Assembly: GCA_001898465.1 (NCBI GenBank)
Contig: MKTX01000017.1
Location: 124,001 to 188,000, forward strand
Length of the DNA stretch: 64,000 nt
Direction: 5' to 3'
DNA from: Sphingobacteriales bacterium 39-19
GTDB taxonomy: Bacteria > Bacteroidota > Bacteroidia > Chitinophagales > Chitinophagaceae
Shown: positions 1 to 64,000 of the stretch, one piece after another
Layout of the letters: each line of letters begins with the position of its first letter
Position numbering within the stretch: position 1 is the stretch's first letter
Position numbers and translations under genes: made by a program
The notes under the pieces: model-generated
Told to the model about the DNA's origin: nothing
The model's database searches: none
Seen by the model: the letters and a program-made list of their open reading frames with translations, nothing else

Positions 1-26
1 AAGATACTTAAATTTTTAGGTATCTT
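1..26. repeat. AT-rich palindrome at the window edge
   Basis: The first 26 bases form a near-perfect inverted repeat: arms AAGATAC (1-7) and GTATCTT (20-26), with the inner bases also able to pair through one wobble. It lies downstream of the minus-strand nagB fusion stop. It could be a weak terminator or part of an element cut by the window edge. No flanking sequence is available to decide. Bases 27-162 show nothing else recognisable. Confidence 0.3.
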
Positions 27-162
27 AACATAACTACAACAGTTTGTAGAAAAAATTTTAACAAGTAATTCTTTGATACAAAAAAATATATTAACAAAAT
101 ACAATATTCAAAGCTACTTAGGATTTAAATGGAATTTAGTGTACTTAATATAGGGTAATATA

Positions 163-2082
163 TCAGTAACTCCATCGTACAAATGCCTCCATGGCAGCAT
201 ATTGTGTAAGGCCCAGTTGTGCATAAAGTTGAGCGGTATTGCTATTTCGGGCTTCGGCACGTTGCCAAAATTCCCTGTCATCACTACCCTGGAATGGTAC
301 CGTATCTTTTTGCGACTGGTGGATAAATATTCCGTTTCTTTTTTGGAGTACCTGGTCGGGGCTCATGGGTACAGCCATTTGAATGTCGGTAATATCCCAT
401 TCCTGCCAGGCTCCTTTATATAACCAGAGCCAGCAATCCTGAATCCATTGTTCTTTTTTAGATTTTAATCTTTCCAAAGCCGCAAGTACTACATCAAAAC
501 AAACTTTATGGGTGCCATGCGGATCGGCAAAATCGCCGGCGCAAAACAGGATATGGGGTTTTATCTCTTGCAGCAGTTCTATTGTTTTTACAATATCAGC
601 CTCACTCATCGGATTTTTTTCAATGGTTCCTGTTTCATAAAAAGGAAGGTTCTGAAAATGGATATTTTCATCCGGTATCCCTACATATTTACAAGTGGCC
701 CTGGCTTCGCATTGGCGAATTAATCCTTTGATTGCCCTGATTTCTTCGGTATCTTTTTCACTGGTTTGTTTTTTTACCAGGAAAGTATGGGCATCCGCCA
801 ATATTTTTTTGCTCTTGCTGTCATCAATATTAAAAAGTTGTTCAAAACCTACAGCAAAATTTAAGAAGCGGGTCACAAACTCATCAGTTACAGCAATATT
901 GCCACTGGTTTGGTAAGCCACATGTACATCATGCCCCTGGTTATGCAAACGCATAAAAGTGCCTCCCATACTTATAATATCATCATCGGGATGGGGAGAA
1001 AAAATGAGGCACCGTTTTGGGAAGGGGGTATTCCTTTCGGGATGTGATAAGCGGGAATCCATGGGTTTACCGCCCGGCCAGCCGGTAATACTATCTCTTA
1101 ATAAATAAAAAACCTGTAGGTTTATTTCATAAGCATCGCCTTTTTCGGTGATGAGATCATTTAACCCATTATCATTATAATCGAAATTGGTAAGGCTGAG
1201 TACCGGCTTTTTTAATTTAAGTGCCAGGTTAATCACCGCTTTTTTAATCATTTTTTCTGTCCATTCGCACTCACCGGTAAGCCAGGGTGATTTAAAACGG
1301 GTAAGTTCACTGGCAGCGGCTTCATCTAATACGAAACAACAATCATCATGGTGCTGCAGTAAAGAGGCAGGTATCTCATCGGTATCGTCATCTTCCACCG
1401 CTTTTTTTATTACAGGCGCTTTGGTTTGGCCCCAGGCCATTAAAATAATTTCTTTTGATTTTAAAATGGTATTGATCCCCATTGTGATGGCCATACGGGG
1501 TACCTGGTTCATATTGCCAAATTCAAAACTATTGGCCTGGCGGGTACTGTTGTCTAAAGTAACCAAACGGGTTTTGCTAAAAATGCTGCTGCCCGGTTCA
1601 TTAAAACCAATATGCCCGTTAACGCCAATACCTAATATTTGTAAATCTAATCCACCGGCTTCTTCAATTTGTTTTTCATATTGCAATGCATGTTCTTTCA
1701 CTTTATCCTTCGGTAAAGTGCCATCGGGCAGGTGGTAATTTTTGGGATCTATATCGGTATGCTCAAATAAATATTTACGCATAAAATAATGATAACTCTG
1801 CAATGCATCTTTACTCATGGGGTAATACTGGTCAAGGTTAAATGTAATTACCTCTTTAAAACTCAATCCTTCTTCCTGGTGCATACGTACCAGCTCGGCA
1901 TATAAGCTTTTTGGCGTAGAGCCTGTAGCCAGCCCAATCACACATTTTTTTCCTTCTGCATTCTTTTTGCGGATGAGTGCAGCAATTTTTTTTGCAACAA
2001 ATACGGAACCTTCTTTAGGCGAAGGAAAAATCTTAACCGGAATTTTTTCTAATGAGTCAGTAAAATCGATTTCTTTTATCAT
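163..2082 (-). CDS. nagB: Glucosamine-6-phosphate deaminase fused to a PIG-L/LmbE deacetylase domain
   Basis: 639 aa, cytoplasmic. Residues about 15-280 are a NagB/isomerase domain: LATGSTP (51-57, phosphate loop), LDQYY with Asp84, and GHIGFNEP (156-163). It should convert glucosamine-6-P to fructose-6-P and ammonia. Residues about 355-600 form a PIG-L/LmbE-type zinc de-N-acetylase domain with SPHPDDD (362-368) and the second metal-ligand region HGTH (522-525), so both sites look intact. A stand-alone NagB is about 260 aa, so the C-terminal half is a real fusion; from memory this long form occurs in Bacteroidota. It lies 30 bp behind the GH20 hexosaminidase gene, which supports one amino-sugar operon. 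No nagA is present in the window. That the PIG-L half supplies the missing deacetylation is inference. Confidence 0.93.
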   Translation of the reverse strand: MIKEIDFTDSLEKIPVKIFPSPKEGSVFVAKKIAALIRKKNAEGKKCVIGLATGSTPKSLYAELVRMHQEEGLSFKEVITFNLDQYYPMSKDALQSYHYFMRKYLFEHTDIDPKNYHLPDGTLPKDKVKEHALQYEKQIEEAGGLDLQILGIGVNGHIGFNEPGSSIFSKTRLVTLDNSTRQANSFEFGNMNQVPRMAITMGINTILKSKEIILMAWGQTKAPVIKKAVEDDDTDEIPASLLQHHDDCCFVLDEAAASELTRFKSPWLTGECEWTEKMIKKAVINLALKLKKPVLSLTNFDYNDNGLNDLITEKGDAYEINLQVFYLLRDSITGWPGGKPMDSRLSHPERNTPFPKRCLIFSPHPDDDIISMGGTFMRLHNQGHDVHVAYQTSGNIAVTDEFVTRFLNFAVGFEQLFNIDDSKSKKILADAHTFLVKKQTSEKDTEEIRAIKGLIRQCEARATCKYVGIPDENIHFQNLPFYETGTIEKNPMSEADIVKTIELLQEIKPHILFCAGDFADPHGTHKVCFDVVLAALERLKSKKEQWIQDCWLWLYKGAWQEWDITDIQMAVPMSPDQVLQKRNGIFIHQSQKDTVPFQGSDDREFWQRAEARNSNTAQLYAQLGLTQYAAMEAFVRWSY

Positions 2083-2112
2083 TACCTGATTTTATAAATG
2101 AATGTTGATTTT

Positions 2113-4410
2113 TTAATTTATTTCAATTTCATCGAAAAAGATCCAGGGCCTATACCCTGCGCCGGCCATGCCGGAAGGTATTAGTTTCATGGCCAGGGCT
2201 TTTATTTTTATATACCTGGCTTTACCGGCTTGATTGCATTGAAAAATATGATTGCGGCGGGCATCCGGCAGGCTTACTGTTGCTAATTGTGTAAAGGAAA
2301 CCCCATCTTCACTTTTGTAAAATATGACTTCGGTAGCCGGGTAAATCCAACTGTCGGGTTGTGCAAAAGCATGCAGATTGATCGTTTGAAAATCAGTGTC
2401 TGCCCCCAGGTCAACAATCGCTTCCATATCGCTTCCATTGAATCCTAAAAATTGCGAAGATTTACTCATGCCCATTGTATTTACTACCCCATCTACTAAA
2501 GTAAAGCCACCGCTGCCGGCATATTTGGCTGAGGGCGGGTAGGTAAGTACCACCGGTTTGCCGGATGCTTTATTCAGCAAAAATTGTTGCTTTACCCAAT
2601 TACTTACTATTTTTTTATTTTCATCCTGCAAAGCTGCCTGCCAAAAGCCGGATTTTTTAATTTCAACCGGTTCTGTATAAATTGTTGCAGTGGCCTGGCT
2701 TTCGCTATTGGCAACTATAATTTTATCGTTTTTACTTTTAGTAGAAAGGCTCCAGCCAATTTTATCCTTGGGCAGCGGAACTACTTTTGCCTGCAAATCG
2801 TAGTAGGCATTGCTGTAGTTGGCACCCCATAATTTGTATCGTTTCATTAATTGGGGGATGCGCTCTTCAAAACCCTCCCAGTTCCTGGATTCTTTAGGGC
2901 TCCACAATACTTCGCTCAGGGCCGACATGCGGGGGAAGATCATATATTCTATCTTACTGGGATTTGTAATATATTCCGTCCACAGGTTGGCCTGGGCACC
3001 CAGAATGTAATGCATTTCCCCTGGTTGTAAACTTGCCGGAATGGGTTCATATCCATATACTTTTTCTAAAGGAAGATAGCCGCCGATGGTTACACTGTCT
3101 TCATTCAGGGATTGGCTATGGTCAATATAGCACCATTCGCCGGGTGTCATTATTACATTATGTTTTTGTTTGGCAGCTTCAATGCCTCCACTTTCACCAC
3201 GCCAGCTCATTACCGTAGCATTGGGAGCCAGGCCACCTTCTAATATTTCATCCCAGCCAATGATGGAACGGCCTTTTTGGTTTATAAATTTTTCTATCCG
3301 TTGGATGAAATAGCTTTGTAAAGCAAACTCATCTTTTAAATGGTTGTCTTTAATTCTTTTTTGACATTGTACACAGTGCTTCCATCTTTCTTTGGGGCAT
3401 TCATCACCACCTATGTGAATATATTTTGACGGGAATAAAGCCATCACTTCGGTTAATACATCTTCTAAAAATTGAAAAGTGCTATCGTTTCCGGCACAAA
3501 AAACATCTTCTATCACACCCCAGGTTTCAAATGTTTTATAAGGGCCTTTTGTACAGCCCAGGTAAGGATAACTGGCCAATGCTGCCATGGCATGGCCGGG
3601 CATTTCTATTTCGGGAATTACATTTACATGGCGGGCGGTAGCATAGGCGACCACTTCTTTAATTTGTTCTTGTGTATAAAATCCACAATAGGGCGTATTG
3701 TCGTATAAGTCGCTACCATAGCGGCCCACCAGCGTTTGGGCACGGCAACCACCAACGGATGTTAACAGCGGGTATTTTTTTATTTCAATGCGCCAGCCCT
3801 GGTCATCGGTTAAGTGCCAATGAAAATTATTATACTTATGCATGGCCAGGTAATCAATATATTTTTTCACAAACGCAACCGATGAAAAATGACGGGCCAC
3901 ATCCAGGTGCATGCCCCGGTAGGTAAAGCGGGGTTTATCTTTAATGAGTATGCCGGCAATATCACATGCCGTCAATTTTTCTGGCGGAAGCAGTTGTAAT
4001 AAGGTTTGCAGGCCATAAAAGATACCGGCGCTGTTTCCGGAACTTATCTGAATGGAATGATCATCAACCCGCAGTTCGTATGCGTCTTCTTCTTGTATGG
4101 CCGGATTATCCTGCAGGATGATCTTATTGACATGGGCAGGAAGTTTTTCCGGATGGGTAGAAAGAGATAGCCGGTAGCCATAAAATTGCCGGAGCAAATC
4201 GTTGAATAAATCTGCTTCTTTATATAATTTTTTACTTTTAGAAACGATTACCGTCTTGTCATCAAAATGAAAAAGGCCGGGTTGGCTTTGGGCAGAAGCC
4301 GGAACAGGGGTCAGTTGCAGGCTCGTTTGTGCCATTATATGATGACTGCAAAAGAAAAAGAGGAGAACCGTTATAAGTTTTCTCAAAATAAAGAGGGGTT
4401 TATAATTCAA
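2113..4410 (-). CDS. Secreted family 20 beta-N-acetylhexosaminidase
   Basis: 765 aa. N-terminal signal peptide (hydrophobic residues about 10-22, cleavage near MAQ at 26-28). A GH20b accessory domain follows (about 30-160), then the GH20 TIM barrel (about 163-510) with HWHLTDDQGW (197-206) and the catalytic Asp-Glu pair in GGDECP (D336, E337). The C-terminal about 240 residues resemble the beta-sandwich/F5-8C-type ends of Bacteroidota hexosaminidases. Substrate-assisted release of terminal GlcNAc/GalNAc from chitin oligomers or glycans in the periplasm or at the cell surface is expected. The start codon is TTG: no in-frame ATG lies close enough upstream, and starting downstream would remove the signal peptide. 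It is the first gene of a two-gene unit with the nagB fusion. Confidence 0.93.
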   Translation of the reverse strand: MNYKPLFILRKLITVLLFFFCSHHIMAQTSLQLTPVPASAQSQPGLFHFDDKTVIVSKSKKLYKEADLFNDLLRQFYGYRLSLSTHPEKLPAHVNKIILQDNPAIQEEDAYELRVDDHSIQISSGNSAGIFYGLQTLLQLLPPEKLTACDIAGILIKDKPRFTYRGMHLDVARHFSSVAFVKKYIDYLAMHKYNNFHWHLTDDQGWRIEIKKYPLLTSVGGCRAQTLVGRYGSDLYDNTPYCGFYTQEQIKEVVAYATARHVNVIPEIEMPGHAMAALASYPYLGCTKGPYKTFETWGVIEDVFCAGNDSTFQFLEDVLTEVMALFPSKYIHIGGDECPKERWKHCVQCQKRIKDNHLKDEFALQSYFIQRIEKFINQKGRSIIGWDEILEGGLAPNATVMSWRGESGGIEAAKQKHNVIMTPGEWCYIDHSQSLNEDSVTIGGYLPLEKVYGYEPIPASLQPGEMHYILGAQANLWTEYITNPSKIEYMIFPRMSALSEVLWSPKESRNWEGFEERIPQLMKRYKLWGANYSNAYYDLQAKVVPLPKDKIGWSLSTKSKNDKIIVANSESQATATIYTEPVEIKKSGFWQAALQDENKKIVSNWVKQQFLLNKASGKPVVLTYPPSAKYAGSGGFTLVDGVVNTMGMSKSSQFLGFNGSDMEAIVDLGADTDFQTINLHAFAQPDSWIYPATEVIFYKSEDGVSFTQLATVSLPDARRNHIFQCNQAGKARYIKIKALAMKLIPSGMAGAGYRPWIFFDEIEIN

Positions 4411-4602
4411 TGATTGGAAAAGTGAAAATACAAATTTTACCCAAGATTATTTATTTTCATTTTGCTGTTTTATACAGGTGATTAGTACCTCATAAAACTT
4501 AAATACGGTACCCCGAAATGAATGAAGAGGAGGATCCTGTAAAGTATAAAAAAAATCTTTGGTTGCAACAACATTTTAATTATATATTGTACAAAAAAAG
4601 AG

Positions 4603-4953
4603 ATGATAAAACAGGAGGCCGGGTATTCGATTTTAATGTTATTGACGAATGTAGATCGCAAGCTCAATGTGGCCGAAGATATGGTAGTGCGTAAATGGCT
4701 GGAAGAAAACTTTGAAAATAAAGGAGACCTGGACCATTGCATGCAAAAAATAAGTGAATTAAATGAAAGCGATTACCCGGTTTATTTTCAAAAACAAATG
4801 GAACAGTTTTACCGGGATTCTACTGCAGCCGACAGGCTAAGATTATTGCATTTTGCCATGGATCTTATAAAGGCCGATGGAAAAATAACAAAAGAAGAAA
4901 ATCTTTATTTTGATATTTTGTATAATGCATGGAGTGGCGATAATGCAGAATAA
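4603..4953 (+). CDS. TerB-like protein
   Basis: 116 aa, no signal peptide and no membrane segment. The helical sequence has the TerB/DjlA pattern: an N-terminal acidic stretch (LTNVDRKLNVAEDMVVRKWL) and a second half with FAMDLIKADGKITKEENLYF (about 87-106), the repeat typical of this fold, where acidic residues can bind metal. TerB-fold proteins are linked to tellurite resistance or envelope stress, but single-domain versions have no defined role. It is divergent from the GH20 gene and convergent with the mutase gene, so it is probably monocistronic. Confidence 0.7.
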   Translation: MIKQEAGYSILMLLTNVDRKLNVAEDMVVRKWLEENFENKGDLDHCMQKISELNESDYPVYFQKQMEQFYRDSTAADRLRLLHFAMDLIKADGKITKEENLYFDILYNAWSGDNAE

Positions 4954-4965
4954 TCTATTCATCTC

Positions 4966-6525
4966 TTATTTATACTCACCAAAAACGGATCGAAGAGTAT
5001 CGGCAATTTCGCCCAGGGTACATTTATTTTCCACTGCTTTTATTACAGGAGGCATTAAGTTAGTGGTGGATAATGCGGCATTTTTTATATCCTGCAGGCA
5101 TTGCAGGGCTATTTCCTGATTTCGACGGGTTTTTAAATTTGCGATTTTACCTGATTGGATTTTTCGAATACTTTCATCAATTTTAAATTCAGGCGCCTGA
5201 AAAGATTCTTCAATTTGAAACTTGTTTACACCCACACTTATTTGTTCTCCTGATTCAATTTCCTGTTGTACTTTGTAAGCACTATCGGCAATTGCCTGCT
5301 GCATATAGCCTTGCTCAATAGCGGCAACACTTCCGCCTAATTGATCAATTTTTTCAATTTGTTTCCAGGCTTCTTTTTCCACCTCGTCAGTAAGCCATTC
5401 TACATAATAACTACCGGCCAAGGGGTCTGCCGTATCGGGTACGCCACTTTCGTACGCCACAATTTGCTGGGTACGTAAGGCAATTCTTGCCGCTTCTTCC
5501 GTAGGCAGGTTGAGCGCTTCATCATACCCATTGGTATGTAAAGATTGGGTTCCGCCCAATACGGCGGCCAGTGTTTGCAGGGTTACCCGGCTTATATTAT
5601 TTAATGGCTGCTGTGCCGTAAGGGTACTGCCTCCTGTTTGGGTATGAAAACGGAGCATCATCGCTTTTTCTTCGGTAGCGCCCAGGTCTTTCATCATTAC
5701 CGCCCACATGCGGCGGGCAGCCCGGAACTTGGCCACTTCTTCAAATAAGTTATTATGTGAATTAAAGAAAAAGGAAAGCCGTTTGGCAAAAACATTAATG
5801 TTAAGCCCTTTTTCTAATGCAGCTTTCACATAGGCTTTCCCGTTGCTTAGGGTAAATGCAATTTCCTGTACGGCTGTGCTGCCAGCCTCCCGTATATGAT
5901 AGCCGGAAATTGATATCGTATTCCATTTGGGCAATTCTTTACTGCACCATTCAAAAATATCGGTGATGATACGCATTGAAGGGCGTGGCGGATAAATATA
6001 AGTGCCTCTTGCTGCATATTCTTTTAAAATATCATTTTGTATTGTACCTGATATTTTCTTTACGTCGGCCCCTTGTTTTTTTGCCAGTGCTACATAAAAT
6101 GCCAATAAAATAAATCCTGTTGCATTGATGGTCATACTGGTAGAAACCTCTTCTAACCGGATATCTTTAAATAGCAGTTCCATGTCTTCCAGGCTATCAA
6201 TAGCTACGCCTACTTTTCCTACTTCACCTTCAGCCAACGGATGATCGCTATCATAACCAATTTGAGTGGGTAAATCAAATGCCACACTGAGGCCGCTTAC
6301 GCCCTGGCTCAGCAAATAATGGTATCGTTTATTACTTTCTTCGGCTGTAGAAAAACCGGCGTATTGCCGCATGGTCCATAGCTTTCCACGGTACATGCTT
6401 TGCTGAACTCCCCGTGTAAATGGGTACGTACCCGGGTCACTGGCGGGTGATCCTGTAAAATCGGAACTCCTATACACTTCTTTTATTTCGATACCCGAAC
6501 TATTCTTGATTTTTTTCTCACTCAT
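4966..6525 (-). CDS. Methylmalonyl-CoA mutase large subunit lacking the B12 domain
   Basis: 519 aa. The whole length matches the catalytic TIM barrel of acyl-CoA mutases. Residues that define methylmalonyl-CoA specificity are kept: Tyr55 in RQYAGF (Tyr89 in the Propionibacterium enzyme), Arg249 in KRLSFF, and His294 in RFHTQTGG. The sequence stops before the C-terminal cobalamin-binding domain with its DxHxxG motif, as in archaeal and some bacterial two-subunit mutases, so it needs a separate small B12 subunit, not seen here. It interconverts succinyl-CoA and (R)-methylmalonyl-CoA by adenosylcobalamin radical chemistry. The start lies 2 bp after the stop of the upstream membrane-protein gene, so the two are co-transcribed. 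Confidence 0.88.
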
Positions 6526-6527
6526 TT

Positions 6528-7049
6528 TTATTCTAATATTTTTTTTGCCTCGTACCGCAATGCATCCAGGACTACAATATTTAATTCAGCATTTTCCTGC
6601 ATGCTATATTCAAAAATTCTTTTACTTAAATCAATCGCCATGGCATTGTGGGGCAGGGGAGCAGCCAGTTGGTTAATGATAAATATGTTCTGATCTTTTA
6701 ACCGGGTAATGGCATTCCACATTTCGGTGCTAATGTAAATTTGCTGGCTGATATTATAATCATATTCTGCACGGATGGTTTCATTAAGTGTTTGGTGAAG
6801 CTGGGCTGCAGAAATTCCCTGTAAATCAGAGCGGCTTACCAGGTTTTGAAGCCCGTTTCTGTCAACAAATAATGTGAGCCTTTCCAGCGCCTGCAGTTTT
6901 AATTTTAATATTTCTTTATCAGTATTATTATCATTTTGTAAACGCTTTTTTATCCCATTTAATTCATAAATGATCAAAGCACTGAAGGCAAGGATAATGA
7001 AGAGCGCAACAACCAGGGTGATTTCGAAATTTGTAAGGAGTAGTAGCAT
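6528..7049 (-). CDS. Small membrane-anchored protein linked to the mutase
   Basis: 173 aa, no function I can name. One N-terminal transmembrane segment (about 8-28) is followed by a charged linker with coiled-coil character and a helical cytoplasmic domain. From memory, Bacteroidota often carry such a protein (DUF7935-like) directly before a methylmalonyl-CoA mutase subunit. Only 2 bp separate its stop from the mutase start, so the genes are almost certainly one operon. A scaffolding or anchoring role is only a guess. Confidence 0.75.
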
Positions 7050-7144
7050 TATTTTCTGTTAATGATTAGGCAAAAATAGTCATCTTATGCTAACTATTTC
7101 CTGCTTTCGTAAGGTTAATGAGCGGTGTTTTTTAAAATTCAATG

Positions 7145-7152
7145 TAATTTTG
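7145..7152 (+). promoter_or_regulatory. -7 promoter element for the IscA-like gene
   Basis: TAATTTTG matches the Bacteroidota TAnnTTTG -7 consensus exactly and ends 13 bp before the ATG at 7166. No good TTTG -33 box is present at the usual distance, so this is a candidate only. Confidence 0.45.
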
Positions 7153-7165
7153 AAAAAAAGAAGTT

Positions 7166-7510
7166 ATGGAAGTTTCTATTCAATCACCGGTAAGTTTTAC
7201 GCCTTCGGCAATCCAGGAGCTTAAGCGAATTATGGCCACTGAAGATTTTAATAAAGACCATAAATTAAGGATTGGTGTAAAAGGTGGCGGATGCAGCGGT
7301 ATGAGTTACTTGTTAAATTTTGATACAATTACCGATACGGATGAAACTTTTGAAGTGAGCGGGGTTCCCTGCATCATGGATAAAACGCACGGGATGTACC
7401 TTCAGGGTATGGAAATAGACTGGCAGGGCGGTTTAAATTCCCGTGGCTTTACTTTTAGAAATCCCAATGCCAGTACTACCTGTGGTTGCGGCAGTAGCTT
7501 TGCAGTATAA
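7166..7510 (+). CDS. IscA/ErpA-type iron-sulfur cluster carrier
   Basis: 114 aa, the usual HesB/IscA length. The three conserved cysteines are Cys43 in GGGCSGMSY and Cys106/Cys108 in the C-terminal CGCGSSF motif; together they ligate Fe or a [2Fe-2S]/[4Fe-4S] cluster. It is an A-type carrier that passes clusters from the scaffold to apoproteins in the cytoplasm. It is monocistronic: divergent from the mutase operon and closed by a strong bidirectional terminator at 7528-7560. The sequence does not separate IscA from ErpA or SufA, so no symbol is assigned. Confidence 0.93.
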   Translation: MEVSIQSPVSFTPSAIQELKRIMATEDFNKDHKLRIGVKGGGCSGMSYLLNFDTITDTDETFEVSGVPCIMDKTHGMYLQGMEIDWQGGLNSRGFTFRNPNASTTCGCGSSFAV

Positions 7511-7527
7511 ATATTTTTTCCAGGTAT

Positions 7528-7560
7528 AAAAAAAGGGCTCTATTTACGAGCCCTTTTTTA
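7528..7560. terminator. Bidirectional intrinsic terminator
   Basis: A-run, GGGCTC (7535-7540), 7-nt loop, GAGCCC (7548-7553), then a T-run. The A and T tracts extend the stem, so it works on both strands and sits between the convergent IscA-like and esterase genes. A second inverted repeat with 9-base arms, TTTTCCTTA (7591-7599) / TAAGGAAAA (7617-7625), lies between this and the esterase stop. Confidence 0.9.
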
Positions 7561-7633
7561 TTGCCTATCATCATTCCATATGAGGGGTGTTTTTCCTTAG
7601 CAACGACTGCTTTTTTTAAGGAAAACAGGGGGT

Positions 7634-8974
7634 TTACTTTATTTTTACCTGCCGGGTTTCACGATTGCCATCGCTGGTTATGCGTATGCTATAGATACCG
7701 GTGGGTAATGAAGTTACATTGATCTTTATGTTGTTTTGCTGCTGGTATTTAAATTGCCGGAGCCGCTGGCCGGCAGTATTTATGATTTCTATTTGGCAAT
7801 TTGCTGCGGTGTATCCTAAATCAATTTGCACAAAATCGGCAGCCGGGTTTGGAAATACGGCTACTGCTGTTTTCATATCAAAATTGAGCAACCTGCTTTC
7901 ACTCAGGCTGGCGGTACCATCTAAATCTACCTGCCTGATGCGATAATAATTATTACCACGGGCTACATGTTCATCAGTGAATTGATAAGAAGCACCGTTA
8001 TTATTGGCGCTTAGCGCAGCCACAAATCCTATATTGGTAAACTGGGTCCCATTACTGCTTCTTTCAATATAAAATCCTTTATTGTTTATTTCGCTATAGG
8101 TACTCCAGCTGAGTAATGCGGATGCATTTGTTTTTTTATTGGCCGAAAACTGCATTCCGGTAACCGGCAGCGCACTGAAATTTCTTTTATAACTGAGCAT
8201 CCATTCATATACATTCATCCCGTTTTCACGGTAATTAGGGTCGTATGTACGGCTCCAGGCATCATGCCCGTTAATATCGTAAAAAATAGATTTTTTAGCC
8301 AGCGGATTGGGAGGATGGGGCGCACTATTCATTCCATCTACATATTGGCTGGTAAAAATTACATTCACCGTAGGATCTGTATTATTATGGGTAGCCCAAA
8401 CCGGTAAGTTGGCATCGGCCATATTATTAATACGCTCTTGCGTAGAGCCTGAAGCGCCACATACAGGTACTATGGCGGCTACTCTTTCGGCAAAGGCTTT
8501 ACTAAATCCAGCATATTCCCATACACATCCACCGCCCATACTTAAGCCGGTAAGATAAATACGGTCAATATCTACTTTATAATGGGTAACTGCATAATTT
8601 AAGATATCATAAATCTGTGCATATCCCGGCCAGTTTGTAAATTGGGGTGAAAGGATAATGAACTTAAACGTTTGCCCCCCCGATGTGAATGAAGTGGGGA
8701 ATGTGCCCTGGTTAATTAACCGGGGCGTACCATTGGTTAATACTTTGGAAAGATCGGTTGTTCCGTTTCCACATTCTCCTAAACCATGTACAAAGATGAG
8801 TAAAGGAAATTTTTCATTGGGGTTGTTGTTATAGCCTTGTGGTAAATATTCATAATACCCATTTGAAATAGGCGTCATGGATGTGTACACCGGTTTTTGT
8901 ACTTGAGCGAAACTGTTTAGTGAAAAAATAAGCATAAAAATGCCTATGGTAATTCTAATAGGTTGCTTGAACAT
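7634..8974 (-). CDS. T9SS-exported alpha/beta-hydrolase (PHB depolymerase/feruloyl esterase-like)
   Basis: 446 aa from the ATG at 8974. A TTG 30 bp upstream also opens the frame but would put polar residues before the signal peptide. After the signal peptide (ending ...SFAQ) comes an esterase domain: oxyanion region LIFVHGLGECG, nucleophile elbow GLSMGGG, and a late His in NGHDAW. A linker of fibronectin-like strands (LLSWSTYSEINNKGFYIERS) follows, then a type A T9SS C-terminal sorting domain (about the last 80 residues: FPNPA ... GIYSIRI). The protein should be secreted or surface-attached and hydrolyse a carboxylic ester of a polymer or sugar conjugate; the substrate is unknown. A related lipoprotein esterase is encoded at 23942-25174. 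Confidence 0.85.
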   Translation of the reverse strand: MFKQPIRITIGIFMLIFSLNSFAQVQKPVYTSMTPISNGYYEYLPQGYNNNPNEKFPLLIFVHGLGECGNGTTDLSKVLTNGTPRLINQGTFPTSFTSGGQTFKFIILSPQFTNWPGYAQIYDILNYAVTHYKVDIDRIYLTGLSMGGGCVWEYAGFSKAFAERVAAIVPVCGASGSTQERINNMADANLPVWATHNNTDPTVNVIFTSQYVDGMNSAPHPPNPLAKKSIFYDINGHDAWSRTYDPNYRENGMNVYEWMLSYKRNFSALPVTGMQFSANKKTNASALLSWSTYSEINNKGFYIERSSNGTQFTNIGFVAALSANNNGASYQFTDEHVARGNNYYRIRQVDLDGTASLSESRLLNFDMKTAVAVFPNPAADFVQIDLGYTAANCQIEIINTAGQRLRQFKYQQQNNIKINVTSLPTGIYSIRITSDGNRETRQVKIK

Positions 8975-9070
8975 AGTTATTGGTTTTTCATTGTCAATTA
9001 CCAAACATAACGTATAAAGCAGGCAGATTAGTTTGTTGAAAGCCTAAAAAATGGCTTATAAAACAAACAA

Positions 9071-9100
9071 AAAAGTTGTAGCTTTTATACTACAACTTTT
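9071..9100 (-). terminator. Intrinsic terminator of accD
   Basis: Perfect 11-bp inverted repeat AAAAGTTGTAG (9071-9081) / CTACAACTTTT (9090-9100) with an 8-nt loop. On the minus strand it is followed by TTGTTTGTTT, just downstream of accD. Confidence 0.85.
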
Positions 9101-9114
9101 GAAAAATATTAGAA

Positions 9115-10029
9115 TTAAGATTTAAATAGCACTAAGAGTTCTGATATCTTGTTTTTCAGCTCTTTACGATTTACAATAAAGTCCATAAATCCATGTTCCA
9201 GTAAAAATTCGCTTCGCTGGAAACCTTCTGGGAGATCTTTTTTGATGGTTTCTTTAATTACCCTGGGTCCGGCAAAGCCGATGAGGGCACCCGGTTCGCT
9301 GCAAATAATATCTCCCAGCATGGCAAACGAGGCTGTAGTGCCACCGAATGTGGGATCTGTACAAAGAGAGATGTAAGGTATTTTGGCTTCACTTAATAAG
9401 GAGAGGCGGGCCGAAGTTTTGGCTAATTGCATTAATGAAAATGCGCTTTCCATCATACGGGCACCCCCGCTTTTATTGATGATCATAAAGGGAATGCGGT
9501 GTTCCACACAATAGTCGCATGCTTTGGAAATACGTTCTCCCATCACACTGCCCAGGCTGCCTCCAATAAATTCAAAATCCATACAGGCTACTACTAAATC
9601 CTGGCTATTTACCAGGCCATGTGCCACCGTAATAGAATCATTCATACCGGTTTTGGAATAGGTTTCTTCCAGCCTTTGTTCATAGGGCTTTAAATCTACA
9701 AAGTGTAGAAAATCTTTTGATCTTATGTTGGAGAAAAGTTCTTTATAATTGCCATTATCAAATAAAATTTCGAAATACTGATCACTGCCTACCCGGTGAT
9801 GGTAATTACATTGCGGGCACACATATTTGTTTTCTGCCAGTTCACTTACGGTGCATGTGTATTTACATTCGGGGCATTTTGTCCATAACCCTTCGGGGGC
9901 ATCTTTTTTATCCCGGGTAGAGGTGAGTATCCCTTTTTTTATTCGTTTAAACCAGCTTGCTTTTGCTTCCATTTCGGGAGATCCGGGTTCGCCGGACAGG
10001 TTCACATCAAAGTCTTCTTCTTTCTTCAT
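9115..10029 (-). CDS. accD: Acetyl-CoA carboxylase carboxyltransferase subunit beta
   Basis: 304 aa, typical AccD length. The N-terminal four-cysteine zinc ribbon is present (CPECKYTC ... CPQCNYH, about residues 50-77). The crotonase-like carboxyltransferase core follows with [25 protein letters not shown] and [16 protein letters not shown]. It moves the carboxyl group from carboxybiotin to acetyl-CoA, giving malonyl-CoA for fatty-acid synthesis, in complex with AccA, which is not in this window. It lies 73 bp downstream of fbaB on the same strand and ends at a strong terminator. Confidence 0.96.
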
Positions 10030-10102
10030 TGAATAAATTTACAAAGAATTTAATTGTAATCTTTTATACTGTAGATGACGTAAATGAAAACCCATTTAAA
10101 AT

Positions 10103-11161
10103 TTATGCGATTGTAATTTTTTTATCAAGATATACATCCTGGATATTATTCAGTAATGCAATACCTTCTTTCATGGGGCGTTGAAAAGCTTTCCTTCCGC
10201 TTATCAGCCCCATACCGCCAGCTCTTTTATTAATAACAGCGGTTTTCACGGCATCAGCCAAATCAGAAGCGCCTTTACTTTCGCCACCACTATTAATTAA
10301 GCCCACCCGGCCCATATAGCAGTTTGCAACCTGGTAGCGGGTTAAATCAATCGGGTGATTGCTGGTTAATTTATCATATACTAGTGGAGAGGTTTTACCA
10401 TGTTTGGTGGCCAGGTAGCCAGCGTTGTTAGTAGGTAATTTCTGCTTAATGATATCTGCCTGTAAAGTTACGCCCAGGTGGTTGGCCTGGCCGGTAAGAT
10501 CAGCAGCCGTGTGATAATCTACATTATCTACTTTAAATGCATTATTACGCAGGTAACACCATAATACGGTAGCCATACCCAGTTCGTGCGCCATAGAGAA
10601 TGCGGTAGCTACCTCCTGTAATTGGCGGGTACTGGCATCGCTTCCCCAATAAATAGTAGCGCCTACGGCAACGGCTCCCATATTCCAGGCATCTTTAATT
10701 TGGCCAAACATTACCTGGTCAAATTTATTGGGATAACTTAAAAATTCATTGTGATTGATTTTTACCATCATGGGAATGCGATGGGCATATTTACGGCTTA
10801 TGCTGCCCAGCACACCATAGGTAGAGGCAACGGCATTACAGCCTCCCTGCATGGCAAGTTCTACAATATTTTTAGGATCAAAATAAATGGGGTTGGGTGC
10901 AAATGAAGCGCCGGCGCTATGTTCAATACCCTGGTCAACCGGTAATATAGAAACATACCCGGTACCGCCCAGCCGGCCATGATCCAGCATTTTTTGTAAA
11001 CTGCAAAGGGTTTGATTACTACGGTTACTATTGATCCAGCTTTCTTCTACATGATTGGGAGAAGGAAGCATGATCTGGTCTTTCGTAATGCCCTTGCATT
11101 TATGGTTTAATAAACTGCTGGCTTCTTTGCCTAATAATTTTACAATTTTATCTACCGCCAT
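10103..11161 (-). CDS. fbaB: Class I fructose-bisphosphate aldolase (DhnA/FbaB type)
   Basis: 352 aa. Long DhnA-type family: [22 protein letters not shown] near residues 78-100, [13 protein letters not shown], a [10 protein letters not shown] segment and a C-terminal [16 protein letters not shown] that forms the phosphate-binding region. Catalysis is through a Schiff-base lysine, with no metal. It cleaves or forms fructose-1,6-bisphosphate in glycolysis and gluconeogenesis. A clean TAnnTTTG element sits just upstream, in the short gap behind the BtuF-like gene, so fbaB probably has its own promoter although the genes share a strand. Confidence 0.95.
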
Positions 11162-11179
11162 GATGTTGTTAGTTTTTTA

Positions 11180-11187
11180 CAAATGTA
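11180..11187 (-). promoter_or_regulatory. -7 promoter element for fbaB
   Basis: On the minus strand TACATTTG is an exact TAnnTTTG match about 18 bp before the fbaB ATG. The -33 region has no clear TTTG. Confidence 0.45.
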
Positions 11188-11215
11188 AGAAAGTGAAGTA
11201 TATAAAGAAAGCTTT

Positions 11216-11992
11216 TTACAGTTCCCTTATTTTTTGATGAAGTTGGTGAAAGTATTCCGGGGCTTTAAGCAGGCGGCTGCCATACCAACTGAACATTTCA
11301 CCATCTGTAAGAATGAATTTGATTCCCGGCAAAAGAGATTGCATTTCATGAATATGTTTTTCTTTAAAAGGGTAGGGCTCTGAGGATAGTAACCCGATTT
11401 GGCAACCCGATAATTTTATTTCCGGGATGCTTACTTGCGGGTAGCGCTCCTTGTTATTAAAAGCATTGGCCAGGCCGGCTTCCTTCATCATATGGTGAAT
11501 AAATGTATGAGAAGCAGCCACCATGCAGGGTTCTTTCCATATAAAATATGCCGCCCGGATGGGTTTGATTGTATTTTTTTTATATAACTGGAACTGTAAT
11601 TGAATATCTCTGCATAATTGTGCCGCTTTTTCTCCTGTATGCGTAAGCTGGCCAATATCCAAAATCATTTGATAGGCATCCGGCAAATGATTTACATCGG
11701 TAAGCCAAACCGGGAATTTTAATGCCAGGGCTTCTATTTGCTCTTTTGTATTTTCTTCTTTATTGGCAATAATTAAATCGGGTTGCAGCGCTTCTATTTC
11801 TGAAACATGAAGTTGTTTGGTACCCCCAATTCTTTTTTTAGTATGAAACCAATGATCTGGGTGTACACAAAATTTAGTGATCGCTATTACCCCGGCTTCT
11901 AAACCCAGATAGTAGAGTAGTTCCGTTTGAGAAGGTACTAAGGAAATGATTTTTTGGGGTCTATAGGGAAGTATGGGTGATGTTAAAAGCAT
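11216..11992 (-). CDS. BtuF-like helical-backbone metal receptor without signal peptide
   Basis: 258 aa from the ATG at 11992. A GTG at 12031 would add 13 residues but falls inside an inverted repeat. The sequence is a periplasmic-binding-protein fold of the BtuF/FepB class: IISLVPSQTELLYYLGLE at the start, then GGTKQLHVSEIEALQPDLII (about 57-76), as in vitamin B12- or iron-chelate-binding proteins. Neither start gives a signal peptide or lipobox, and no ABC permease or ATPase lies nearby. It may act in the cytoplasm, as proposed for soluble orphan members of this family, or its export signal may be lost. Its ligand is not known; cobalamin is a guess by family. Confidence 0.75.
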   Translation of the reverse strand: MLLTSPILPYRPQKIISLVPSQTELLYYLGLEAGVIAITKFCVHPDHWFHTKKRIGGTKQLHVSEIEALQPDLIIANKEENTKEQIEALALKFPVWLTDVNHLPDAYQMILDIGQLTHTGEKAAQLCRDIQLQFQLYKKNTIKPIRAAYFIWKEPCMVAASHTFIHHMMKEAGLANAFNNKERYPQVSIPEIKLSGCQIGLLSSEPYPFKEKHIHEMQSLLPGIKFILTDGEMFSWYGSRLLKAPEYFHQLHQKIREL

Positions 11993-12023
11993 CGGTAAAG
12001 TTACTGAATACCCAAAATAAAAA

Positions 12024-12064
12024 ACTTCCACAGAAGTCGCATTATGCTGTCAGTCTGTGGAAGT
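12024..12064. repeat. Inverted repeat upstream of the BtuF-like gene
   Basis: Perfect 10-base arms ACTTCCACAG (12024-12033) and CTGTGGAAGT (12055-12064) with a 21-nt spacer. It lies just before the BtuF-like ATG and overlaps the possible GTG start. It could be an operator, or an mRNA hairpin in the 5' leader. No T-tract follows on the minus strand, so it is not a classical terminator. Confidence 0.55.
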
Positions 12065-12238
12065 CATCTCTTTAAGCTTTACACTGTGGTTTCTCAGGGG
12101 AAATTTACTTCTGAGGGGGTTCTCATATCGTAAAAATTATGTTCCTGGTTTCAGTGATCGGTCTTTCGCCATCATCGCATGGTATAATACCTGCATAGGC
12201 AACTTAGGATAATTGGTTTGGTTCTTCAAGATCTGGCC

Positions 12239-12391
12239 AGTTTTTAAAGTACTGTAACTTTGTTCTTCCGGGATATTGGTTTCAGCTTTTAAAGTACTGC
12301 AACTTTGGTTTTTCAGGATATTTTCAGTTTTTAAAGTACTGTAACTTTGTTTTTCAGGATATTGGTTCAGTTTTTAAAGTTCTGTAACTTT
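12239..12391. repeat. Degenerate 42-45 bp tandem repeat, four units
   Basis: The core TTTTTAAAGTACTGTAACTT (one or two changes per copy) starts at 12241, 12286, 12328 and 12371, a period of 45, 42 and 43 bp. The segments between cores are also related (GTTTTTCAGGATATTGGTTC type). Each core contains the imperfect palindrome AAAGT-N6-ACTTT. The period is not a multiple of three, so it is not a peptide repeat; the similar spacers rule out CRISPR. Confidence 0.85.
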
Positions 12392-12943
12392 TGCTATCAT
12401 CGCCTTTTACAGCATAAGCTTAGATATTGGTTTCTCGAAAGGATTTTATAGTTATTACTACCTAATGTCAAAGAAAATAGAAGTTGACTGATATTGAATT
12501 TTAAGGCTTTCCTCAATTGGATATTGGACGCTTTTTCTTTCTGCTTTTTAAGCTTTTGGCTTTATCAGGATCTTTGGACAATGATTGATATTTAATCGCT
12601 ATCAATCAACTTCATAACACAAAGATGGGGCTAAATAGAATGGTATGCAAGAGCAAGATTGCTCAATTTTATGTATAACATAATTACTGTTCAGGGCTTA
12701 AAACAATCGTATTTTTCATAGCATAGATACGATGAAGAGTATCGTAAAAATACGTTCTTTTGAAATCCTTTGTACCTTTTAATTCAGTTCAAAATCTTAT
12801 TAAAACCTTACTGGTATTGTGTTTTAAGTATTTTTTAAAAAAACGGGTACCGCAGGCTTACCGTGGGTATCCATTGAAAAATATGATAAAAAAACACATA
12901 TAGGGAGTATCATAATTTATAAGTTTTCCACTTTTGTAAAATG

Positions 12944-12977
12944 TTGAAATTTTAAAATCAGTTTATCTCTATATTTA
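12944..12977 (+). promoter_or_regulatory. Possible promoter for the acyl-CoA-binding protein gene
   Basis: TTG (12944-12946) and TATATTTA (12970-12977, 7 of 8 matches to TAnnTTTG) are 23 bp apart, slightly longer than the usual spacing, and end 28 bp before the ATG at 13006. Confidence 0.3.
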
Positions 12978-13005
12978 CAAAACAGATAAAAAAAGAAATA
13001 ATCGC

Positions 13006-13269
13006 ATGGTTACTACCCTACAAGAACAATTTGAAGCAGCTGCGGCAGCAAGTAAGTCACTTTCTCAAAAACCAAGTAACGATACATTGCTCCAATTATA
13101 TTCCTTATATAAACAGGCAACAGAAGGCAATGCATCGGATGAAAAGCCTGCAAATCCATTTGATTTTGTTGCCAAAGCTAAATATGAGGCCTGGGTTTCA
13201 CTAAAAGGACTACCCGGCAACGAAGCAATGCAACGGTATATTGACCTGGTAAAAAAACTATCCGAGTAA
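13006..13269 (+). CDS. Acyl-CoA-binding protein
   Basis: 87 aa, the standard size of a single-domain ACBP. It has the four-helix pattern of the family: LQEQFEAAAAASKSLSQKPSNDTLLQLYSLYKQATEG, then the hallmark region around FVAKAKYEAWVSLKG, with the conserved Lys, Tyr and Trp that contact the CoA head group. It binds long-chain acyl-CoA in the cytoplasm, buffering and delivering it. ACBPs are patchy in bacteria. The gene stands alone after the 1 kb repeat region and 166 bp before the ABC exporter gene. Confidence 0.9.
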   Translation: MVTTLQEQFEAAAAASKSLSQKPSNDTLLQLYSLYKQATEGNASDEKPANPFDFVAKAKYEAWVSLKGLPGNEAMQRYIDLVKKLSE

Positions 13270-13435
13270 TTTTTCATTTTATATTTTGAGTTCTTTTGGA
13301 ATAAGCCTTCATTTTACGGAGTGCTATACTATTATATAAGTAAGCGAATGTTCTTTTACTTTTTAAGAACCCTGTATCTGCAGGCATTAGCTGTTACGTG
13401 GAAAGTTTCCCCCACAAATACGTAATTTCGTAAGG

Positions 13436-15271
13436 ATGTCTCATTTGTTTACGCTTAATCGATTTTTTTGGAAGTACCGCAGGCGGTTTTTCTTTGGGAT
13501 ATTTTTTGTGGTTCTTACAAATTATTTCAGGATTCTCTCCCCCCAGCTTACCGGCTACATTATTAACAGTGTGATTGCTGCATTAAAACCTGGCACTGCC
13601 ATGGTGCCTCATGCAACTAAAGGAGGGTATAATTTTATTGTACGTTATATTATTGATTGGATGGGCAGCCTGGCATTTCATCAAAAGATACTGGCTACGG
13701 GCCTTACCCTTATTGGCCTGGCATTAATAAGTGGTTTCTTTATGTTTTTAATGCGGCAAACAATTATTGTAATGAGCCGGTTAATAGAATTTGATCAGAA
13801 AAACCAAATTTTTGCTCATTATCAAAAACTTGATAATACATTTTATAAATTACACAGTACCGGCGACCTTATGAACCGGATTTCAGAAGATGTAAGCCGG
13901 GTGAGAATGTACACCGGGCCAGCCATCATGTATTTCATTAACCTGGCCGCTGTTATTGGGTTTAGCCTTTTTTTTATGTTGCGTTCAGATGTAAAACTTA
14001 CCCTGGTTTCACTTTGCCCCTTACCCATACTTGCCATTGCCATTTATTATGTAAATACCATTATCAACAAAAAAAGTGAACGCATCCAGGTAATGTTAAG
14101 TAACCTTACTACCAATGCCCAGGAATCTTACTCCGGCATCAGGGTTATAAAATCATTTGTACAGGAAAACCAGATGTTCCGTTTCTTTAAACAAAATAGT
14201 GAAACTTACCGGGATCATGCATTGAGTTTAGCCAAAACAGAAGCCATTTATTTCCCCAGCATGGCATTATTAATTGGGCTAAGTACCCTTATTACCATTA
14301 TGGTAGGCGCTTTAGATGTGGTACATGGTGTACCCGGCGCCGATGTGGGAAAAATTGCCGAATTTGTAATGTATATTCAAATGCTCACTTTTCCGGTGAG
14401 CGCTATTGGGTGGACAGCCAGCATGACCCAAAGAGCAGCTACATCGCAAAGACGAATTAATGAATTTTTACTCACCGATACCATGATCAAGGATGGGCCT
14501 GCTGCAAAAGATATTTCTATTACGGGTAATATTGAAATTGAAAATTTAAATTTTACCTATCAGAATACTGGGATACATGCTATAAAAGATGTAAATATAA
14601 AAATATTACCGGGTGAAAAAATTGCCATTGTTGGCAGAACAGGTTCAGGAAAATCAACCCTGGCTAAACTATTGCTAAGGATGTACAATGCCGATAAAGG
14701 GATTATACTTTATGATGAAACCCCAATTGATGATATCAAACTGCATTCACTGAGAAACCAGGTAAGTTTTGTGCCGCAGGAAGTATTTTTATTTAGTGAT
14801 ACCATAAAGAATAATATCCTGTTTGGTAAGGCCGATGGAACGGATGAAGAAGTATATGAAGCAGCCAGGCAAGCCGGTATTTATACCGATATTATCAATT
14901 TCGACAAAGGCTTTGAAACCCTGGTGGGAGAAAGGGGCGTAACCCTGAGCGGGGGACAAAAACAAAGAATAAGTATAGCAAGGGCATTAATCAAGAAGCC
15001 CGAGCTGGTTATTTTTGATGATTGTTTAAGTGCCGTAGATGCCCGTACAGAAAAGGAAATACTGGGGCACTTATACCAATATTTGCAAGATCGAACGGCT
15101 CTCATTATTACCCACCGCATATTTTCACTATTTAATTTTCACCGGGTAATTGTAATGGACCAGGGGCGTATTGCAGAACAGGGTACGCATGCTGAATTAC
15201 TCAAAGCCGGTGGCCTTTACGCTTCCATGTACCAGCAGCAACAGGAGCAACACCCCGATGAGGAAGCATAA
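13436..15271 (+). CDS. MsbA-like ABC exporter (fused membrane and ATPase domains)
   Basis: 611 aa half-transporter that should work as a homodimer in the inner membrane. Residues about 15-330 contain six transmembrane segments of the type 1 ABC exporter fold. Residues about 365-600 are the nucleotide-binding domain with Walker A GRTGSGKST, signature LSGGQKQR, Walker B LVIFDD and the H-loop in ITHRI. An extended first extracellular loop (about 50-80) is slightly unusual. Lipid A core, lipid or drug export is possible; the sequence alone does not decide. Confidence 0.9.
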   Translation: MSHLFTLNRFFWKYRRRFFFGIFFVVLTNYFRILSPQLTGYIINSVIAALKPGTAMVPHATKGGYNFIVRYIIDWMGSLAFHQKILATGLTLIGLALISGFFMFLMRQTIIVMSRLIEFDQKNQIFAHYQKLDNTFYKLHSTGDLMNRISEDVSRVRMYTGPAIMYFINLAAVIGFSLFFMLRSDVKLTLVSLCPLPILAIAIYYVNTIINKKSERIQVMLSNLTTNAQESYSGIRVIKSFVQENQMFRFFKQNSETYRDHALSLAKTEAIYFPSMALLIGLSTLITIMVGALDVVHGVPGADVGKIAEFVMYIQMLTFPVSAIGWTASMTQRAATSQRRINEFLLTDTMIKDGPAAKDISITGNIEIENLNFTYQNTGIHAIKDVNIKILPGEKIAIVGRTGSGKSTLAKLLLRMYNADKGIILYDETPIDDIKLHSLRNQVSFVPQEVFLFSDTIKNNILFGKADGTDEEVYEAARQAGIYTDIINFDKGFETLVGERGVTLSGGQKQRISIARALIKKPELVIFDDCLSAVDARTEKEILGHLYQYLQDRTALIITHRIFSLFNFHRVIVMDQGRIAEQGTHAELLKAGGLYASMYQQQQEQHPDEEA

Positions 15272-15292
15272 AATACCCCTGCTGCGATAAAT

Positions 15293-15322
15293 TTTGTGAT
15301 TTCAAAAACAATTTTATCTTTG
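15293..15322 (+). promoter_or_regulatory. Promoter of the PUR/DUF3276 gene
   Basis: TTTG (15293-15296), 18-bp spacer, TATCTTTG (15315-15322): a complete match to the Bacteroidota sigma-A promoter (TTTG-N19-TAnnTTTG, one base short). The start codon follows at 15367. This is the best promoter match I found in the window. Confidence 0.7.
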
Positions 15323-15366
15323 TCCGGCTGTACAAGCAAGTTTAAAATTAAAAAAAACAATTTAAA

Positions 15367-15852
15367 GTGGCGTACGAAAACAACGACAAAAAAATGGAAA
15401 GCGTTTATAGTAAACGTATAAAAGCAGGGAAACGCAGAACTTACTTTTTTGATGTAAGAGAAACCCGGGGTGCTGATTATTACTTAACCATTACTGAAAG
15501 CCGTAAGCGTTTTGACTCAGATGGGTATGACAGGCATAAGATTTTTTTATACAAAGAAGATTTTAATAAATTTATTAAAGGCCTGAATGAAGCAGTTGAT
15601 TTTGTAAAAACTGACCTGATGCCGGATTTTGATTTTGATGCCTTTAATCATGATACACCGTACGAAGAATCGGGTGAAGCACAGCAAAACTCCGGTGTGC
15701 CTGCCATGGAAACAGCGGAAGGCCATACTCCGGAAGAATCTCCTGTAAATTCATCGGAACCTGTTGCGCCCTCATCAGATACACAGGAACAACCTAAAGA
15801 TGAGCCCGGCACCGGTAGTGGCATACAGCATGAAGAAGTGGATAAATGGTAA
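15367..15852 (+). CDS. PUR-alpha-like DNA/RNA-binding protein (DUF3276)
   Basis: 161 aa. Residues about 10-95 form the PUR/DUF3276 domain (VYSKRIKAGKRRTYFFDVRE ... DYYLTITESRKR ... KIFLYKEDFNKFIKGLNEA), a whirly-like nucleic-acid-binding fold. The C-terminal about 60 residues are a disordered tail rich in Glu, Ser and Pro. The start codon is GTG, which gives the MAYEN N-terminus I recall from homologues; an ATG nine codons later is the alternative. It probably binds single-stranded DNA or RNA, but its cellular job is not established. Its own promoter lies at 15293-15322 and a strong terminator follows. Confidence 0.85.
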   Translation: MAYENNDKKMESVYSKRIKAGKRRTYFFDVRETRGADYYLTITESRKRFDSDGYDRHKIFLYKEDFNKFIKGLNEAVDFVKTDLMPDFDFDAFNHDTPYEESGEAQQNSGVPAMETAEGHTPEESPVNSSEPVAPSSDTQEQPKDEPGTGSGIQHEEVDKW

Positions 15853-15869
15853 TGCCTGAAAATATAAAT

Positions 15870-15898
15870 AAAAGCCTTCATCACTGAGGGCTTTTTTG
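15870..15898 (+). terminator. Intrinsic terminator
   Basis: 10-bp stem AAAAGCCTTC (15870-15879) / GAGGGCTTTT (15886-15895), one wobble pair, 6-nt loop, continuing into T's. It closes the PUR/DUF3276 gene. Confidence 0.85.
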
Positions 15899-15990
15899 TG
15901 AATATTATTTTTTTAATTTAACGTTGTGAAAAGACTTTATTTATTATTTTCACGTTCAAGTTTTGTAACCCCCCAAATTTTTTCTATACC

Positions 15991-16746
15991 ATGCCTATGC
16001 GTTCATGCATAATATTGAATATTATCCTATGTTTCTTTAGTTATTCTTCGTTTGGGCAACGGGCGCCCGATATGAAACTTTTTACCCGTTTGCAAGACCC
16101 TTTAAATAAAGTAGAGGATTCCGTAAAAAAACAATTTGAAAGGCAAAATTTAAATTGGCCACCGGCCTCATTATATATCCGCTCATTTAAATACGACCGT
16201 CAATTAGAAATATGGGTACAGAACCATATTGATGAACCCTATAAATTATTTAAGACTTATAAAGTATGTATGCAAAGCGGAACCATGGGGCCTAAGCGCA
16301 TGGAAGGGGATTACCAGGTACCCGAAGGATTTTATTACATCAATGAATTTAATCCAAACAGTGTTTATCATTTATCACTGGGGCTCAATTATCCCAATGC
16401 TTCTGATCGCATACTAAGTGATAGTGTAAGGCCTGGCAGCGCTATATATATACATGGAAATTGTGTAAGTACAGGTTGTATCCCTATTAGTGATGCACCC
16501 ATTGAGGAATTATATGTTTTGGCTTCGGCTGTAAAAGCAGCGGGCCAGGAATTTATACCCGTACATGTATTCCCGGTAAAATATTCAGTAAAAAAATCAT
16601 TGGATTATCTCAATGCCAATATTCAAAATAATGCCTACCTGCAACATTTTAGTGCCAACCTCAGGCGTGGGTTTGATTATTTTGAAACGAAGAAGAAACT
16701 TCCCGTCATTATGGTTAATAAAGAAGGGGAGTATGTGTACAATTAA
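15991..16746 (+). CDS. YafK-like L,D-transpeptidase
   Basis: 251 aa with an N-terminal signal peptide (hydrophobic residues about 6-18, cleavage after SFG). The YkuD/L,D-transpeptidase catalytic motif is IYIHGNCVSTGCIPIS (about residues 151-166), where the Cys in STGC is the nucleophile and the His in IHG its partner. This spacing is typical of the YafK branch. It should act on peptidoglycan stem peptides in the periplasm, making or cutting links to the meso-DAP/Lys position or to outer-membrane proteins. It is apparently monocistronic. Confidence 0.88.
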   Translation: MPMRSCIILNIILCFFSYSSFGQRAPDMKLFTRLQDPLNKVEDSVKKQFERQNLNWPPASLYIRSFKYDRQLEIWVQNHIDEPYKLFKTYKVCMQSGTMGPKRMEGDYQVPEGFYYINEFNPNSVYHLSLGLNYPNASDRILSDSVRPGSAIYIHGNCVSTGCIPISDAPIEELYVLASAVKAAGQEFIPVHVFPVKYSVKKSLDYLNANIQNNAYLQHFSANLRRGFDYFETKKKLPVIMVNKEGEYVYN

Positions 16747-16874
16747 TTTGCAGCAATTAATACTATTTTTTGTTATCAAATAATTTCAAAAGGGCAGCAT
16801 TAAAAGGATGTTGAAAACAGATACATATTTTCATGTATTTTTACAACCATCAATAAAATTTTAACGAGCTAATT

Positions 16875-17873
16875 TTGAATACTTTTGGTACCATATTCCG
16901 GATACATATTTTTGGTGAATCCCATGGGCCGGCAGTAGGCATTTTGATTGATGGCTGCCCGGCTGGTATGGATATAGATGCGGATATGTTCAGTGCCGAT
17001 TTAAACCGGCGCAAAGGAGGCGTACAAAAAGGAACAACCCCCAGGGCAGAGCCGGATATTCCTGTTTTTCTATCGGGTGTTTTTAATAATAAAACAACAG
17101 GAGCGCCCCTTACCATTATTTTTGAAAATACAAATACCCGTAGCCAGGATTATGAAAAGCAACGTGAAATACCACGCCCCGGCCATGCCGATTTTGTTGC
17201 CCAAGAAAAATATAAAGGCATGCAGGATTACCGGGGTGGTGGCCATTTTAGCGGCAGGCTTACCGTGGCATTAGTGGCAGCAGGCGTTATTGCCAAAAAT
17301 ATACTGGCCAGGCGAAACATTCATTGCAAAGCCAGTATTATAGAAATTGCAGGCGAAACCAATATTGAAAAAGGATTGCAAAAAGCCATTGATGCAAAAG
17401 ATAGTGTAGGCGGAATTGTAGATTGCCATATCACCGGCCTGCCTGTAGGCCTGGGTGAACCATTTTTTAATTCAGTAGAATCACTCCTTAGCCACCTGGT
17501 TTTTTCTATACCCGCTATAAAAGGAATTGAATTTGGAGCGGGTTTTTCTGCAGCAAAAATGTTTGGAAGCGAACATAATGATCCCTTGCTGAACAAGGAA
17601 GGTAAAACTTCTACCAATCATGCGGGGGGTATCGTAGGAGGCATTACCAATGGCAATGAAGTAAATTTTAAGGTAGTGGTAAAACCAACTTCATCTACTC
17701 CTCAAAAACAAACCAGCCTAAACCTGGCTACAGGTAAACCTGAAGTTTTTTCAATAAAAGGCAGGCACGACCTCTGTATTGCATTACGGGTTCCTGTTGT
17801 TTTAGAGGCAGCGGCTGCCTGTGTAATGGCAGATTTATTATTTATTAATGACCAACAGTTACATTATTCATGA
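16875..17873 (+). CDS. aroC: Chorismate synthase
   Basis: 332 aa. TTG start, giving the canonical MNTFGTIFRIHIFGESHG N-terminus. Other signatures are TTPRAEPD, RPGHADF and YRGGGHFSGRLT, which bind reduced FMN and EPSP. It eliminates phosphate from EPSP to give chorismate, the last shikimate-pathway step. It is shorter than the 350-390 aa common elsewhere but contains all the motifs I can check, so it is probably complete. It is not in the aro operon at 31.7-36.2 kb. The fused E1 dehydrogenase gene starts 36 bp after its stop, so the two may be co-transcribed. Confidence 0.95.
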   Translation: MNTFGTIFRIHIFGESHGPAVGILIDGCPAGMDIDADMFSADLNRRKGGVQKGTTPRAEPDIPVFLSGVFNNKTTGAPLTIIFENTNTRSQDYEKQREIPRPGHADFVAQEKYKGMQDYRGGGHFSGRLTVALVAAGVIAKNILARRNIHCKASIIEIAGETNIEKGLQKAIDAKDSVGGIVDCHITGLPVGLGEPFFNSVESLLSHLVFSIPAIKGIEFGAGFSAAKMFGSEHNDPLLNKEGKTSTNHAGGIVGGITNGNEVNFKVVVKPTSSTPQKQTSLNLATGKPEVFSIKGRHDLCIALRVPVVLEAAAACVMADLLFINDQQLHYS

Positions 17874-17909
17874 ATAAAGGTATAGCAAGATACCTGTTGC
17901 AAAAATATT

Positions 17910-19979
17910 ATGGCATTAACGAAAGAAATGTATAGAAGAGCCTGGGAGAAAATGTGTTTGGCAAAAGCTATGGCCGAAACCTATGAAGCCAACCGGCAAA
18001 TTTGTAAATATGTGCACAGCACAAGCCGGGGGCACGAAGCGATTCAACTGGCCACCGCATTTAATTTATTACCCTGCGATTTTGTAAGCCCTTATTACCG
18101 GGATGAAAGTATCATGCTGGGTTTGGATTTTTCACCCTATACCTTAATGTTGCAATTATTGGCAAAAGCAGGCGACCCTTTTACCGGCGGCAGGGAATAT
18201 TATAACCATCCCAATGGCAGGTTGCCGGGTAAGCCCACCATGATACACCAAAGCAGCGCAACCGGTATGCAGGCAATTCCCACAACCGGTATTGCCCAGG
18301 GCATAAAATATTTAGAACGCACAGGATCAGATCAACTTCAAAAAGGCCCATCGGGTGAATTGCCGGTAGTGGTATGCTCTTTAGGCGATGCCAGTATTAC
18401 AGAAGGAGAAGTGAGTGAAGCTTTTCAATTTGCCGCTTTGCATCAACTACCCATCATATATTTAGTACAGGATAATGACTGGGGAATTAGCGTAAGCAGG
18501 CAGGAAGCCCGCACCTCGAATGCGTATGATTTTATTTCGGGTTTTAAAGGAATAGAAAGGATCAGTATAGATGGCAGTGATTTTGAAGCCAGCTATAACA
18601 CTATGAAACAGGTTATACAAGAAGTCCGTGAAAAACGAAATCCCTGGCTGCTGCATGCAAGGGTGCCTTTACTGGGCCACCATACCAGTGGGGTGCGTAA
18701 AGAATTTTATCGGTCGGAAGAAGATTTGCTAAAGCATGGATTAAGAGACCCTTTCCCGAAGTTACAAGAAGTGCTTTTGAGAGACGGGATTTCACAAGCT
18801 GAATTAGATGCCATAGAACATGAAACAAGATTACAAGTATTGGCTGACTTTGAAAAAGCAGTTGCCTCGCCCGAGCCGGATGTGGCACAAGTTGAGCAAT
18901 TTGTATTTGCAGACACCCCCGTAGAAATAGAAAAAGGAGAAAGAGAACCCCGTGGAAAAGAAAAAGTATTGATGGTGGATGCCGCACTATTTGCCATAAG
19001 AGAAATTATGGCGCAGCATCCCGAAGCCGTTTTATATGGGCAGGATGTAGGGCGCAGGTTGGGTGGCGTTTTTAGAGAAGCCGCCACGCTTGCTGAACAG
19101 TTTGGCGACCACCGGGTTTTTAACACGGCTATACAGGAAGCCTATATTATTGGTTCTACGGTGGGCATGAGCGCTGTGGGTTTGAAACCTATTGTGGAAG
19201 TTCAGTTTGCCGATTATATTTACCCGGGATTGAATCAATTGGTTACTGAAATTTCTAAAAGCGGTTATTTAAGTTGTGGCAAATTTCCCGTACAAACACT
19301 TATCCGGGTTCCTATTGGCGCTTATGGCGGGGGCGGTCCTTACCATAGCGGAAGTGTAGAGAGCACTTTGCTTACGATTAAAGGAATCAAAATTGTTTAC
19401 CCCTCAAATGCCGCTGATATGAAGGGTTTGATGAAAGCCGCTTTTTATGATCCCAACCCGGTTGTGATGCTGGAACATAAAGGATTGTACTGGAGCAAAG
19501 TGCCGGGAACCGAAGCTGCTAAAACCATTGAGCCAGCTGAAAATTATATAATCCCCCTGGGAAAAGCAATCATCAAACAAAAGGCATCAGAAATAAAAAT
19601 ACAGGAGGGGCAAAGTTGTTGTATCATTACCTATGGTATGGGCGTATATTGGGCATTGGAAACAGCCCGCAAGTGTGAGGGTAATATAGAAATAATTGAT
19701 TTGCGAACTTTATTCCCGTTAGACGAATCCCTGGTTTTTGAATCGGTGAAGAAACATGGGAAATGTATCATACTTACTGAAGAACAACAGAACAATTCAT
19801 TTGCAGAAGCATTGGCAGGAAGAATTGCAAAAGCTTGCTTTAGATTTTTAGATGCACCCGTAGATGTATTAGGTGCATTGAATTTACCGGCAGTGCCCAT
19901 GAATATGGGATTGGAAAAAGCAATGCTGCCCAATGCAGAAAAACTGGAAGCCCGGGTTCGCATGCTCCTGGCATATTGA
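17910..19979 (+). CDS. Branched-chain 2-oxo acid dehydrogenase E1, alpha and beta fused
   Basis: 689 aa. Residues about 1-335 match the E1 alpha subunit: TPP motif GDASITEGEVSEAFQFAALH ... VQDNDW, with substrate-side SRGHEAIQLA. Residues about 345-689 match E1 beta: LYGQDVGRRLGGVF, VGLKPIVEVQFADYIYPG, VRIPIGAYGGGGPYHS-type active-site region and a transketolase C-terminal domain. Two subunits that are separate in most bacteria are thus one chain, as I recall from other Bacteroidota. It decarboxylates branched-chain 2-oxo acids (or a related 2-oxo acid) on TPP and passes the acyl group to lipoyl-E2. E2 and E3 are not in the window. Confidence 0.9.
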   Translation: MALTKEMYRRAWEKMCLAKAMAETYEANRQICKYVHSTSRGHEAIQLATAFNLLPCDFVSPYYRDESIMLGLDFSPYTLMLQLLAKAGDPFTGGREYYNHPNGRLPGKPTMIHQSSATGMQAIPTTGIAQGIKYLERTGSDQLQKGPSGELPVVVCSLGDASITEGEVSEAFQFAALHQLPIIYLVQDNDWGISVSRQEARTSNAYDFISGFKGIERISIDGSDFEASYNTMKQVIQEVREKRNPWLLHARVPLLGHHTSGVRKEFYRSEEDLLKHGLRDPFPKLQEVLLRDGISQAELDAIEHETRLQVLADFEKAVASPEPDVAQVEQFVFADTPVEIEKGEREPRGKEKVLMVDAALFAIREIMAQHPEAVLYGQDVGRRLGGVFREAATLAEQFGDHRVFNTAIQEAYIIGSTVGMSAVGLKPIVEVQFADYIYPGLNQLVTEISKSGYLSCGKFPVQTLIRVPIGAYGGGGPYHSGSVESTLLTIKGIKIVYPSNAADMKGLMKAAFYDPNPVVMLEHKGLYWSKVPGTEAAKTIEPAENYIIPLGKAIIKQKASEIKIQEGQSCCIITYGMGVYWALETARKCEGNIEIIDLRTLFPLDESLVFESVKKHGKCIILTEEQQNNSFAEALAGRIAKACFRFLDAPVDVLGALNLPAVPMNMGLEKAMLPNAEKLEARVRMLLAY

Positions 19980-20031
19980 TTTTGTAAATTGATTTAAATA
20001 TCTTTTTAAATCCTTTTTTAAATCTGTTTTA

Positions 20032-20568
20032 ATGATGAAGCAGCATGAAATATTTACAATAGGCCACTCTACCCGTACACTGGATGAGTTGGTGAAAATG
20101 CTTACTTCATTTTCAATAGAATTGTTAGTAGATATTCGAAGTTTTCCCGGTTCCCGGAAATTTCCGCAGTTTAATAAAGAAAACCTGGAAGCCACTATTC
20201 CTTTATATGGCATTGAATATTTACACATGCGTGACCTGGGTGGCAGAAGAAAAGCATTACCTGTATCCCATAACATGGGCTGGCGATTAGCAGCTTTTAG
20301 AGGCTACGCCGATTATATGGAAACACCCGGTTTCCTGGAGGCCATTAAAAAACTTGAAAAGCTGGCTACAAAAAAACGGGTAGCTTATATGTGTTCTGAA
20401 GCGGTTTGGTGGAGATGTCACCGATCTTTGGTATCTGATTATTTAAAACTTAAAGGATGGAAAGTGATGCATATTATGGCAATAGGTAAAGCAGAAGAAC
20501 ATCCCTATACCAGCCCTGCAAAAATAATAGATGGAAAATTAGATTATAGCCCGGGTACGGCTTCCTAA
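20032..20568 (+). CDS. DUF488 family protein
   Basis: 178 aa cytoplasmic protein. Typical DUF488 features are FTIGHSTRTLDEL (about 7-19), LVDIRSFPGSRKFPQFN (about 35-51), the YLHMRDLGGRR segment, and MCSEAVWWRCHRSLVSDYL (about 119-137) with a conserved Cys/His/Arg cluster. The biochemical function is unknown; the conserved polar residues suggest a hydrolase or nucleic-acid-related activity. It follows the E1 gene by 52 bp on the same strand and is followed by a small membrane-protein gene after 33 bp. Confidence 0.85.
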   Translation: MMKQHEIFTIGHSTRTLDELVKMLTSFSIELLVDIRSFPGSRKFPQFNKENLEATIPLYGIEYLHMRDLGGRRKALPVSHNMGWRLAAFRGYADYMETPGFLEAIKKLEKLATKKRVAYMCSEAVWWRCHRSLVSDYLKLKGWKVMHIMAIGKAEEHPYTSPAKIIDGKLDYSPGTAS

Positions 20569-20601
20569 AAAAACTAAATCACGGAATTTAAAAAATTGAA
20601 C

Positions 20602-21066
20602 ATGCAAATCATTCGTTATTTTAATATCCTGCTTACAGGCATTATTACCGGCATTCTTGCAGGTATTTGGATCGGACTGAATCCCGCCGGCTTTAGTTTT
20701 GCTACTTACTTGCCCATTCAGCAAAAATTGATCAGCGATTTATATCATTATTTACCGGGCTTACAATTAGCGGCGCTTATACTTTGTGTTATTTCTGCCT
20801 GGCAACATAAAAAACAAAGATTGGTATTCTGGGGATTTATTGTGGCTTCCCTGTTATTGGCTTGCAGTATTTTAATCTCACTCATCGCTATTCATCCTTT
20901 GTATACACAAATGATGAGTTGGACGATAACTACTTTACCGGCACAATGGGAGCCGCTGGAAAGGGAAAGTTGGCAATACCAGCAATGGCAAACCATGGCG
21001 GTGCTGCTTGCATTTTGTATTATTGTATGGTATTCTTTATCAGAGCCTGAAATAAAACCTGCATAA
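20602..21066 (+). CDS. DUF1772-like small membrane protein
   Basis: 154 aa from the ATG at 20602; a TTG two codons upstream is possible. Four hydrophobic segments (about 6-28, 50-66, 74-96 and 130-147) and the W-rich C-terminal part (LERESWQYQQWQTM) resemble the DUF1772/anthrone-oxygenase-like family. No activity can be assigned in bacteria. It probably shares a transcript with the DUF488 gene. Confidence 0.65.
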   Translation: MQIIRYFNILLTGIITGILAGIWIGLNPAGFSFATYLPIQQKLISDLYHYLPGLQLAALILCVISAWQHKKQRLVFWGFIVASLLLACSILISLIAIHPLYTQMMSWTITTLPAQWEPLERESWQYQQWQTMAVLLAFCIIVWYSLSEPEIKPA

Positions 21067-21269
21067 CCTGGGTTATTGTTTTTTTATTTCATCTTCTCTC
21101 CATTTTATTTACTCAGTAACAATCCATATTGCAGTTTATTATCGGGTATTGGAATTTAATTTTTTGTTGTATTTATTTTAGCATATATTTATCGAAGCCT
21201 ATAAAAATTCACAACCATTTAATGAAAATTCCTATGATGATATAACCAGTTTAATAATTAAAGCTTTAC

Positions 21270-22013
21270 ATGGAGTCGAAAATAAAGATCCTCGTAGTAG
21301 AAGATGAAATGCTAATTGGTGCAAAAATTTCAATGTTGCTTACTGAACTGGGCTACGAAGTAACCGGGTTATTCCCACGGGGAGAAGAAGCGCTCTTACA
21401 CATGAAAGAAAGCAAACCCGATTTGGTATTATTAGATATACAACTGAATGGGGAATGGGATGGAATAGAAACAGCCCGCCGGTTACATGCAGAAAACGAT
21501 ATCCCCATCATATTCTTAACAGCCAATGCCGATGAAGCGACTTTTAACCGGGCAAAAATTACAAAACCTGCGGCATTTATTTCAAAACCATTTAAGCAAA
21601 TAGATTTGCAACGGGCAATTGAATTGGCAATTAGCCGTATGGCTGATATGAAATTAGGCGAACATGATACCTCTCCATTTTTACACGAATCCTTTATTTT
21701 AAAAGACCGCATATTCATCCGGCATAAAGATAAAATGATAAAGATTATGGTGGATGATATTTTGTTTATAGAAGCTGACCGGAATTATAGTAGAATATTT
21801 ACCCAAAATAAAGAATTCCTATTATCTGTTACGCTCAAAGTAATTGAAGATAAGTTTTCAAAAAATAATTTTGTACGCATACACCGTTCTTATATGGTGA
21901 ATATAACCCGTATTGACGAAGTGGCCGAAAGCCATGTGGTAATTGGTAATAAATCAATTCCTTTGAGTTCAGGATTGAAAGAACAATTGATGGTGAGGAT
22001 ACAAACTTTATAG
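21270..22013 (+). CDS. LytTR-family response regulator
   Basis: 247 aa. Receiver domain about 5-120 with the acidic pocket EDE (11-13), phospho-acceptor Asp56 in LLDIQLNG, a conserved Thr in FLTAN and Lys in FISKPF. A LytTR DNA-binding domain (about 148-245) follows: DDILFIEADRNYSRIFT ... FVRIHRSYMVN. It binds DNA on phosphorylation. It is followed after 17 bp by the cognate histidine kinase gene, so this is an operon. The 203-bp upstream gap contains a moderate promoter-like TTTTG-N17-TATATTTA at 21162-21191. Confidence 0.93.
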   Translation: MESKIKILVVEDEMLIGAKISMLLTELGYEVTGLFPRGEEALLHMKESKPDLVLLDIQLNGEWDGIETARRLHAENDIPIIFLTANADEATFNRAKITKPAAFISKPFKQIDLQRAIELAISRMADMKLGEHDTSPFLHESFILKDRIFIRHKDKMIKIMVDDILFIEADRNYSRIFTQNKEFLLSVTLKVIEDKFSKNNFVRIHRSYMVNITRIDEVAESHVVIGNKSIPLSSGLKEQLMVRIQTL

Positions 22014-22030
22014 CCAGAATTTAAAACTAG

Positions 22031-23914
22031 ATGAAAAATTTATTCTTTATTTTTTTACTTATACTGCAAACGGGATATGCACAACAAAAAACGTATGACA
22101 GCCTGGAGAAGAAATTGAAAGAAGCTGTATCCCCTGATCAAAAACTAGAAATACTCAATCAATTAGTAGCTGTTTCATTTAATAAGAATATTAGCCAGGC
22201 GCTTATGTATGCCAACCAGGGAGTGGAACTGGCAGATAAAACAGGCAATAAACAATGGCAGCCCAAATTTTATGAAATGGCAGGAAGGATGCATGCCAAT
22301 ATGATTCACTTAGATACCGCTTCCGTTTTCTTTGATAAGGCCATGGCCGGATACCAGCAATTGGGCGATAAAGAAGGCCAGGCTTCCACCGCTTTTAAAA
22401 TGGCCTGGGTTTATAAAAAGAAAGGTGAAACAGATAAAGCTATGAGCAAAGATTTGTATGCTTTAAAGCTCATGGAAGAAACGGGAAACAAAGCGATGAT
22501 ATGCAATGCGCTCACCCGTATTTCAGATGACCTTACCCGGCAGGAACGTTTGGAAGAAGCAAAAGATTACGCCCTGAGAGCTATTGAAATGGCTGAAAAG
22601 AATAATTTATCATCAGAATTGTTTTATGTTTATTTCAATGCAGGGAATGTAGCTATGAGCGCTAATGATTATAAATCTTCATTGGATTATTATAACAAGG
22701 CAATGAAAATAGTGAAAGAACAGGATTTGGGCATGGGCAGTTTATGTGATATTACCAATAGCCATGGTAATGCATTAAAGAGAATGGGCCGTTACAAAGA
22801 AGCAAAATATGATTATGAAACCGCCCTCAAATTGGCAAAAAAGGCAAATTATCAGAATGCAATTACCGCTACCATTGCTAACCTGGGTGAAATAAACTTG
22901 CTGATGGGTAATTATACACAAGCATTGGGATACCAGCTTGAAACCGTTAGGCTGCAGGAGCAGGATAAGGATTTAAGCAACCTTACTGAAAATTACCAGC
23001 ATGTAAGTACGATTTACGAAAAGCTGGGAAATTATAAATCTGCTTTGGAATATCAAAAAAAAGCATATCATATGAGAGATAGTGTAGCATCCATTAAAAG
23101 TGATACTACCATGAGTAAAATGCTCACCCGCTACGAAACCAATAAAAAAGAAGAAACTATTGAGTCGCAGCAAAATGAAATTTCACAACAAAAAAAGTTA
23201 CAAGGCCTTACCATTGGCATCCTTTTCTTAATGTTTGTTTTTATTGTTTTTGGTATTATAAGTTACCGGCTGAGGGTAAAAAGAAGCCGTTTACTGGCTG
23301 CAAAAAATGCAGAGAATGAATTACTGTTAAAAGAAATTCATCATCGTGTAAAAAATAATTTAGAAGTAGTAAGTAGTTTGCTGGCCTTGCAATCTGCACA
23401 AATTGATGATCCCAATACAAAAGAAGCGATGCGGGAAGGCCAAAACCGGGTGCACTCCATTGGTATCGTACATCAGAAATTATACCAGGCCACAAACCTG
23501 GGCGCTATTGAAATGAAAGATTATTTTTTAAATCTTAGTGAAAGCATCCTGGATTCTTTTGGCGCCGAAAACAGGGTAAAGATTGAATTGGCGATGGAAA
23601 AACTGGAAATAGATATTGATACGGCCGTACCCTTAGGATTAATTGTAAATGAATTGCTCACCAATACCATTAAATATGCTTTCCCGCATGGCAAGCAGGG
23701 AAATGTAGTTATTAAATTAGAAAAACGAAAAACGGGTATCCTGCATCTTGAAGTTTCAGATGATGGTATTGGTAAATCAAATATCATTAAAGGAACCGGT
23801 TTCGGAAGCCAGCTGATTTCATTACTTACACGCCAGCTGCGGGGCCATATGAAAGAAGAAATCAACAATGGCACCCACACTTATTTTAATTTCAATCTAG
23901 AGAAAGTTGCCTGA
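22031..23914 (+). CDS. TPR-containing HisKA_2 sensor histidine kinase
   Basis: 627 aa. Signal peptide (about 1-18), then a periplasmic region of tetratricopeptide repeats (about 40-350). A single transmembrane helix (394-413) and a cytoplasmic kinase follow. The phospho-acceptor box EIHHRVKNNL (435-444, His437/438) is of the HisKA_2/HWE-like type, and the HATPase_c domain has VNELLTNTIKYAF (N box) and DDGIG, GTGFGSQLI (G boxes). It should signal to the LytTR regulator encoded directly upstream. TPR sensor regions bind peptides or proteins; the stimulus is unknown. Confidence 0.92.
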   Translation: MKNLFFIFLLILQTGYAQQKTYDSLEKKLKEAVSPDQKLEILNQLVAVSFNKNISQALMYANQGVELADKTGNKQWQPKFYEMAGRMHANMIHLDTASVFFDKAMAGYQQLGDKEGQASTAFKMAWVYKKKGETDKAMSKDLYALKLMEETGNKAMICNALTRISDDLTRQERLEEAKDYALRAIEMAEKNNLSSELFYVYFNAGNVAMSANDYKSSLDYYNKAMKIVKEQDLGMGSLCDITNSHGNALKRMGRYKEAKYDYETALKLAKKANYQNAITATIANLGEINLLMGNYTQALGYQLETVRLQEQDKDLSNLTENYQHVSTIYEKLGNYKSALEYQKKAYHMRDSVASIKSDTTMSKMLTRYETNKKEETIESQQNEISQQKKLQGLTIGILFLMFVFIVFGIISYRLRVKRSRLLAAKNAENELLLKEIHHRVKNNLEVVSSLLALQSAQIDDPNTKEAMREGQNRVHSIGIVHQKLYQATNLGAIEMKDYFLNLSESILDSFGAENRVKIELAMEKLEIDIDTAVPLGLIVNELLTNTIKYAFPHGKQGNVVIKLEKRKTGILHLEVSDDGIGKSNIIKGTGFGSQLISLLTRQLRGHMKEEINNGTHTYFNFNLEKVA

Positions 23915-23941
23915 TGCGATGGCCGCCTGCTTTTGGTTTTA

Positions 23942-25174
23942 CTATTGGCATTGAACATTTAAAAAATGAATGGTAGCCCGGTTATAATCACTATAAATAT
24001 GGTGGCTGGCCAATGCGATATTGATTTGTGATACCAAAAACAGTTTTTGATTCAGGCTTAAATTACTGATTACCGGGAACTGGTTGGGATTGGCTTGCAA
24101 AGCGGCAACCAGGCTATCGGAATTACCAGTAAAATAATCCCGGTTATCCATATAATTTTTTAGTTTAAGTTCATTTACAATATTCATGCCCTGAGCAACA
24201 GAGATTTCCCCGCTACGGGCTATTCTTTCAGGGTATAAAGGAGATCTTTCTGTAATAAAGTATTTGCTGCAAATTCCCCTTGCATTCAATTGATTAAAAT
24301 AATTTAATGCAGCTGCATTTCCTGCAGGGCCCACTTCATCGTTATCATCAAAGCGGGCCATACAAAATTGAGTAGGGATTGTAGTAAAGGACGGCAGGTT
24401 ACTTCCCCCTTGCGCACAATACTGAACACCTGCCTTAAAATGATAAACATAACTGAGTGCCCCGGAAAAAAATCCGCCATTGCTCATCCCTATTGAATAA
24501 CGGGGTTTTTGCCGGTTTGTAATTCCCCGGTTATAAAAAGTGTCGGTAATAATCCTGATATTGGCAAAATCTACATTATTAATAGTATCTACCGGCAATA
24601 AGTACCATCTTAATTTTCCATCTCCATTCGCATCTGTATGGGTTGTTGCTTCCTCCGCTTCTGTAATGATAATGCCATAATTATTATAAACTAAATCTTT
24701 AATGAATTGCTGCCATTCATAATCTCCTGCAATATTGGAAGCCGTACCCGAAGTGCCATGCAGCAAATACACAATTCCTTTATGCCCTGCAGGAAAATAA
24801 GAATACACATTTTTTACCCTGTCTCTGCCCATGATGGATTCATTATGCAATACAAAACTTTGCATACCCAGCAAGTTGCCTGTAAAAACTACATTTCTAT
24901 TTGGCATAATAAACCAGCTGTGCCATTCTTCCGGGGCATCCAAAAGGTTTATATCGCCTGCCCAGCTTCCAAAAACCTGGTTTGTTCCCCATGCATTTGA
25001 AAAAATATGAACCGTATCTCCCGTTTTGAATTTACCGCCCCCATAGCCATTGTTTACTGTAACTGTGAAGCTGTCGGTATTATTTGGTGGTATGGGGTTA
25101 TCGCTTGATTTGCTGCAGGAAGTAATGGCGCCTGATACTAAAACAGAAATGCCTAGGAAGAGTATGATTCTCAT
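23942..25174 (-). CDS. Lipoprotein esterase of the PHB depolymerase type
   Basis: 410 aa. N-terminal lipoprotein signal with lipobox around ITSC (Cys20). Residues about 35-100 look like a small beta-rich repeat domain (VNNGYGGGKFKTGDTVHI ... FGSWAGD), as in bacterial InlB B-repeat/Listeria-like modules. An alpha/beta-hydrolase domain follows: GIVYLLHGTSGTASN (oxyanion region) and the nucleophile elbow GMSNGG. A C-terminal His in SHHIYSDY may complete the triad. Likely an outer-membrane-anchored esterase. It ends 28 bp from the kinase gene, convergently, and no partner gene is apparent. Confidence 0.75.
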   Translation of the reverse strand: MRIILFLGISVLVSGAITSCSKSSDNPIPPNNTDSFTVTVNNGYGGGKFKTGDTVHIFSNAWGTNQVFGSWAGDINLLDAPEEWHSWFIMPNRNVVFTGNLLGMQSFVLHNESIMGRDRVKNVYSYFPAGHKGIVYLLHGTSGTASNIAGDYEWQQFIKDLVYNNYGIIITEAEEATTHTDANGDGKLRWYLLPVDTINNVDFANIRIITDTFYNRGITNRQKPRYSIGMSNGGFFSGALSYVYHFKAGVQYCAQGGSNLPSFTTIPTQFCMARFDDNDEVGPAGNAAALNYFNQLNARGICSKYFITERSPLYPERIARSGEISVAQGMNIVNELKLKNYMDNRDYFTGNSDSLVAALQANPNQFPVISNLSLNQKLFLVSQINIALASHHIYSDYNRATIHFLNVQCQ

Positions 25175-25542
25175 ATTTTTAGTTTGTGTATGGACTTAAT
25201 AAATTAGGAATGGTTTAAATGAACATTCAAAATAATAAACTTACCATTTTATATAACTAAAACGGGTACCCGGATTATTTATTTGGTAAAAATGTAAAAA
25301 AATAAATAAGCTTGATAACTAATTACGCTATTCATCCAATTTATATGGGCATTCGTCCTCAAATGAATATCTGTATCTATTCTTTGCAATAGATTTATAT
25401 CAGCAAATTCAATCCTCAAAAAGACCGCTACTGCAAAGCCTGATTTTTTTACAGCACTCAATGCATTTTTTGTACACCTCTTTAATACGCTCATTTCGCT
25501 ATACAGGAAACTGTTTATTATTTAAATATTAAAATTAAAAAG
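25175..25542. other. Intergenic gap, nothing recognised
   Basis: 368 bp between the divergent lipoprotein-esterase and NTF2-like genes. AT-rich, no terminator-like hairpin and no tRNA. A 71-codon minus-strand frame (25279-25494) is present but has no recognisable domain and is not accepted as a gene. Confidence 0.6.
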
Positions 25543-26019
25543 ATGAAAAAAACGATGTTCACTGCTTTATTATTCTTATTTGGAATAATGGCTTTTGGCC
25601 AGCAGAAAGAAAATGGAACTATTTACATTGCCCATCCCTACATTGATGTGGTGATGAAAACCAGCAGGGCTTATGAAACACAAGATTGGGCTGCACTAAA
25701 AAAAATGTATTCTGATACCGCCCGATGGTGGGTTTCGGGATTAGAGAAATTTATACCCATTGCCGATGCTTTCAAATCATGGAAATCTGATTTTGATTTT
25801 TATAATGATATTAAGCAGGTACAGGTTGGTTATCCCGATTTTTTGCATTACAAAAAGGAAAATGTAATGATTGTACAATCCTGGTGGAACTGGACAGGGA
25901 AATCAAAAAAAACAGGCGAAGAATTAAAAGTGCCAATGGTAATCTTTGATGAATTTAACAGCGCCGGGAAAATTGTTAATGAGTATATCTATGGCGATTT
26001 TTCTAAAATGGAAAAATAA
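25543..26019 (+). CDS. Secreted NTF2-like (SnoaL-type) protein
   Basis: 158 aa. Signal peptide ending ...IMAFGQQ (about residue 20). The mature part has the NTF2-like cone fold pattern: helix DVVMKTSRAYETQDWAALKKMY, then SDTARWWVSG, and paired strands WNWTGKSKKTGEELKVPMVIFDEFNSAGKIV. Such domains are either small enzymes or binding pockets; no catalytic residues are diagnostic here. First of several small secreted proteins around an SDR gene. A hairpin with a weak T-tract follows at 26027-26068. Confidence 0.75.
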   Translation: MKKTMFTALLFLFGIMAFGQQKENGTIYIAHPYIDVVMKTSRAYETQDWAALKKMYSDTARWWVSGLEKFIPIADAFKSWKSDFDFYNDIKQVQVGYPDFLHYKKENVMIVQSWWNWTGKSKKTGEELKVPMVIFDEFNSAGKIVNEYIYGDFSKMEK

Positions 26020-26026
26020 AAACAGC

Positions 26027-26072
26027 TTGCAAATAACCGAAATTCACTAGGGCTCCGGGTTATTGCAAATTT
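26027..26072 (+). terminator. Probable intrinsic terminator
   Basis: TTGCAAATAACC (26027-26038) pairs with GGTTATTGCAA (26058-26068) through 11 bp with one bulged A and a 19-nt loop, followed by ATTTT. It is weak in T's but well placed after the NTF2-like gene. Confidence 0.5.
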
Positions 26073-26222
26073 TAATGAAAGCCTCAGTAAGATCCATACC
26101 TCCATACTTTTTCTACAGGTAAAATAGGTGTCGGGGTATGGATATTTAAATTTAGCAACTGAATGTTATAAAATATTATAAGCGCTCAAGAAGCTGCCTT
26201 GTAATTAAAATACCACATACGA

Positions 26223-27158
26223 ATGAAAACAGTAGGTATTATTGGTGGATCCGGATTTATTGGTAGCTATATTACTAAAATATTCCTGGAAGAAAATTAC
26301 CAGGTACGGGTATCATCTACCCAAATCAATAACAAAGAGAAATACCAGCATTTATATTCCCTGGCAAATTCAGATAATATGTCGGTTGTTCCATTAGATG
26401 TAAGAGACGTTGGCAGGTTACAGGAATTTGTTGATGGCTGTGAAATCATTGTGCATGCAGGAACGCCTTTTGTGTTGAATGTGAACGAGCCGGTAAAGGA
26501 ATTATTTGAACCCACCGTACAGGGTACTAAAAATTTCCTGGATGCGGTGCAAAGATCCGGGCATATAAAGAAGGTTGTTATTATTGCTTCTATTGCCTGC
26601 TGGAATACTTCCTTTCCATTAAACCCCGCAAGCTATTCTCATAGCCATATATTCACCGAAGCGGATCAGCCGTACTTTAATAAAAATGACCATCCTTATG
26701 CACAAGCAAAATATTTTGCCGACCAGGAAGTAAGAAAGTTTATGAATAATAATCCCGGGTTGCCTTTTGAGATTACTTCGCTATCCCCTACCTGGGTAGT
26801 GGGTAATAGTTTGTCAGAAAGAAATGACTCCACCTCTTTAGGGATGCAATATTTAATTAAAAATAAAGTGCTGGAAAACCCCTTCGTTAAAATGTTATTT
26901 GATACAGAAGCAAAATTCTCGATGATAGATGTAAGGGATGTAGCCGAAGCTGTTTTCCAGGCTGCTATAACCTGTGGAACTCATGGGAGAAATTATCTTA
27001 TTGCTAATGAGAGTTATTCTGTTTCGGATATATCCAGGATGTTGAATAAAGAAGAGCCAGTTCAAAATGCTGCCATAATTTATAATAGTGCGCTGGCAAA
27101 AAAGGAATTAGGTATTGCATTTATTGCGATCAAAGAAACCCTGCATCACTGTATGTAA
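26223..27158 (+). CDS. NAD(P)-dependent epimerase/dehydratase (extended SDR)
   Basis: 311 aa. N-terminal Rossmann motif GGSGFIGS (GxxGxxG, about 8-15). The catalytic Tyr and Lys are in HPYAQAKYFAD (YxxxK), and SLSPTWVVGNS and FSMIDVRDVAEAVFQA are typical of dihydroflavonol-reductase-like SDRs. It should oxidise or reduce a hydroxyl/carbonyl on a small molecule with NAD(P)H in the cytoplasm; the substrate is unknown. It sits between the secreted NTF2-like gene and the alpha-beta-barrel gene, 38 bp before the latter. Confidence 0.88.
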   Translation: MKTVGIIGGSGFIGSYITKIFLEENYQVRVSSTQINNKEKYQHLYSLANSDNMSVVPLDVRDVGRLQEFVDGCEIIVHAGTPFVLNVNEPVKELFEPTVQGTKNFLDAVQRSGHIKKVVIIASIACWNTSFPLNPASYSHSHIFTEADQPYFNKNDHPYAQAKYFADQEVRKFMNNNPGLPFEITSLSPTWVVGNSLSERNDSTSLGMQYLIKNKVLENPFVKMLFDTEAKFSMIDVRDVAEAVFQAAITCGTHGRNYLIANESYSVSDISRMLNKEEPVQNAAIIYNSALAKKELGIAFIAIKETLHHCM

Positions 27159-27196
27159 AATAAATTCTAATATTTTCATAATTAAAACAAAACATC

Positions 27197-27922
27197 ATGA
27201 ACACAATTAAAAAAATCTTTGTCTTCCTGCTTTTATTGCCCCTGGCAGGTTTTGCCCAGGAAAAAGGCACATTACTGAATATCTCTGAGATTACCGTAAA
27301 ACCGGGGCAGGATGCCCAATTTATAGAAGGGGTTAAGCTTTGGAAAGAATGTTATTTAAAACATAAAGGCACAGATCATTGGAATATCTGGCATAGGGTG
27401 CAAGGCGTTGGTAATGTATATGTACTTGCAGGCCCCCTGGAAAAATGGGCTGATATGGATAAAAAAGATACATCCGGCGATGCCTGCAATAAAACCGTAA
27501 GGGATTTTATAATGCCGCATATTGAAAAAATAGATTATAACATTGCCCAGCTAATTCCTCAATTTAGCAGGCCGGCAATGAAGGACACAAAATTAATTTG
27601 GGTAACTTTTTTCAAAATAAAAAATACACCCGATTTTATGGATGTGGTGAAGGGTGTTTCTGATGCGCTTAAAACGACAGAAGGAAATTACAGGGGTTAT
27701 TGGTACAGAATAATGGGAGGGGCACCAGAAGCAGCCGATTATTTTACTACGGAACCCTTTAAAGGGTTTGCCGATTTAGATAATGAACCCATGGGTATCT
27801 GGAAAGTGTACGAAAAAGTGAATGGTACAAAAGCGACTGAAGCCATTCGGGCCAAGCTGAGAAGCGCATTAGCTCTCAACTGGTCATACCTTTATACGCT
27901 TAGTGAAGATATCTCAAATTAA
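27197..27922 (+). CDS. Secreted protein with two ferredoxin-like (ABM/NIPSNAP-type) halves
   Basis: 241 aa. Signal peptide ending GFAQ. The mature protein appears duplicated: residues about 26-115 (LNISEITVKPGQDAQFIEGV ...) and about 130-225 (LIWVTFFKIKNTPDFMDVVK ...) both open with a strand and a helix, as in dimeric alpha-beta barrels. I do not recognise a named family and infer no activity. It is 38 bp downstream of the SDR gene and closed by a strong terminator, so those two are probably one transcript. Confidence 0.7.
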   Translation: MNTIKKIFVFLLLLPLAGFAQEKGTLLNISEITVKPGQDAQFIEGVKLWKECYLKHKGTDHWNIWHRVQGVGNVYVLAGPLEKWADMDKKDTSGDACNKTVRDFIMPHIEKIDYNIAQLIPQFSRPAMKDTKLIWVTFFKIKNTPDFMDVVKGVSDALKTTEGNYRGYWYRIMGGAPEAADYFTTEPFKGFADLDNEPMGIWKVYEKVNGTKATEAIRAKLRSALALNWSYLYTLSEDISN

Positions 27923-27967
27923 AACTTAACCGAACGAGAAATATTATTTTTGAATACATCTTAAACC

Positions 27968-27997
27968 CGGCAGGACTTTATTCCTGCCGTTTTTTTG
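27968..27997 (+). terminator. Intrinsic terminator
   Basis: Perfect 8-bp stem CGGCAGGA (27968-27975) / TCCTGCCG (27982-27989), 6-nt loop, followed by eight T's. Confidence 0.92.
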
Positions 27998-28122
27998 CTA
28001 TCAGAAGCAGATCGACATTCTCTTACTATTGATAAAAAATAATTTCATGCTGCAGGTATTTTATATTTAAAAATATTTCTTCGGATATTGTGCAGGAATC
28101 ATGAAAAATTAATTACTCTAGT

Positions 28123-28668
28123 ATGATAAAAATGCTAAAAATGAGAAGTTTTCTTGTATGGGTTTGCCTACATTCGGTTTTCTTGTCGTGCAATCATGCT
28201 AAACCTATAGGCACAGCTCCATTGGATACAACAATTGAGAAAGCAACCATCCTGGCTACACTCGATTCATTAAACCAGGCTGCTGCAAAAGCTGATTATA
28301 CAGGTTATTTTCATTTTTATTCAGATGGAGCCATTTTTGCCGGCACAGATGCTACGGAACGTTGGGATAAAAAGGAGTTTATGGTTTGGGCAAAACCATT
28401 TTTTGATCAGGGTAAAGCATGGCATTTTACCGCAATTGAAAGACATATCTATCTTAATAAAACCGGTGACCTGGCCTGGTTTGATGAACTGCTGAATACA
28501 CAAATGAAAATTTGCAGGGGCTCGGGTGTTCTATTGAAGCAAGGGAATAGCTGGAAAATTCAACAATACATTCTTTCTGCTACTGTTCCCAATGAACTGA
28601 TAGATAAAGTAACAATAATGAAGGCGCCTGTTGAAGACAGTTTAATTAAAATAAAATCAGGAAAATAA
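28123..28668 (+). CDS. Lipoprotein with NTF2-like fold
   Basis: 181 aa from the first of three closely spaced Met codons. The lipobox is around FLSC (Cys23), so it is lipid-anchored. The mature part resembles SnoaL_3/NTF2-like proteins: ILATLDSLNQAAAKADYTGYFHFYSDGAIFAGTDATERWDKKEFM. This pattern is widespread in Bacteroidota as ketosteroid-isomerase-like proteins of unknown role. The YfcC transporter gene follows 60 bp downstream, so the two may be linked. Confidence 0.72.
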   Translation: MIKMLKMRSFLVWVCLHSVFLSCNHAKPIGTAPLDTTIEKATILATLDSLNQAAAKADYTGYFHFYSDGAIFAGTDATERWDKKEFMVWAKPFFDQGKAWHFTAIERHIYLNKTGDLAWFDELLNTQMKICRGSGVLLKQGNSWKIQQYILSATVPNELIDKVTIMKAPVEDSLIKIKSGK

Positions 28669-28728
28669 GGTTGGGAATGAGGTTAAGTGAAACAATAATG
28701 TTGATATAATAGTAATACAAACCCATAC

Positions 28729-30225
28729 ATGGCAAATCAAAAATCTTTTCCTGGCCCCATTCCTATTTTGATGATTGTTATTTTCCTGGCTGCTCTTTGT
28801 ACCTGGCTTTTACCGGCGGGTGAGTATAAAAAATTATCTGTACATGAAAATAATTTTGTAATCAATAAAGATTCAGGCGAAATCATTCTTCCGCTTACAC
28901 AAAAAACATTAGATAGCCTGGGTATCCAGATAAAAGCAGAAAAATTCATACATGGAGATATTCGAAAGCCTGTATCAATACCCGGCAGTTTTACCCCGCT
29001 AAAAAGGAATGGCCAGGGTTTCATTGCCATTTTGCAAGCGCCTATTAAAGGGATAATAGATAGTGTTGATATTATTTTATTCTTACTCATCATAGGCGGT
29101 TTTATGTTTGTATTTAATGAAACCGGGGCTATGGTAAAAGGCATTACATGGCTGGCACATACAATGAAAGGCAAAGAAGCCTGGCTTATTGCCATCCTCA
29201 CCATTGTATTTTCCTTTTTTGCAGGATCGTATGGTATGGCCGAAGAAGCCCTGGTATTTTACCCCATCCTGGTTCCCTTGTTCCTGGCTGCAGGATATGA
29301 TTTATTGGTACCCCTGGCAATTATATTCGGGGGCACTTCGGTAGGTGCATTGCCTGCCTTTTCTAATCCTTTTTCTACAATTATAGCCTCGAATGCTGCA
29401 GGTATTAACTGGATGGATGGTTTACCGCAGCGCCTCATTTTGTGGGTAATTGTTACGGGGCTATTAGTTTGGTATATTTTAAGATATGCTGCTAAAATTA
29501 AAAAAAATCCTAAAGCCTCATGGGTATATCAAATTGATGGAGCGGTAGCGCCTATTTATGATATACATATCAGTAGTAATAGCAATCCCAAAATTGATGG
29601 AAAAACAAAACTTTTACTGCTTATTTATATTGCTACTTTTCTTGGCATGATTGGGGGAGTGGTTTTTTTAGATTGGTGGACAACAGAAATGTCGGCCCTG
29701 TTCCTGGCATCATCTATTCTTATCGCATGGATAAGCCGCATAAAAGAAAAAATATTTATTCGTGAGTTTATCAAAGGGGCGGAAAGTTTATTATCAGTTG
29801 CCTTTATTGTGGGGGTGGCCAGGGGAGTCACTATTATTTTAAATGAAGGCCATATCAGTGATTCCATATTATTCTTTACTACCCATGTAGTACAAGGTAT
29901 GCAACCTGCTTTATTTATTCTTTTATTATTGTTCTTCTATATCATATTTTCATTTTTTATACAATCTTCATCCGGTATGGCTGTTTTAACGATGCCTATC
30001 ATTGGGGCATTGGCCATATTAGTACATATTCCCGGCAGGGAAATTGTAAACTCTTATATGTACGGCATGTGCCTTATGTCTTTCCTGGCGCCTACCGGCC
30101 TCATTTTACCATCCCTTGCCATGGTGAATATTAGTTATAAAACATGGTATAAATTCGTCCTGCCTTTTTTAATTATACTTGTTATTATTTCTATGGCGGC
30201 GCTCATCCTGGGTATTTATAGTTAA
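28729..30225 (+). CDS. YfcC-family membrane carrier
   Basis: 498 aa with about 11-12 transmembrane segments. The N-terminus (GPIPILMIVIFLAALCTWLLPAGEYKK) and the re-entrant segments GMAEEALVFYPILVP, GGTSVGALPAFSNPFSTIIA and QSSSGMAVLTMPIIGAL are characteristic of the YfcC/DcuC/ArcD superfamily of carboxylate and amino-acid carriers. An extended loop at about 36-95 follows the first helix. The substrate cannot be read from sequence. A bidirectional terminator follows. Confidence 0.85.
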   Translation: MANQKSFPGPIPILMIVIFLAALCTWLLPAGEYKKLSVHENNFVINKDSGEIILPLTQKTLDSLGIQIKAEKFIHGDIRKPVSIPGSFTPLKRNGQGFIAILQAPIKGIIDSVDIILFLLIIGGFMFVFNETGAMVKGITWLAHTMKGKEAWLIAILTIVFSFFAGSYGMAEEALVFYPILVPLFLAAGYDLLVPLAIIFGGTSVGALPAFSNPFSTIIASNAAGINWMDGLPQRLILWVIVTGLLVWYILRYAAKIKKNPKASWVYQIDGAVAPIYDIHISSNSNPKIDGKTKLLLLIYIATFLGMIGGVVFLDWWTTEMSALFLASSILIAWISRIKEKIFIREFIKGAESLLSVAFIVGVARGVTIILNEGHISDSILFFTTHVVQGMQPALFILLLLFFYIIFSFFIQSSSGMAVLTMPIIGALAILVHIPGREIVNSYMYGMCLMSFLAPTGLILPSLAMVNISYKTWYKFVLPFLIILVIISMAALILGIYS

Positions 30226-30252
30226 ACAAGATTAAATTGAGGCACCCAAAAT

Positions 30253-30284
30253 AAAATTCACGGGAGTATCCTTCCCGGGATTTT
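30253..30284. terminator. Bidirectional terminator between convergent genes
   Basis: AAAAT with CGGGA (30261-30265) faces TCCCG (30273-30277) and ATTTT across a small internal loop. It lies between the YfcC and Pr6Pr genes. Confidence 0.65.
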
Positions 30285-30364
30285 CTTTATTGCATTATCA
30301 GTATAGGTAAGGGTAAGTGTAAATTTAAAAACATCATTAAAAGATGAATAACTGAAAGTTTAGT

Positions 30365-31000
30365 TTACCTTTTTGCTGTTACCTGTTTTCCAATAGCTAA
30401 ATAAACTAATGCTACAACCAGGAAGAGCATAAATATTAAAAAGGAATGTATCATTACATTGGTAAAACCCAGTTCATTTACATCTAAAAAAGGGTAGGGG
30501 TAAAAATGAGAATAATGTCCTCTCCATAATACAAAAATCAAATATAAAAAGGGATAAATGAGCCATGATTTTATCAAACGGTAATGAAGTCTTTCTTTGT
30601 TTTCAAATACATACCAATAAATAATGCAAAGCAATGGTATCACACTATGCAACAGTTCATCCACTATTTTTTGAATGCCCCGGGGGTGCCATGTTTGCCT
30701 TAATAAAACCTGGTAAACCAATCCTACGATTGTAATATAAACCGTAATTGCAGTAAACATTCCTTTTTCTGCAGCCATTAAATCATCACCTGTATTTTTC
30801 CTGAAAGACTGTAACAACGCATAAATGCCTGCCAGTGAATTGGTGAGGATTGTAAAATAACTAAAGAACCGGATAGAAGTTTCTGTAACAGGAGCCACCC
30901 GGTTTTGCATCATTATATAAAATTGTACAATTACGGTACCACAAGCCAGTAAGCCCAGAACAAGGAACATGATTTGTTTTAAAGGATTTCTTTTATGCAT
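30365..31000 (-). CDS. Pr6Pr family membrane protein
   Basis: 211 aa, six predicted transmembrane segments. FFSYFTILTNSLAGIYALLQ (about 44-63), TWHPRGIQKIVDELLHSVIPLLCIIYW (about 127-153), and the YPFLYLIFVLWRG/YPYPFLDV region match the Pr6Pr family. This family is related to FAR-17a/AIG1 proteins, some of which are threonine hydrolases for fatty-acid esters in animals; the bacterial role is unknown. Its start overlaps the stop of the MgtC-like gene by 8 bp, so they are translationally coupled. Confidence 0.82.
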   Translation of the reverse strand: MHKRNPLKQIMFLVLGLLACGTVIVQFYIMMQNRVAPVTETSIRFFSYFTILTNSLAGIYALLQSFRKNTGDDLMAAEKGMFTAITVYITIVGLVYQVLLRQTWHPRGIQKIVDELLHSVIPLLCIIYWYVFENKERLHYRLIKSWLIYPFLYLIFVLWRGHYSHFYPYPFLDVNELGFTNVMIHSFLIFMLFLVVALVYLAIGKQVTAKR

Positions 31001-31661
31001 ACCAGTTTATTTCTTTTATTGTTTCAGTTTGCTGCATTTTATCAATTAATTCTTTTATTTTTTCCTGGTTATATTTTTCAAATTTAAATTGAATGATACT
31101 TTCATTTCCATCCTGTGTTATATCAAAATTTTCCACTTCATTATTTTGCCAGATCTGTGCAAGTAAATCATTCACATCTTTTTTTTGAGTAATCACAATG
31201 CGAAGTGTTTTTTGCCTGAACCTTTTGCTATACATTTTTTCAAGCGGTTGTAAAGCCCATAGAATAATTAAAGCGAGGAGGGTAGTGGCGCTGGCGGCAA
31301 AGTACATACCTCCGCCACTGGCAAGCCCTATGGCAGCAACAGTCCATAAACCCGAAGCGGTAGTAAGGCCCCGAATGGTTCCAAATTTCAGGAAGATGAT
31401 GGTGCCTGCTCCAATAAAACCAATGCCACTGATTACCTGTGCGGCTACTCTCGAAGGATCTAATACAATATGGTCCCTGCCTAATACGTCGGCAAAACCA
31501 TAGGCCGATACCATCATGATTAAGGCAGAACCCACGCATACCATCATATGTGTACGCATTCCTGCTGCCCAGTCTTTTCGCTCTCTTTCTAATCCTATTA
31601 AGGCACCAAAGAAAGCTGCCAGGCCCAGTCTGATTAATATCTCATGCCATGCCAGGATCAC
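30993..31661 (-). CDS. MgtC/SapB family protein
   Basis: 222 aa. The family signature GLERERKDWAAGMRTHMMVCVGSAL lies at about residues 23-47, and the membrane part has four or five helices (GAGTIIFLKFGTIRGLTTASGLW). The last about 75 residues form a small soluble ACT-like domain (LRIVITQKKDVNDLLAQIW). MgtC proteins modulate Mg2+ homeostasis or F1Fo ATPase in pathogens; function outside them is unclear. Overlaps Pr6Pr downstream. Confidence 0.88.
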   Translation of the reverse strand: MILAWHEILIRLGLAAFFGALIGLERERKDWAAGMRTHMMVCVGSALIMMVSAYGFADVLGRDHIVLDPSRVAAQVISGIGFIGAGTIIFLKFGTIRGLTTASGLWTVAAIGLASGGGMYFAASATTLLALIILWALQPLEKMYSKRFRQKTLRIVITQKKDVNDLLAQIWQNNEVENFDITQDGNESIIQFKFEKYNQEKIKELIDKMQQTETIKEINWYA

Positions 31662-31717
31662 CCTGTAATTTACTGAAATAAATTTTAATGCGTAAGCGTG
31701 AATGATAATAAAGAAAA

Positions 31718-32980
31718 TTATTCATTTGCCAGTTTCAGAGAATCAAGATCATCAAAAAACCGGGGATACGATTTATTCACGGCTTCGGCATCACTGATCA
31801 TAATAGGTTCCCTGGCTGCTGTTGCCACTACGGCAAGGGCCATCGCTATCCTATGATCCTGGTGTGAATCGGTGGTGGCGGCAAGAATTTGTGTGCCGCC
31901 TTGTATCGTCATACTATTTTGGTGAAGACTGATGGGGATGCCCAATTTTTCAAATTCAATCTTTAATGTTTCAGCCCGGTTGGATTCTTTATAAAACAAT
32001 CTTTCAATACCCTGTATTACCGTTTCACCGGGGCAATAAGCAGCCAGGGCTACGATGGGCGGAAATAAATCGGGGCAGTGAGTGGCATTAAATTGAAATG
32101 GCCGAAGCTGGTCTTTTATTACCCTTATGCATTCGGGTTGTATGGTAACTTGGGCGCCAGCTAATTCCAATACTTTTAAAATATCTTTATCTGCCTGGTA
32201 AGAATGGATGTTTAAACCGGTAACCGTAATATCGCCCAAAATAGCTGCTGCAACAAATAAAAAGGAAGCGCTGCTCCAATCACCTTCTACGGTAAAATCA
32301 ATTTCCTTTTTTTCTTTTTTTTGGGGTGTGATGCTGAACAACCTGTAATCCCGGTGAACAACCCGGTAACCGAATTCCTGTAATAATTGTAAAGTGATAT
32401 CGATATAGGGTTTGCTGCTGAGGTGGGAGACTTCAATTTCGGTACTTTTTGTGGCAGCATGCGCCAGGCTTATGAGCAACCCGGTAAGGAATTGCGAACT
32501 TAGGCTGCCATCTACCTTAATATTTTTTGGCTGCATGGGGCCTTGTACTTCGATGGGTAGTTTCCCTGCATTTGTTTTTATTTTTACCTGTAATTGCGGG
32601 AGCGTATCCTCAAAAAAATACATAGGGCGTTTGGTAAGGCTGCCCGACCCCGTAATGGTCATTTTTTTTGATGATAAAGCTGCTATGCTGGTAAACATCC
32701 GCATGCTTAAACCACTTTCGCCACAATCTAAAATTTGGCTGATGGGATGTATGCCCGTGGATACAATTTCAATACACGCCCCGGGTAAGTATTTTATGTT
32801 GGCTCCTAAGTTTTTTATAATAGCCAATGCGGCTTTATCATCTGCACTATTGCCAGCATTATGAATACGGGTGATGCCTGTGTGCAATAAAGCCAATGCA
32901 CATGCCCGTTGCATTACACTTTTAGAAGCGGGAGCCTGTAGGGTGCCGGATATATACCCGGGGCGTATGCTTATTTTCAC
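31718..32980 (-). CDS. aroA: 3-phosphoshikimate 1-carboxyvinyltransferase (EPSP synthase)
   Basis: 420 aa. It has the two-domain EPSP synthase pattern: N-terminal APASKSVMQRACALA (Lys and Ser contact shikimate-3-P), DCGESGLSMRM (glycine-rich turn), LTKRPM, SSQFLTGLLI, TVEGDWSSASFL and the C-terminal HQDHRIAMALAV. It joins PEP and shikimate-3-P. Last gene of the tyrA-DAHPS-aroB-aroA operon, 39 bp behind aroB. Confidence 0.95.
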   Translation of the reverse strand: MKISIRPGYISGTLQAPASKSVMQRACALALLHTGITRIHNAGNSADDKAALAIIKNLGANIKYLPGACIEIVSTGIHPISQILDCGESGLSMRMFTSIAALSSKKMTITGSGSLTKRPMYFFEDTLPQLQVKIKTNAGKLPIEVQGPMQPKNIKVDGSLSSQFLTGLLISLAHAATKSTEIEVSHLSSKPYIDITLQLLQEFGYRVVHRDYRLFSITPQKKEKKEIDFTVEGDWSSASFLFVAAAILGDITVTGLNIHSYQADKDILKVLELAGAQVTIQPECIRVIKDQLRPFQFNATHCPDLFPPIVALAAYCPGETVIQGIERLFYKESNRAETLKIEFEKLGIPISLHQNSMTIQGGTQILAATTDSHQDHRIAMALAVVATAAREPIMISDAEAVNKSYPRFFDDLDSLKLANE

Positions 32981-33019
32981 AATCAGGATTTAGGTTTAAT
33001 GAAGTAAATAAAACCGGGT

Positions 33020-34045
33020 TTATAATGAGAAAACCATTTCTTTCAACTGTTCCAGGCCAATAGATGAGATGCGCCCCTCGCCAATTTTATTTAGTAAAAT
33101 AAAATCCAGGGTATCTTTTTCTCTTTTTTTATCTCTCAGCATAGTGTCCCAGATTTTTTCTTTATCTCCAAAAAAATCTGTTTGCAAATGATATTGATTC
33201 AATAAAGAAATTACTTTTTCTTTTTCACTGCTATAAAACATATTCATTTCTTCAGAAAATTTACAGGCAGCCGCCATGCCAATGCTGATGGCCTGGCCAT
33301 GCGGTAATTGATACAGGTTTTCAATTGCATGCCCAACGGTATGGCCAAAATTCAATAATTTCCTTTCTTTTTTTTCATATTCATCTCCTTGTACAATTTC
33401 GGTTTTCAGCCTGGCATTTTGTTCAATTAATAAAGAAATCAATTCGGGATTATCCATAAAATTTTCTAACTGCTGTTGCTGGAGGCTTATAAACATAGCC
33501 TCGTCTTTTATACAAGCATGTTTAATGATTTCTGCAAAGCCGTTTATCCACTCTTGTTTGGGTAAGGTTTTTAAAAATGAATAATCAAATACAATGGCAG
33601 CAGGCTGGTACACGGTACCCACCATGTTTTTATATCCTTTCACATTGATCCCGTTCTTACCCCCAATGGCTGCATCCGTCATAGCTAAAATTGATGTGGG
33701 CACCAGGATGAGCTTTATTCCCCGTTTATATATTGAGGCAATAAAACCGCCCATGTCTGTTATTACACCACCGCCTACAGCAACCAGTATAGCATTGCGG
33801 GTGGCTTCCTGTTGCAGTAGCTGATCTATGATGCGGTCAATACCGGCCTGTGTTTTGCTGGATTCACCTGCTTTTTGAACTACACAATGCAGGCCGGAAA
33901 ATAAACCGGCATAATGCATATATATGTTTTCATCAGTAAGAATTATTAAACGATCTTTTTCAAATTGCTGTAAGTATTCGGTTACATGGGCATCAAATAG
34001 ATAACTTACCTGGTTGTTTGAAAAAGTGAAAACTTGTTCTTTCAT
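33020..34045 (-). CDS. aroB: 3-dehydroquinate synthase
   Basis: 341 aa, usual AroB length. NAD-binding GGGVITDMGGFIASIYKRGI (about 90-109), LVPTSILAMTDAAIGGKNGIN, and metal ligands in the NGFAEIIKHACI and LNFGHTVGHAIE segments (His and Glu that bind Zn2+). It turns DAHP into 3-dehydroquinate. Its start shares one base with the stop of the DAHP synthase gene (TAATG), so the two are coupled. Confidence 0.95.
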   Translation of the reverse strand: MKEQVFTFSNNQVSYLFDAHVTEYLQQFEKDRLIILTDENIYMHYAGLFSGLHCVVQKAGESSKTQAGIDRIIDQLLQQEATRNAILVAVGGGVITDMGGFIASIYKRGIKLILVPTSILAMTDAAIGGKNGINVKGYKNMVGTVYQPAAIVFDYSFLKTLPKQEWINGFAEIIKHACIKDEAMFISLQQQQLENFMDNPELISLLIEQNARLKTEIVQGDEYEKKERKLLNFGHTVGHAIENLYQLPHGQAISIGMAAACKFSEEMNMFYSSEKEKVISLLNQYHLQTDFFGDKEKIWDTMLRDKKREKDTLDFILLNKIGEGRISSIGLEQLKEMVFSL

Positions 34046-35151
34046 TATTTTGTTTCTTCCTTTTTTGCATACATAACACTATTTTGCCGGCTGATACTTT
34101 CTAAATGTACGGCATCAAAATAGCGGGCAATAAAGGCAGGGCTCAATCCCAGCTTTATTCCTTTTTGTATTGATTTTTCTAATATCTCATTCCATCTTTG
34201 TGTTTGTAAGATGGTAATATTATTATCTCTTTTATACTCCCCGATTTTCTCGGCCAGTTTCATTCTTTCGGCAATCAATCCTAATAATTCCTCATCCAGG
34301 TTATCGATGCGGGCCCTGAGTTTGGTTAATGCATCCACAAATTCCTGTTCTGAACTTTGTTCAGAACGCCATACCAGGTTATTGAGCATAACCATTAGGT
34401 CGCCGGGTAAAATTTGTTGCTTAGCATCACTCAAGGCTTTGTCAGGATTCGGATGGCTTTCCACCATCAGGCCATGGTAGCCCAGGTCAATACTTCGTTG
34501 TGCTACTTGATGCAGCATATGCCGGTTGCCACAAATATGCGAAGGATCGCAAATCAAAAGCATTTCGGGGTACCGCCTTTTCATTTCAATAGGGATATGC
34601 CACAAGGGGGCATTCCTGTAATTAGAATCACCATACGTTGAAAATCCCCGGTGAATCATACCTATGTTTTTTACATGCACTGCCTGTAATCTTTCTATGG
34701 CGCCGGCCCAGAGTTCAATATCCGGGTTTACGGGGTTTTTCACCAGGATGGGCACATCAGTATTTCTTAATACATCGGCTATTTCCTGTACACTAAAGGG
34801 ATTTACCGTTGTTCTTGCACCGATCCACAAAACATCAACACCCATATGCAATGCTTCTTCCACATGTTTTGCATTTGCCACTTCTACACAAGTTGGCAGG
34901 CCCGAAAGTGAACTGGCCAGCTTAAGCCATTGCAAAGCGATGCTGCCCATGCCTTCAAAAAGCCCGGGTTTTGTCCGGGGTTTCCAAATACCCGCACGCA
35001 ACATGGCTACTTTCCCTGTTGATGCAAGTGCCATAGCCGTTTCTACCAGCTGCTGTTCAGATTCTGCACTGCAAGGGCCACTGATAATAAGCGGCCGTTG
35101 TTGCCAGGTTTTAATAATGGACGGGTTTGTCATTCTATTCATTATTTCCAT
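34045..35151 (-). CDS. Bifunctional DAHP synthase / chorismate mutase
   Basis: 368 aa. Residues about 15-255 form the type I-beta DAHP synthase barrel: ISGPCSAES, MLRAGIWKPRTKPGLFEGMG, MGVDVLWIGARTTVNPF, CDPSHICG. Residues about 275-355 form an AroQ (CM_2) chorismate mutase helix bundle: RARIDNLDEELLGLIAERMKLAEKIG. The fusion links the first shikimate step and the chorismate branch, and the mutase part often acts as the feedback-sensing element. Gene order (tyrA, this gene, aroB, aroA) gives a complete tyrosine-directed unit. Confidence 0.93.
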   Translation of the reverse strand: MEIMNRMTNPSIIKTWQQRPLIISGPCSAESEQQLVETAMALASTGKVAMLRAGIWKPRTKPGLFEGMGSIALQWLKLASSLSGLPTCVEVANAKHVEEALHMGVDVLWIGARTTVNPFSVQEIADVLRNTDVPILVKNPVNPDIELWAGAIERLQAVHVKNIGMIHRGFSTYGDSNYRNAPLWHIPIEMKRRYPEMLLICDPSHICGNRHMLHQVAQRSIDLGYHGLMVESHPNPDKALSDAKQQILPGDLMVMLNNLVWRSEQSSEQEFVDALTKLRARIDNLDEELLGLIAERMKLAEKIGEYKRDNNITILQTQRWNEILEKSIQKGIKLGLSPAFIARYFDAVHLESISRQNSVMYAKKEETK

Positions 35152-35204
35152 TGTAAAGCTATATGAATTAAATAATTGATTCCATTTATTTCAAATCTTT
35201 CTTT

Positions 35205-36047
35205 CTATTTTAATATTCTTCTTACTTTATTGGCTTGCAAAATAAGTTGATGCAATAAAATAAAATTCTCCTTTTCCAGGCAACTTTTAAATTTTCTAAG
35301 TTGGCTGATGTGTTCATTGAGTACATCCAATACATTTTCTTTATTTTGTTTAAAAATGGGTACCCACATATCCGCATGGCTTTTTGCCAGCCTTACGGTA
35401 CTTTCAAACCCGGCACTGGCAAGCTGGAAAATGGTATCATCATCTCTTTCTTTTTCCAATACCGTATTTGCCAAAGCGTAAGCGGCTATATGGGATACAT
35501 GGCTTATATAGGCGGCATGTAAATCATGATCTGCGGCATGCATATAAAGAATAGGCATCCCCAACCGGGTATAAATATTTTCAATAATTTGCCTGGATTC
35601 TTTGCCAGATTTTTCGGCTTCACCAATCACCAGGGTACGGCCTGTAAAGGCTTCTTCGCTGGCAGATTGAGGGCCACTGTTTTCGGTTCCCCACATGGGA
35701 TGGGCGGCTACAAATTGTGGGCGGTGGGGTAGGGTATCTGCCAATTTGCAAATCGCTGATTTGGTAGAACCTGTATCTGAAACTACCTGGCCTTCTTTTA
35801 CTAATGGCATGATAAGTGGCAATAATACCAAAGCCACATCTACAGGTACCGCTAAAAATATAATTTGTGCTTTTTCTATAGCAGGTACCAGGGGTTCCAT
35901 TGTATCTGCCAGGCCCCTTTGCATGGCTATTTTTGCATGCGCCGGGTTATTTTCCACACCAATGACATGCGAGGCAACCCGATGCTTTTTTAATGAGAGC
36001 GCTAAAGAACCGCCTATTAATCCCATACCAATAATGGCAACTTTCAT
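35205..36047 (-). CDS. tyrA: Prephenate dehydrogenase
   Basis: 280 aa. Rossmann motif GMGLIGGSLALSL (7-19), SDTGSTKS and AHPMWGTENSGPQSA (catalytic His region), as in monofunctional prephenate dehydrogenases without an ACT or mutase domain. It converts prephenate to 4-hydroxyphenylpyruvate, the committed step to tyrosine. First structural gene of the operon. A tyrosine-rich leader ORF and a terminator lie directly upstream (36057-36184). Confidence 0.93.
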   Translation of the reverse strand: MKVAIIGMGLIGGSLALSLKKHRVASHVIGVENNPAHAKIAMQRGLADTMEPLVPAIEKAQIIFLAVPVDVALVLLPLIMPLVKEGQVVSDTGSTKSAICKLADTLPHRPQFVAAHPMWGTENSGPQSASEEAFTGRTLVIGEAEKSGKESRQIIENIYTRLGMPILYMHAADHDLHAAYISHVSHIAAYALANTVLEKERDDDTIFQLASAGFESTVRLAKSHADMWVPIFKQNKENVLDVLNEHISQLRKFKSCLEKENFILLHQLILQANKVRRILK

Positions 36048-36056
36048 AATGTGTGT

Positions 36057-36159
36057 AAAATAAAAATCCCGGGCATCTTAATGTCCGGGATTCAAGTTTG
36101 TTTTATTATTTAAAATCATACATACTTGCTCCCGTGACAGCAGTAATAATAAGCAGGAG
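36057..36159 (-). promoter_or_regulatory. Tyrosine attenuator (competing leader hairpins)
   Basis: Read on the minus strand. Segment 1, CTCCTG (36159-36154), can pair with segment 2, CGGGAG (36134-36129). Segment 2 plus flank, CGGGAGCAAGT (36134-36124), can instead pair with segment 3, ACTTGAATCCCG (36097-36086), as an antiterminator: 5 bp + 5 bp around a small internal loop. Segment 3 otherwise forms the terminator stem at 36092-36065. Segment 1 lies inside codons 9-11 of the leader ORF, just before three Tyr codons in a row; segment 2 covers the end of the ORF. A ribosome stalled on Tyr codons would cover segment 1 and free segment 2 for antitermination. A ribosome reaching the stop would mask segment 2 and allow termination. 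This is the trp/his-type logic applied to tyrosine. Not tested. Confidence 0.8.
36065..36092 (-). terminator. Leader terminator hairpin of the aro operon
   Basis: Twelve-bp stem AATCCCGGACAT / ATGCCCGGGATT (one wobble) with a 4-nt loop TAAG, followed on the minus strand by TTTATTTTA. It stands 18 bp before the tyrA ATG, so it would end transcription before the first structural gene unless antitermination occurs. Confidence 0.88.
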
Positions 36160-36184
36160 TATAATATGTAAAATTTATTTTCAT
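36116..36184 (-). CDS. Tyr-rich leader peptide of the aro operon
   Basis: 22 codons, ATG to TGA. Tyr codons stand at 7, 8, 12, 13, 14 and 21, and Phe at 5, so about a quarter of the peptide is tyrosine (core FTYYTPAYYYCC). Random 22-codon peptides should have about one Tyr. It begins about 12 bp after a promoter-like element (TACATTTA) and ends 19 bp before the antiterminator segment. No Shine-Dalgarno site is seen, as expected in this phylum. It probably senses tyrosyl-tRNA charging. It is too short for routine ORF calling. Confidence 0.8.
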   Translation of the reverse strand: MKINFTYYTPAYYYCCHGSKYV

Positions 36185-36196
36185 TTATCTAAAGTG

Positions 36197-36226
36197 TAAA
36201 TGTAGGAAAGCATTTTTAATTTTAAA
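36197..36226 (-). promoter_or_regulatory. Candidate promoter of the aro operon leader
   Basis: On the minus strand TTTA (36226-36223), 18-bp spacer, TACATTTA (36204-36197). Each box differs by one base from the TTTG / TAnnTTTG consensus. The placement gives a very short 5' UTR before the leader ORF. Confidence 0.4.
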
Positions 36227-36269
36227 GATTTATTTTATACTTTTCCTGCATCCCTTGAGCCCGAAATCT

Positions 36270-37139
36270 CTACTCAAGTACTCCAAATTTCCCTTCCTGG
36301 AAATCCCGGATTGCCTGGTGGATTTCATCCTGCGTGTTCATAACAAACGGGCCATAACTGGCTATCGGTTCATCAATAGGCTCACCGCTCAATAATAAAA
36401 CAACGCTATCTTTTGTGGCTGTTATCTCTATTTCTTCCCCTTCATTTTCAAATAGCACAAAATTATATTCAGGCACATCGGCATTATTTACTTGTACCGC
36501 ACCATTAATCACCACCAATGCCGTATTGTGGGTAGTGGGAATACTTGCTTTTACTTTTCCATTGGTATGTAAATGAAAATTGATAATGTTTACTGGGGTA
36601 TAGGTTTTTGCAGGGCCTGCAATGTCATTAAATTTTCCTGCAATAACTTTTACGATGCCTGCATTATTTTCTAAAATCACTTCACCCATCATATCCTTTG
36701 TTAAGGCCTGGTAATGGGGCTCTACAGATTTTTTAACTTTGGGTAAATTTACCCACAGTTGTACAAACTCCATCGGGCCGCCTTTTTTTGAAAATTCAGT
36801 TTCATGATATTCTTTATGCAAAATGCCATTACCTGCCGTCATCCATTGCACATCACCGGGATAAATGATTCCATGATTTCCTTTACTATCATGATGCTCT
36901 ACGGCGCCCTGGTATGCAATTGAAACCGTTTCGAATCCTTTGTGCGGGTGTACCCCTACGCCACGTACTGTTTTAGAAGGACCAAAGTCGAATTCAGGTG
37001 CAAAATCAAGCATCAGGAATGGGCTCATCCTGCGTTGAGAAATTCCTGCCCCGGGTATTAAATTAAATACCCTGAAACCATCGCCAACCATATTGGGCAG
37101 GGCAGGGCGGGGTACTATTCTTTCTATTTTCTTTTTCAT
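36270..37139 (-). CDS. Pirin family protein
   Basis: 289 aa double-cupin protein. The pirin N-terminal domain has HPHKGFETVSIAYQGAVEHHD (about 62-82), whose His residues bind a metal, and the GDVQWMTAGNGILHKE segment. A pirin C-terminal domain (about 175-280) follows. Bacterial pirins are quercetinase-like dioxygenases or redox-dependent regulators; which applies here cannot be told. It lies 13 bp after the small response-regulator-like gene on the same strand. Confidence 0.93.
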   Translation of the reverse strand: MKKKIERIVPRPALPNMVGDGFRVFNLIPGAGISQRRMSPFLMLDFAPEFDFGPSKTVRGVGVHPHKGFETVSIAYQGAVEHHDSKGNHGIIYPGDVQWMTAGNGILHKEYHETEFSKKGGPMEFVQLWVNLPKVKKSVEPHYQALTKDMMGEVILENNAGIVKVIAGKFNDIAGPAKTYTPVNIINFHLHTNGKVKASIPTTHNTALVVINGAVQVNNADVPEYNFVLFENEGEEIEITATKDSVVLLLSGEPIDEPIASYGPFVMNTQDEIHQAIRDFQEGKFGVLE

Positions 37140-37152
37140 TTTTTTTTTATTT

Positions 37153-37509
37153 TTATTGTATGTGTACGGGAATGGAACTTATTTCAAAAGCATCATCCCG
37201 TATTGAAATAATCGGTTTTATCTTTTTTTCAAAACTTAAGATACATTCATTTAATATTGAGGATACCGCCGGTACATTCTGGTCATCAATCAAAATAATT
37301 CTCCCTTCGGGAAACTGGTGATTAAATATTCGGGCCAGTTTTTCTGTTTCATGTTCAGTGTCCTGCTTTTTTAAAATGAGTATATCAATAGGATACTGGT
37401 GCATTTTTTCAATGGCATCTTCAGTATCCAGGGCAGCGATTGATTTTACTGCCGTTTGGGGCATTTCTTTCCACTGTGCTGCTACATAAAGCATGCTGTA
37501 ATGATTCAT
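37153..37509 (-). CDS. Small receiver-like protein of unknown function
   Basis: 118 aa, no signal peptide. I recognise no family. The sequence alternates strands and helices (ALDTEDAIEKMHQYPIDILILKKQD ... FPEGRIILIDDQNV) in a way that resembles a degenerate receiver or flavodoxin-like domain. The usual phospho-Asp (end of strand 3) is replaced by a Lys-rich LKK, so it is not a standard response regulator. It lies between the Crp/Fnr gene and pirin with short gaps and may be in one transcript with them. Confidence 0.55.
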   Translation of the reverse strand: MNHYSMLYVAAQWKEMPQTAVKSIAALDTEDAIEKMHQYPIDILILKKQDTEHETEKLARIFNHQFPEGRIILIDDQNVPAVSSILNECILSFEKKIKPIISIRDDAFEISSIPVHIQ

Positions 37510-37585
37510 GTTATATCTCCTTTTTTTTATAACACAAATTTACGTATTACACTTGCGAAAGCAGTTAATCCAGGTTAAGTGTAAC

Positions 37586-38170
37586 TTATTTGGAGTTAAA
37601 GGGGCGGTTAAGCATCTTACTCAAAAATTCCGGGGTAACGCCTATGTAAGAAGCGATATGTTTTTGTGGAAGCCTTTGAATAAGCAGGGGATATCGTTCA
37701 CATAACTTACCATATCTTTCCTGGGCGGTCAGGCTTAGGTTTATAGCAAATCTTTGCTGGTATGCGGCCAGTGCATTTTCTGATAATTGGCGGAAATAAA
37801 TATTTAAACCCGGAATGGTCTGTAATAAGGATTCTTTGCCCGGCTGCGAAATGGTTAATAAGCGGCTATCTTCAATTGCTTCAATATTAAATGAGGCGGG
37901 AGTTTGGTTGAGTAAACTAAGCATATCACTCATCCACCACCCATTTATAGCAAACTGGATGTTGTGGTCAAAACCATTATCATCGGTAGCATACATGCGC
38001 AATAATCCTTCTACCACAAAATAAGAGTACTTAGTAATTTCGCCTTCTTTTAATAGTACTTCCTTTTTTTTTACTTCAGCTGTATGAAAGGCCTCTTTCA
38101 AAATTGCTTTTTGCCCCGGCGTGAGGGGTAGAATTTGCTCAATAGAATGTATTAGTGACTGATGTGGCAT
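37586..38170 (-). CDS. Crp/Fnr family transcription regulator
   Basis: 194 aa from the ATG at 38170. Upstream in-frame codons encode a hydrophobic stretch unlike the family. The N-terminal cyclic-nucleotide-binding fold (VLLKEGEITKYSYFVVEGLLRMY, about 38-60) is followed by a long helix and a C-terminal helix-turn-helix (QKHIASYIGVTPEFLSKMLNR). No Cys cluster for a [4Fe-4S] cluster, so it is not an Fnr-type oxygen sensor. Likely targets include the neighbouring 118-aa and pirin genes, 76 bp downstream; that is inference. Confidence 0.87.
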   Translation of the reverse strand: MPHQSLIHSIEQILPLTPGQKAILKEAFHTAEVKKKEVLLKEGEITKYSYFVVEGLLRMYATDDNGFDHNIQFAINGWWMSDMLSLLNQTPASFNIEAIEDSRLLTISQPGKESLLQTIPGLNIYFRQLSENALAAYQQRFAINLSLTAQERYGKLCERYPLLIQRLPQKHIASYIGVTPEFLSKMLNRPFNSK

Positions 38171-38258
38171 AATTAAAAATAAAGATAATAAAATCACCAT
38201 TATAAAGGGGTAAACCATTTTGAAAGAATCCCCTACCTTTAAATAAAGAACAGGAGGT

Positions 38259-39044
38259 ATGCCGAGTATCAGTATTAATACGGTTTTTAATATCCAACTT
38301 GAATTTGAGATCGCCGCTTTTCACAAGCGTTTATTTGCCTGGTTTATTGATTTTGCTTTGTTGATTTGTTATTTATACAGCATGAAATACCTTTTTTACG
38401 GGTGGATGGGTATTTCTATGAAAGATAACCTGGGGGTAGATATTTTATTGATTTCATTACCCATGTTATTGTACCCGCTCATATCAGAAGTTACCATGAA
38501 TGGCCAAAGTGTGGGTAAGAAGATAATGAACATTCGGGTAGTGAGTTTGCAGGGCGGCGAACCCGGTTTAGGACAATATATATTGAGATGGATCACCCGT
38601 TTTTTTGAATGGCCTTTTTTGTTTGGCTATATCGCTTATTCTCCGGTAAACCTCATCCAATACATAATACTTACCTGTATATTTGGCATTGCTGTGGTAG
38701 TAGCAATTAGTGTTACTAAATTCAGGCAAAGGATTGGTGATATTGCAGCAGGCACGGTGCTGGTAGATACAAAAACAAATTATAGTGTTGAAGATACTAT
38801 TTTCCAGGAAATTTCATCACCTGATTACCAGGTTATGTTCCCCGAAGTGATGCGCCTTTCTGATAGTGATATTAATACCGTAAAATCGGTACTCAACCAG
38901 GTGGCCAAATCAAAAAATGAAGATTTAAGTTACCGGGTAGAAATGAAAGTAAAAGAAGTTTTGAATATTGAATCGCATTTAACCTCAGTATATTTTTTAG
39001 AGAAGCTTTTAGCAGATTATAATTACCTCGCTACTAAAGAATGA
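38259..39044 (+). CDS. RDD family membrane protein
   Basis: 261 aa. The RDD domain spans about 15-165 and opens with FHKRLFAWFIDFALL (Arg-Asp near the first helix). It has three to four transmembrane helices with the conserved GQSVGKKIMNIRVV loop and KFRQRIGDIAAGTVLVD before the soluble C-terminal tail (about 170-261, helical, acidic). RDD proteins are often putative transporters or accessory membrane proteins. An AGGAGGT directly abuts the ATG, too close to serve as a normal ribosome binding site. Converges with xerD. Confidence 0.85.
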   Translation: MPSISINTVFNIQLEFEIAAFHKRLFAWFIDFALLICYLYSMKYLFYGWMGISMKDNLGVDILLISLPMLLYPLISEVTMNGQSVGKKIMNIRVVSLQGGEPGLGQYILRWITRFFEWPFLFGYIAYSPVNLIQYIILTCIFGIAVVVAISVTKFRQRIGDIAAGTVLVDTKTNYSVEDTIFQEISSPDYQVMFPEVMRLSDSDINTVKSVLNQVAKSKNEDLSYRVEMKVKEVLNIESHLTSVYFLEKLLADYNYLATKE

Positions 39045-39045
39045 T

Positions 39046-39951
39046 TTATTTTTTTTTATATGCAGGATGAAAAGCATCCAGGGTACTGCGTAAATAAGCC
39101 CGGTCCAGGTGCGTATAAATTTCAGTAGTGGTAATACTTTCATGCCCCAGCATTTCCTGAACTGCACGTAAATCTGCACCGCCTTCTACCAAATGGGTCG
39201 CAAAAGAATGCCTGAAGGTATGGGGAGAAATATTTTTTTTGATCCCGGCCTTTTTGGCAATATCTTTCAGTAATAAAAAGATCATTACCCGGCTTAAGCG
39301 GCTACCCCGGTGATTCAGAAATAAAATATCTTCTTCACCCAATTTTATGTTCAGGTGATTGCGTACCCCAGTTCGGTACAATTCAATTTGCTTAATCGCT
39401 TCTGCACCGATCGGGATTAATCGTTCTTTATTGCCCTTCCCAATTACCCGGATAAAGCCAACTTCTAAAAATAAGTTGCTCAATTTTAATTGTATTAATT
39501 CACTTACCCGTAGGCCACAACTATAAAGCGTTTCCAGGATGGCCCGGTTGCGTGTACCTTCTGGTTTACTTAGGTCAATGGCGGCAATAATTTGTTCAAT
39601 TTCTGTAAAAGTTAAAGTATCCGGCAATTTTCTTTTTTGTTTGGGCGCTTCTAATAAATGGGCCGGGTTCATCTTTGTAATTTCTTCTGTAATGCAATAT
39701 TTAAAAAAACTTCTTAAGCCGGAAATGATCCTTGCCTGCGATGCGGCTGACATGCCCAATTCATGGATATAATGTACAAAGGTTTCTAAATCTTTTAATT
39801 CAATTTTTTCAGGGGATTGCATCCTGTTTTCTGCCTGCAACCAGTTGGTAAATATCTCTATATCGTGCAGGTAGGCTCCTACAGAGTTTTCTGCCAGTGA
39901 TTTCTCCAGCTGTAACCAGGCTTTATATCCTTTTTTATACGGCTCCCACAT
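39046..39951 (-). CDS. xerD: Site-specific tyrosine recombinase XerD
   Basis: 301 aa from the ATG at 39951; codons upstream give an out-of-family hydrophobic leader. The N-terminal SAM-like core-binding domain (about 1-85) is followed by the catalytic domain with the R...H-x-x-R...Y set: RVSELIQL (first Arg), HTFRHSFATHL, LGHESITTTEIYTH (Tyr nucleophile). Resolves chromosome dimers at dif together with XerC. It is a core gene, not part of a mobile element: neighbours are unrelated and no att repeats are seen. Confidence 0.93.
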   Translation of the reverse strand: MWEPYKKGYKAWLQLEKSLAENSVGAYLHDIEIFTNWLQAENRMQSPEKIELKDLETFVHYIHELGMSAASQARIISGLRSFFKYCITEEITKMNPAHLLEAPKQKRKLPDTLTFTEIEQIIAAIDLSKPEGTRNRAILETLYSCGLRVSELIQLKLSNLFLEVGFIRVIGKGNKERLIPIGAEAIKQIELYRTGVRNHLNIKLGEEDILFLNHRGSRLSRVMIFLLLKDIAKKAGIKKNISPHTFRHSFATHLVEGGADLRAVQEMLGHESITTTEIYTHLDRAYLRSTLDAFHPAYKKK

Positions 39952-40035
39952 AGCAAGAATTAGTAAAAATTTGAAAATGAAAAAAACAAATGTAAACTGT
40001 TTCCTGTTTTCAATTAAATTTAGTGCAACAAACAA

Positions 40036-40503
40036 ATGGGTATTATGAAAAAAATAACCTTGCTGGTGATTTTACAATTGGGCTGCTTAGGTATGCATGT
40101 ACGGGCACAAACTGCAACCGATAGCGTAAAAGCAGTGATTCATCAATTATTTACTGCTATGATACAAGCAGATGAAAAGGCTTTGCTGGATTGCTTTAGT
40201 GATAGCGCCATCCTGCAAACCATTACCAAGGCAGCCGATGGTTCATTCACCACGCAAAATGAAAGTGTTGCCGAATTTGCTGCTTTCATTGCCAAAGAAT
40301 CAAAAGGGAATGCCGATGAACGTATCCAATTCGAAACACTCAAAATTGATGGGCCATTAGCGATAGCCTGGATGCCTTATCAATTTTATTATAAAGGGGT
40401 TTTTAGCCATTGCGGTGTAAATTCATTTCAATGCTTACGTACGAATAAGGGCTGGAAAATTATTTACCTGGTTGATACCCGCCGCAGAAATGGTTGTAAA
40501 TAA
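40036..40503 (+). CDS. Secreted NTF2-like protein
   Basis: 155 aa, signal peptide ending VRAQ (about 25). NTF2-like pattern: VKAVIHQLFTAMIQADEKALLDCFSDSAILQTITKAADG, IAWMPYQFYYKGVFSHCGVNSFQCLRTNKGWKIIYLVDTRR. Cys78-type loops are absent, and the YLVDTRRR ending is common in Bacteroidota secreted NTF2 proteins of unknown function. Divergent from xerD. Confidence 0.75.
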   Translation: MGIMKKITLLVILQLGCLGMHVRAQTATDSVKAVIHQLFTAMIQADEKALLDCFSDSAILQTITKAADGSFTTQNESVAEFAAFIAKESKGNADERIQFETLKIDGPLAIAWMPYQFYYKGVFSHCGVNSFQCLRTNKGWKIIYLVDTRRRNGCK

Positions 40504-40550
40504 ATTGTATTTTTATTTGTTTTCAACTGAAAGAAAATTATTGATGAATA

Positions 40551-40579
40551 AAAAAAGAGCCGCTGTAATGCGGCTCTTT
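40551..40579 (-). terminator. Intrinsic terminator of the 545-aa T9SS gene
   Basis: Perfect 10-bp stem AAAGAGCCGC (40554-40563) / GCGGCTCTTT (40570-40579), 6-nt loop. On the minus strand it runs into a T-tract (A's at 40551-40556 on the plus strand). Confidence 0.88.
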
Positions 40580-40600
40580 GCGTGTAAGGCAGATGAAATA

Positions 40601-42238
40601 TTATTGTACTTTTTGTATTTTTCCGTTATAGTTCAATTCCTCATTGTTGATGGTTACATAATATAAACCGGCAGGAATATTAGGTAAACGATTCAGCTGA
40701 ACCGCATTGTAACCTTTCGTTACTTTTATTTGGGTGCGATACACAATTTGACCGCTCATGTTAATGATTTTAAATGTTGCATCACTTGTTTTATCAGCGC
40801 TGAAAGAAGCCGTGAAATCAGATTTGAAGGGGTTAGGATACATTTCAAAACTTTGTTTTGTATTGCCCATATTCAGGCGGATGATATTGCTGTTTTTAGA
40901 TTTACCATCTAAATCTACCTGGCGTAAGCGGTAATAAACATATCCTTGTCCGCTGTATTTATCTACAAATTGATATTTTTTTGCCAATGCACTATTAATG
41001 GCTCCGGGAACAGCGCCTACCGTGGTAAAGTTTATACCATCTGTACTTCTCATAATTTCAAAACGATCGCTATTCCATTCCATACTGGTTTCCCAATTTA
41101 AAGTGCTCACGCCATTGCTATATTTCCCGGTAAAGGAAACCATGGTAACCGGGGTAGGTGAGCAAGCCGGTACTACTAAAGTATATTCATTAAAGAAACC
41201 ACAGTCGGGGCTGGTTAGGCCGGCAGCGCTGGTAGCAACAACCAAACGGTATTTGTAGCCATTCATACTCATTAATGCAGCGCCAATGTTTTTGGTAAGC
41301 GTATAGCTGGTTCCTGTAAAAGTAGCTTGCGCCGGGCTGCCCTCATTGGTAAATGTGGCGCCTCCATTGGTACTTTTTTGCCATTGATACCATGAGTTGT
41401 GAGCAGTAGCATCTGTAACCGTAAAGTTTACCGTTACATTCTGGCCTTCACAAAAAGGAGCAGGCGTGCTTACTTCTATTTGAGATCCACATAAATTTAT
41501 TGAGATATCGTCAAGGCCTAAATCGTTACCGGTAGCAACAGCTGTTGCATTTACCACTTCTAAATCTACAGTACTGGTGGTAGCTACAAATGAGCCACCC
41601 ACTTTTACCCAGATGGGCGTATTGTTATAGGCAATGGCACCTGAGTTTGCTATTACATTTCCGTTTACTTTAAATGAAATATTGGGTTCAGAACCGGCTA
41701 CAGCTGCAGAACTGGTACCGGGTAACAGGTTAATTACCCAGGCTGAAAATTCATACGTAGCACCTATACAAACCGGGATATTTTTAATACGATAAAAAGT
41801 GCCGCTTGTACTTGTATTGGGGGCACCGTTTACAGCCATAAAATAACCGCCATCACCTGTATGGTCAGAAGCTCTCCAATCGCCTTTAATACAGTTACCC
41901 CCTTCGGAGTTACCGATTGTTTTTAAAATACTGTATCGTGCTTCAGGGCCCAGGCCACCACTTGCAGCCGTGTAGGTATAATCTGAACAAGGTACATACG
42001 AACCGGTCGTATTGGTACAAGATGAAATGGAGTTACCTACATTTCCAACCGGGTTGTAAGAGTTTGATCCACTCCGGGTACAACTGGCCGCATTGTTGTT
42101 TACGGTAATAAAAGGTGTTGAAAATGTACCTTTTGCACCCAATAAATTAGGCCCTTTTACTCCATTACATTGTGCCTGTATTTGCTGAGTAAAAATTAAG
42201 CTGATAAGGCTTAAAGTAAGTTTGTAAAACTGTTTCAT
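40601..42238 (-). CDS. Secreted T9SS protein with beta-sandwich N-terminal domain
   Basis: 545 aa. Signal peptide ending QIQAQ (about 22). Residues about 25-245 form a Cys-containing beta-sandwich (EARYSILKTIGNSEGGNCIKGDWRASDHTGDGGYFMAVNG), like carbohydrate-binding or adhesin modules. An Ig-like segment follows (about 250-355), then SFTGKYSNGVSTLNWETSMEWN..., a fibronectin-type strand pair, and the type A T9SS sorting domain (about 470-545, MYPNPFKSDF ... GLYYVTI). Exported across the outer membrane and cut or anchored there. Binding partner unknown. Confidence 0.85.
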   Translation of the reverse strand: MKQFYKLTLSLISLIFTQQIQAQCNGVKGPNLLGAKGTFSTPFITVNNNAASCTRSGSNSYNPVGNVGNSISSCTNTTGSYVPCSDYTYTAASGGLGPEARYSILKTIGNSEGGNCIKGDWRASDHTGDGGYFMAVNGAPNTSTSGTFYRIKNIPVCIGATYEFSAWVINLLPGTSSAAVAGSEPNISFKVNGNVIANSGAIAYNNTPIWVKVGGSFVATTSTVDLEVVNATAVATGNDLGLDDISINLCGSQIEVSTPAPFCEGQNVTVNFTVTDATAHNSWYQWQKSTNGGATFTNEGSPAQATFTGTSYTLTKNIGAALMSMNGYKYRLVVATSAAGLTSPDCGFFNEYTLVVPACSPTPVTMVSFTGKYSNGVSTLNWETSMEWNSDRFEIMRSTDGINFTTVGAVPGAINSALAKKYQFVDKYSGQGYVYYRLRQVDLDGKSKNSNIIRLNMGNTKQSFEMYPNPFKSDFTASFSADKTSDATFKIINMSGQIVYRTQIKVTKGYNAVQLNRLPNIPAGLYYVTINNEELNYNGKIQKVQ

Positions 42239-42576
42239 TTTTTTCTTTTGTGGTTTAGAGAAATAGATCGGTAATACAAAAGAATTGGATAAAATAACAA
42301 CGGAATTTTACAAAGGATAATAGGAAGGAAGATGAGGTATAGTGACTATACATCAATATTTTTATTGCTGCATTACAAAGGGGTGTAATTAGGCAAATGA
42401 ATACTCAATAAATAAACGAGGATAATTGTGATTAGGTTAGGGAGCGTAAGAGGTAAATGCTGATGTAAAATTATAGAATAATTCGAAAGATGCAAATATT
42501 TTGGAAACTATTTTAAAAAATCATTTGAATAATCCGTGCAAACCTTTGCTGATCAAGGGTTATAATGAAAAAAAAA
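42239..42576. other. Intergenic gap between two T9SS protein genes
   Basis: 338 bp on the minus-strand side of two same-strand genes. It should hold the promoter of the downstream 545-aa protein, but no strong TTTG / TAnnTTTG pair is evident. No RNA gene or terminator is seen. Confidence 0.6.
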
Positions 42577-44496
42577 TTATCGCAATAAAATGGTGCTTCC
42601 TTTTTGCTGGTATCTTTTTCCCGATAAATCTACTGCATCAATCATCCAGACAACAGTTTGCATTTCTTCCAGAATACCATTTGTTCTGCCATCCCACCCG
42701 GGGTAATCGTTGCTTGCATTATATAATAATTTACCCCAGCGGTTATATATTCTAAAATAATTTACTTTGGCAAATCCAAAAAGTAAAGGACGTAAATGAT
42801 TATTCCTGCTGCCACTTTCGGGTGCAAAAACCGAGGGTACATAAATACCGGTTTTTCTTACAGATTTTACAAACAAGGTATCTACAATATGGCACCCTGA
42901 CCGGGTTGTAAAATCAATAGTATATAATTGTGAATGATCTCCTTTAAATAAAGGCTTTGGGCTATGCGCATCAGAAAGTTGGCTGGCAGGAGACCAGGTT
43001 ACCTGGTTGCTGATTTCCCTTGTATTTAATGGCATGGGAAAATTAATGGGCACTTCTACATCGGGGTAACGTTGCGCTTGTTCGGCCATTTCAATTTTTA
43101 CCAGTAATGAATCTGAAAAAACAGTTCCATTACATACATTATAGGTAAGGGCCGCTTTGTAAAATCCATTTTCCAGAGGTGAAAAATCGGGGCTGGTACT
43201 GCCGTTTATGAGTGTGTCATTTCTATACCATTGCACCTGGTCAGCAGGGTCTACATGCAATTGGGGTGCATTGGAATTTGATGTACAGTATGGGTTATCT
43301 CCTGTAAGATTAATTTGCGTACTAATATTTCTCCGGTACACTTTTACTACTTTAGAATTGCTGCAGCCGCCTCCTTTTGATGAAACTGTAAGCGTATAAT
43401 CCATATCAGTGGCAGGAAAAGCACGGGGATTAGCAATACCCGGATTACTCAGGCCGGTTGCGGGCGACCACTGATAATTTAAGTTTGCCTGGGGGGTGGT
43501 ACCTAACTGTACGGAGTCTCCATTACAAATGGCTTTATCTGTTCCGGCAATAGCAGCCAGGCTTAAGTCATTGCGAATAGGAACCAGCAAAGTGTCTTTA
43601 CAGCCATAGCCGTTAAATGGGGTAAGCTCTAATTTTAAATTGGTGCCGGTAGCAGGCGGGGGCGCTACATGATAAATTTGTGAGCTGCTTAGTAATTGAG
43701 AATAATTATTATTAAACCATTTATAAGATTGATACCCAACCGGCGCTTTTATGTCGAGTGAAGTATCGCCCGGGCAATATGAAGAACCGGGCAAATTACC
43801 GTTACATTCCGTTTCAATATCAAAATAGGCATATCCGAAATGCTCCTGGAATACACAATCTGCGGTGGTAAAGGAAATAAGAATGGTTTTCCCCTGCATA
43901 TTATCCAATTTAATCGTACTGGCAGACCAGTCTTTGTAATAATATTTTTTATCTGCAGTAGATCGGGGAGATAAAATAAAGCCAGGTAAATTGGATGTGG
44001 CTACAAATGAAAATGACGGACAAGCTACGGTATCAAAATCAGTAAGGTTAATGACCTGGATTTGTAAACGAGGCTGCTCATAAGAAGCATGGCCCGGATC
44101 CTGGAACACCAGTGCATAATGATATATCAGGCTGAACCGGGGCGTATTGTCTGGAATGGTAAAAGTATAATACACACCTTCTGCTTCATGTTTGCCAATA
44201 TCATCTCCCAGCTTAATTGAATAATTGCTGCCATTGGGGCAAATTTTCGGGAAATTGCCATAGTAATCATAACCGGGAAATGGGTTTGCGGCTATAATAT
44301 CCTGCCTGCCGGGTATTTGTTGGGTACCGGTATATTGAATTACATTTTGATAATTTACAACTTTGGTAATTCCATTCCTGAAATTCCAGTGATTAAAAGT
44401 CCCTTCTTCAAAGTCTAAGTTTGGCGGGCATTGTGCTTTTAAGGTAAGGCAAAGGGTATATAATAATATAAAAAGAAAATACTGTCGAAAATGCAT
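42577..44496 (-). CDS. Gliding-motility-type secreted protein, T9SS type B
   Basis: 639 aa. Signal peptide ending LKAQ (about 21). The N-terminal portion (about 22-235) is a beta-sandwich (NLDFEEGTFNHWNFRNG ...). PKD/Ig-like segments follow (about 310-470, with GTDKAICNGDSVQLG ... YQWSPATGLSNPGIANPRA). The last about 85 residues are a type B C-terminal domain (VPSVFAPESGSRNNHLRPL ... YNRWGKLLY ... GWDGRTNG), as in CHU_C-type proteins. A large cell-surface adhesin or motility-associated protein; exact role unknown. Confidence 0.85.
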   Translation of the reverse strand: MHFRQYFLFILLYTLCLTLKAQCPPNLDFEEGTFNHWNFRNGITKVVNYQNVIQYTGTQQIPGRQDIIAANPFPGYDYYGNFPKICPNGSNYSIKLGDDIGKHEAEGVYYTFTIPDNTPRFSLIYHYALVFQDPGHASYEQPRLQIQVINLTDFDTVACPSFSFVATSNLPGFILSPRSTADKKYYYKDWSASTIKLDNMQGKTILISFTTADCVFQEHFGYAYFDIETECNGNLPGSSYCPGDTSLDIKAPVGYQSYKWFNNNYSQLLSSSQIYHVAPPPATGTNLKLELTPFNGYGCKDTLLVPIRNDLSLAAIAGTDKAICNGDSVQLGTTPQANLNYQWSPATGLSNPGIANPRAFPATDMDYTLTVSSKGGGCSNSKVVKVYRRNISTQINLTGDNPYCTSNSNAPQLHVDPADQVQWYRNDTLINGSTSPDFSPLENGFYKAALTYNVCNGTVFSDSLLVKIEMAEQAQRYPDVEVPINFPMPLNTREISNQVTWSPASQLSDAHSPKPLFKGDHSQLYTIDFTTRSGCHIVDTLFVKSVRKTGIYVPSVFAPESGSRNNHLRPLLFGFAKVNYFRIYNRWGKLLYNASNDYPGWDGRTNGILEEMQTVVWMIDAVDLSGKRYQQKGSTILLR

Positions 44497-44575
44497 CTGG
44501 TAAAATTAATTATTCTAAGGACATAACTGGTATTTTTATCTATAAACGGTAAAAGAAATAGATACTTACTTATGT

Positions 44576-45049
44576 TTATGTATGGTGATATTTCTCATTT
44601 TTTAAAATAGTGCAAGCCCGGTAAAGCTGTTCGGCAAGCATTAGCCTCATCAGTTGGTGTGGAAATACAAGAGGGGAGAGGCTCCAGGTGAAATTTGCTC
44701 TTTGCTTCATTGCATCATTAACGCCAAAAGCGCCACCAACCAGGAAAACAATCATTTTCTCACTTGCATTGGCCCGGGCCTGTAAAAATTGGGCTAAGGC
44801 CTCATTATTCATCATTTTGCCCCGTTCATCCAGCAATACCAGGTAATCATCCTTTTTTAATAGCGCCAAAATACTTTCCGCTTCTTTATTTTTTTGTTCT
44901 TCGGGCGGTAAGGAGGCTGTGTTCCTGGGCTGAGGTATTATTTTCCACTCAGTGGGAAAATAATGGTTTAATCTTTGCGTAAATAAAGCCACACCTTCTT
45001 TTACATAGGGTTCATTGTTTTTTCCCAGGCTCCACAATTGTATTTTCAT
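44576..45049 (-). CDS. rlmH: 23S rRNA (pseudouridine1915-N3)-methyltransferase
   Basis: 157 aa, the usual RlmH length. SPOUT-fold signatures: LDERGKMMNNEALAQFL and IVFLVGGAFGVNDAMKQRA (knotted SAM-binding loop), then SLSPLVFPHQLMRLMLAEQLYRAC. Uses SAM to methylate pseudouridine 1915 in helix 69 of 23S rRNA, acting on assembled 70S ribosomes. Divergent from the AsmA-like gene. Confidence 0.96.
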   Translation of the reverse strand: MKIQLWSLGKNNEPYVKEGVALFTQRLNHYFPTEWKIIPQPRNTASLPPEEQKNKEAESILALLKKDDYLVLLDERGKMMNNEALAQFLQARANASEKMIVFLVGGAFGVNDAMKQRANFTWSLSPLVFPHQLMRLMLAEQLYRACTILKNEKYHHT

Positions 45050-45195
45050 TTATTATTTAAGTTGCTTGCTTACTAAATGCCATTATTTTTATATATAGAA
45101 TCCCATTTTATAATCTTACATACGGGGTTCTTAAAATCAGGCACGGTATTCATTATTATTTATTTATAGTTTCTTAAAGCTAAACCCCTAAGTTT

Positions 45196-47658
45196 TTGAA
45201 AAAAGGAATAAAATTAACGCTAAAAATCATTTCGGCCGTATTCATTTTCATATTGCTGCTGTATGTGGGCGTATCATTATATGTAACCTATAACAAGAAA
45301 CAAATCATAAACCAGGCTTTATTAGTCATAAAAGAGAAAGTTCGGGGAAATATTTCCATGGGTGATGTGGACCTGGATATGTTTGGTCATTTTCCCAGTA
45401 TTTCAGTAAGTATTAAAAATATCTTACTCACAGATAGTTTATATCACATACATAAAAGGCCATTACTAAAGGTATCGGAACTCGATCTTACATTACAGGT
45501 TTTTCGGGTACTGGCCGGAAAGCAGGCCGTGAGTGCGGTATATATGAAAGACGGGGTTATTGATATTTTTACAGATCAGGTGGGCTATACCAATAAATAT
45601 ATATTAGCTCCTAAAAACCCTGAGACAGCACCCCGGGAAAAAAGTGTAAAGGAATATGCTTTACAGGATTTATACCTGAGAAATATACAAATCATTATTG
45701 AAGATGGTACCAAAAAAAAGCGTTATGATTTTTTAGCACATACCGTGAATATTGATTTTAAACAATCTGGTGCAGATATGATTTTAAATACAAAAGCCGA
45801 TATTGGTATTCATGTGCTTGCTTTTAAAAATGACAGGAACCGATACCTGGAAAATAGTAGTTTAAAAGGAAACTTTATAGCCAGGATTAATGCAGCCAAT
45901 CATTTGGTATTTAATAATATCCCTATCCAATTGGCCAAACATCCTTTTCACGTGACCGGAGATTTTAATATGGGCCGTGATAATCCCTATTTTAAAATAC
46001 AATTACACACCACACAAATTTCTTATGATAAGATCAAATCGATGGTTCCGGCCCGGATAAAAAACAGTTTAAGTATGGTAAGCCTCGATAAACCTTTAAA
46101 TGCAGATGCCTATATTACCGGCCCGCTGAGAGGGGGGCAGCCCCATGTGATACTAAAATGGGAAGTGAGAAACAGTAAAATGGCAACCCATTTTATGGAT
46201 TTTGAAAACGTAAATTTTACAGGTTCCTTTACTAATGAAATATCTCCCGGGTTACCCCGGCGGGATCCCAATTCAAAAATTGCCCTGCAGCACTTTACCG
46301 CTAACTGGCACGGGCTTGCCGTACAAATGAAAAATATTGAAATTCAAAATTTATTGGAGCCGGTTTTAACTGCCGATCTGAATGCTGATTTTAAACTATC
46401 CAAACTAAATTCTATATTAGAAAATAATACTCTTAACCTGCAGGATGGTGAGGCAGACCTGGCTCTTCATTATCATGGCCCATTAAAGCGTGATGAAAAT
46501 ACAAACTCATTTATTGATGGGCAAGTAGCCATAAAAAACGGTAGCCTTGTATATGAACCACGCAATGTGAAAATGCAGGATATGAATTCATTGATCTTAT
46601 TTAAGAATAATGACCTGATGGTACAAAACCTGGAGTGTAAAGTAAAAAATACACAACTCAAAATGGATGGAACAGCTTCAAATTTTTTAAAACTAATCAA
46701 TACCGATCCTGCTAAAGTGATTATTGACTGGAATATATTTACACCTTCGGCAGACCTGGGATCATTTATTTTTCTTTTTCAGCAGCGTAAGAATGAAAGA
46801 AAAAACAGGGCATCAACAGGCAGTTTAGCAAGCATCACGAATAAAATTGATAATTTATTTGAACAGGGAAGCTTGCAGGTGAATTTTACAGCCAATGAAA
46901 TTCGGTATAAAAAATTTACAGCTACCCGGTTGGTAAGTAACTTTTCAGTATCTCCAAATATCTACACCCTGAATAAAATCAGCATGCAACATGCAGGGGG
47001 TACCGTGGATATTTCCGGAGCCATCAACCAGGTGTCTGACAAAACCAACCGGGCAAAAATAAATGCCATATTGAACCATGTAAATGTAGCCACCGTTTTT
47101 TATTCATTTGATAATTTTGGCCAAACCGGTATTGAATCCCAGAATTTAAATGGACAGCTCACTGCCACGGTAAATACCCAAATGAACCTTGATGCGAATG
47201 GAAAAATAATGCCCCGCTCTATCGATGGACAGCTAAGCTTTTCCCTGAAAAATGGAGTATTAAAACATTACGAACCCATCATGAAAATACAGGACTTCAT
47301 ATTTAAAAAGAGGAATTTTGACAGTATTGCTTTTGCAGAACTGAAAGATACCTGGGAAATTCAAAATGGCGAAGTAAGGATCAACCGCATGGAAATTCAA
47401 TCTTCGGTATTGAGTATGTATATCGAAGGGATCTATAGCATGCGGGGCAATACTGACCTGAGCATACAAATTCCTTTTAGCAATTTGAAAAAGCGAAAAG
47501 ACAATGAGGTACCTAAGAATAAAGGGGTAAATGCAAAAACCGGGTCCAGCCTGTATTTAAGAGGGCGCAATACAGATGATGGCACTGTAAAACTAAGCCT
47601 GGATTTATTTAAAAAATATTTTAAAGACAAAGAAAAACGGGATAGTACCGGTAAGTGA
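45196..47658 (+). CDS. AsmA-like inner-membrane-anchored protein
   Basis: 820 aa, TTG start (MKKGIKL...). One N-terminal transmembrane helix (about 8-30) anchors a long periplasmic beta-rich body. An AsmA-like pattern is visible in the first 250 residues (GNISMGDVDLDMFGHFPSISVSIKNILLTDSLY) and at the C-terminus (LNGQLTATVNTQMNLDANGKIMPRSIDGQLSFSLKNGVLKHYEPIM). AsmA/TamB-type proteins form bridges that carry lipids between membranes. Followed within 48 bp by a phosphoribosyltransferase gene. Confidence 0.85.
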   Translation: MKKGIKLTLKIISAVFIFILLLYVGVSLYVTYNKKQIINQALLVIKEKVRGNISMGDVDLDMFGHFPSISVSIKNILLTDSLYHIHKRPLLKVSELDLTLQVFRVLAGKQAVSAVYMKDGVIDIFTDQVGYTNKYILAPKNPETAPREKSVKEYALQDLYLRNIQIIIEDGTKKKRYDFLAHTVNIDFKQSGADMILNTKADIGIHVLAFKNDRNRYLENSSLKGNFIARINAANHLVFNNIPIQLAKHPFHVTGDFNMGRDNPYFKIQLHTTQISYDKIKSMVPARIKNSLSMVSLDKPLNADAYITGPLRGGQPHVILKWEVRNSKMATHFMDFENVNFTGSFTNEISPGLPRRDPNSKIALQHFTANWHGLAVQMKNIEIQNLLEPVLTADLNADFKLSKLNSILENNTLNLQDGEADLALHYHGPLKRDENTNSFIDGQVAIKNGSLVYEPRNVKMQDMNSLILFKNNDLMVQNLECKVKNTQLKMDGTASNFLKLINTDPAKVIIDWNIFTPSADLGSFIFLFQQRKNERKNRASTGSLASITNKIDNLFEQGSLQVNFTANEIRYKKFTATRLVSNFSVSPNIYTLNKISMQHAGGTVDISGAINQVSDKTNRAKINAILNHVNVATVFYSFDNFGQTGIESQNLNGQLTATVNTQMNLDANGKIMPRSIDGQLSFSLKNGVLKHYEPIMKIQDFIFKKRNFDSIAFAELKDTWEIQNGEVRINRMEIQSSVLSMYIEGIYSMRGNTDLSIQIPFSNLKKRKDNEVPKNKGVNAKTGSSLYLRGRNTDDGTVKLSLDLFKKYFKDKEKRDSTGK

Positions 47659-47706
47659 GCTGTACAATTTTACCGAATACTTTATATTAAATACATTTGG
47701 GGCAAA

Positions 47707-48207
47707 ATGGAAGCCATGTTATTGGATAAAGATACCGCCCGGAAAAAAATATACCGGATGGCTATGCAGATTGCCGAACAGCATCTTGATAAAGAAAGCC
47801 TTGTATTAATAGGGATTAAAGAAAATGGAATTGCCATTGCAGAAGCTATATGTAAATACCTGGCAAATTATTTTACTGGAAATTTATCGGTAATTAGTTT
47901 ATCACTGGATAAGCGTAACCCCGGGGATATTACCCTGGCACCCCAGCTTTCGTTAACGGGTAAAACAATTATTTTAATAGATGATGTTGCCAATAGCGGC
48001 CGTACCATGTTATATGCCATTAAACCCCTGCTTAATCAAAACCCGGCAGAAATTCAAACACTTGCTTTAATAGAACGGACTCATAAATTATTCCCTGTAG
48101 CGGTAAATTATGTAGGTTTATCCGTATCAACCGGTATGCAGCAGTATATAGAGGTGAAGGTAGAAGAGGGTAAATATTTTTCTGCCGTTATTAAAGACAA
48201 AAAATAA
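47707..48207 (+). CDS. PyrR-like phosphoribosyltransferase
   Basis: 166 aa. Type I PRTase fold: PRPP-binding loop IILIDDVANSGRTMLYA (about 93-109), upstream VLIGIKENGIAIAE, and the flexible loop SLSLDKRNPGD. The layout resembles PyrR (pyrimidine regulator/uracil PRTase), but no pyrimidine genes adjoin it, so the substrate is uncertain. Likely forms one transcript with the AsmA-like gene upstream and possibly the S46 peptidase gene 29 bp downstream. Confidence 0.8.
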   Translation: MEAMLLDKDTARKKIYRMAMQIAEQHLDKESLVLIGIKENGIAIAEAICKYLANYFTGNLSVISLSLDKRNPGDITLAPQLSLTGKTIILIDDVANSGRTMLYAIKPLLNQNPAEIQTLALIERTHKLFPVAVNYVGLSVSTGMQQYIEVKVEEGKYFSAVIKDKK

Positions 48208-48236
48208 TCAACATTCAAAAGCCTAAAAATAGTATT

Positions 48237-50402
48237 ATGAGAAAATTAAAATTGATCCTGGTTTTAGTATTTATTTTTTCAGCGGCTGTAGTAAAAGCAG
48301 ACGAAGGGATGTGGCTTCCGCAATTATTGCAAAAGCTCAATGAAAGCCATATGAAAAGCCTGGGCATGAAAATTAGTGCAGCCGATATTTACAGTATTAA
48401 TAAAGGCAGCCTTAAAGATGCAGTAGTGAGCCTGGGTGGGTTTTGCACTGCAGAAATCATTTCGTCAAAGGGTTTAATTTTAACCAATCACCATTGTGGA
48501 TTTGATGCCATACAAAACCATAGTACATTACAAAATAATTACATAAAAGATGGTTTCTGGGCTAAAACCAACCAGGAGGAACTTCCAAATAAAGGATTAT
48601 TTGTAACATTTATTGTTCGTATAGATGATGTAAGCAGGGTTGTAATGAATGGGGTTACGCCGGCTATGACAGAAGCAGAAAGGCAAAGTATAATTGATAA
48701 GAATATAGCAACTGTACAACGGAATGCCCAAAAACAAGAAACACAAAAAAGTTTTGTACGGGGTTTTTTTGAGGCCAACCAATATTATTTATTTGTTACA
48801 GAAACCTATAATGATGTTCGGCTGGTGGGAGCGCCACCTTCTGCCATCGGCAATTTTGGAAAAGATACCGATAACTGGGTTTGGCCCAGACATACGGGTG
48901 ATTTCTCCATGTTCAGGATTTATGCTTCAAAAGATAATAAGCCTGCTGAATATGCAACTGATAATATTCCCTACACCCCCAAACGGGCATTGAATATTTC
49001 ATTAAATGGTATAAAAGAAAATGACTTTACACTCATCTTTGGTTTCCCGGGCCGTACGTCAGAATACTTACCTGCCGTAGCAGTGGAGCAAATTCGCACG
49101 GTAAGCGATCCGGCAAAAATTGCAATCCGTGAAAAAGCACTTGCTATTATTGATAGTTACATGCGTAAAGATGAAGATATTAAAATAAAATACGCCGCTA
49201 AATATGCTTCTATTCAAAATGCCTATAAAAAATGGCAGGGCGAAGTATTGGGCCTTACCAGGACAGATGCTTTTGCCAAAAAAACAAATTATGAAAAGGA
49301 ATTTCAAAAAAGAGTAGAAGCCAACCCCAAATGGAAAAATCAATATGGCAATTTGCTTACTGATTTTAAAACCGTATATACGAACATTGAACCTTACAAT
49401 TTAGCCAGGGATTATTATTCTGAAATATTTTCTAAAATTGAATTGTTTTCCATTTGTGCCAGGCTAAAAGCATTGCAAACTGCCTATGAAACGAAAGGCG
49501 AAACGGCATATGCAGAGCGGTTGAAAAATATACAACCGGATTTGCTGCATGTATTGGAAGAGTATAATACCGAAGTAGATAAAAAAGTAGCAACTTCTTT
49601 GCTGGAAATGTACGTTCAAAACCAGGATAAAAAATACGTGTCGCCTGAATTACTGCAGGCGCTGGAAACCACCGATGGTAATTTTGCAGCCTTTACCAAC
49701 CGCTTGTATAGCCAATCCGCTTTAACCCATGCGGATAGCCTGGAGGCCCTGCTTGCTTTACCTGCTCCCTTAGCTGTTGAAAAAATAAAACAATTTGATG
49801 CCATTCATTTATTTAGTGATGTACAATCGGTTTATCAAAACCAGGTACAGAAACAACAAAATATTTACCAAGCTGAAATTAATAAATTGCAGCGTACTTA
49901 CATGCAGGCACAAATGGAAGTTATGAAAGAGAAAAAGTTTTATCCCGATGCCAACAGCACCATGCGTGTTACCTATGGCCAGGTAAAAGGGTATAATCCC
50001 AAAGATGCTGTTTATTATAATTTTCAAACAACATTGGATGGCGTTATGGAAAAATATATTCCCGGCGATTATGAATTTGATGTGCCCGCTAAATTAATTT
50101 CATTATACCATAAGAAAGATTATGGCAGGTATGGCGAAAATGGAAAAATGCCGGTTTGTTTTATAGCCACCAATCATACAACGGGGGGCAATTCCGGCAG
50201 CCCTGCTTTAGATGCCTATGGAAATTTGATAGGCTTAAACTTCGACCGGGTGTGGGAAGGCACCATGAGCGATATCAATTATGACCCCTCCATCTGCCGG
50301 AACATTATGGTAGATATCCGTTATGTACTCTTTATTGTGGATAAATTTGCCGGGGCAACGCATTTAATAGATGAAATGAAGCTGGTACAAGCCCGCAAGT
50401 GA
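48237..50402 (+). CDS. S46 dipeptidyl-peptidase, DPP11-like
   Basis: 721 aa, full S46 family length. Signal peptide ending VKA (about 21). Chymotrypsin-like catalytic elements: NHHCGFD (His85/86) and GGNSGSPALDAYG (nucleophile Ser). The S1-site segment is LNFDRVWEG: Arg at this position is the family's marker for Asp/Glu at P1 (DPP11), where DPP7 has Gly. It removes dipeptides from periplasmic oligopeptides, feeding amino-acid use. A hairpin terminator follows at 50433. Confidence 0.93.
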   Translation: MRKLKLILVLVFIFSAAVVKADEGMWLPQLLQKLNESHMKSLGMKISAADIYSINKGSLKDAVVSLGGFCTAEIISSKGLILTNHHCGFDAIQNHSTLQNNYIKDGFWAKTNQEELPNKGLFVTFIVRIDDVSRVVMNGVTPAMTEAERQSIIDKNIATVQRNAQKQETQKSFVRGFFEANQYYLFVTETYNDVRLVGAPPSAIGNFGKDTDNWVWPRHTGDFSMFRIYASKDNKPAEYATDNIPYTPKRALNISLNGIKENDFTLIFGFPGRTSEYLPAVAVEQIRTVSDPAKIAIREKALAIIDSYMRKDEDIKIKYAAKYASIQNAYKKWQGEVLGLTRTDAFAKKTNYEKEFQKRVEANPKWKNQYGNLLTDFKTVYTNIEPYNLARDYYSEIFSKIELFSICARLKALQTAYETKGETAYAERLKNIQPDLLHVLEEYNTEVDKKVATSLLEMYVQNQDKKYVSPELLQALETTDGNFAAFTNRLYSQSALTHADSLEALLALPAPLAVEKIKQFDAIHLFSDVQSVYQNQVQKQQNIYQAEINKLQRTYMQAQMEVMKEKKFYPDANSTMRVTYGQVKGYNPKDAVYYNFQTTLDGVMEKYIPGDYEFDVPAKLISLYHKKDYGRYGENGKMPVCFIATNHTTGGNSGSPALDAYGNLIGLNFDRVWEGTMSDINYDPSICRNIMVDIRYVLFIVDKFAGATHLIDEMKLVQARK

Positions 50403-50432
50403 CAAATTATCCACATAACAATTTCTTAATAC

Positions 50433-50458
50433 AGCAGGTAGTGATACCTGCTTTTATT
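50433..50458 (+). terminator. Intrinsic terminator
   Basis: Perfect 8-bp stem AGCAGGTA (50433-50440) / TACCTGCT (50445-50452), GTGA loop, then TTTATT. It closes the S46 peptidase gene. A TAAATTTG element at 50464-50471 follows and could start the next small gene. Confidence 0.8.
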
Positions 50459-50558
50459 ATACGTAAATTTGCATTGTGCTGGTGAATGAATACAGCGGTT
50501 TTAAGCTGATGAAAAAGATTTTTTATTGAAATACTTTAACTCAGTAAACCAAATTAAT

Positions 50559-50747
50559 ATGAAAGAAAAATCTTCAAGCTCTTTAAATGAGTTGCTCCAG
50601 GAACAGAAATCTTTTGTGGACCTGGAAACGAAGAAAAAAATTGAACAACATCTTTCTAACATCAATGATGTTATTACAGATAACGATCTCAGGAATGTAA
50701 AAACAGATATTACACTCATTCAGCCCATCACGCCTCCCATATTTTAA
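50559..50747 (+). CDS. Small protein of unknown function
   Basis: 62 aa from the ATG at 50559 (a TTG at 50526 would add 11 residues). Mostly helical and charged (NELLQEQKSFVDLETKKKIEQHL), with a hydrophobic C-terminal patch TLIQPITPPIF. No family recognised. A perfect -7 element (TAAATTTG, 50464-50471) lies 88 bp upstream, with no -33 box. It may be a chance ORF, but start, promoter-like element and codon use make a gene slightly more likely than not. Confidence 0.5.
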   Translation: MKEKSSSSLNELLQEQKSFVDLETKKKIEQHLSNINDVITDNDLRNVKTDITLIQPITPPIF

Positions 50748-50798
50748 ATAGGCCGTTCTGCTGGTAAGCGTTTCATGGAGACCAGGCCTGTTAATTAA

Positions 50799-51359
50799 TT
50801 AATATACTTTAGTTATAAAGGCCAGCAAGCTGGTATCACTTTCTACGGTGGCGCTTATATACCTGTCATAATTTTGATTATCCAATTTCACCGTATCGGT
50901 ACTATCCGGTTTTTTATCATTCATTTTGGCTATTGTTTTTTCCGATGGTTTAAAAGTGTTTTGCATCGTATCTTTTATGGCCTTATCAACGAGTAATGAA
51001 TCCGGGGATTGGGCATGTTCTTCTGCCTTTTGTTCATTTGACCTTACCACGGGATTGCTTTTTTCGGCCCTATTTTGCAATATAAAAAATAAGGCAATCA
51101 TAATTGTTACCAGCGCTGCGGCAATCAGCCAGCCCTTATTTATTTTATAAGTTTTTTCAGCCCATAACTGTTCTTGTATGTGCTCCTGCACTTTTTGGGA
51201 TACCGGTGGTATTGATGCTTCCTGGATAGCCGCTTGCAACATAATTTGCTTTACTAAATTAAACTCTGGTTCCGAGGCGGCCAATTCTTGTATTTGTAGC
51301 TTTTCACCAGCTGTTAATTCATCCCATTCTTTGTATTTTATGATTTCATCTTCGTTCAT
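50799..51359 (-). CDS. Membrane-bound anti-sigma-like protein
   Basis: 186 aa. Short acidic cytoplasmic part (about 1-75), one transmembrane helix (about 77-98, GWLIAAALVTIMIALFFIL), then a Lys/Ser/Asp-rich periplasmic region. The position after an ECF sigma gene and the single-pass layout fit an anti-sigma factor. The zinc motif of ZAS anti-sigma factors (HxxxCxxC) is absent. Role is inference from context. Confidence 0.65.
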   Translation of the reverse strand: MNEDEIIKYKEWDELTAGEKLQIQELAASEPEFNLVKQIMLQAAIQEASIPPVSQKVQEHIQEQLWAEKTYKINKGWLIAAALVTIMIALFFILQNRAEKSNPVVRSNEQKAEEHAQSPDSLLVDKAIKDTMQNTFKPSEKTIAKMNDKKPDSTDTVKLDNQNYDRYISATVESDTSLLAFITKVY

Positions 51360-51371
51360 ACCTGTTTTATT

Positions 51372-51944
51372 TTATGGGTAAGTAAGCAATCCTTCAAACT
51401 GTTTTAAATTTTCTCTCATCTCTTTTAATAAATTAAAAATCCTTGATTTTACAGTGCCTTCCGGTAAATCCATAATGGCAGCAATTTGCGGAATGGTATA
51501 ATTTTCAATAATACGTAAAAAATACAATTCCTTTTTTTGCGGTTGCAGGGCATCTGTACATTGCTGCAGTGCCGTGCTAAACCTTGCCAGGTCAGGGTTA
51601 TGAGCCTGGATGGTATTTGTTGCCTCTTTCATTTTATTAAATTTCACTCTTACTTCCTGTTTTCGGTACTCATTTTTACACATATTATGGGCAATACTAA
51701 AAAGCCAGGTGGCAAAATTTCGGGTTGCGTCATACCCGGTTTTGTTCTTTATGAGTTTTACAAATAGGTCTTGTGTAAAATCCTCAGCCCGGTCTTTATC
51801 CTGCCATAGCATTTTAAAAAAATACCTGAATATTTTTTGGCCGTATCTTTTATATATTTCATCAAATACCCGGTTATCTCCCTGTTGCATGAGTACGATT
51901 AATGCCTCATCAGTTAAGTACGTATAATCTTTTTGACCTGTCAT
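51372..51944 (-). CDS. ECF-type RNA polymerase sigma factor
   Basis: 190 aa. Sigma-70 region 2 (about 20-90): YKRYGQKIFRYFFKML, AEDFTQDLFVKLI, FATWLFSIAHNMCKNEYRK. Region 4 (about 125-180): FLRIIENYTIPQIAAIMDLPEGTVKSRIFNLLKEM. Its start overlaps the end of the upstream 332-aa gene by 4 bp, and 12 bp separate it from the anti-sigma-like gene. The three form an operon. Confidence 0.92.
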   Translation of the reverse strand: MTGQKDYTYLTDEALIVLMQQGDNRVFDEIYKRYGQKIFRYFFKMLWQDKDRAEDFTQDLFVKLIKNKTGYDATRNFATWLFSIAHNMCKNEYRKQEVRVKFNKMKEATNTIQAHNPDLARFSTALQQCTDALQPQKKELYFLRIIENYTIPQIAAIMDLPEGTVKSRIFNLLKEMRENLKQFEGLLTYP

Positions 51945-52939
51945 AATGGAGCCGCAGTTTTTAATATTTCATTTACCCGGGCCTCCATATTTACCTGCTT
52001 AGCGATATATTCAATTTTCTTTTTTACAAATTCTTTCATCGGGGTAGCCTTGCCATAACTTTTATATAAAAGAATAAGCGCAGGCAAGTAATTTTTATAC
52101 AGGGGTATTTCACCTGGCATTAATGTTCTTTGCTGGCTGATGAATGAAAATTTAAAATCATTTTCTATATGGTCTTTCAATTCAGTAAAATCCTTTGCCT
52201 CGTCTAAACAAATCAGTAAGCCTGTATAAAATGCTTTTGGGTAACTGCTGATTATTGTTTTTCCCAGGGATAAGCACAGGTATGCATTTTCCTTTTGTAC
52301 AACCGGGGCATCATAATACCTAAGATCTATATCTTTTCGTATGCCCGAAGCCTGCACCATGGCCAATGATACCAGGTCGGCAATGCCCTGTGCATAGATA
52401 TGGGCACCCTGGGTAGCGCTCATTAAAGTGTTATAGTGATACTCGTATAAATTTGGTGATAACGGGTTTGTTTCATTGAGTTTGTTTGCATATTCAGTAA
52501 GCGTTTGTTTATCGTTTGCAATGATGGCGTATTGTACTAAATAAGGATAAATAAGGGTTTTCTCATTTGCCAGGCTCAATGCTTTCATTACAAGGTTTTT
52601 TTCCTTTTTCCCTGATTGAATAAAAAGCATCAGGTTGTACTGCCAGGAATCTTTAATAAAGCGGGATGCCTGCGTAATACAGTTTTCCATTTCTGCCTTT
52701 TTCATTTCATCAGGAATCGTTTCGTCATGATCCAGGGCTAAAAAATAACTCCACCAATGAACAGCATTGGCAGCGGCAGACCAGGCTTGTTTTTTTAAAG
52801 CAATGAGGGTATTATTTTTACCCAGGTTTATCGTATTAAAGTTTTCCTGTATTCCGGTTCGTTGCTCCGGCCTACCTGTGCTTTGGCCAATGCAGGCCAT
52901 GGATGCGGTGAAAAATATTAGAATAAGAATATATTTCAT
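51941..52939 (-). CDS. Secreted helical protein upstream of the sigma factor
   Basis: 332 aa. Signal peptide with SMACIGQ around residue 15, a possible lipobox (Cys16). The mature part is helical with TPR-like spacing (WQYNLMLFIQSGKKEKNLVMKALSLANEKTLIYPYLVQYAIIAND ...), but no named family is recognised. Its overlap with the sigma gene (4 bp) suggests that it belongs to that regulatory module, perhaps as the sensed or regulated component. Confidence 0.7.
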   Translation of the reverse strand: MKYILILIFFTASMACIGQSTGRPEQRTGIQENFNTINLGKNNTLIALKKQAWSAAANAVHWWSYFLALDHDETIPDEMKKAEMENCITQASRFIKDSWQYNLMLFIQSGKKEKNLVMKALSLANEKTLIYPYLVQYAIIANDKQTLTEYANKLNETNPLSPNLYEYHYNTLMSATQGAHIYAQGIADLVSLAMVQASGIRKDIDLRYYDAPVVQKENAYLCLSLGKTIISSYPKAFYTGLLICLDEAKDFTELKDHIENDFKFSFISQQRTLMPGEIPLYKNYLPALILLYKSYGKATPMKEFVKKKIEYIAKQVNMEARVNEILKTAAPL

Positions 52940-53043
52940 ATCATGCAGTACAGTTATCTTTAAATTTCGTTCATTTTTATTGAAATAAAAATTTCAATTT
53001 TTAAAATCGGTTAAGCACACCTGAATTGTCTTAATTTTATCTT

Positions 53044-53943
53044 ATGAAATTCATGCCAGGCCTTTTACAAATTATTTTTCTCGTTTCTGTTTTTTCATCC
53101 TGTAAGGCTCAAAAGGATCCTGCTATGAGCAGGGCGCCAGATGGGAATACCTTGCTTTGGGAGGTTTCTGGCAATGGGCTAGCATCGCCAAGTTACATTT
53201 ATGGTACTTTCCATTTAATGTGTAAAGACCAGGTGCATATTAGTGAAAACCTGATCACGGCTCTTTCACGCAGCAAAGAGGTATATTTTGAGTTAGACCT
53301 GGACGATTTATCATCGACCCTGGGCGCTCTTTTTTTGATGAACATGAAAAATGATACCCGGTGGAAAGACTTATATAATGAAGCAGATTTAAAAACCGTA
53401 ACCGCCTACTTTAGGGATACATTGAAAATGCCCCTGGCAATGGTAGAAAAGATGAAACCCTCTTTTGCCGAATCGATGCTTTATCCCAAATTTTTAAATT
53501 GTAAAAATATCACCGGTGTAGAACAGGAAATTTTGGCTTTGGCAAAAAAAGAAAATAAAGAAATAAAAGGATTAGAAACGGTTGCATTTCAAATGTCAGT
53601 CTTTGATAGTATCCCTTACAAAGAGCAGGCACAAAGCTTGCTGAAAACAATTGACAGCTTGCAGCAAAGTAAAATATTTTTTGATAGCCTGGTACATATT
53701 TACAATTCACAGAATCTTTCAGCAATGGAAGCGGCTTTTTCAAAACCGGAATATAGTATGGCAGATAACCTGGATATTTTGTTAAATAGACGAAATATAA
53801 ACTGGGTATCCCAGTTCAAAAAAATATTTGCAGGCCAACCGGTACTGGTAGCCGTAGGGGCCGGCCATTTGGTGGGCGACCAGGGAATCCTGGCTTTATT
53901 AAAAAAAGAAAATTATACTGTTATACCCTTATTAAATAAATAA
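53044..53943 (+). CDS. TraB/GumN family protein
   Basis: 299 aa with a signal peptide or lipobox near SSC (about residue 20). The TraB/GumN pattern is clear: YIYGTFHLMCKDQVHI (first His), EVYFELDL, GVEQEILALAKKENKEIKGLET and the late PVLVAVGAGHLVGDQGIL. These proteins are possible metal-dependent hydrolases (relatives of Tiki and pheromone-shutdown proteins); GumN-type function is unproven. Two bp separate its stop from the thioredoxin-fold gene, so they form an operon. Confidence 0.88.
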   Translation: MKFMPGLLQIIFLVSVFSSCKAQKDPAMSRAPDGNTLLWEVSGNGLASPSYIYGTFHLMCKDQVHISENLITALSRSKEVYFELDLDDLSSTLGALFLMNMKNDTRWKDLYNEADLKTVTAYFRDTLKMPLAMVEKMKPSFAESMLYPKFLNCKNITGVEQEILALAKKENKEIKGLETVAFQMSVFDSIPYKEQAQSLLKTIDSLQQSKIFFDSLVHIYNSQNLSAMEAAFSKPEYSMADNLDILLNRRNINWVSQFKKIFAGQPVLVAVGAGHLVGDQGILALLKKENYTVIPLLNK

Positions 53944-53945
53944 AA

Positions 53946-54497
53946 ATGACTTTTCAGGATTACCTTGAATTATTTGAGCATATTGTAAGTGGTAAACTTA
54001 CTCAGCCCCCATACGATGAAACGGATATGCTGGATTATACCAAAATGAATTATACCCGGATGAACCGTTGGCTGAAAACAGGACAAATACTGCCTGCCTT
54101 AAATTTGGCCATTAAAAATATACAGCAATCCCAGGTTTGGGAATTAATTACAGAACCCTGGTGCGGAGATGCTGCCCATTCTGTACCATTTATCTATTTA
54201 CTAAGCGAATTAAATCCAAATATCCACCTGAATATCCAGTTGCGTGATTCCGGTTCGGAAATAGATCAATATTTATATCATGGTGCAAAGGCAATTCCCC
54301 GTTTAATTGTACGCAATGACCGGCAGGAAGATATTTTTATTTGGGGCCCCAGGCCGCATGATGCACAGCAATTATTTCTGCAATTAAAAGGAGATAATAC
54401 CAGCTACGAAGATTTAAAAATACAAATACAACATTGGTATAATCAAAATAAAGGCGTTATGCTGCAAGAAGAAATTATGGCAGGATTAGTGAAATAG
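53946..54497 (+). CDS. Thioredoxin-fold protein without the second active-site Cys
   Basis: 183 aa, cytoplasmic (no signal peptide). Thioredoxin fold in the second half with WELITEPWCGDAAHSVPFIY, where the CxxC position reads Cys-Gly-Asp-Ala. The cis-Pro segment is IPRLIV. A single-Cys version can bind or form mixed disulfides but cannot run the normal dithiol cycle. Family of bacterial thioredoxin-like proteins common in Firmicutes and Bacteroidota. In an operon with the TraB gene. Confidence 0.82.
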   Translation: MTFQDYLELFEHIVSGKLTQPPYDETDMLDYTKMNYTRMNRWLKTGQILPALNLAIKNIQQSQVWELITEPWCGDAAHSVPFIYLLSELNPNIHLNIQLRDSGSEIDQYLYHGAKAIPRLIVRNDRQEDIFIWGPRPHDAQQLFLQLKGDNTSYEDLKIQIQHWYNQNKGVMLQEEIMAGLVK

Positions 54498-54500
54498 GAA

Positions 54501-55460
54501 TTACCATACCAGTGCACTGGCGCCTAATATGGCCGCATCTGCTTCTTTAAGTTCACTAAAAATGAGTTTTACTTTATTTTGAAAGATAGGCAGCAAATTG
54601 GCTTCCATAGCCTTGCGGGTTGGATTCATAAGCAAATTACCCGCCTTGGTAAGCCCGCCAAATAAAACAATTTTTTCAGGGGATGAAAACATGACAAAAT
54701 TCGCAAGCGATTCGCCTAATATTTCACCGGTGAATTCGAATATTTCATTGGCCACTTTATCGCCCCTGATGGCACATTCATATACCGTTTGGCTAGTAAG
54801 CTCATTTATACTGTAATCTCGTAATAAACTTTCTTTTTCGGGGAACTGTTGTAATTTTTCAATGGCCGTATCCCGTACTCCTGTTGCCGAGGCATAAGCC
54901 TCCAGGCTTCCCCGCATCCCGGTACTTTTATGCATTCTGCCACCCGGCCGAATAATGGTATGGCCCAGTTCTCCGGCAAAGCCATCATGACCTACTACTA
55001 TTTTACCATCAATTACAATGCCGCTGCCTACCCCCGTACCCAATGTAATGGTGATAAAATGTTTACAGCCTTTAGCACAACCAAAAATCATTTCTCCCAT
55101 AGCAGCCGCATTGGCGTCATTGGTGAGTTTCGCTGTGAGGCCAAATTTTTTTTCCATTAAATGGGCAATAGGTATGATCCCTTTCCATCTTAAATTGGGC
55201 GCATACTCAATGGTGCCGGTATAAATGTTCCCATTGGGTGCGCCCATACCTATTCCTACAAAGTTTTCAATGCCCCCTGCATTTTCAATCATGGGCATTA
55301 ATTTTTCATGAATATCATTTATGAATTCTTCTACAATCTCATGGCTATTGGTAAGCAAGCGATCCTGGATAATGATCTCACCATCCCGGTTTACGATGCC
55401 AAACTTGGTGGTGGTGCCGCCAATATCAATCCCCACTGCAAAGGGCTTATTATTATTCAT
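54501..55460 (-). CDS. ROK-family sugar kinase without zinc-site cysteines
   Basis: 319 aa. Phosphate loop VGIDIGGTTTKFGIV (about 9-23), catalytic Asp in LTNDANAAAMGE, and the ROK ExGH motif GELGHTIIRPGG. The zinc-binding CxCGxxGCxE segment that normally follows reads MHKSTGMRGSLE: no cysteine. It should still bind sugar and ATP; many ROK kinases act on glucose, GlcNAc or mannose. It converges with the thioredoxin gene and shares a direction with the MFS transporter 15 bp upstream, so uptake and phosphorylation are coupled. Confidence 0.88.
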   Translation of the reverse strand: MNNNKPFAVGIDIGGTTTKFGIVNRDGEIIIQDRLLTNSHEIVEEFINDIHEKLMPMIENAGGIENFVGIGMGAPNGNIYTGTIEYAPNLRWKGIIPIAHLMEKKFGLTAKLTNDANAAAMGEMIFGCAKGCKHFITITLGTGVGSGIVIDGKIVVGHDGFAGELGHTIIRPGGRMHKSTGMRGSLEAYASATGVRDTAIEKLQQFPEKESLLRDYSINELTSQTVYECAIRGDKVANEIFEFTGEILGESLANFVMFSSPEKIVLFGGLTKAGNLLMNPTRKAMEANLLPIFQNKVKLIFSELKEADAAILGASALVW

Positions 55461-55475
55461 TATTATTCAGTTTTA

Positions 55476-57311
55476 TTAATGGCCTACTGCATTCTCCAAT
55501 GCATCAAAATGAATTCCCTGTTTTTTTAATATTCCTTTTACTGCAAATGCAAAAATAGCCAGGTAGCTAAAGCATAATACGGGTACAATAAAGGAAGTGT
55601 GAATACCAATAATATCGGCCAGTTTACCTTGTAATGGAGGAAATACAGAACCTCCTAATATCATCATAATTAAAAATGCCGAACCCTGTGATGTATATTT
55701 TCCGAGACCGGATATGGCCAACGCAAAAATACAGGGCCACATGATAGAACAGAATAAACCCCCGCTTAAAAAAGCATATACCGCAACCATACCTTCACTA
55801 AAGATACCAATCAGCATCGCCGTAATGCCTAATAAACTAAATATTAAAAGGGTTTTGGCAGGGTTGTCGCCACTTACATAAAAAGCAATAATTTGAATCA
55901 GTACACATACAATATACCAGCTTAGTGGCGCTATATCCTTTCCTGCAATGGCATTTACGCCAATGATAATTCCAAAAGCAATTAAGGGTATCACAAAAGT
56001 GAGTATTTTTTTGGTTTGGCTGCTAAAGTTAAAGGCAGAGATTGCGCCTGCCCACCGGCCAATCATCAAACTTCCCCAGTACATGGAAATAAAGGGGGCA
56101 ATTTGAGATGCTTTATAACCGCCAAATTCTTTGTGTTTTAATAATTCACCCAGGTTACTGCCAATAGCCACTTCTACGCCTACATAAACAAAGATGGCCA
56201 GCATACCCAATACCAACTGCGGGTACTTCATAGCACCCCACCCGGCCGGGTTTTTTGTTGCAATACGGTTTGATAATAAAAGGCCTAATACCACTACGAA
56301 TAGGGCGCCAAATAACCAATACATTCTTTTTTGTTCCAATGGCCCCTTTATCAAAGCAATTTCATCAGTTTCTGTTTTTACAGAAGCCCTCAGTTGGGTG
56401 ATTTGATCATTTAAAGCAGGTAAGGCATCCGCCGCTACTTTAATGGTCAAATTATCTAATGAATCAATTTGATGGGTAACGGGTGCTATTGTTTGTGATA
56501 TACTTTCAATTTTTTTAGCTTCATCGCTTTTATAACTGCTAAATACAGGTACAAACATAATAATAAGCAATCCTGTAATAATGATCAATGCATTTAATGC
56601 CTTATTTGCTTTTTCAGTTTTCTCATAATTAATACCCGCAGGTACTTTTTTAGAAAAACCAAACAGGCTAGCTGCGGCCAGGAACAAAACGCCCACTCCG
56701 GCATACAGGATTATTACTTTACTCAGGCTTAAAGAAGCAATTTTATCATCAGACAAATCAGTGGCTGATCCAAATAAGGCGAAAGCCACAATCAATGGCC
56801 CAATCATGGTTCCAAAAGAATTGATGCCACCTCCTAGATTTACACGGCTTGCACCGGTACTGGGATCTCCCAATAAAATGGCAAAGGGCTGGGCGGCCGT
56901 TTGCTGGAGAGAAAATCCTAAAGCCACTATAAATAATCCCACCAGCATGCCCGCAAAAGTATTTCCCTCTACTGCCAGGATCATGGCGAGTGCACCCAGT
57001 GCAGAAAATAATAAACCATATACAATACTTTTCTTATAGCCCCATTTACCCACCAGGTCTTTACCACCAAATGCACCATAAGCAAATAAGATAAGAGCGC
57101 CAATGTAATAGGCTAAATAAAAAGCAAAATCAATCAACTGGCTTTGAAACTGGTCTAAATTGAACTTGTGTTTACAAAAAGGAATAAAGACACTATTGCC
57201 TGCTGCTATGAATCCCCAAAAGAAAAATACAGTAACTAAAGTACTGAGCGCCCCGTAATTGGTTGGCTGTAACGTAGCGGCATTTTGATTGCCGGAGCTG
57301 TTTGATGGCAT
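55476..57311 (-). CDS. FucP-type sugar MFS transporter with a coiled-coil insertion
   Basis: 611 aa. Twelve core transmembrane helices of the FHS/FucP type (first: LVTVFFFWGFIAAGNSVFIPFCKH). FucP proteins are usually 420-450 aa. Here about 150 residues are inserted between the two halves: an extra helix (ALNALIIITGLLIIMFVPVF), about 70 polar heptad-like residues (KSDEAKKIESISQTIAPVTH ... LKGPLEQKR-like), then another helix (MYWLFGALFVVVLGLLL). So two extra helices bracket an extracytoplasmic coiled coil. Followed by the ROK kinase gene, so a sugar is the likely substrate. Confidence 0.85.
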   Translation of the reverse strand: MPSNSSGNQNAATLQPTNYGALSTLVTVFFFWGFIAAGNSVFIPFCKHKFNLDQFQSQLIDFAFYLAYYIGALILFAYGAFGGKDLVGKWGYKKSIVYGLLFSALGALAMILAVEGNTFAGMLVGLFIVALGFSLQQTAAQPFAILLGDPSTGASRVNLGGGINSFGTMIGPLIVAFALFGSATDLSDDKIASLSLSKVIILYAGVGVLFLAAASLFGFSKKVPAGINYEKTEKANKALNALIIITGLLIIMFVPVFSSYKSDEAKKIESISQTIAPVTHQIDSLDNLTIKVAADALPALNDQITQLRASVKTETDEIALIKGPLEQKRMYWLFGALFVVVLGLLLSNRIATKNPAGWGAMKYPQLVLGMLAIFVYVGVEVAIGSNLGELLKHKEFGGYKASQIAPFISMYWGSLMIGRWAGAISAFNFSSQTKKILTFVIPLIAFGIIIGVNAIAGKDIAPLSWYIVCVLIQIIAFYVSGDNPAKTLLIFSLLGITAMLIGIFSEGMVAVYAFLSGGLFCSIMWPCIFALAISGLGKYTSQGSAFLIMMILGGSVFPPLQGKLADIIGIHTSFIVPVLCFSYLAIFAFAVKGILKKQGIHFDALENAVGH

Positions 57312-57480
57312 ATTCGTATTTATTTATAACCTGAAAAGTACCAATTAATTTTATTGCAATAAAATTAATATGGCATCTATTTTTTTTATTTGCCCCGAAT
57401 GATTTATTTTAATTACTTTAAATAAACAAATGCGGCTTTCATTTATCGTTCATACATTCATCTAAAATTTAAAACCGGAT

Positions 57481-58899
57481 ATGGAAATATTACATGTAAG
57501 TGCAGAATGTTATCCTGTAGCTAAAGTAGGTGGACTGGCAGACGTAGTGGGGGCTTTGCCAAAATACCAGCAGGCACTGGGGCATATAGCAAAAGTGGTG
57601 ACACCCATGTACCGCACTAAATTTCTATACGAAAATGAATGGGAAGTGGTTCACAAAGGGAGTTTTAATATGGGCATACAAAGCCTGAACTTTACCATTA
57701 TCAAAGAAAAAACAAATTCACTGGGTTTTGATTTTTATGCCGTAGATATTAATGGTTTGCTTGACCGGGAGAAAGTGTATGGCTACGATGACGATTCAGA
57801 GCGTTTCACTGCTTTTCAAATTGCGGTTTTGGAGTGGGTGGCTCATTGGCAGCATAAACCTGATGTAATAAATATTCATGATCATCATACGGCGCTCATC
57901 CCGTTTATGCTTACCTATTGTTTTACCTATAAACATATTGCTGATGTACCCACGGTATTAACCATTCATAATGCCCAGTACCAGGGATGGATGAGTTGGG
58001 ATAAAGCCGATTATTTACCCACCTGGGATACCTGGAAATGGGGGTTATTGGATTGGAGCCATACCATCAATCCTCTGGCTGCCGGAATAAAAACGGCCGA
58101 CCGGGTAAATACAGTAAGCCCCGGCTATATGCAGGAACTTATGACGCAAGCCAATGGGCTGGAATCATTGTTTCAATCAGAATGGGCTAAATGCTCGGGG
58201 ATATTAAATGGAATTGATTATGGAGTATGGAACCCGGTTACCGATACTTTTATTTTAGATAATTTTTCTGTAAAGGATATTACCGAAGGAAAAGAATTAA
58301 ACAAGAAAAAGCTATGTGATGATTTTGATCTGAATATCGAATTGCCGCTATTTGTTTTTATTGGAAGGCTGGTAGGAGAGAAAGCGGCCGATTTGCTGCC
58401 GGCTGCCATTACTAAAGCTTACCAGGAATATGGAACGATATTTAATGTGCTTATCCTGGGAAGTGGCGAACCCAGGATTGAACATGAATTGTATAGCCTT
58501 CAAAATAAATTTGTAGGCTATTACAATACTCAAATTTCTTATAATGAAAAACTAAGCCACCAAATGTACGCCGGTGCCGATTTCCTGCTGATGCCAAGCA
58601 GGGTAGAGCCTTGCGGGCTTAATCAACTTTATGCCATGCGGTATGGTACCATCCCGGTAGTTCGTAAAACTGGTGGTTTAAAAGATACGGTAATTGATTT
58701 TGGAGATGATGGCGGATATGGTATTACCTTTATAAATGCATCCGTACAGGATATCGTACATGCTATTCAAAGAAGCATAACCCTTTACCGGGATATGGAT
58801 AAAATAAAAACACTAAGAAAGCAAATGATGCAATTAAACTTCAGTTGGGAAGAAAGCGCACAAAAATATATTGACCTTTATACATCTATTCAGCCATAA
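57481..58899 (+). CDS. glgA: Glycogen synthase
   Basis: 472 aa. GT5 starch synthase: N-terminal KVGGLADVVGALPK (ADP-glucose binding), INIHDHHTALIP and SRVEPCGLNQLYAMRYGTIP (the GT5 C-terminal motif with the catalytic Glu). It adds glucose from ADP-glucose to the glucan. Followed by glgC after 12 bp: one operon. Confidence 0.96.
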   Translation: MEILHVSAECYPVAKVGGLADVVGALPKYQQALGHIAKVVTPMYRTKFLYENEWEVVHKGSFNMGIQSLNFTIIKEKTNSLGFDFYAVDINGLLDREKVYGYDDDSERFTAFQIAVLEWVAHWQHKPDVINIHDHHTALIPFMLTYCFTYKHIADVPTVLTIHNAQYQGWMSWDKADYLPTWDTWKWGLLDWSHTINPLAAGIKTADRVNTVSPGYMQELMTQANGLESLFQSEWAKCSGILNGIDYGVWNPVTDTFILDNFSVKDITEGKELNKKKLCDDFDLNIELPLFVFIGRLVGEKAADLLPAAITKAYQEYGTIFNVLILGSGEPRIEHELYSLQNKFVGYYNTQISYNEKLSHQMYAGADFLLMPSRVEPCGLNQLYAMRYGTIPVVRKTGGLKDTVIDFGDDGGYGITFINASVQDIVHAIQRSITLYRDMDKIKTLRKQMMQLNFSWEESAQKYIDLYTSIQP

Positions 58900-58911
58900 A
58901 AACACCAAGAT

Positions 58912-60189
58912 ATGATTAGCAAAAAAGTTGTTGCCGTTATTTTAGGAGGGGGTGCAGGATCCCGGCTTTACCCGCTTACGGCTACCCGTAGCAAGCCGGC
59001 TGTGCCTATTGCAGGCAAATACCGGTTGGTAGATATTCCTATTTCAAATTGTATAAATAGCAATATTAACCGCATGTTTGTGCTTACCCAGTTTAATTCA
59101 GCATCGCTGAATAAGCATATAAAAAACACCTACCAGTTTAGCGGCTTTAGCACCGGGTTTGTAGATATACTGGCTGCCGAACAAACTCCCGAAAGCGGCG
59201 AGTGGTTCCAGGGTACAGCAGATGCCGTAAGGCAAAGTTTGCGGCATATCCAAAATAATGACTTTGAGTATGTATTAATTTTAAGTGGCGATCAATTGTA
59301 CCAAATGGATTTTGGTGAAATGGTAGATAACCACATCAGTAAAAACGCAGATATTACCATTGCTACCATTCCTGTAGGAGCCCGGGAGGCTCCTGAATTT
59401 GGTATTTTAAAATCAAATGCAGAAGGTAACATAACTTCCTTTATTGAAAAACCGGCCAAAGAATTATTACCGGAGTGGGAAAGCGATACCGGCCATGAAA
59501 TGCAGCAATTAGGCAGAAATTACCTGGCTTCTATGGGGATATACATTTTTAACCGCAATCTTATTTTTGATAAGCTGGGTATTGAAAAACCCGATGCAAA
59601 GGATTTTGGTAAGGAAATTATTCCCGATGCTATTGATAAACATAAAGTGCTCAGCTTTCAATACCAGGGCTATTGGACAGATATTGGGAATATTTATTCT
59701 TTTTTTGAAGCCAACCTGGCTCTTACCCTGGATATACCGCCTTTTAATTTATTTGATAATCAAAAAATGGTGTACAGCCGTGCCCGTATGTTACCCCCGG
59801 CCAAAGTGAGCGGTACACAAATGCTTCAAACTATAATGGCGGAGGGTTCTATTATTAAGGCCAAAAAAATTGCAAACTCTGTAATTGGTATCAGGAGCCG
59901 TATTGGCACCGGTAGCGTAATAGAAAGTTGCTATATTATGGGTAATGATTTTTATGAAACCATAGAAGAGATTGCGTATGATCTTAACCATGGCTTACCG
60001 CCCATTGGCATCGGGGATCATTGTCATTTAAAAAATGTAATTGTAGATAAAGACTGCCGCATCGGTAACAATGTAAAAATTATAGGAGGCACACATCTTA
60101 AAGATGAAGACCATAATTTATACACTGTAAAAGAAGGGATCGTAGTGGTAAAGAAAGGAACCGTAATTAACGATGGGTTCGAGTTATAA
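58912..60189 (+). CDS. glgC: Glucose-1-phosphate adenylyltransferase
   Basis: 425 aa. N-terminal nucleotidyltransferase (ILGGGAGSRLYPLTATRSKPAVPIAGKYRLVDIPISNC, about 10-48), then the C-terminal left-handed beta-helix with hexapeptide repeats (IGSRIGTGSVIESCYI ... DCRIGNNVKIIGG). It makes ADP-glucose from ATP and glucose-1-P, the regulated step of glycogen synthesis. The stop overlaps the convergent GLPGLI gene by 6 bp. Confidence 0.96.
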   Translation: MISKKVVAVILGGGAGSRLYPLTATRSKPAVPIAGKYRLVDIPISNCINSNINRMFVLTQFNSASLNKHIKNTYQFSGFSTGFVDILAAEQTPESGEWFQGTADAVRQSLRHIQNNDFEYVLILSGDQLYQMDFGEMVDNHISKNADITIATIPVGAREAPEFGILKSNAEGNITSFIEKPAKELLPEWESDTGHEMQQLGRNYLASMGIYIFNRNLIFDKLGIEKPDAKDFGKEIIPDAIDKHKVLSFQYQGYWTDIGNIYSFFEANLALTLDIPPFNLFDNQKMVYSRARMLPPAKVSGTQMLQTIMAEGSIIKAKKIANSVIGIRSRIGTGSVIESCYIMGNDFYETIEEIAYDLNHGLPPIGIGDHCHLKNVIVDKDCRIGNNVKIIGGTHLKDEDHNLYTVKEGIVVVKKGTVINDGFEL

Positions 60190-60945
60190 AAATGTACTCC
60201 ATAATAATTGTTCCATCCACTTTTTTGAATCTTCATCATCGCCACCGCCCCAGTCGTTGGTGCGTTCTAAAAATGTTTTCTTGAGCTCAGCAAATGTCAT
60301 TGGCTTTTTTGCCGGGATGGGTTTAATAGCGGCTACATCCACATCATTTACCATTACCCGGGTGGCAATATAAGAAGTGTATAGGCGGGGTATGGTCATT
60401 CCCAGGATGAGACCGGGCAGGCCATTTACAGTACAGGGGCCACCGGGTATTGTAATTTCATCGGTATAAAATGCAAATACATATACACTATCCATTATGA
60501 TTCCTACTGCTTTCCGGCAATTAAAACCGGCTATCATCCGGTTTTCATTCTCAAATTTCCAGTTTATATGTTTAATGCTGTCTTCCACATTAAACTTGCT
60601 TCCAAAAATACCTTTCTGAATGCTGCTGGTTCCCCGGCTGTAATCAAAATACCAAATATTATCTTCATCATTCCTGCGAAGAAACTCGGGCATAGTAGAA
60701 TTAGGTTCCCAATGATCAAATTTAAAAATGCTTTTATTGTCGGCAAAACTCAGGTTATAATAGGCCGTTTTAAACTGGGGTAATTTGTCTTTAAGCATTT
60801 CAGCAAAACTGCTGGTACCCATGGTTTTCTTAAGGTTGGTTTTTACTTCATATTCTACCACCGCTTTATCAATAAACTGCTGGGCAAGTAGCGGCGCTAC
60901 AGAACAAAAGCAAAGGCATACGGTAAAGAGAAATTTATTTTTCAT
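60184..60945 (-). CDS. GLPGLI family secreted protein
   Basis: 253 aa from the ATG at 60945; the longer frame would put 19 charged residues before the signal peptide. Signal peptide ending PLLAQ (about 22). The family-name motif is clear: ITIPGGPCTVNGLPGLILGM (about 173-192). Usual partner of TonB-dependent barrels in Bacteroidota, with unknown role. It follows the barrel gene by 10 bp in one operon. Confidence 0.92.
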   Translation of the reverse strand: MKNKFLFTVCLCFCSVAPLLAQQFIDKAVVEYEVKTNLKKTMGTSSFAEMLKDKLPQFKTAYYNLSFADNKSIFKFDHWEPNSTMPEFLRRNDEDNIWYFDYSRGTSSIQKGIFGSKFNVEDSIKHINWKFENENRMIAGFNCRKAVGIIMDSVYVFAFYTDEITIPGGPCTVNGLPGLILGMTIPRLYTSYIATRVMVNDVDVAAIKPIPAKKPMTFAELKKTFLERTNDWGGGDDEDSKKWMEQLLWSTFL

Positions 60946-60955
60946 TATAGCTTCT

Positions 60956-63736
60956 TTATTTGGCTTTAGGGGCTTTGTTTTTAAAATTCCAGGCAAACCC
61001 AATCATTGCATATCTTTTTAAGCGTTCACTCCGGGTTTCATTGTATTGGTTGCCATAATAACTACGGTCTACCCCAATATTTTGATTTAAAATATCTCTC
61101 ACCAGCACATAAGCAGTAAACTCATCATTCTTAAATGTACGCTGCAGCCTGGCATTCCACAAATGGTTGTTTAAATTTTGATCGAGTGGGTTTATCTTTT
61201 GGCGCACATTAAACATATAATCTGTATTGATTGACCACACTTTTTTATAATAAACAGTTCCATTAAAGCCCAGGCTATTGGTGCTATAATCTGACTTTCC
61301 GTTTTGTGAGCTCTTGGTATTGTTATAGCTAAAATTATTAGATATACTTAGATCATATTTCTTATCCTTTGCTTTTGAAATGTATAAGCCCAAACCGGTA
61401 CTGGTAGTTTTTGACGTAGTTTTAATACTGTTTAAAATATCAGCGCTTTGGTTATAGTTAAAGTTGGGGCTAATATTGAAACGGGTATCAATCTTTTTTA
61501 CTTTAAACCCTACACCTCCCCAAAAACTAATATTATAATTCCCATTGCTGTTAATGGGTGTAGAAATAGTTTGCCCGGTTGATGGGTTGATTGACCTGTC
61601 GTATGTAATAGAATTGCTTACCGTTCTGAAATTAAGGGATTGATAAGTCCATATATCTTTAAGGAAATTGTACCCGTTGTGCATAAGATTAATGCTGTTG
61701 CTAAAAGAAGGTTTCAGGTCGGGATTGCCTTTTACAATATTGAAATTATCATTATTATTTACAATAGGCTGTAATTGATTAATGGTGGGCTGGGTAGTAT
61801 TTCCATAATAATTCAAGCGCAGGTTGTGATTGCTTTTGTACATATAATTAAAACTGGCAGAAGGGTAAAAATTGGTATAATTGCGGTCATAATCTATATG
61901 CTCTGTAATATCTTTTAAGGTATAATTTGTAATACCGAAACCAGAACCAAAGTTAAACTTGATCTTTTTTGTGGAATAGTTAATTTTAAAAGAAGGTTTA
62001 TTTGTGATAATATTTTGCTTAAAATTATTACTTAATGAATCTACCACTTCATCATACTTACCGGTACCGGCTGTATAGTTATAAGTGAACTGATTGTTTT
62101 TTCCTGTATTCAATGAAACTTCATGCGAAATTTCGAGTGAATAATTTTTTGACAAGGGCTCAGTATAAGTGGCTTTTACCCCCAGTCTTTGTGTTTGCTT
62201 ATCGCTGTTATTTTTTTGATCAATTAAAAGTGTAGAATCTAAATTTCCATGATCATAAAACAAGTTGGTTGATTTGGTAAAGCCTGTGCCATCTGTAGCC
62301 AGTAAGTTCCAGTCAGTATTTATAGATAGTGTCCGGCGGGCTTTTTTAAATTTATGTTTAAATAACAAACTGGTAGAAAAGGATTGCTTGTCATATTCAT
62401 TTTGAGTTTGCTTTTGGTATGCATTTTTATTGGTAAGGGTATTGCTTAGGGTAGCAGACTGGGTTGTTTCATCAGATTCCGTATGATAGATATTGCCTTT
62501 TACAGTAAGTTTAATAGAGTTGCTGCTGTCAATTGTAAAATCAAGTGTTCCGCTGTTTTTAAAGTTGTAACGGTTTATGTGGCTTACTTTAGTACTGTTG
62601 TTGCTAAAAACAGAATCGGGCGCATAAAATGTTTGCTGTAAACTGCCCACCGTATTATCATACACCTGGCTATTGTATTTGGGAGAAAAATTAAGCGTGG
62701 TTTTATTATTCCATTTATTGCTGTAACTAATACCGGCATTTGTGTTTTTTATAAAACCATTATCGGTATTAATATAAGGTTCATCATCGCTACTCCCGCC
62801 ACGAAACATATACATAAAACCACCATCATCATCAAAGTTCATTGTCATGTCATCATTACCACCAAATTTTTCATTATCCTGCCAGCTTAATCCATCCTGG
62901 CCGGTATTGCCATTCAGAAAAAATCCTGAAATTTTTCTTTTTCCTTTGAAAGAGCTTAGCATCAGGTTTGAGTTGTACCGGGGATCTTTGCCTTTTAATG
63001 GCCCGGCAGCAGCATCTGCCTTACCAAAGTATCCCCGCTTCTTATCTTCTTTTAATTTTAAGTTGATGGTTTTTTTGGTATTTCCATCATCAATCCCGGT
63101 AAATTCAGCCTGGTCGCTTTTTTTATCAAAAACCTGCACTTCTTTTACGGCATCGGCCCTTAAGTTTTTAACAGCCATGCCGGGGTCATCTCCAAAAAAT
63201 TCTTCACCATCCACCAGTACTTTTTCTACTTTCTGGCCCATGGCTTTTATGTCGCCATTTTTATCTACCTGTATGCCCGGTAATTTTTTTAATAATTCCT
63301 CTACATTGGCATTGGCGCTTACTTTAAAGCTGTCGGCGGTATAAATAGTAGTATCGCCTTTTATTTTCATAGGCGAGCCGCTTTTTAAAATAATGGCTTC
63401 CAGCAATTTGCTTTTAGGTGTAAGGGCAACCATCGGTAATTTGGATGTGCCCGGGGCAATTTTAATATTATCTATAAAATCTGCAAATTTAGGATGCATT
63501 ACCATCATATAATAATTCCCCGGCTTTACGGACGGTAAGCTGTAGTGGCCATTATTATCGGTACGGGTAAATGTTTGCAAGATAGAATCGGGCAATGAAA
63601 ACAAAGCCACCACTGTATTTTTCAAATTATCGTTAGATAATGTGTCTTTTACCGTTCCTGAAATTTGTTGCGTTTGAGCCTGGCTATAATGGATTATAAA
63701 TAAGCAAAAAATAAGGAGCAGGGGTTTGCGGAGCAT
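60956..63736 (-). CDS. TonB-dependent receptor-like outer-membrane barrel
   Basis: 926 aa. Signal peptide ending YSQAQ (about 20). A carboxypeptidase-like regulatory beta-sandwich (about 22-110: ISGTVKDTLSNDNLKNTVVALFSLPD) precedes a plug domain (about 120-220: VEELLKKLPGIQVDKNGDIKAMGQKVEKVLVDGEEFFGDDP). A large beta-barrel (about 230-926) follows and ends in ...YAMIGFAWNFKNK. SusC-like proteins are over 1,000 aa, so this is the smaller outer_membrane_beta-barrel class paired with GLPGLI proteins. Substrate unknown. Confidence 0.88.
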   Translation of the reverse strand: MLRKPLLLIFCLFIIHYSQAQTQQISGTVKDTLSNDNLKNTVVALFSLPDSILQTFTRTDNNGHYSLPSVKPGNYYMMVMHPKFADFIDNIKIAPGTSKLPMVALTPKSKLLEAIILKSGSPMKIKGDTTIYTADSFKVSANANVEELLKKLPGIQVDKNGDIKAMGQKVEKVLVDGEEFFGDDPGMAVKNLRADAVKEVQVFDKKSDQAEFTGIDDGNTKKTINLKLKEDKKRGYFGKADAAAGPLKGKDPRYNSNLMLSSFKGKRKISGFFLNGNTGQDGLSWQDNEKFGGNDDMTMNFDDDGGFMYMFRGGSSDDEPYINTDNGFIKNTNAGISYSNKWNNKTTLNFSPKYNSQVYDNTVGSLQQTFYAPDSVFSNNSTKVSHINRYNFKNSGTLDFTIDSSNSIKLTVKGNIYHTESDETTQSATLSNTLTNKNAYQKQTQNEYDKQSFSTSLLFKHKFKKARRTLSINTDWNLLATDGTGFTKSTNLFYDHGNLDSTLLIDQKNNSDKQTQRLGVKATYTEPLSKNYSLEISHEVSLNTGKNNQFTYNYTAGTGKYDEVVDSLSNNFKQNIITNKPSFKINYSTKKIKFNFGSGFGITNYTLKDITEHIDYDRNYTNFYPSASFNYMYKSNHNLRLNYYGNTTQPTINQLQPIVNNNDNFNIVKGNPDLKPSFSNSINLMHNGYNFLKDIWTYQSLNFRTVSNSITYDRSINPSTGQTISTPINSNGNYNISFWGGVGFKVKKIDTRFNISPNFNYNQSADILNSIKTTSKTTSTGLGLYISKAKDKKYDLSISNNFSYNNTKSSQNGKSDYSTNSLGFNGTVYYKKVWSINTDYMFNVRQKINPLDQNLNNHLWNARLQRTFKNDEFTAYVLVRDILNQNIGVDRSYYGNQYNETRSERLKRYAMIGFAWNFKNKAPKAK

Positions 63737-63819
63737 ACAGTTAATTTAGTATCAGAAAAAAATCGTATTTCAAAAATCAAGATAAAAAAGCTGGCTGCAA
63801 AATAACAATCACTAAATTT

Positions 63820-64000
63820 ATGTTAATAGCCGATTATGTAAACGGTATTATAACGGTAACGATGGCATACGAAGACGAACATTTTATTGATAGTAGCAGG
63901 CAGGTATGGAATTATTCCTTTTTCAGTAATGAAGAAATTGTATTATTTCAAAAAGGGCAATTGTTTAATGCATACGATAAATTTGGCAGCCACTATTTGC
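63820..64000 (+). CDS. glgB: 1,4-alpha-glucan branching enzyme, N-terminal part (runs off the window)
   Basis: The first 60 codons from ATG 63820 (second ATG at 63862) are open to the window end. The segment FFSNEEIVLFQKGQLFNAYDKFGSHYL matches the conserved N-terminal GlgB pattern of Bacteroidota (FDIHLFKEGKHFRLYEKLGSH type) that precedes the CBM48 domain. Branching of glycogen alpha-1,6 links is expected. Together with glgA and glgC it completes a glycogen set, although a GLPGLI/TonB-like pair on the opposite strand lies between. Confidence 0.75.
   Translation, partial: MLIADYVNGIITVTMAYEDEHFIDSSRQVWNYSFFSNEEIVLFQKGQLFNAYDKFGSHYL

Follow-up and report, generated by a model that had tools for sequence, protein, structure and literature searches.

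A candidate tyrosine-keyed leader-peptide attenuator ahead of tyrA in a Chitinophagaceae genome, and its relation to the mixed Phe/Tyr leaders of relatives

The question raised by this locus, which lies in a 64-kb window (the whole stretch of DNA analysed), is how transcription of the tyrA-DAHPS-aroB-aroA operon is controlled. An earlier note on this DNA had proposed a ribosome-mediated attenuator keyed to Tyr. The parts of such an attenuator, a 22-codon leader ORF, an antiterminator pairing and an intrinsic terminator ahead of tyrA, span positions 36184-36059 of the minus strand (Table 1). In agreement with the note, translation of the ORF found six Tyr codons again, at codons 7, 8, 12, 13, 14 and 21, together with a single Phe codon at position 5. 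The terminator hairpin was likewise confirmed, and the stretch that contains it (36110-36060) has a folding energy of -15.3 kcal/mol (z -4.8); its spacing to the tyrA ATG (36047) is 17 nt (36064-36048) and not the 18 nt given earlier. The pairing of segments 2 and 3 (36134-36124/36097-36086), described earlier as an alternative that excludes the terminator, gave a fold of -15.7 kcal/mol (z -3.5) for positions 36150-36085. Because both structures use TCCCG, antiterminator and terminator are mutually exclusive. Their energies in the window are -15.7 and -15.0 kcal/mol, respectively, and in nine other tyrA leaders the two structures lie within ~6 kcal/mol of each other either way.

Table 1. Positions of the candidate attenuator parts and operon genes in the window, and loci with Tyr-Tyr-Tyr leaders in other records
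Feature	Positions	Strand	Remarks
Leader ORF MKINFTYYTPAYYYCCHGSKYV*	36116..36184	-	22 codons, six Tyr; homologous position and geometry in relatives
Control codons Tyr12-Tyr13-Tyr14	36143..36151	-	8 nt upstream of antiterminator 5' strand
Segment 2, antiterminator 5' strand CGGGAGCAAGT	36124..36134	-	within leader ORF; fold and covariation in relatives
Segment 3 ACTTGAATCCCG	36086..36097	-	AATCCCG part doubles as terminator 5' arm; fold, covariation
Intrinsic terminator hairpin (segments 3:4), then T-rich tail	36065..36092	-	fold; same hairpin also listed on + strand
Candidate promoter -7 box TACATTTA	36197..36204	-	one mismatch to TAnnTTTG
tyrA, prephenate dehydrogenase	35205..36047	-	PF02153, PF20463
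DAHP synthase fused to chorismate mutase	34045..35151	-	PF00793, PF01817
aroB, 3-dehydroquinate synthase	33020..34045	-	PF01761, PF24621
aroA, EPSP synthase	31718..32980	-	PF00275
Tyr-Tyr-Tyr leaders at most 165 nt before tyrA			L222, L243, L256, L259, L263, L267, L269, L275-L279, L283, L284, L286, L288, L293, L297, L298

A rarity scan of both strands of the 64 kb, in which we counted ATG ORFs of 12-32 codons that have at least five of one residue (with a run of at least two) and end 10-60 nt before a strong terminator, gave two places, the Tyr leader and a weaker Ser-rich ORF. Six whole-window dinucleotide shuffles gave three scan hits in total, none of them with at least six of Y, F, W, H, L, I, T or V. 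No Rfam covariance model (T-box, Phe_leader and others) matched the 64 kb at its gathering score; the hits were all sub-threshold, the best being His_leader with 21.2 bits against a cut-off of 49.

From these parts we infer how the start site, ribosome stalling, termination and the response to Tyr would fit together. Transcription would start a few nt before the leader ATG. With ample Tyr-tRNA the ribosome would pass the Tyr codons and reach the UGA, where it would cover segment 2; the terminator would then form and RNA polymerase would stop ahead of tyrA. With scarce Tyr-tRNA the ribosome would stall shortly before segment 2, at the Tyr codons, and the free segment 2 would pair with segment 3, so that no terminator would form and tyrA-DAHPS-aroB-aroA would be transcribed. 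We consider it likely, with a probability of about 0.87, that the window element is a ribosome-mediated transcription attenuator keyed to tyrosyl-tRNA, and the comparative results presented below argue for this proposal of the earlier note.

The gene content of the window's genome bears on what the operon makes. No match to prephenate dehydratase (pheA, PF00800) was obtained in this genome, whereas 14 out of 14 control genomes were positive; Phe hydroxylase (PF00351) gave no match either, and only one of the 14 controls was positive for it. The lack of both matches suggests that the operon should serve Tyr and not Phe, and since it holds tyrA it makes the amino acid that would be sensed. This missing pheA match had been overlooked earlier, as had the usual form of the element in the family, which is a mixed Phe/Tyr leader before pheA.

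Because aspAT directly precedes tyrA in most relatives, their leaders were sought before pheA. Nineteen of 20 same-family loci carry pheA-aspAT-tyrA, the other (L033) ending at a contig edge within aspAT, and all 19 have before pheA a short ORF with a run of Phe/Tyr codons, a CCGGGA-like segment and a GC-rich terminator. The terminators upstream of pheA in the family are mostly of the TCCCGG...CCGGGA type. The leader finder favours the ORF richest in Phe+Tyr, and its output thus bears on the split between Phe and Tyr and cannot show enrichment of such ORFs; a false hit at L147 was dropped, and the leader of L111 was read directly.

In a scan of 93 genomes of the genus, tyrA was found in 53, among which G325 has a weak 30% match that was dropped and G303 a fragment; pheA was found in 46. 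With incomplete genomes included, 42 have both genes, 10 have tyrA only (a count that takes in the window's genome and G303), four have pheA only and 37 have neither. Aromatic amino acid auxotrophy thus seems common in the genus, as many of the 37 genomes without a tyrA or pheA match are 95-100% complete. As far as the available stretches reach, tyrA is followed by DAHPS, aroB and aroA in the tyrA-only operons, as it is in the window; in G068, a genome labelled as another genus, tyrA and DAHPS are separated by other DNA. A pheA-only operon type, pheA-DAHPS-aroB-aroA, is present in G372 and G327, which are close kin and were therefore counted as one event.

We scored 69 leaders, 55 from genomes with both genes, 10 tyrA-only, two pheA-only and two of undecided class (G304 and G354). 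The both-gene leaders comprise 39 of the genus (from 42 such genomes) and 16 from elsewhere in the family, and this class includes genomes that have the genes on different contigs (G315, G359 and G193). The 10 tyrA-only leaders, nine in the genus plus that of G068, stand directly before tyrA. Genus members G303, G296, G333 and G378 fall outside the scoring. Left out of the tyrA-only class were five family genomes that have tyrA with aspAT before it and no pheA match (G059, G074, G151, G208 and G210). Five other family genomes have pheA and no tyrA match (G054, G076, G142, G271 and G273); in the first four of these aspAT follows pheA up to the stretch edge, so that loss of tyrA is not established. 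G273 (98% complete) has no leader before its pheA (L147), and neither has L252, a Chitinophagaceae record with tyrA and without pheA nearby, which indicates that a gene split off from the operon can also lose the attenuator.

The codon content of the leaders follows these classes. A common scaffold is present in all 55 both-gene leaders, each of which has at least two Phe and at least two Tyr codons; L285 also has a mixed Phe/Tyr leader. The Tyr share averages 0.43 in leaders from both-gene genomes, 0.84 in the tyrA-only and 0.22 in the pheA-only ones. At most one Phe codon was found in 8/10 tyrA-only leaders, which are that of the window and seven others standing directly before tyrA in pheA-less genomes, versus 0/55 both-gene leaders (Fisher 9e-9, kinship ignored). 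The two other pheA-less genomes keep a mixed leader, with four Tyr and two Phe codons in G316 (98% complete) and three Tyr and four Phe in G355 (77% complete). The pheA-only leaders of G372 and G327 have seven Phe and two Tyr codons. Both synonymous codons of each amino acid are used in the homologous leaders (TTT 241, TTC 66, TAT 169, TAC 105).

The pairings and the geometry were analysed in 73 leaders, the 69 scored ones plus L143, L144, L146 and L148, where the pairing with segment 3 served to locate segment 2. The relatives retain the leader ORF and its position, together with the competition between antiterminator and terminator. Covariation of the antiterminator stem, which the earlier note had proposed to look for, is present as well. 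Complementarity of segment 3 to its own upstream region averaged 17.4, versus 16.1 when the upstream regions of other genomes were swapped in, and none of 5000 permutations reached as high a value (kinship ignored); own complementarity beat swapped in 47 of the 73 rows and no more. Compensated variants include AATCCTGGC/GCCAGGATT in L143, ATCCTC/GAGGAT in L083 and ATTCCGGCT/AGCCGGAAT in L111. The window itself scores 12.0 in the 9-nt segment-3 core, below its own swapped mean of 14.1, because its second helix block (CAAGT/ACTTG) falls outside this core. The leader of L148 (G054), MAHHTSYGTFYFYGYRKV, stands before an entirely different antiterminator/terminator, TCTGAGG/CCTCAGGA, in which complementarity is kept.

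The distance from the end of the Phe/Tyr run to segment 2 has a median of 9 nt (IQR 8-10), and is 8 nt in the window. The stop codon of the ORF ends a median of 14 nt past segment 2 (IQR 13-19); in the window it ends 16 nt past it, counted from the end of the CGGG block, which fits the earlier claim that the stop is placed for a terminating ribosome to cover segment 2. Which segments are covered follows from the usual footprint sizes of the ribosome. A ribosome at the stop would thus cover segment 2, and stalling within the run would keep it accessible, at the last codon of the run only partly.

The fourth element of a classical attenuator, a 1:2 protector hairpin, is weak at best. The CTCCTG (36159-36154)/CGGGAG pairing, said in the earlier note to exclude the antiterminator, is present in the full-length fold of the window leader, but the isolated stretch 36165-36110 folds no better than shuffles (z -0.08). 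Among the 73 leaders the 1:2 pairing score is 11.8 versus 10.5 with shuffled leaders, and is higher in 51/73; folding of the RNA from the ATG to segment 2 is not clearly better than that of shuffles (mean z -0.55, window -0.18, under -1.5 in 12/73). Of the full trp/his-style set of parts proposed earlier, the ORF, terminator and antiterminator thus stand, and in view of the weak hairpin we describe a three-segment design.

The -7 element of Bacteroidota promoters has the consensus TAnnTTTG. An exact copy lies in the 45 nt preceding the leader ATG in 43/73 related leaders versus 3.4 expected, and these exact boxes mostly begin 12-18 nt ahead of the ATG. If one mismatch is allowed, a box is found in 72/73 leaders versus 39.6 expected; the one-mismatch copy of the window is on its own not significant.

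Genomes with neither gene were sampled through the DAHP synthase stretch, which was examined in 28 of the 37 (in two cases with less than 330 nt upstream). An intact leader was found in none of these 28 stretches by ORF list, by eye or with covariance model R1. One of them, L325 (G358, a genome without a tyrA or pheA match), contains at ~462-599 of the minus strand of the locus a fossil leader that lacks a start codon; an intact-looking terminator is kept there and tyrA is cut after ~20 codons. Among the loci collected here model R1 gave 55.5 bits for the window (which is in its training set), 45.5 for the fossil and 23.4 for the next best.

To assess how often the tyrA-only state arose, we used a tree built from TyrA + DAHP synthase (67 rows, of which many have TyrA alone). 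The state needs five changes on this tree, at least three of them on well-supported branches, but grouping all ten tyrA-only rows into one clade was not rejected by an AU test (p 0.40), so that the Fisher value given above overstates independence. The window and G320 are long branches on the tree. The window's TyrA + DAHP synthase (34045-36047) sits far from the other genus members, on a very long branch of 1.53 changes per column. Among three independent pairs an average of 2.6 show the expected shift of the leader and none the opposite one, a number of pairs too small for significance. The label of G068 as another genus speaks for at least two losses of pheA, unless the operon moved between lineages. 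The association of codon and gene content is strong in count, but independent origins are not proven. The Tyr leader most likely descends from the mixed Phe/Tyr attenuator that the family has before pheA-aspAT-tyrA-DAHPS, its specificity becoming restricted to Tyr once the operon had lost pheA and aspAT.

Other explanations of the locus have to be weighed against this. The terminator might merely end the transcript of the pirin gene, the upstream neighbour on the minus strand, in which case the Tyr-rich ORF would be accidental and the tyrA promoter would lie after the terminator. The hairpin is indeed rightly placed to follow pirin, whose ORF ends at 36270, and there is a promoter-like match at 36059-36031, although the scan that found it gave no excess over chance (32 matches versus 33.8 in shuffles). 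What makes this explanation quite improbable is that the set of leader, antiterminator and terminator recurs before pheA or tyrA in relatives with TAnnTTTG boxes preceding the leader, that the antiterminator covaries, and that the intact leader is absent from the examined stretches of genomes that lack both branch genes. For control by a direct RNA sensor, a T-box or riboswitch, in place of translation, nothing speaks except that there is a leader with alternative pairings. We regard it as exceedingly improbable in view of the Rfam searches of the window, of the poor folding of the RNA between ATG and segment 2, and of the Phe/Tyr reading frame that is kept in relatives.

A leader that senses aromatic amino acids generally (Phe and Tyr, or the rate of translation), its Tyr bias being drift, is also unlikely, if slightly less so than the pirin explanation. 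In its favour, the family as a rule has mixed leaders, Phe codons persist in G316 and G355 although neither genome shows pheA, and the window keeps its Phe codon 5, ~35 nt before segment 2. No further Phe codon lies between this one and segment 2, however, whereas five Tyr codons out of six do, three of them adjacent to segment 2. The near-loss of Phe codons from most of the pheA-less tyrA leaders and the gain of Phe over Tyr in the leaders of the pheA-only operons argue in the same direction. We thus retain the Tyr-keyed attenuator as the preferred reading, in which the leftover Phe codon could still provide some response to Phe.

Beyond the family, a pre-pheA leader with at least six Phe+Tyr codons plus a terminator is present in 17 of the 19 scorable loci (of 20) from genomes of the same order or class. 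No such leader was found at 29 further loci, which were chosen for their top pheA scores in the phylum and not at random (28 from other classes, and L181 from the same class). The leader is present at 41 of the 44 pheA-first loci from named records, the exceptions being L257, with 177 nt upstream only, and L270 and L274, in which the upstream part is misplaced or cut. Chryseobacterium, Elizabethkingia, Kaistella and their kin, which presumably form the Weeksellaceae, have tyrA without pheA or aspAT in the stretches examined. Of these loci, 19/33, all in Chryseobacterium or Elizabethkingia records, have before tyrA a leader that contains a Tyr-Tyr-Tyr run and is followed by a terminator of another kind (Table 1). 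In most of them a stretch resembling GGGATAGGGATT spans the stop codon; the terminator is of the CCTCGTCC type, and some copies of the leader also carry one or two Phe codons outside the Tyr run. Before the separate pheA of Chryseobacterium and kin, inspection by eye and of ORF lists detected no Phe leader at 22 loci, which came from a search of 24 genomes; one locus, L314, does contain a Phe-rich ORF that extends across a hairpin. Judged by sequence, the Chryseobacterium/Elizabethkingia element is apparently a second, unrelated Tyr leader. We lean towards the view that Tyr-specific ribosome-mediated attenuators are recurrent in Bacteroidota, with the scaffold retuned by codon replacement (mixed with both genes, Tyr-only without pheA, Phe-rich without tyrA, decayed without both) and with the Chryseobacterium/Elizabethkingia leader as a second origin.

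The classical leader attenuators are enterobacterial pheL, trpL and hisL, which control pheA, trp and his, and the four-segment attenuator of the E. coli trp type includes a 1:2 protector hairpin. The window element resembles them in its short ORF with codons for the end product, in its competing terminator and antiterminator, and in that a stalled ribosome would favour the antiterminator. Unlike them it is keyed to Tyr, has segment 2 inside the ORF and a 1:2 hairpin that is weak at best, and its relatives have a promoter box of Bacteroidota type. A nearer comparison can be made with Flavobacterium psychrophilum, which we take to belong to the same phylum as the window organism. A study of this species describes strong clues that leader peptide attenuation acts ahead of amino-acid operons, as well as a structured 5' element of pheA that occurs in other Flavobacteriaceae genera too and for which no Rfam hit is reported (PMC9723704). 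The description considered here names neither Tyr or Phe codons nor a tyrA case (PMC9723704). As leader-peptide attenuation has thus been reported in a flavobacterium, the window element would be a new specificity of a known kind.

Several predictions concern the same pathway. A figure legend lists two predicted uORFs with F and Y at shikimate genes (PMC6429828, Fig. 6b), and uORFC-13-1 of Acholeplasma aroF is predicted to contain Phe in a paper that also cites an attenuation hypothesis for E. coli aroF (PMC8632094). Like the window element these are predicted leaders with Phe/Tyr or Phe codons at shikimate-pathway genes; unlike it, none is described in these passages as a Tyr-only tyrA leader. 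Bacteroid-trp RNA (RF01692) is given as a candidate cis-regulatory RNA of Bacteroidetes (PMC2864571); its name suggests an association with trp genes, and it had no Rfam match to the window. Small ORFs reminiscent of leader peptides are mentioned for Bacteroides thetaiotaomicron (PMC7366714), and authors writing in 2010 stated that to their knowledge leader-peptide systems had been shown before only in Proteobacteria and Actinobacteria (PMC2965389). In the open-access literature, with subscription papers mostly outside its scope, we found no Tyr-only leader attenuator. The earlier view that a Tyr-keyed leader is no standard described class fits that literature as regards the specificity; leader-peptide attenuation as such has been reported. 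What is said to be a comparative survey by Lopatovskaya et al. from 2010 may contain relevant predictions.

The element probably lets the bacterium switch its tyrosine-making genes on only at low tyrosine. If this is true, tyrosine would join the amino acids that are sensed by leader-peptide attenuation. One genus would moreover offer a natural series (both genes, Tyr branch, Phe branch, neither) in which leader codons can be read against the genes they control, and which would make the evolution of regulatory specificity directly testable. The leader codons would then also hint at which amino acid an uncultured bacterium can make.
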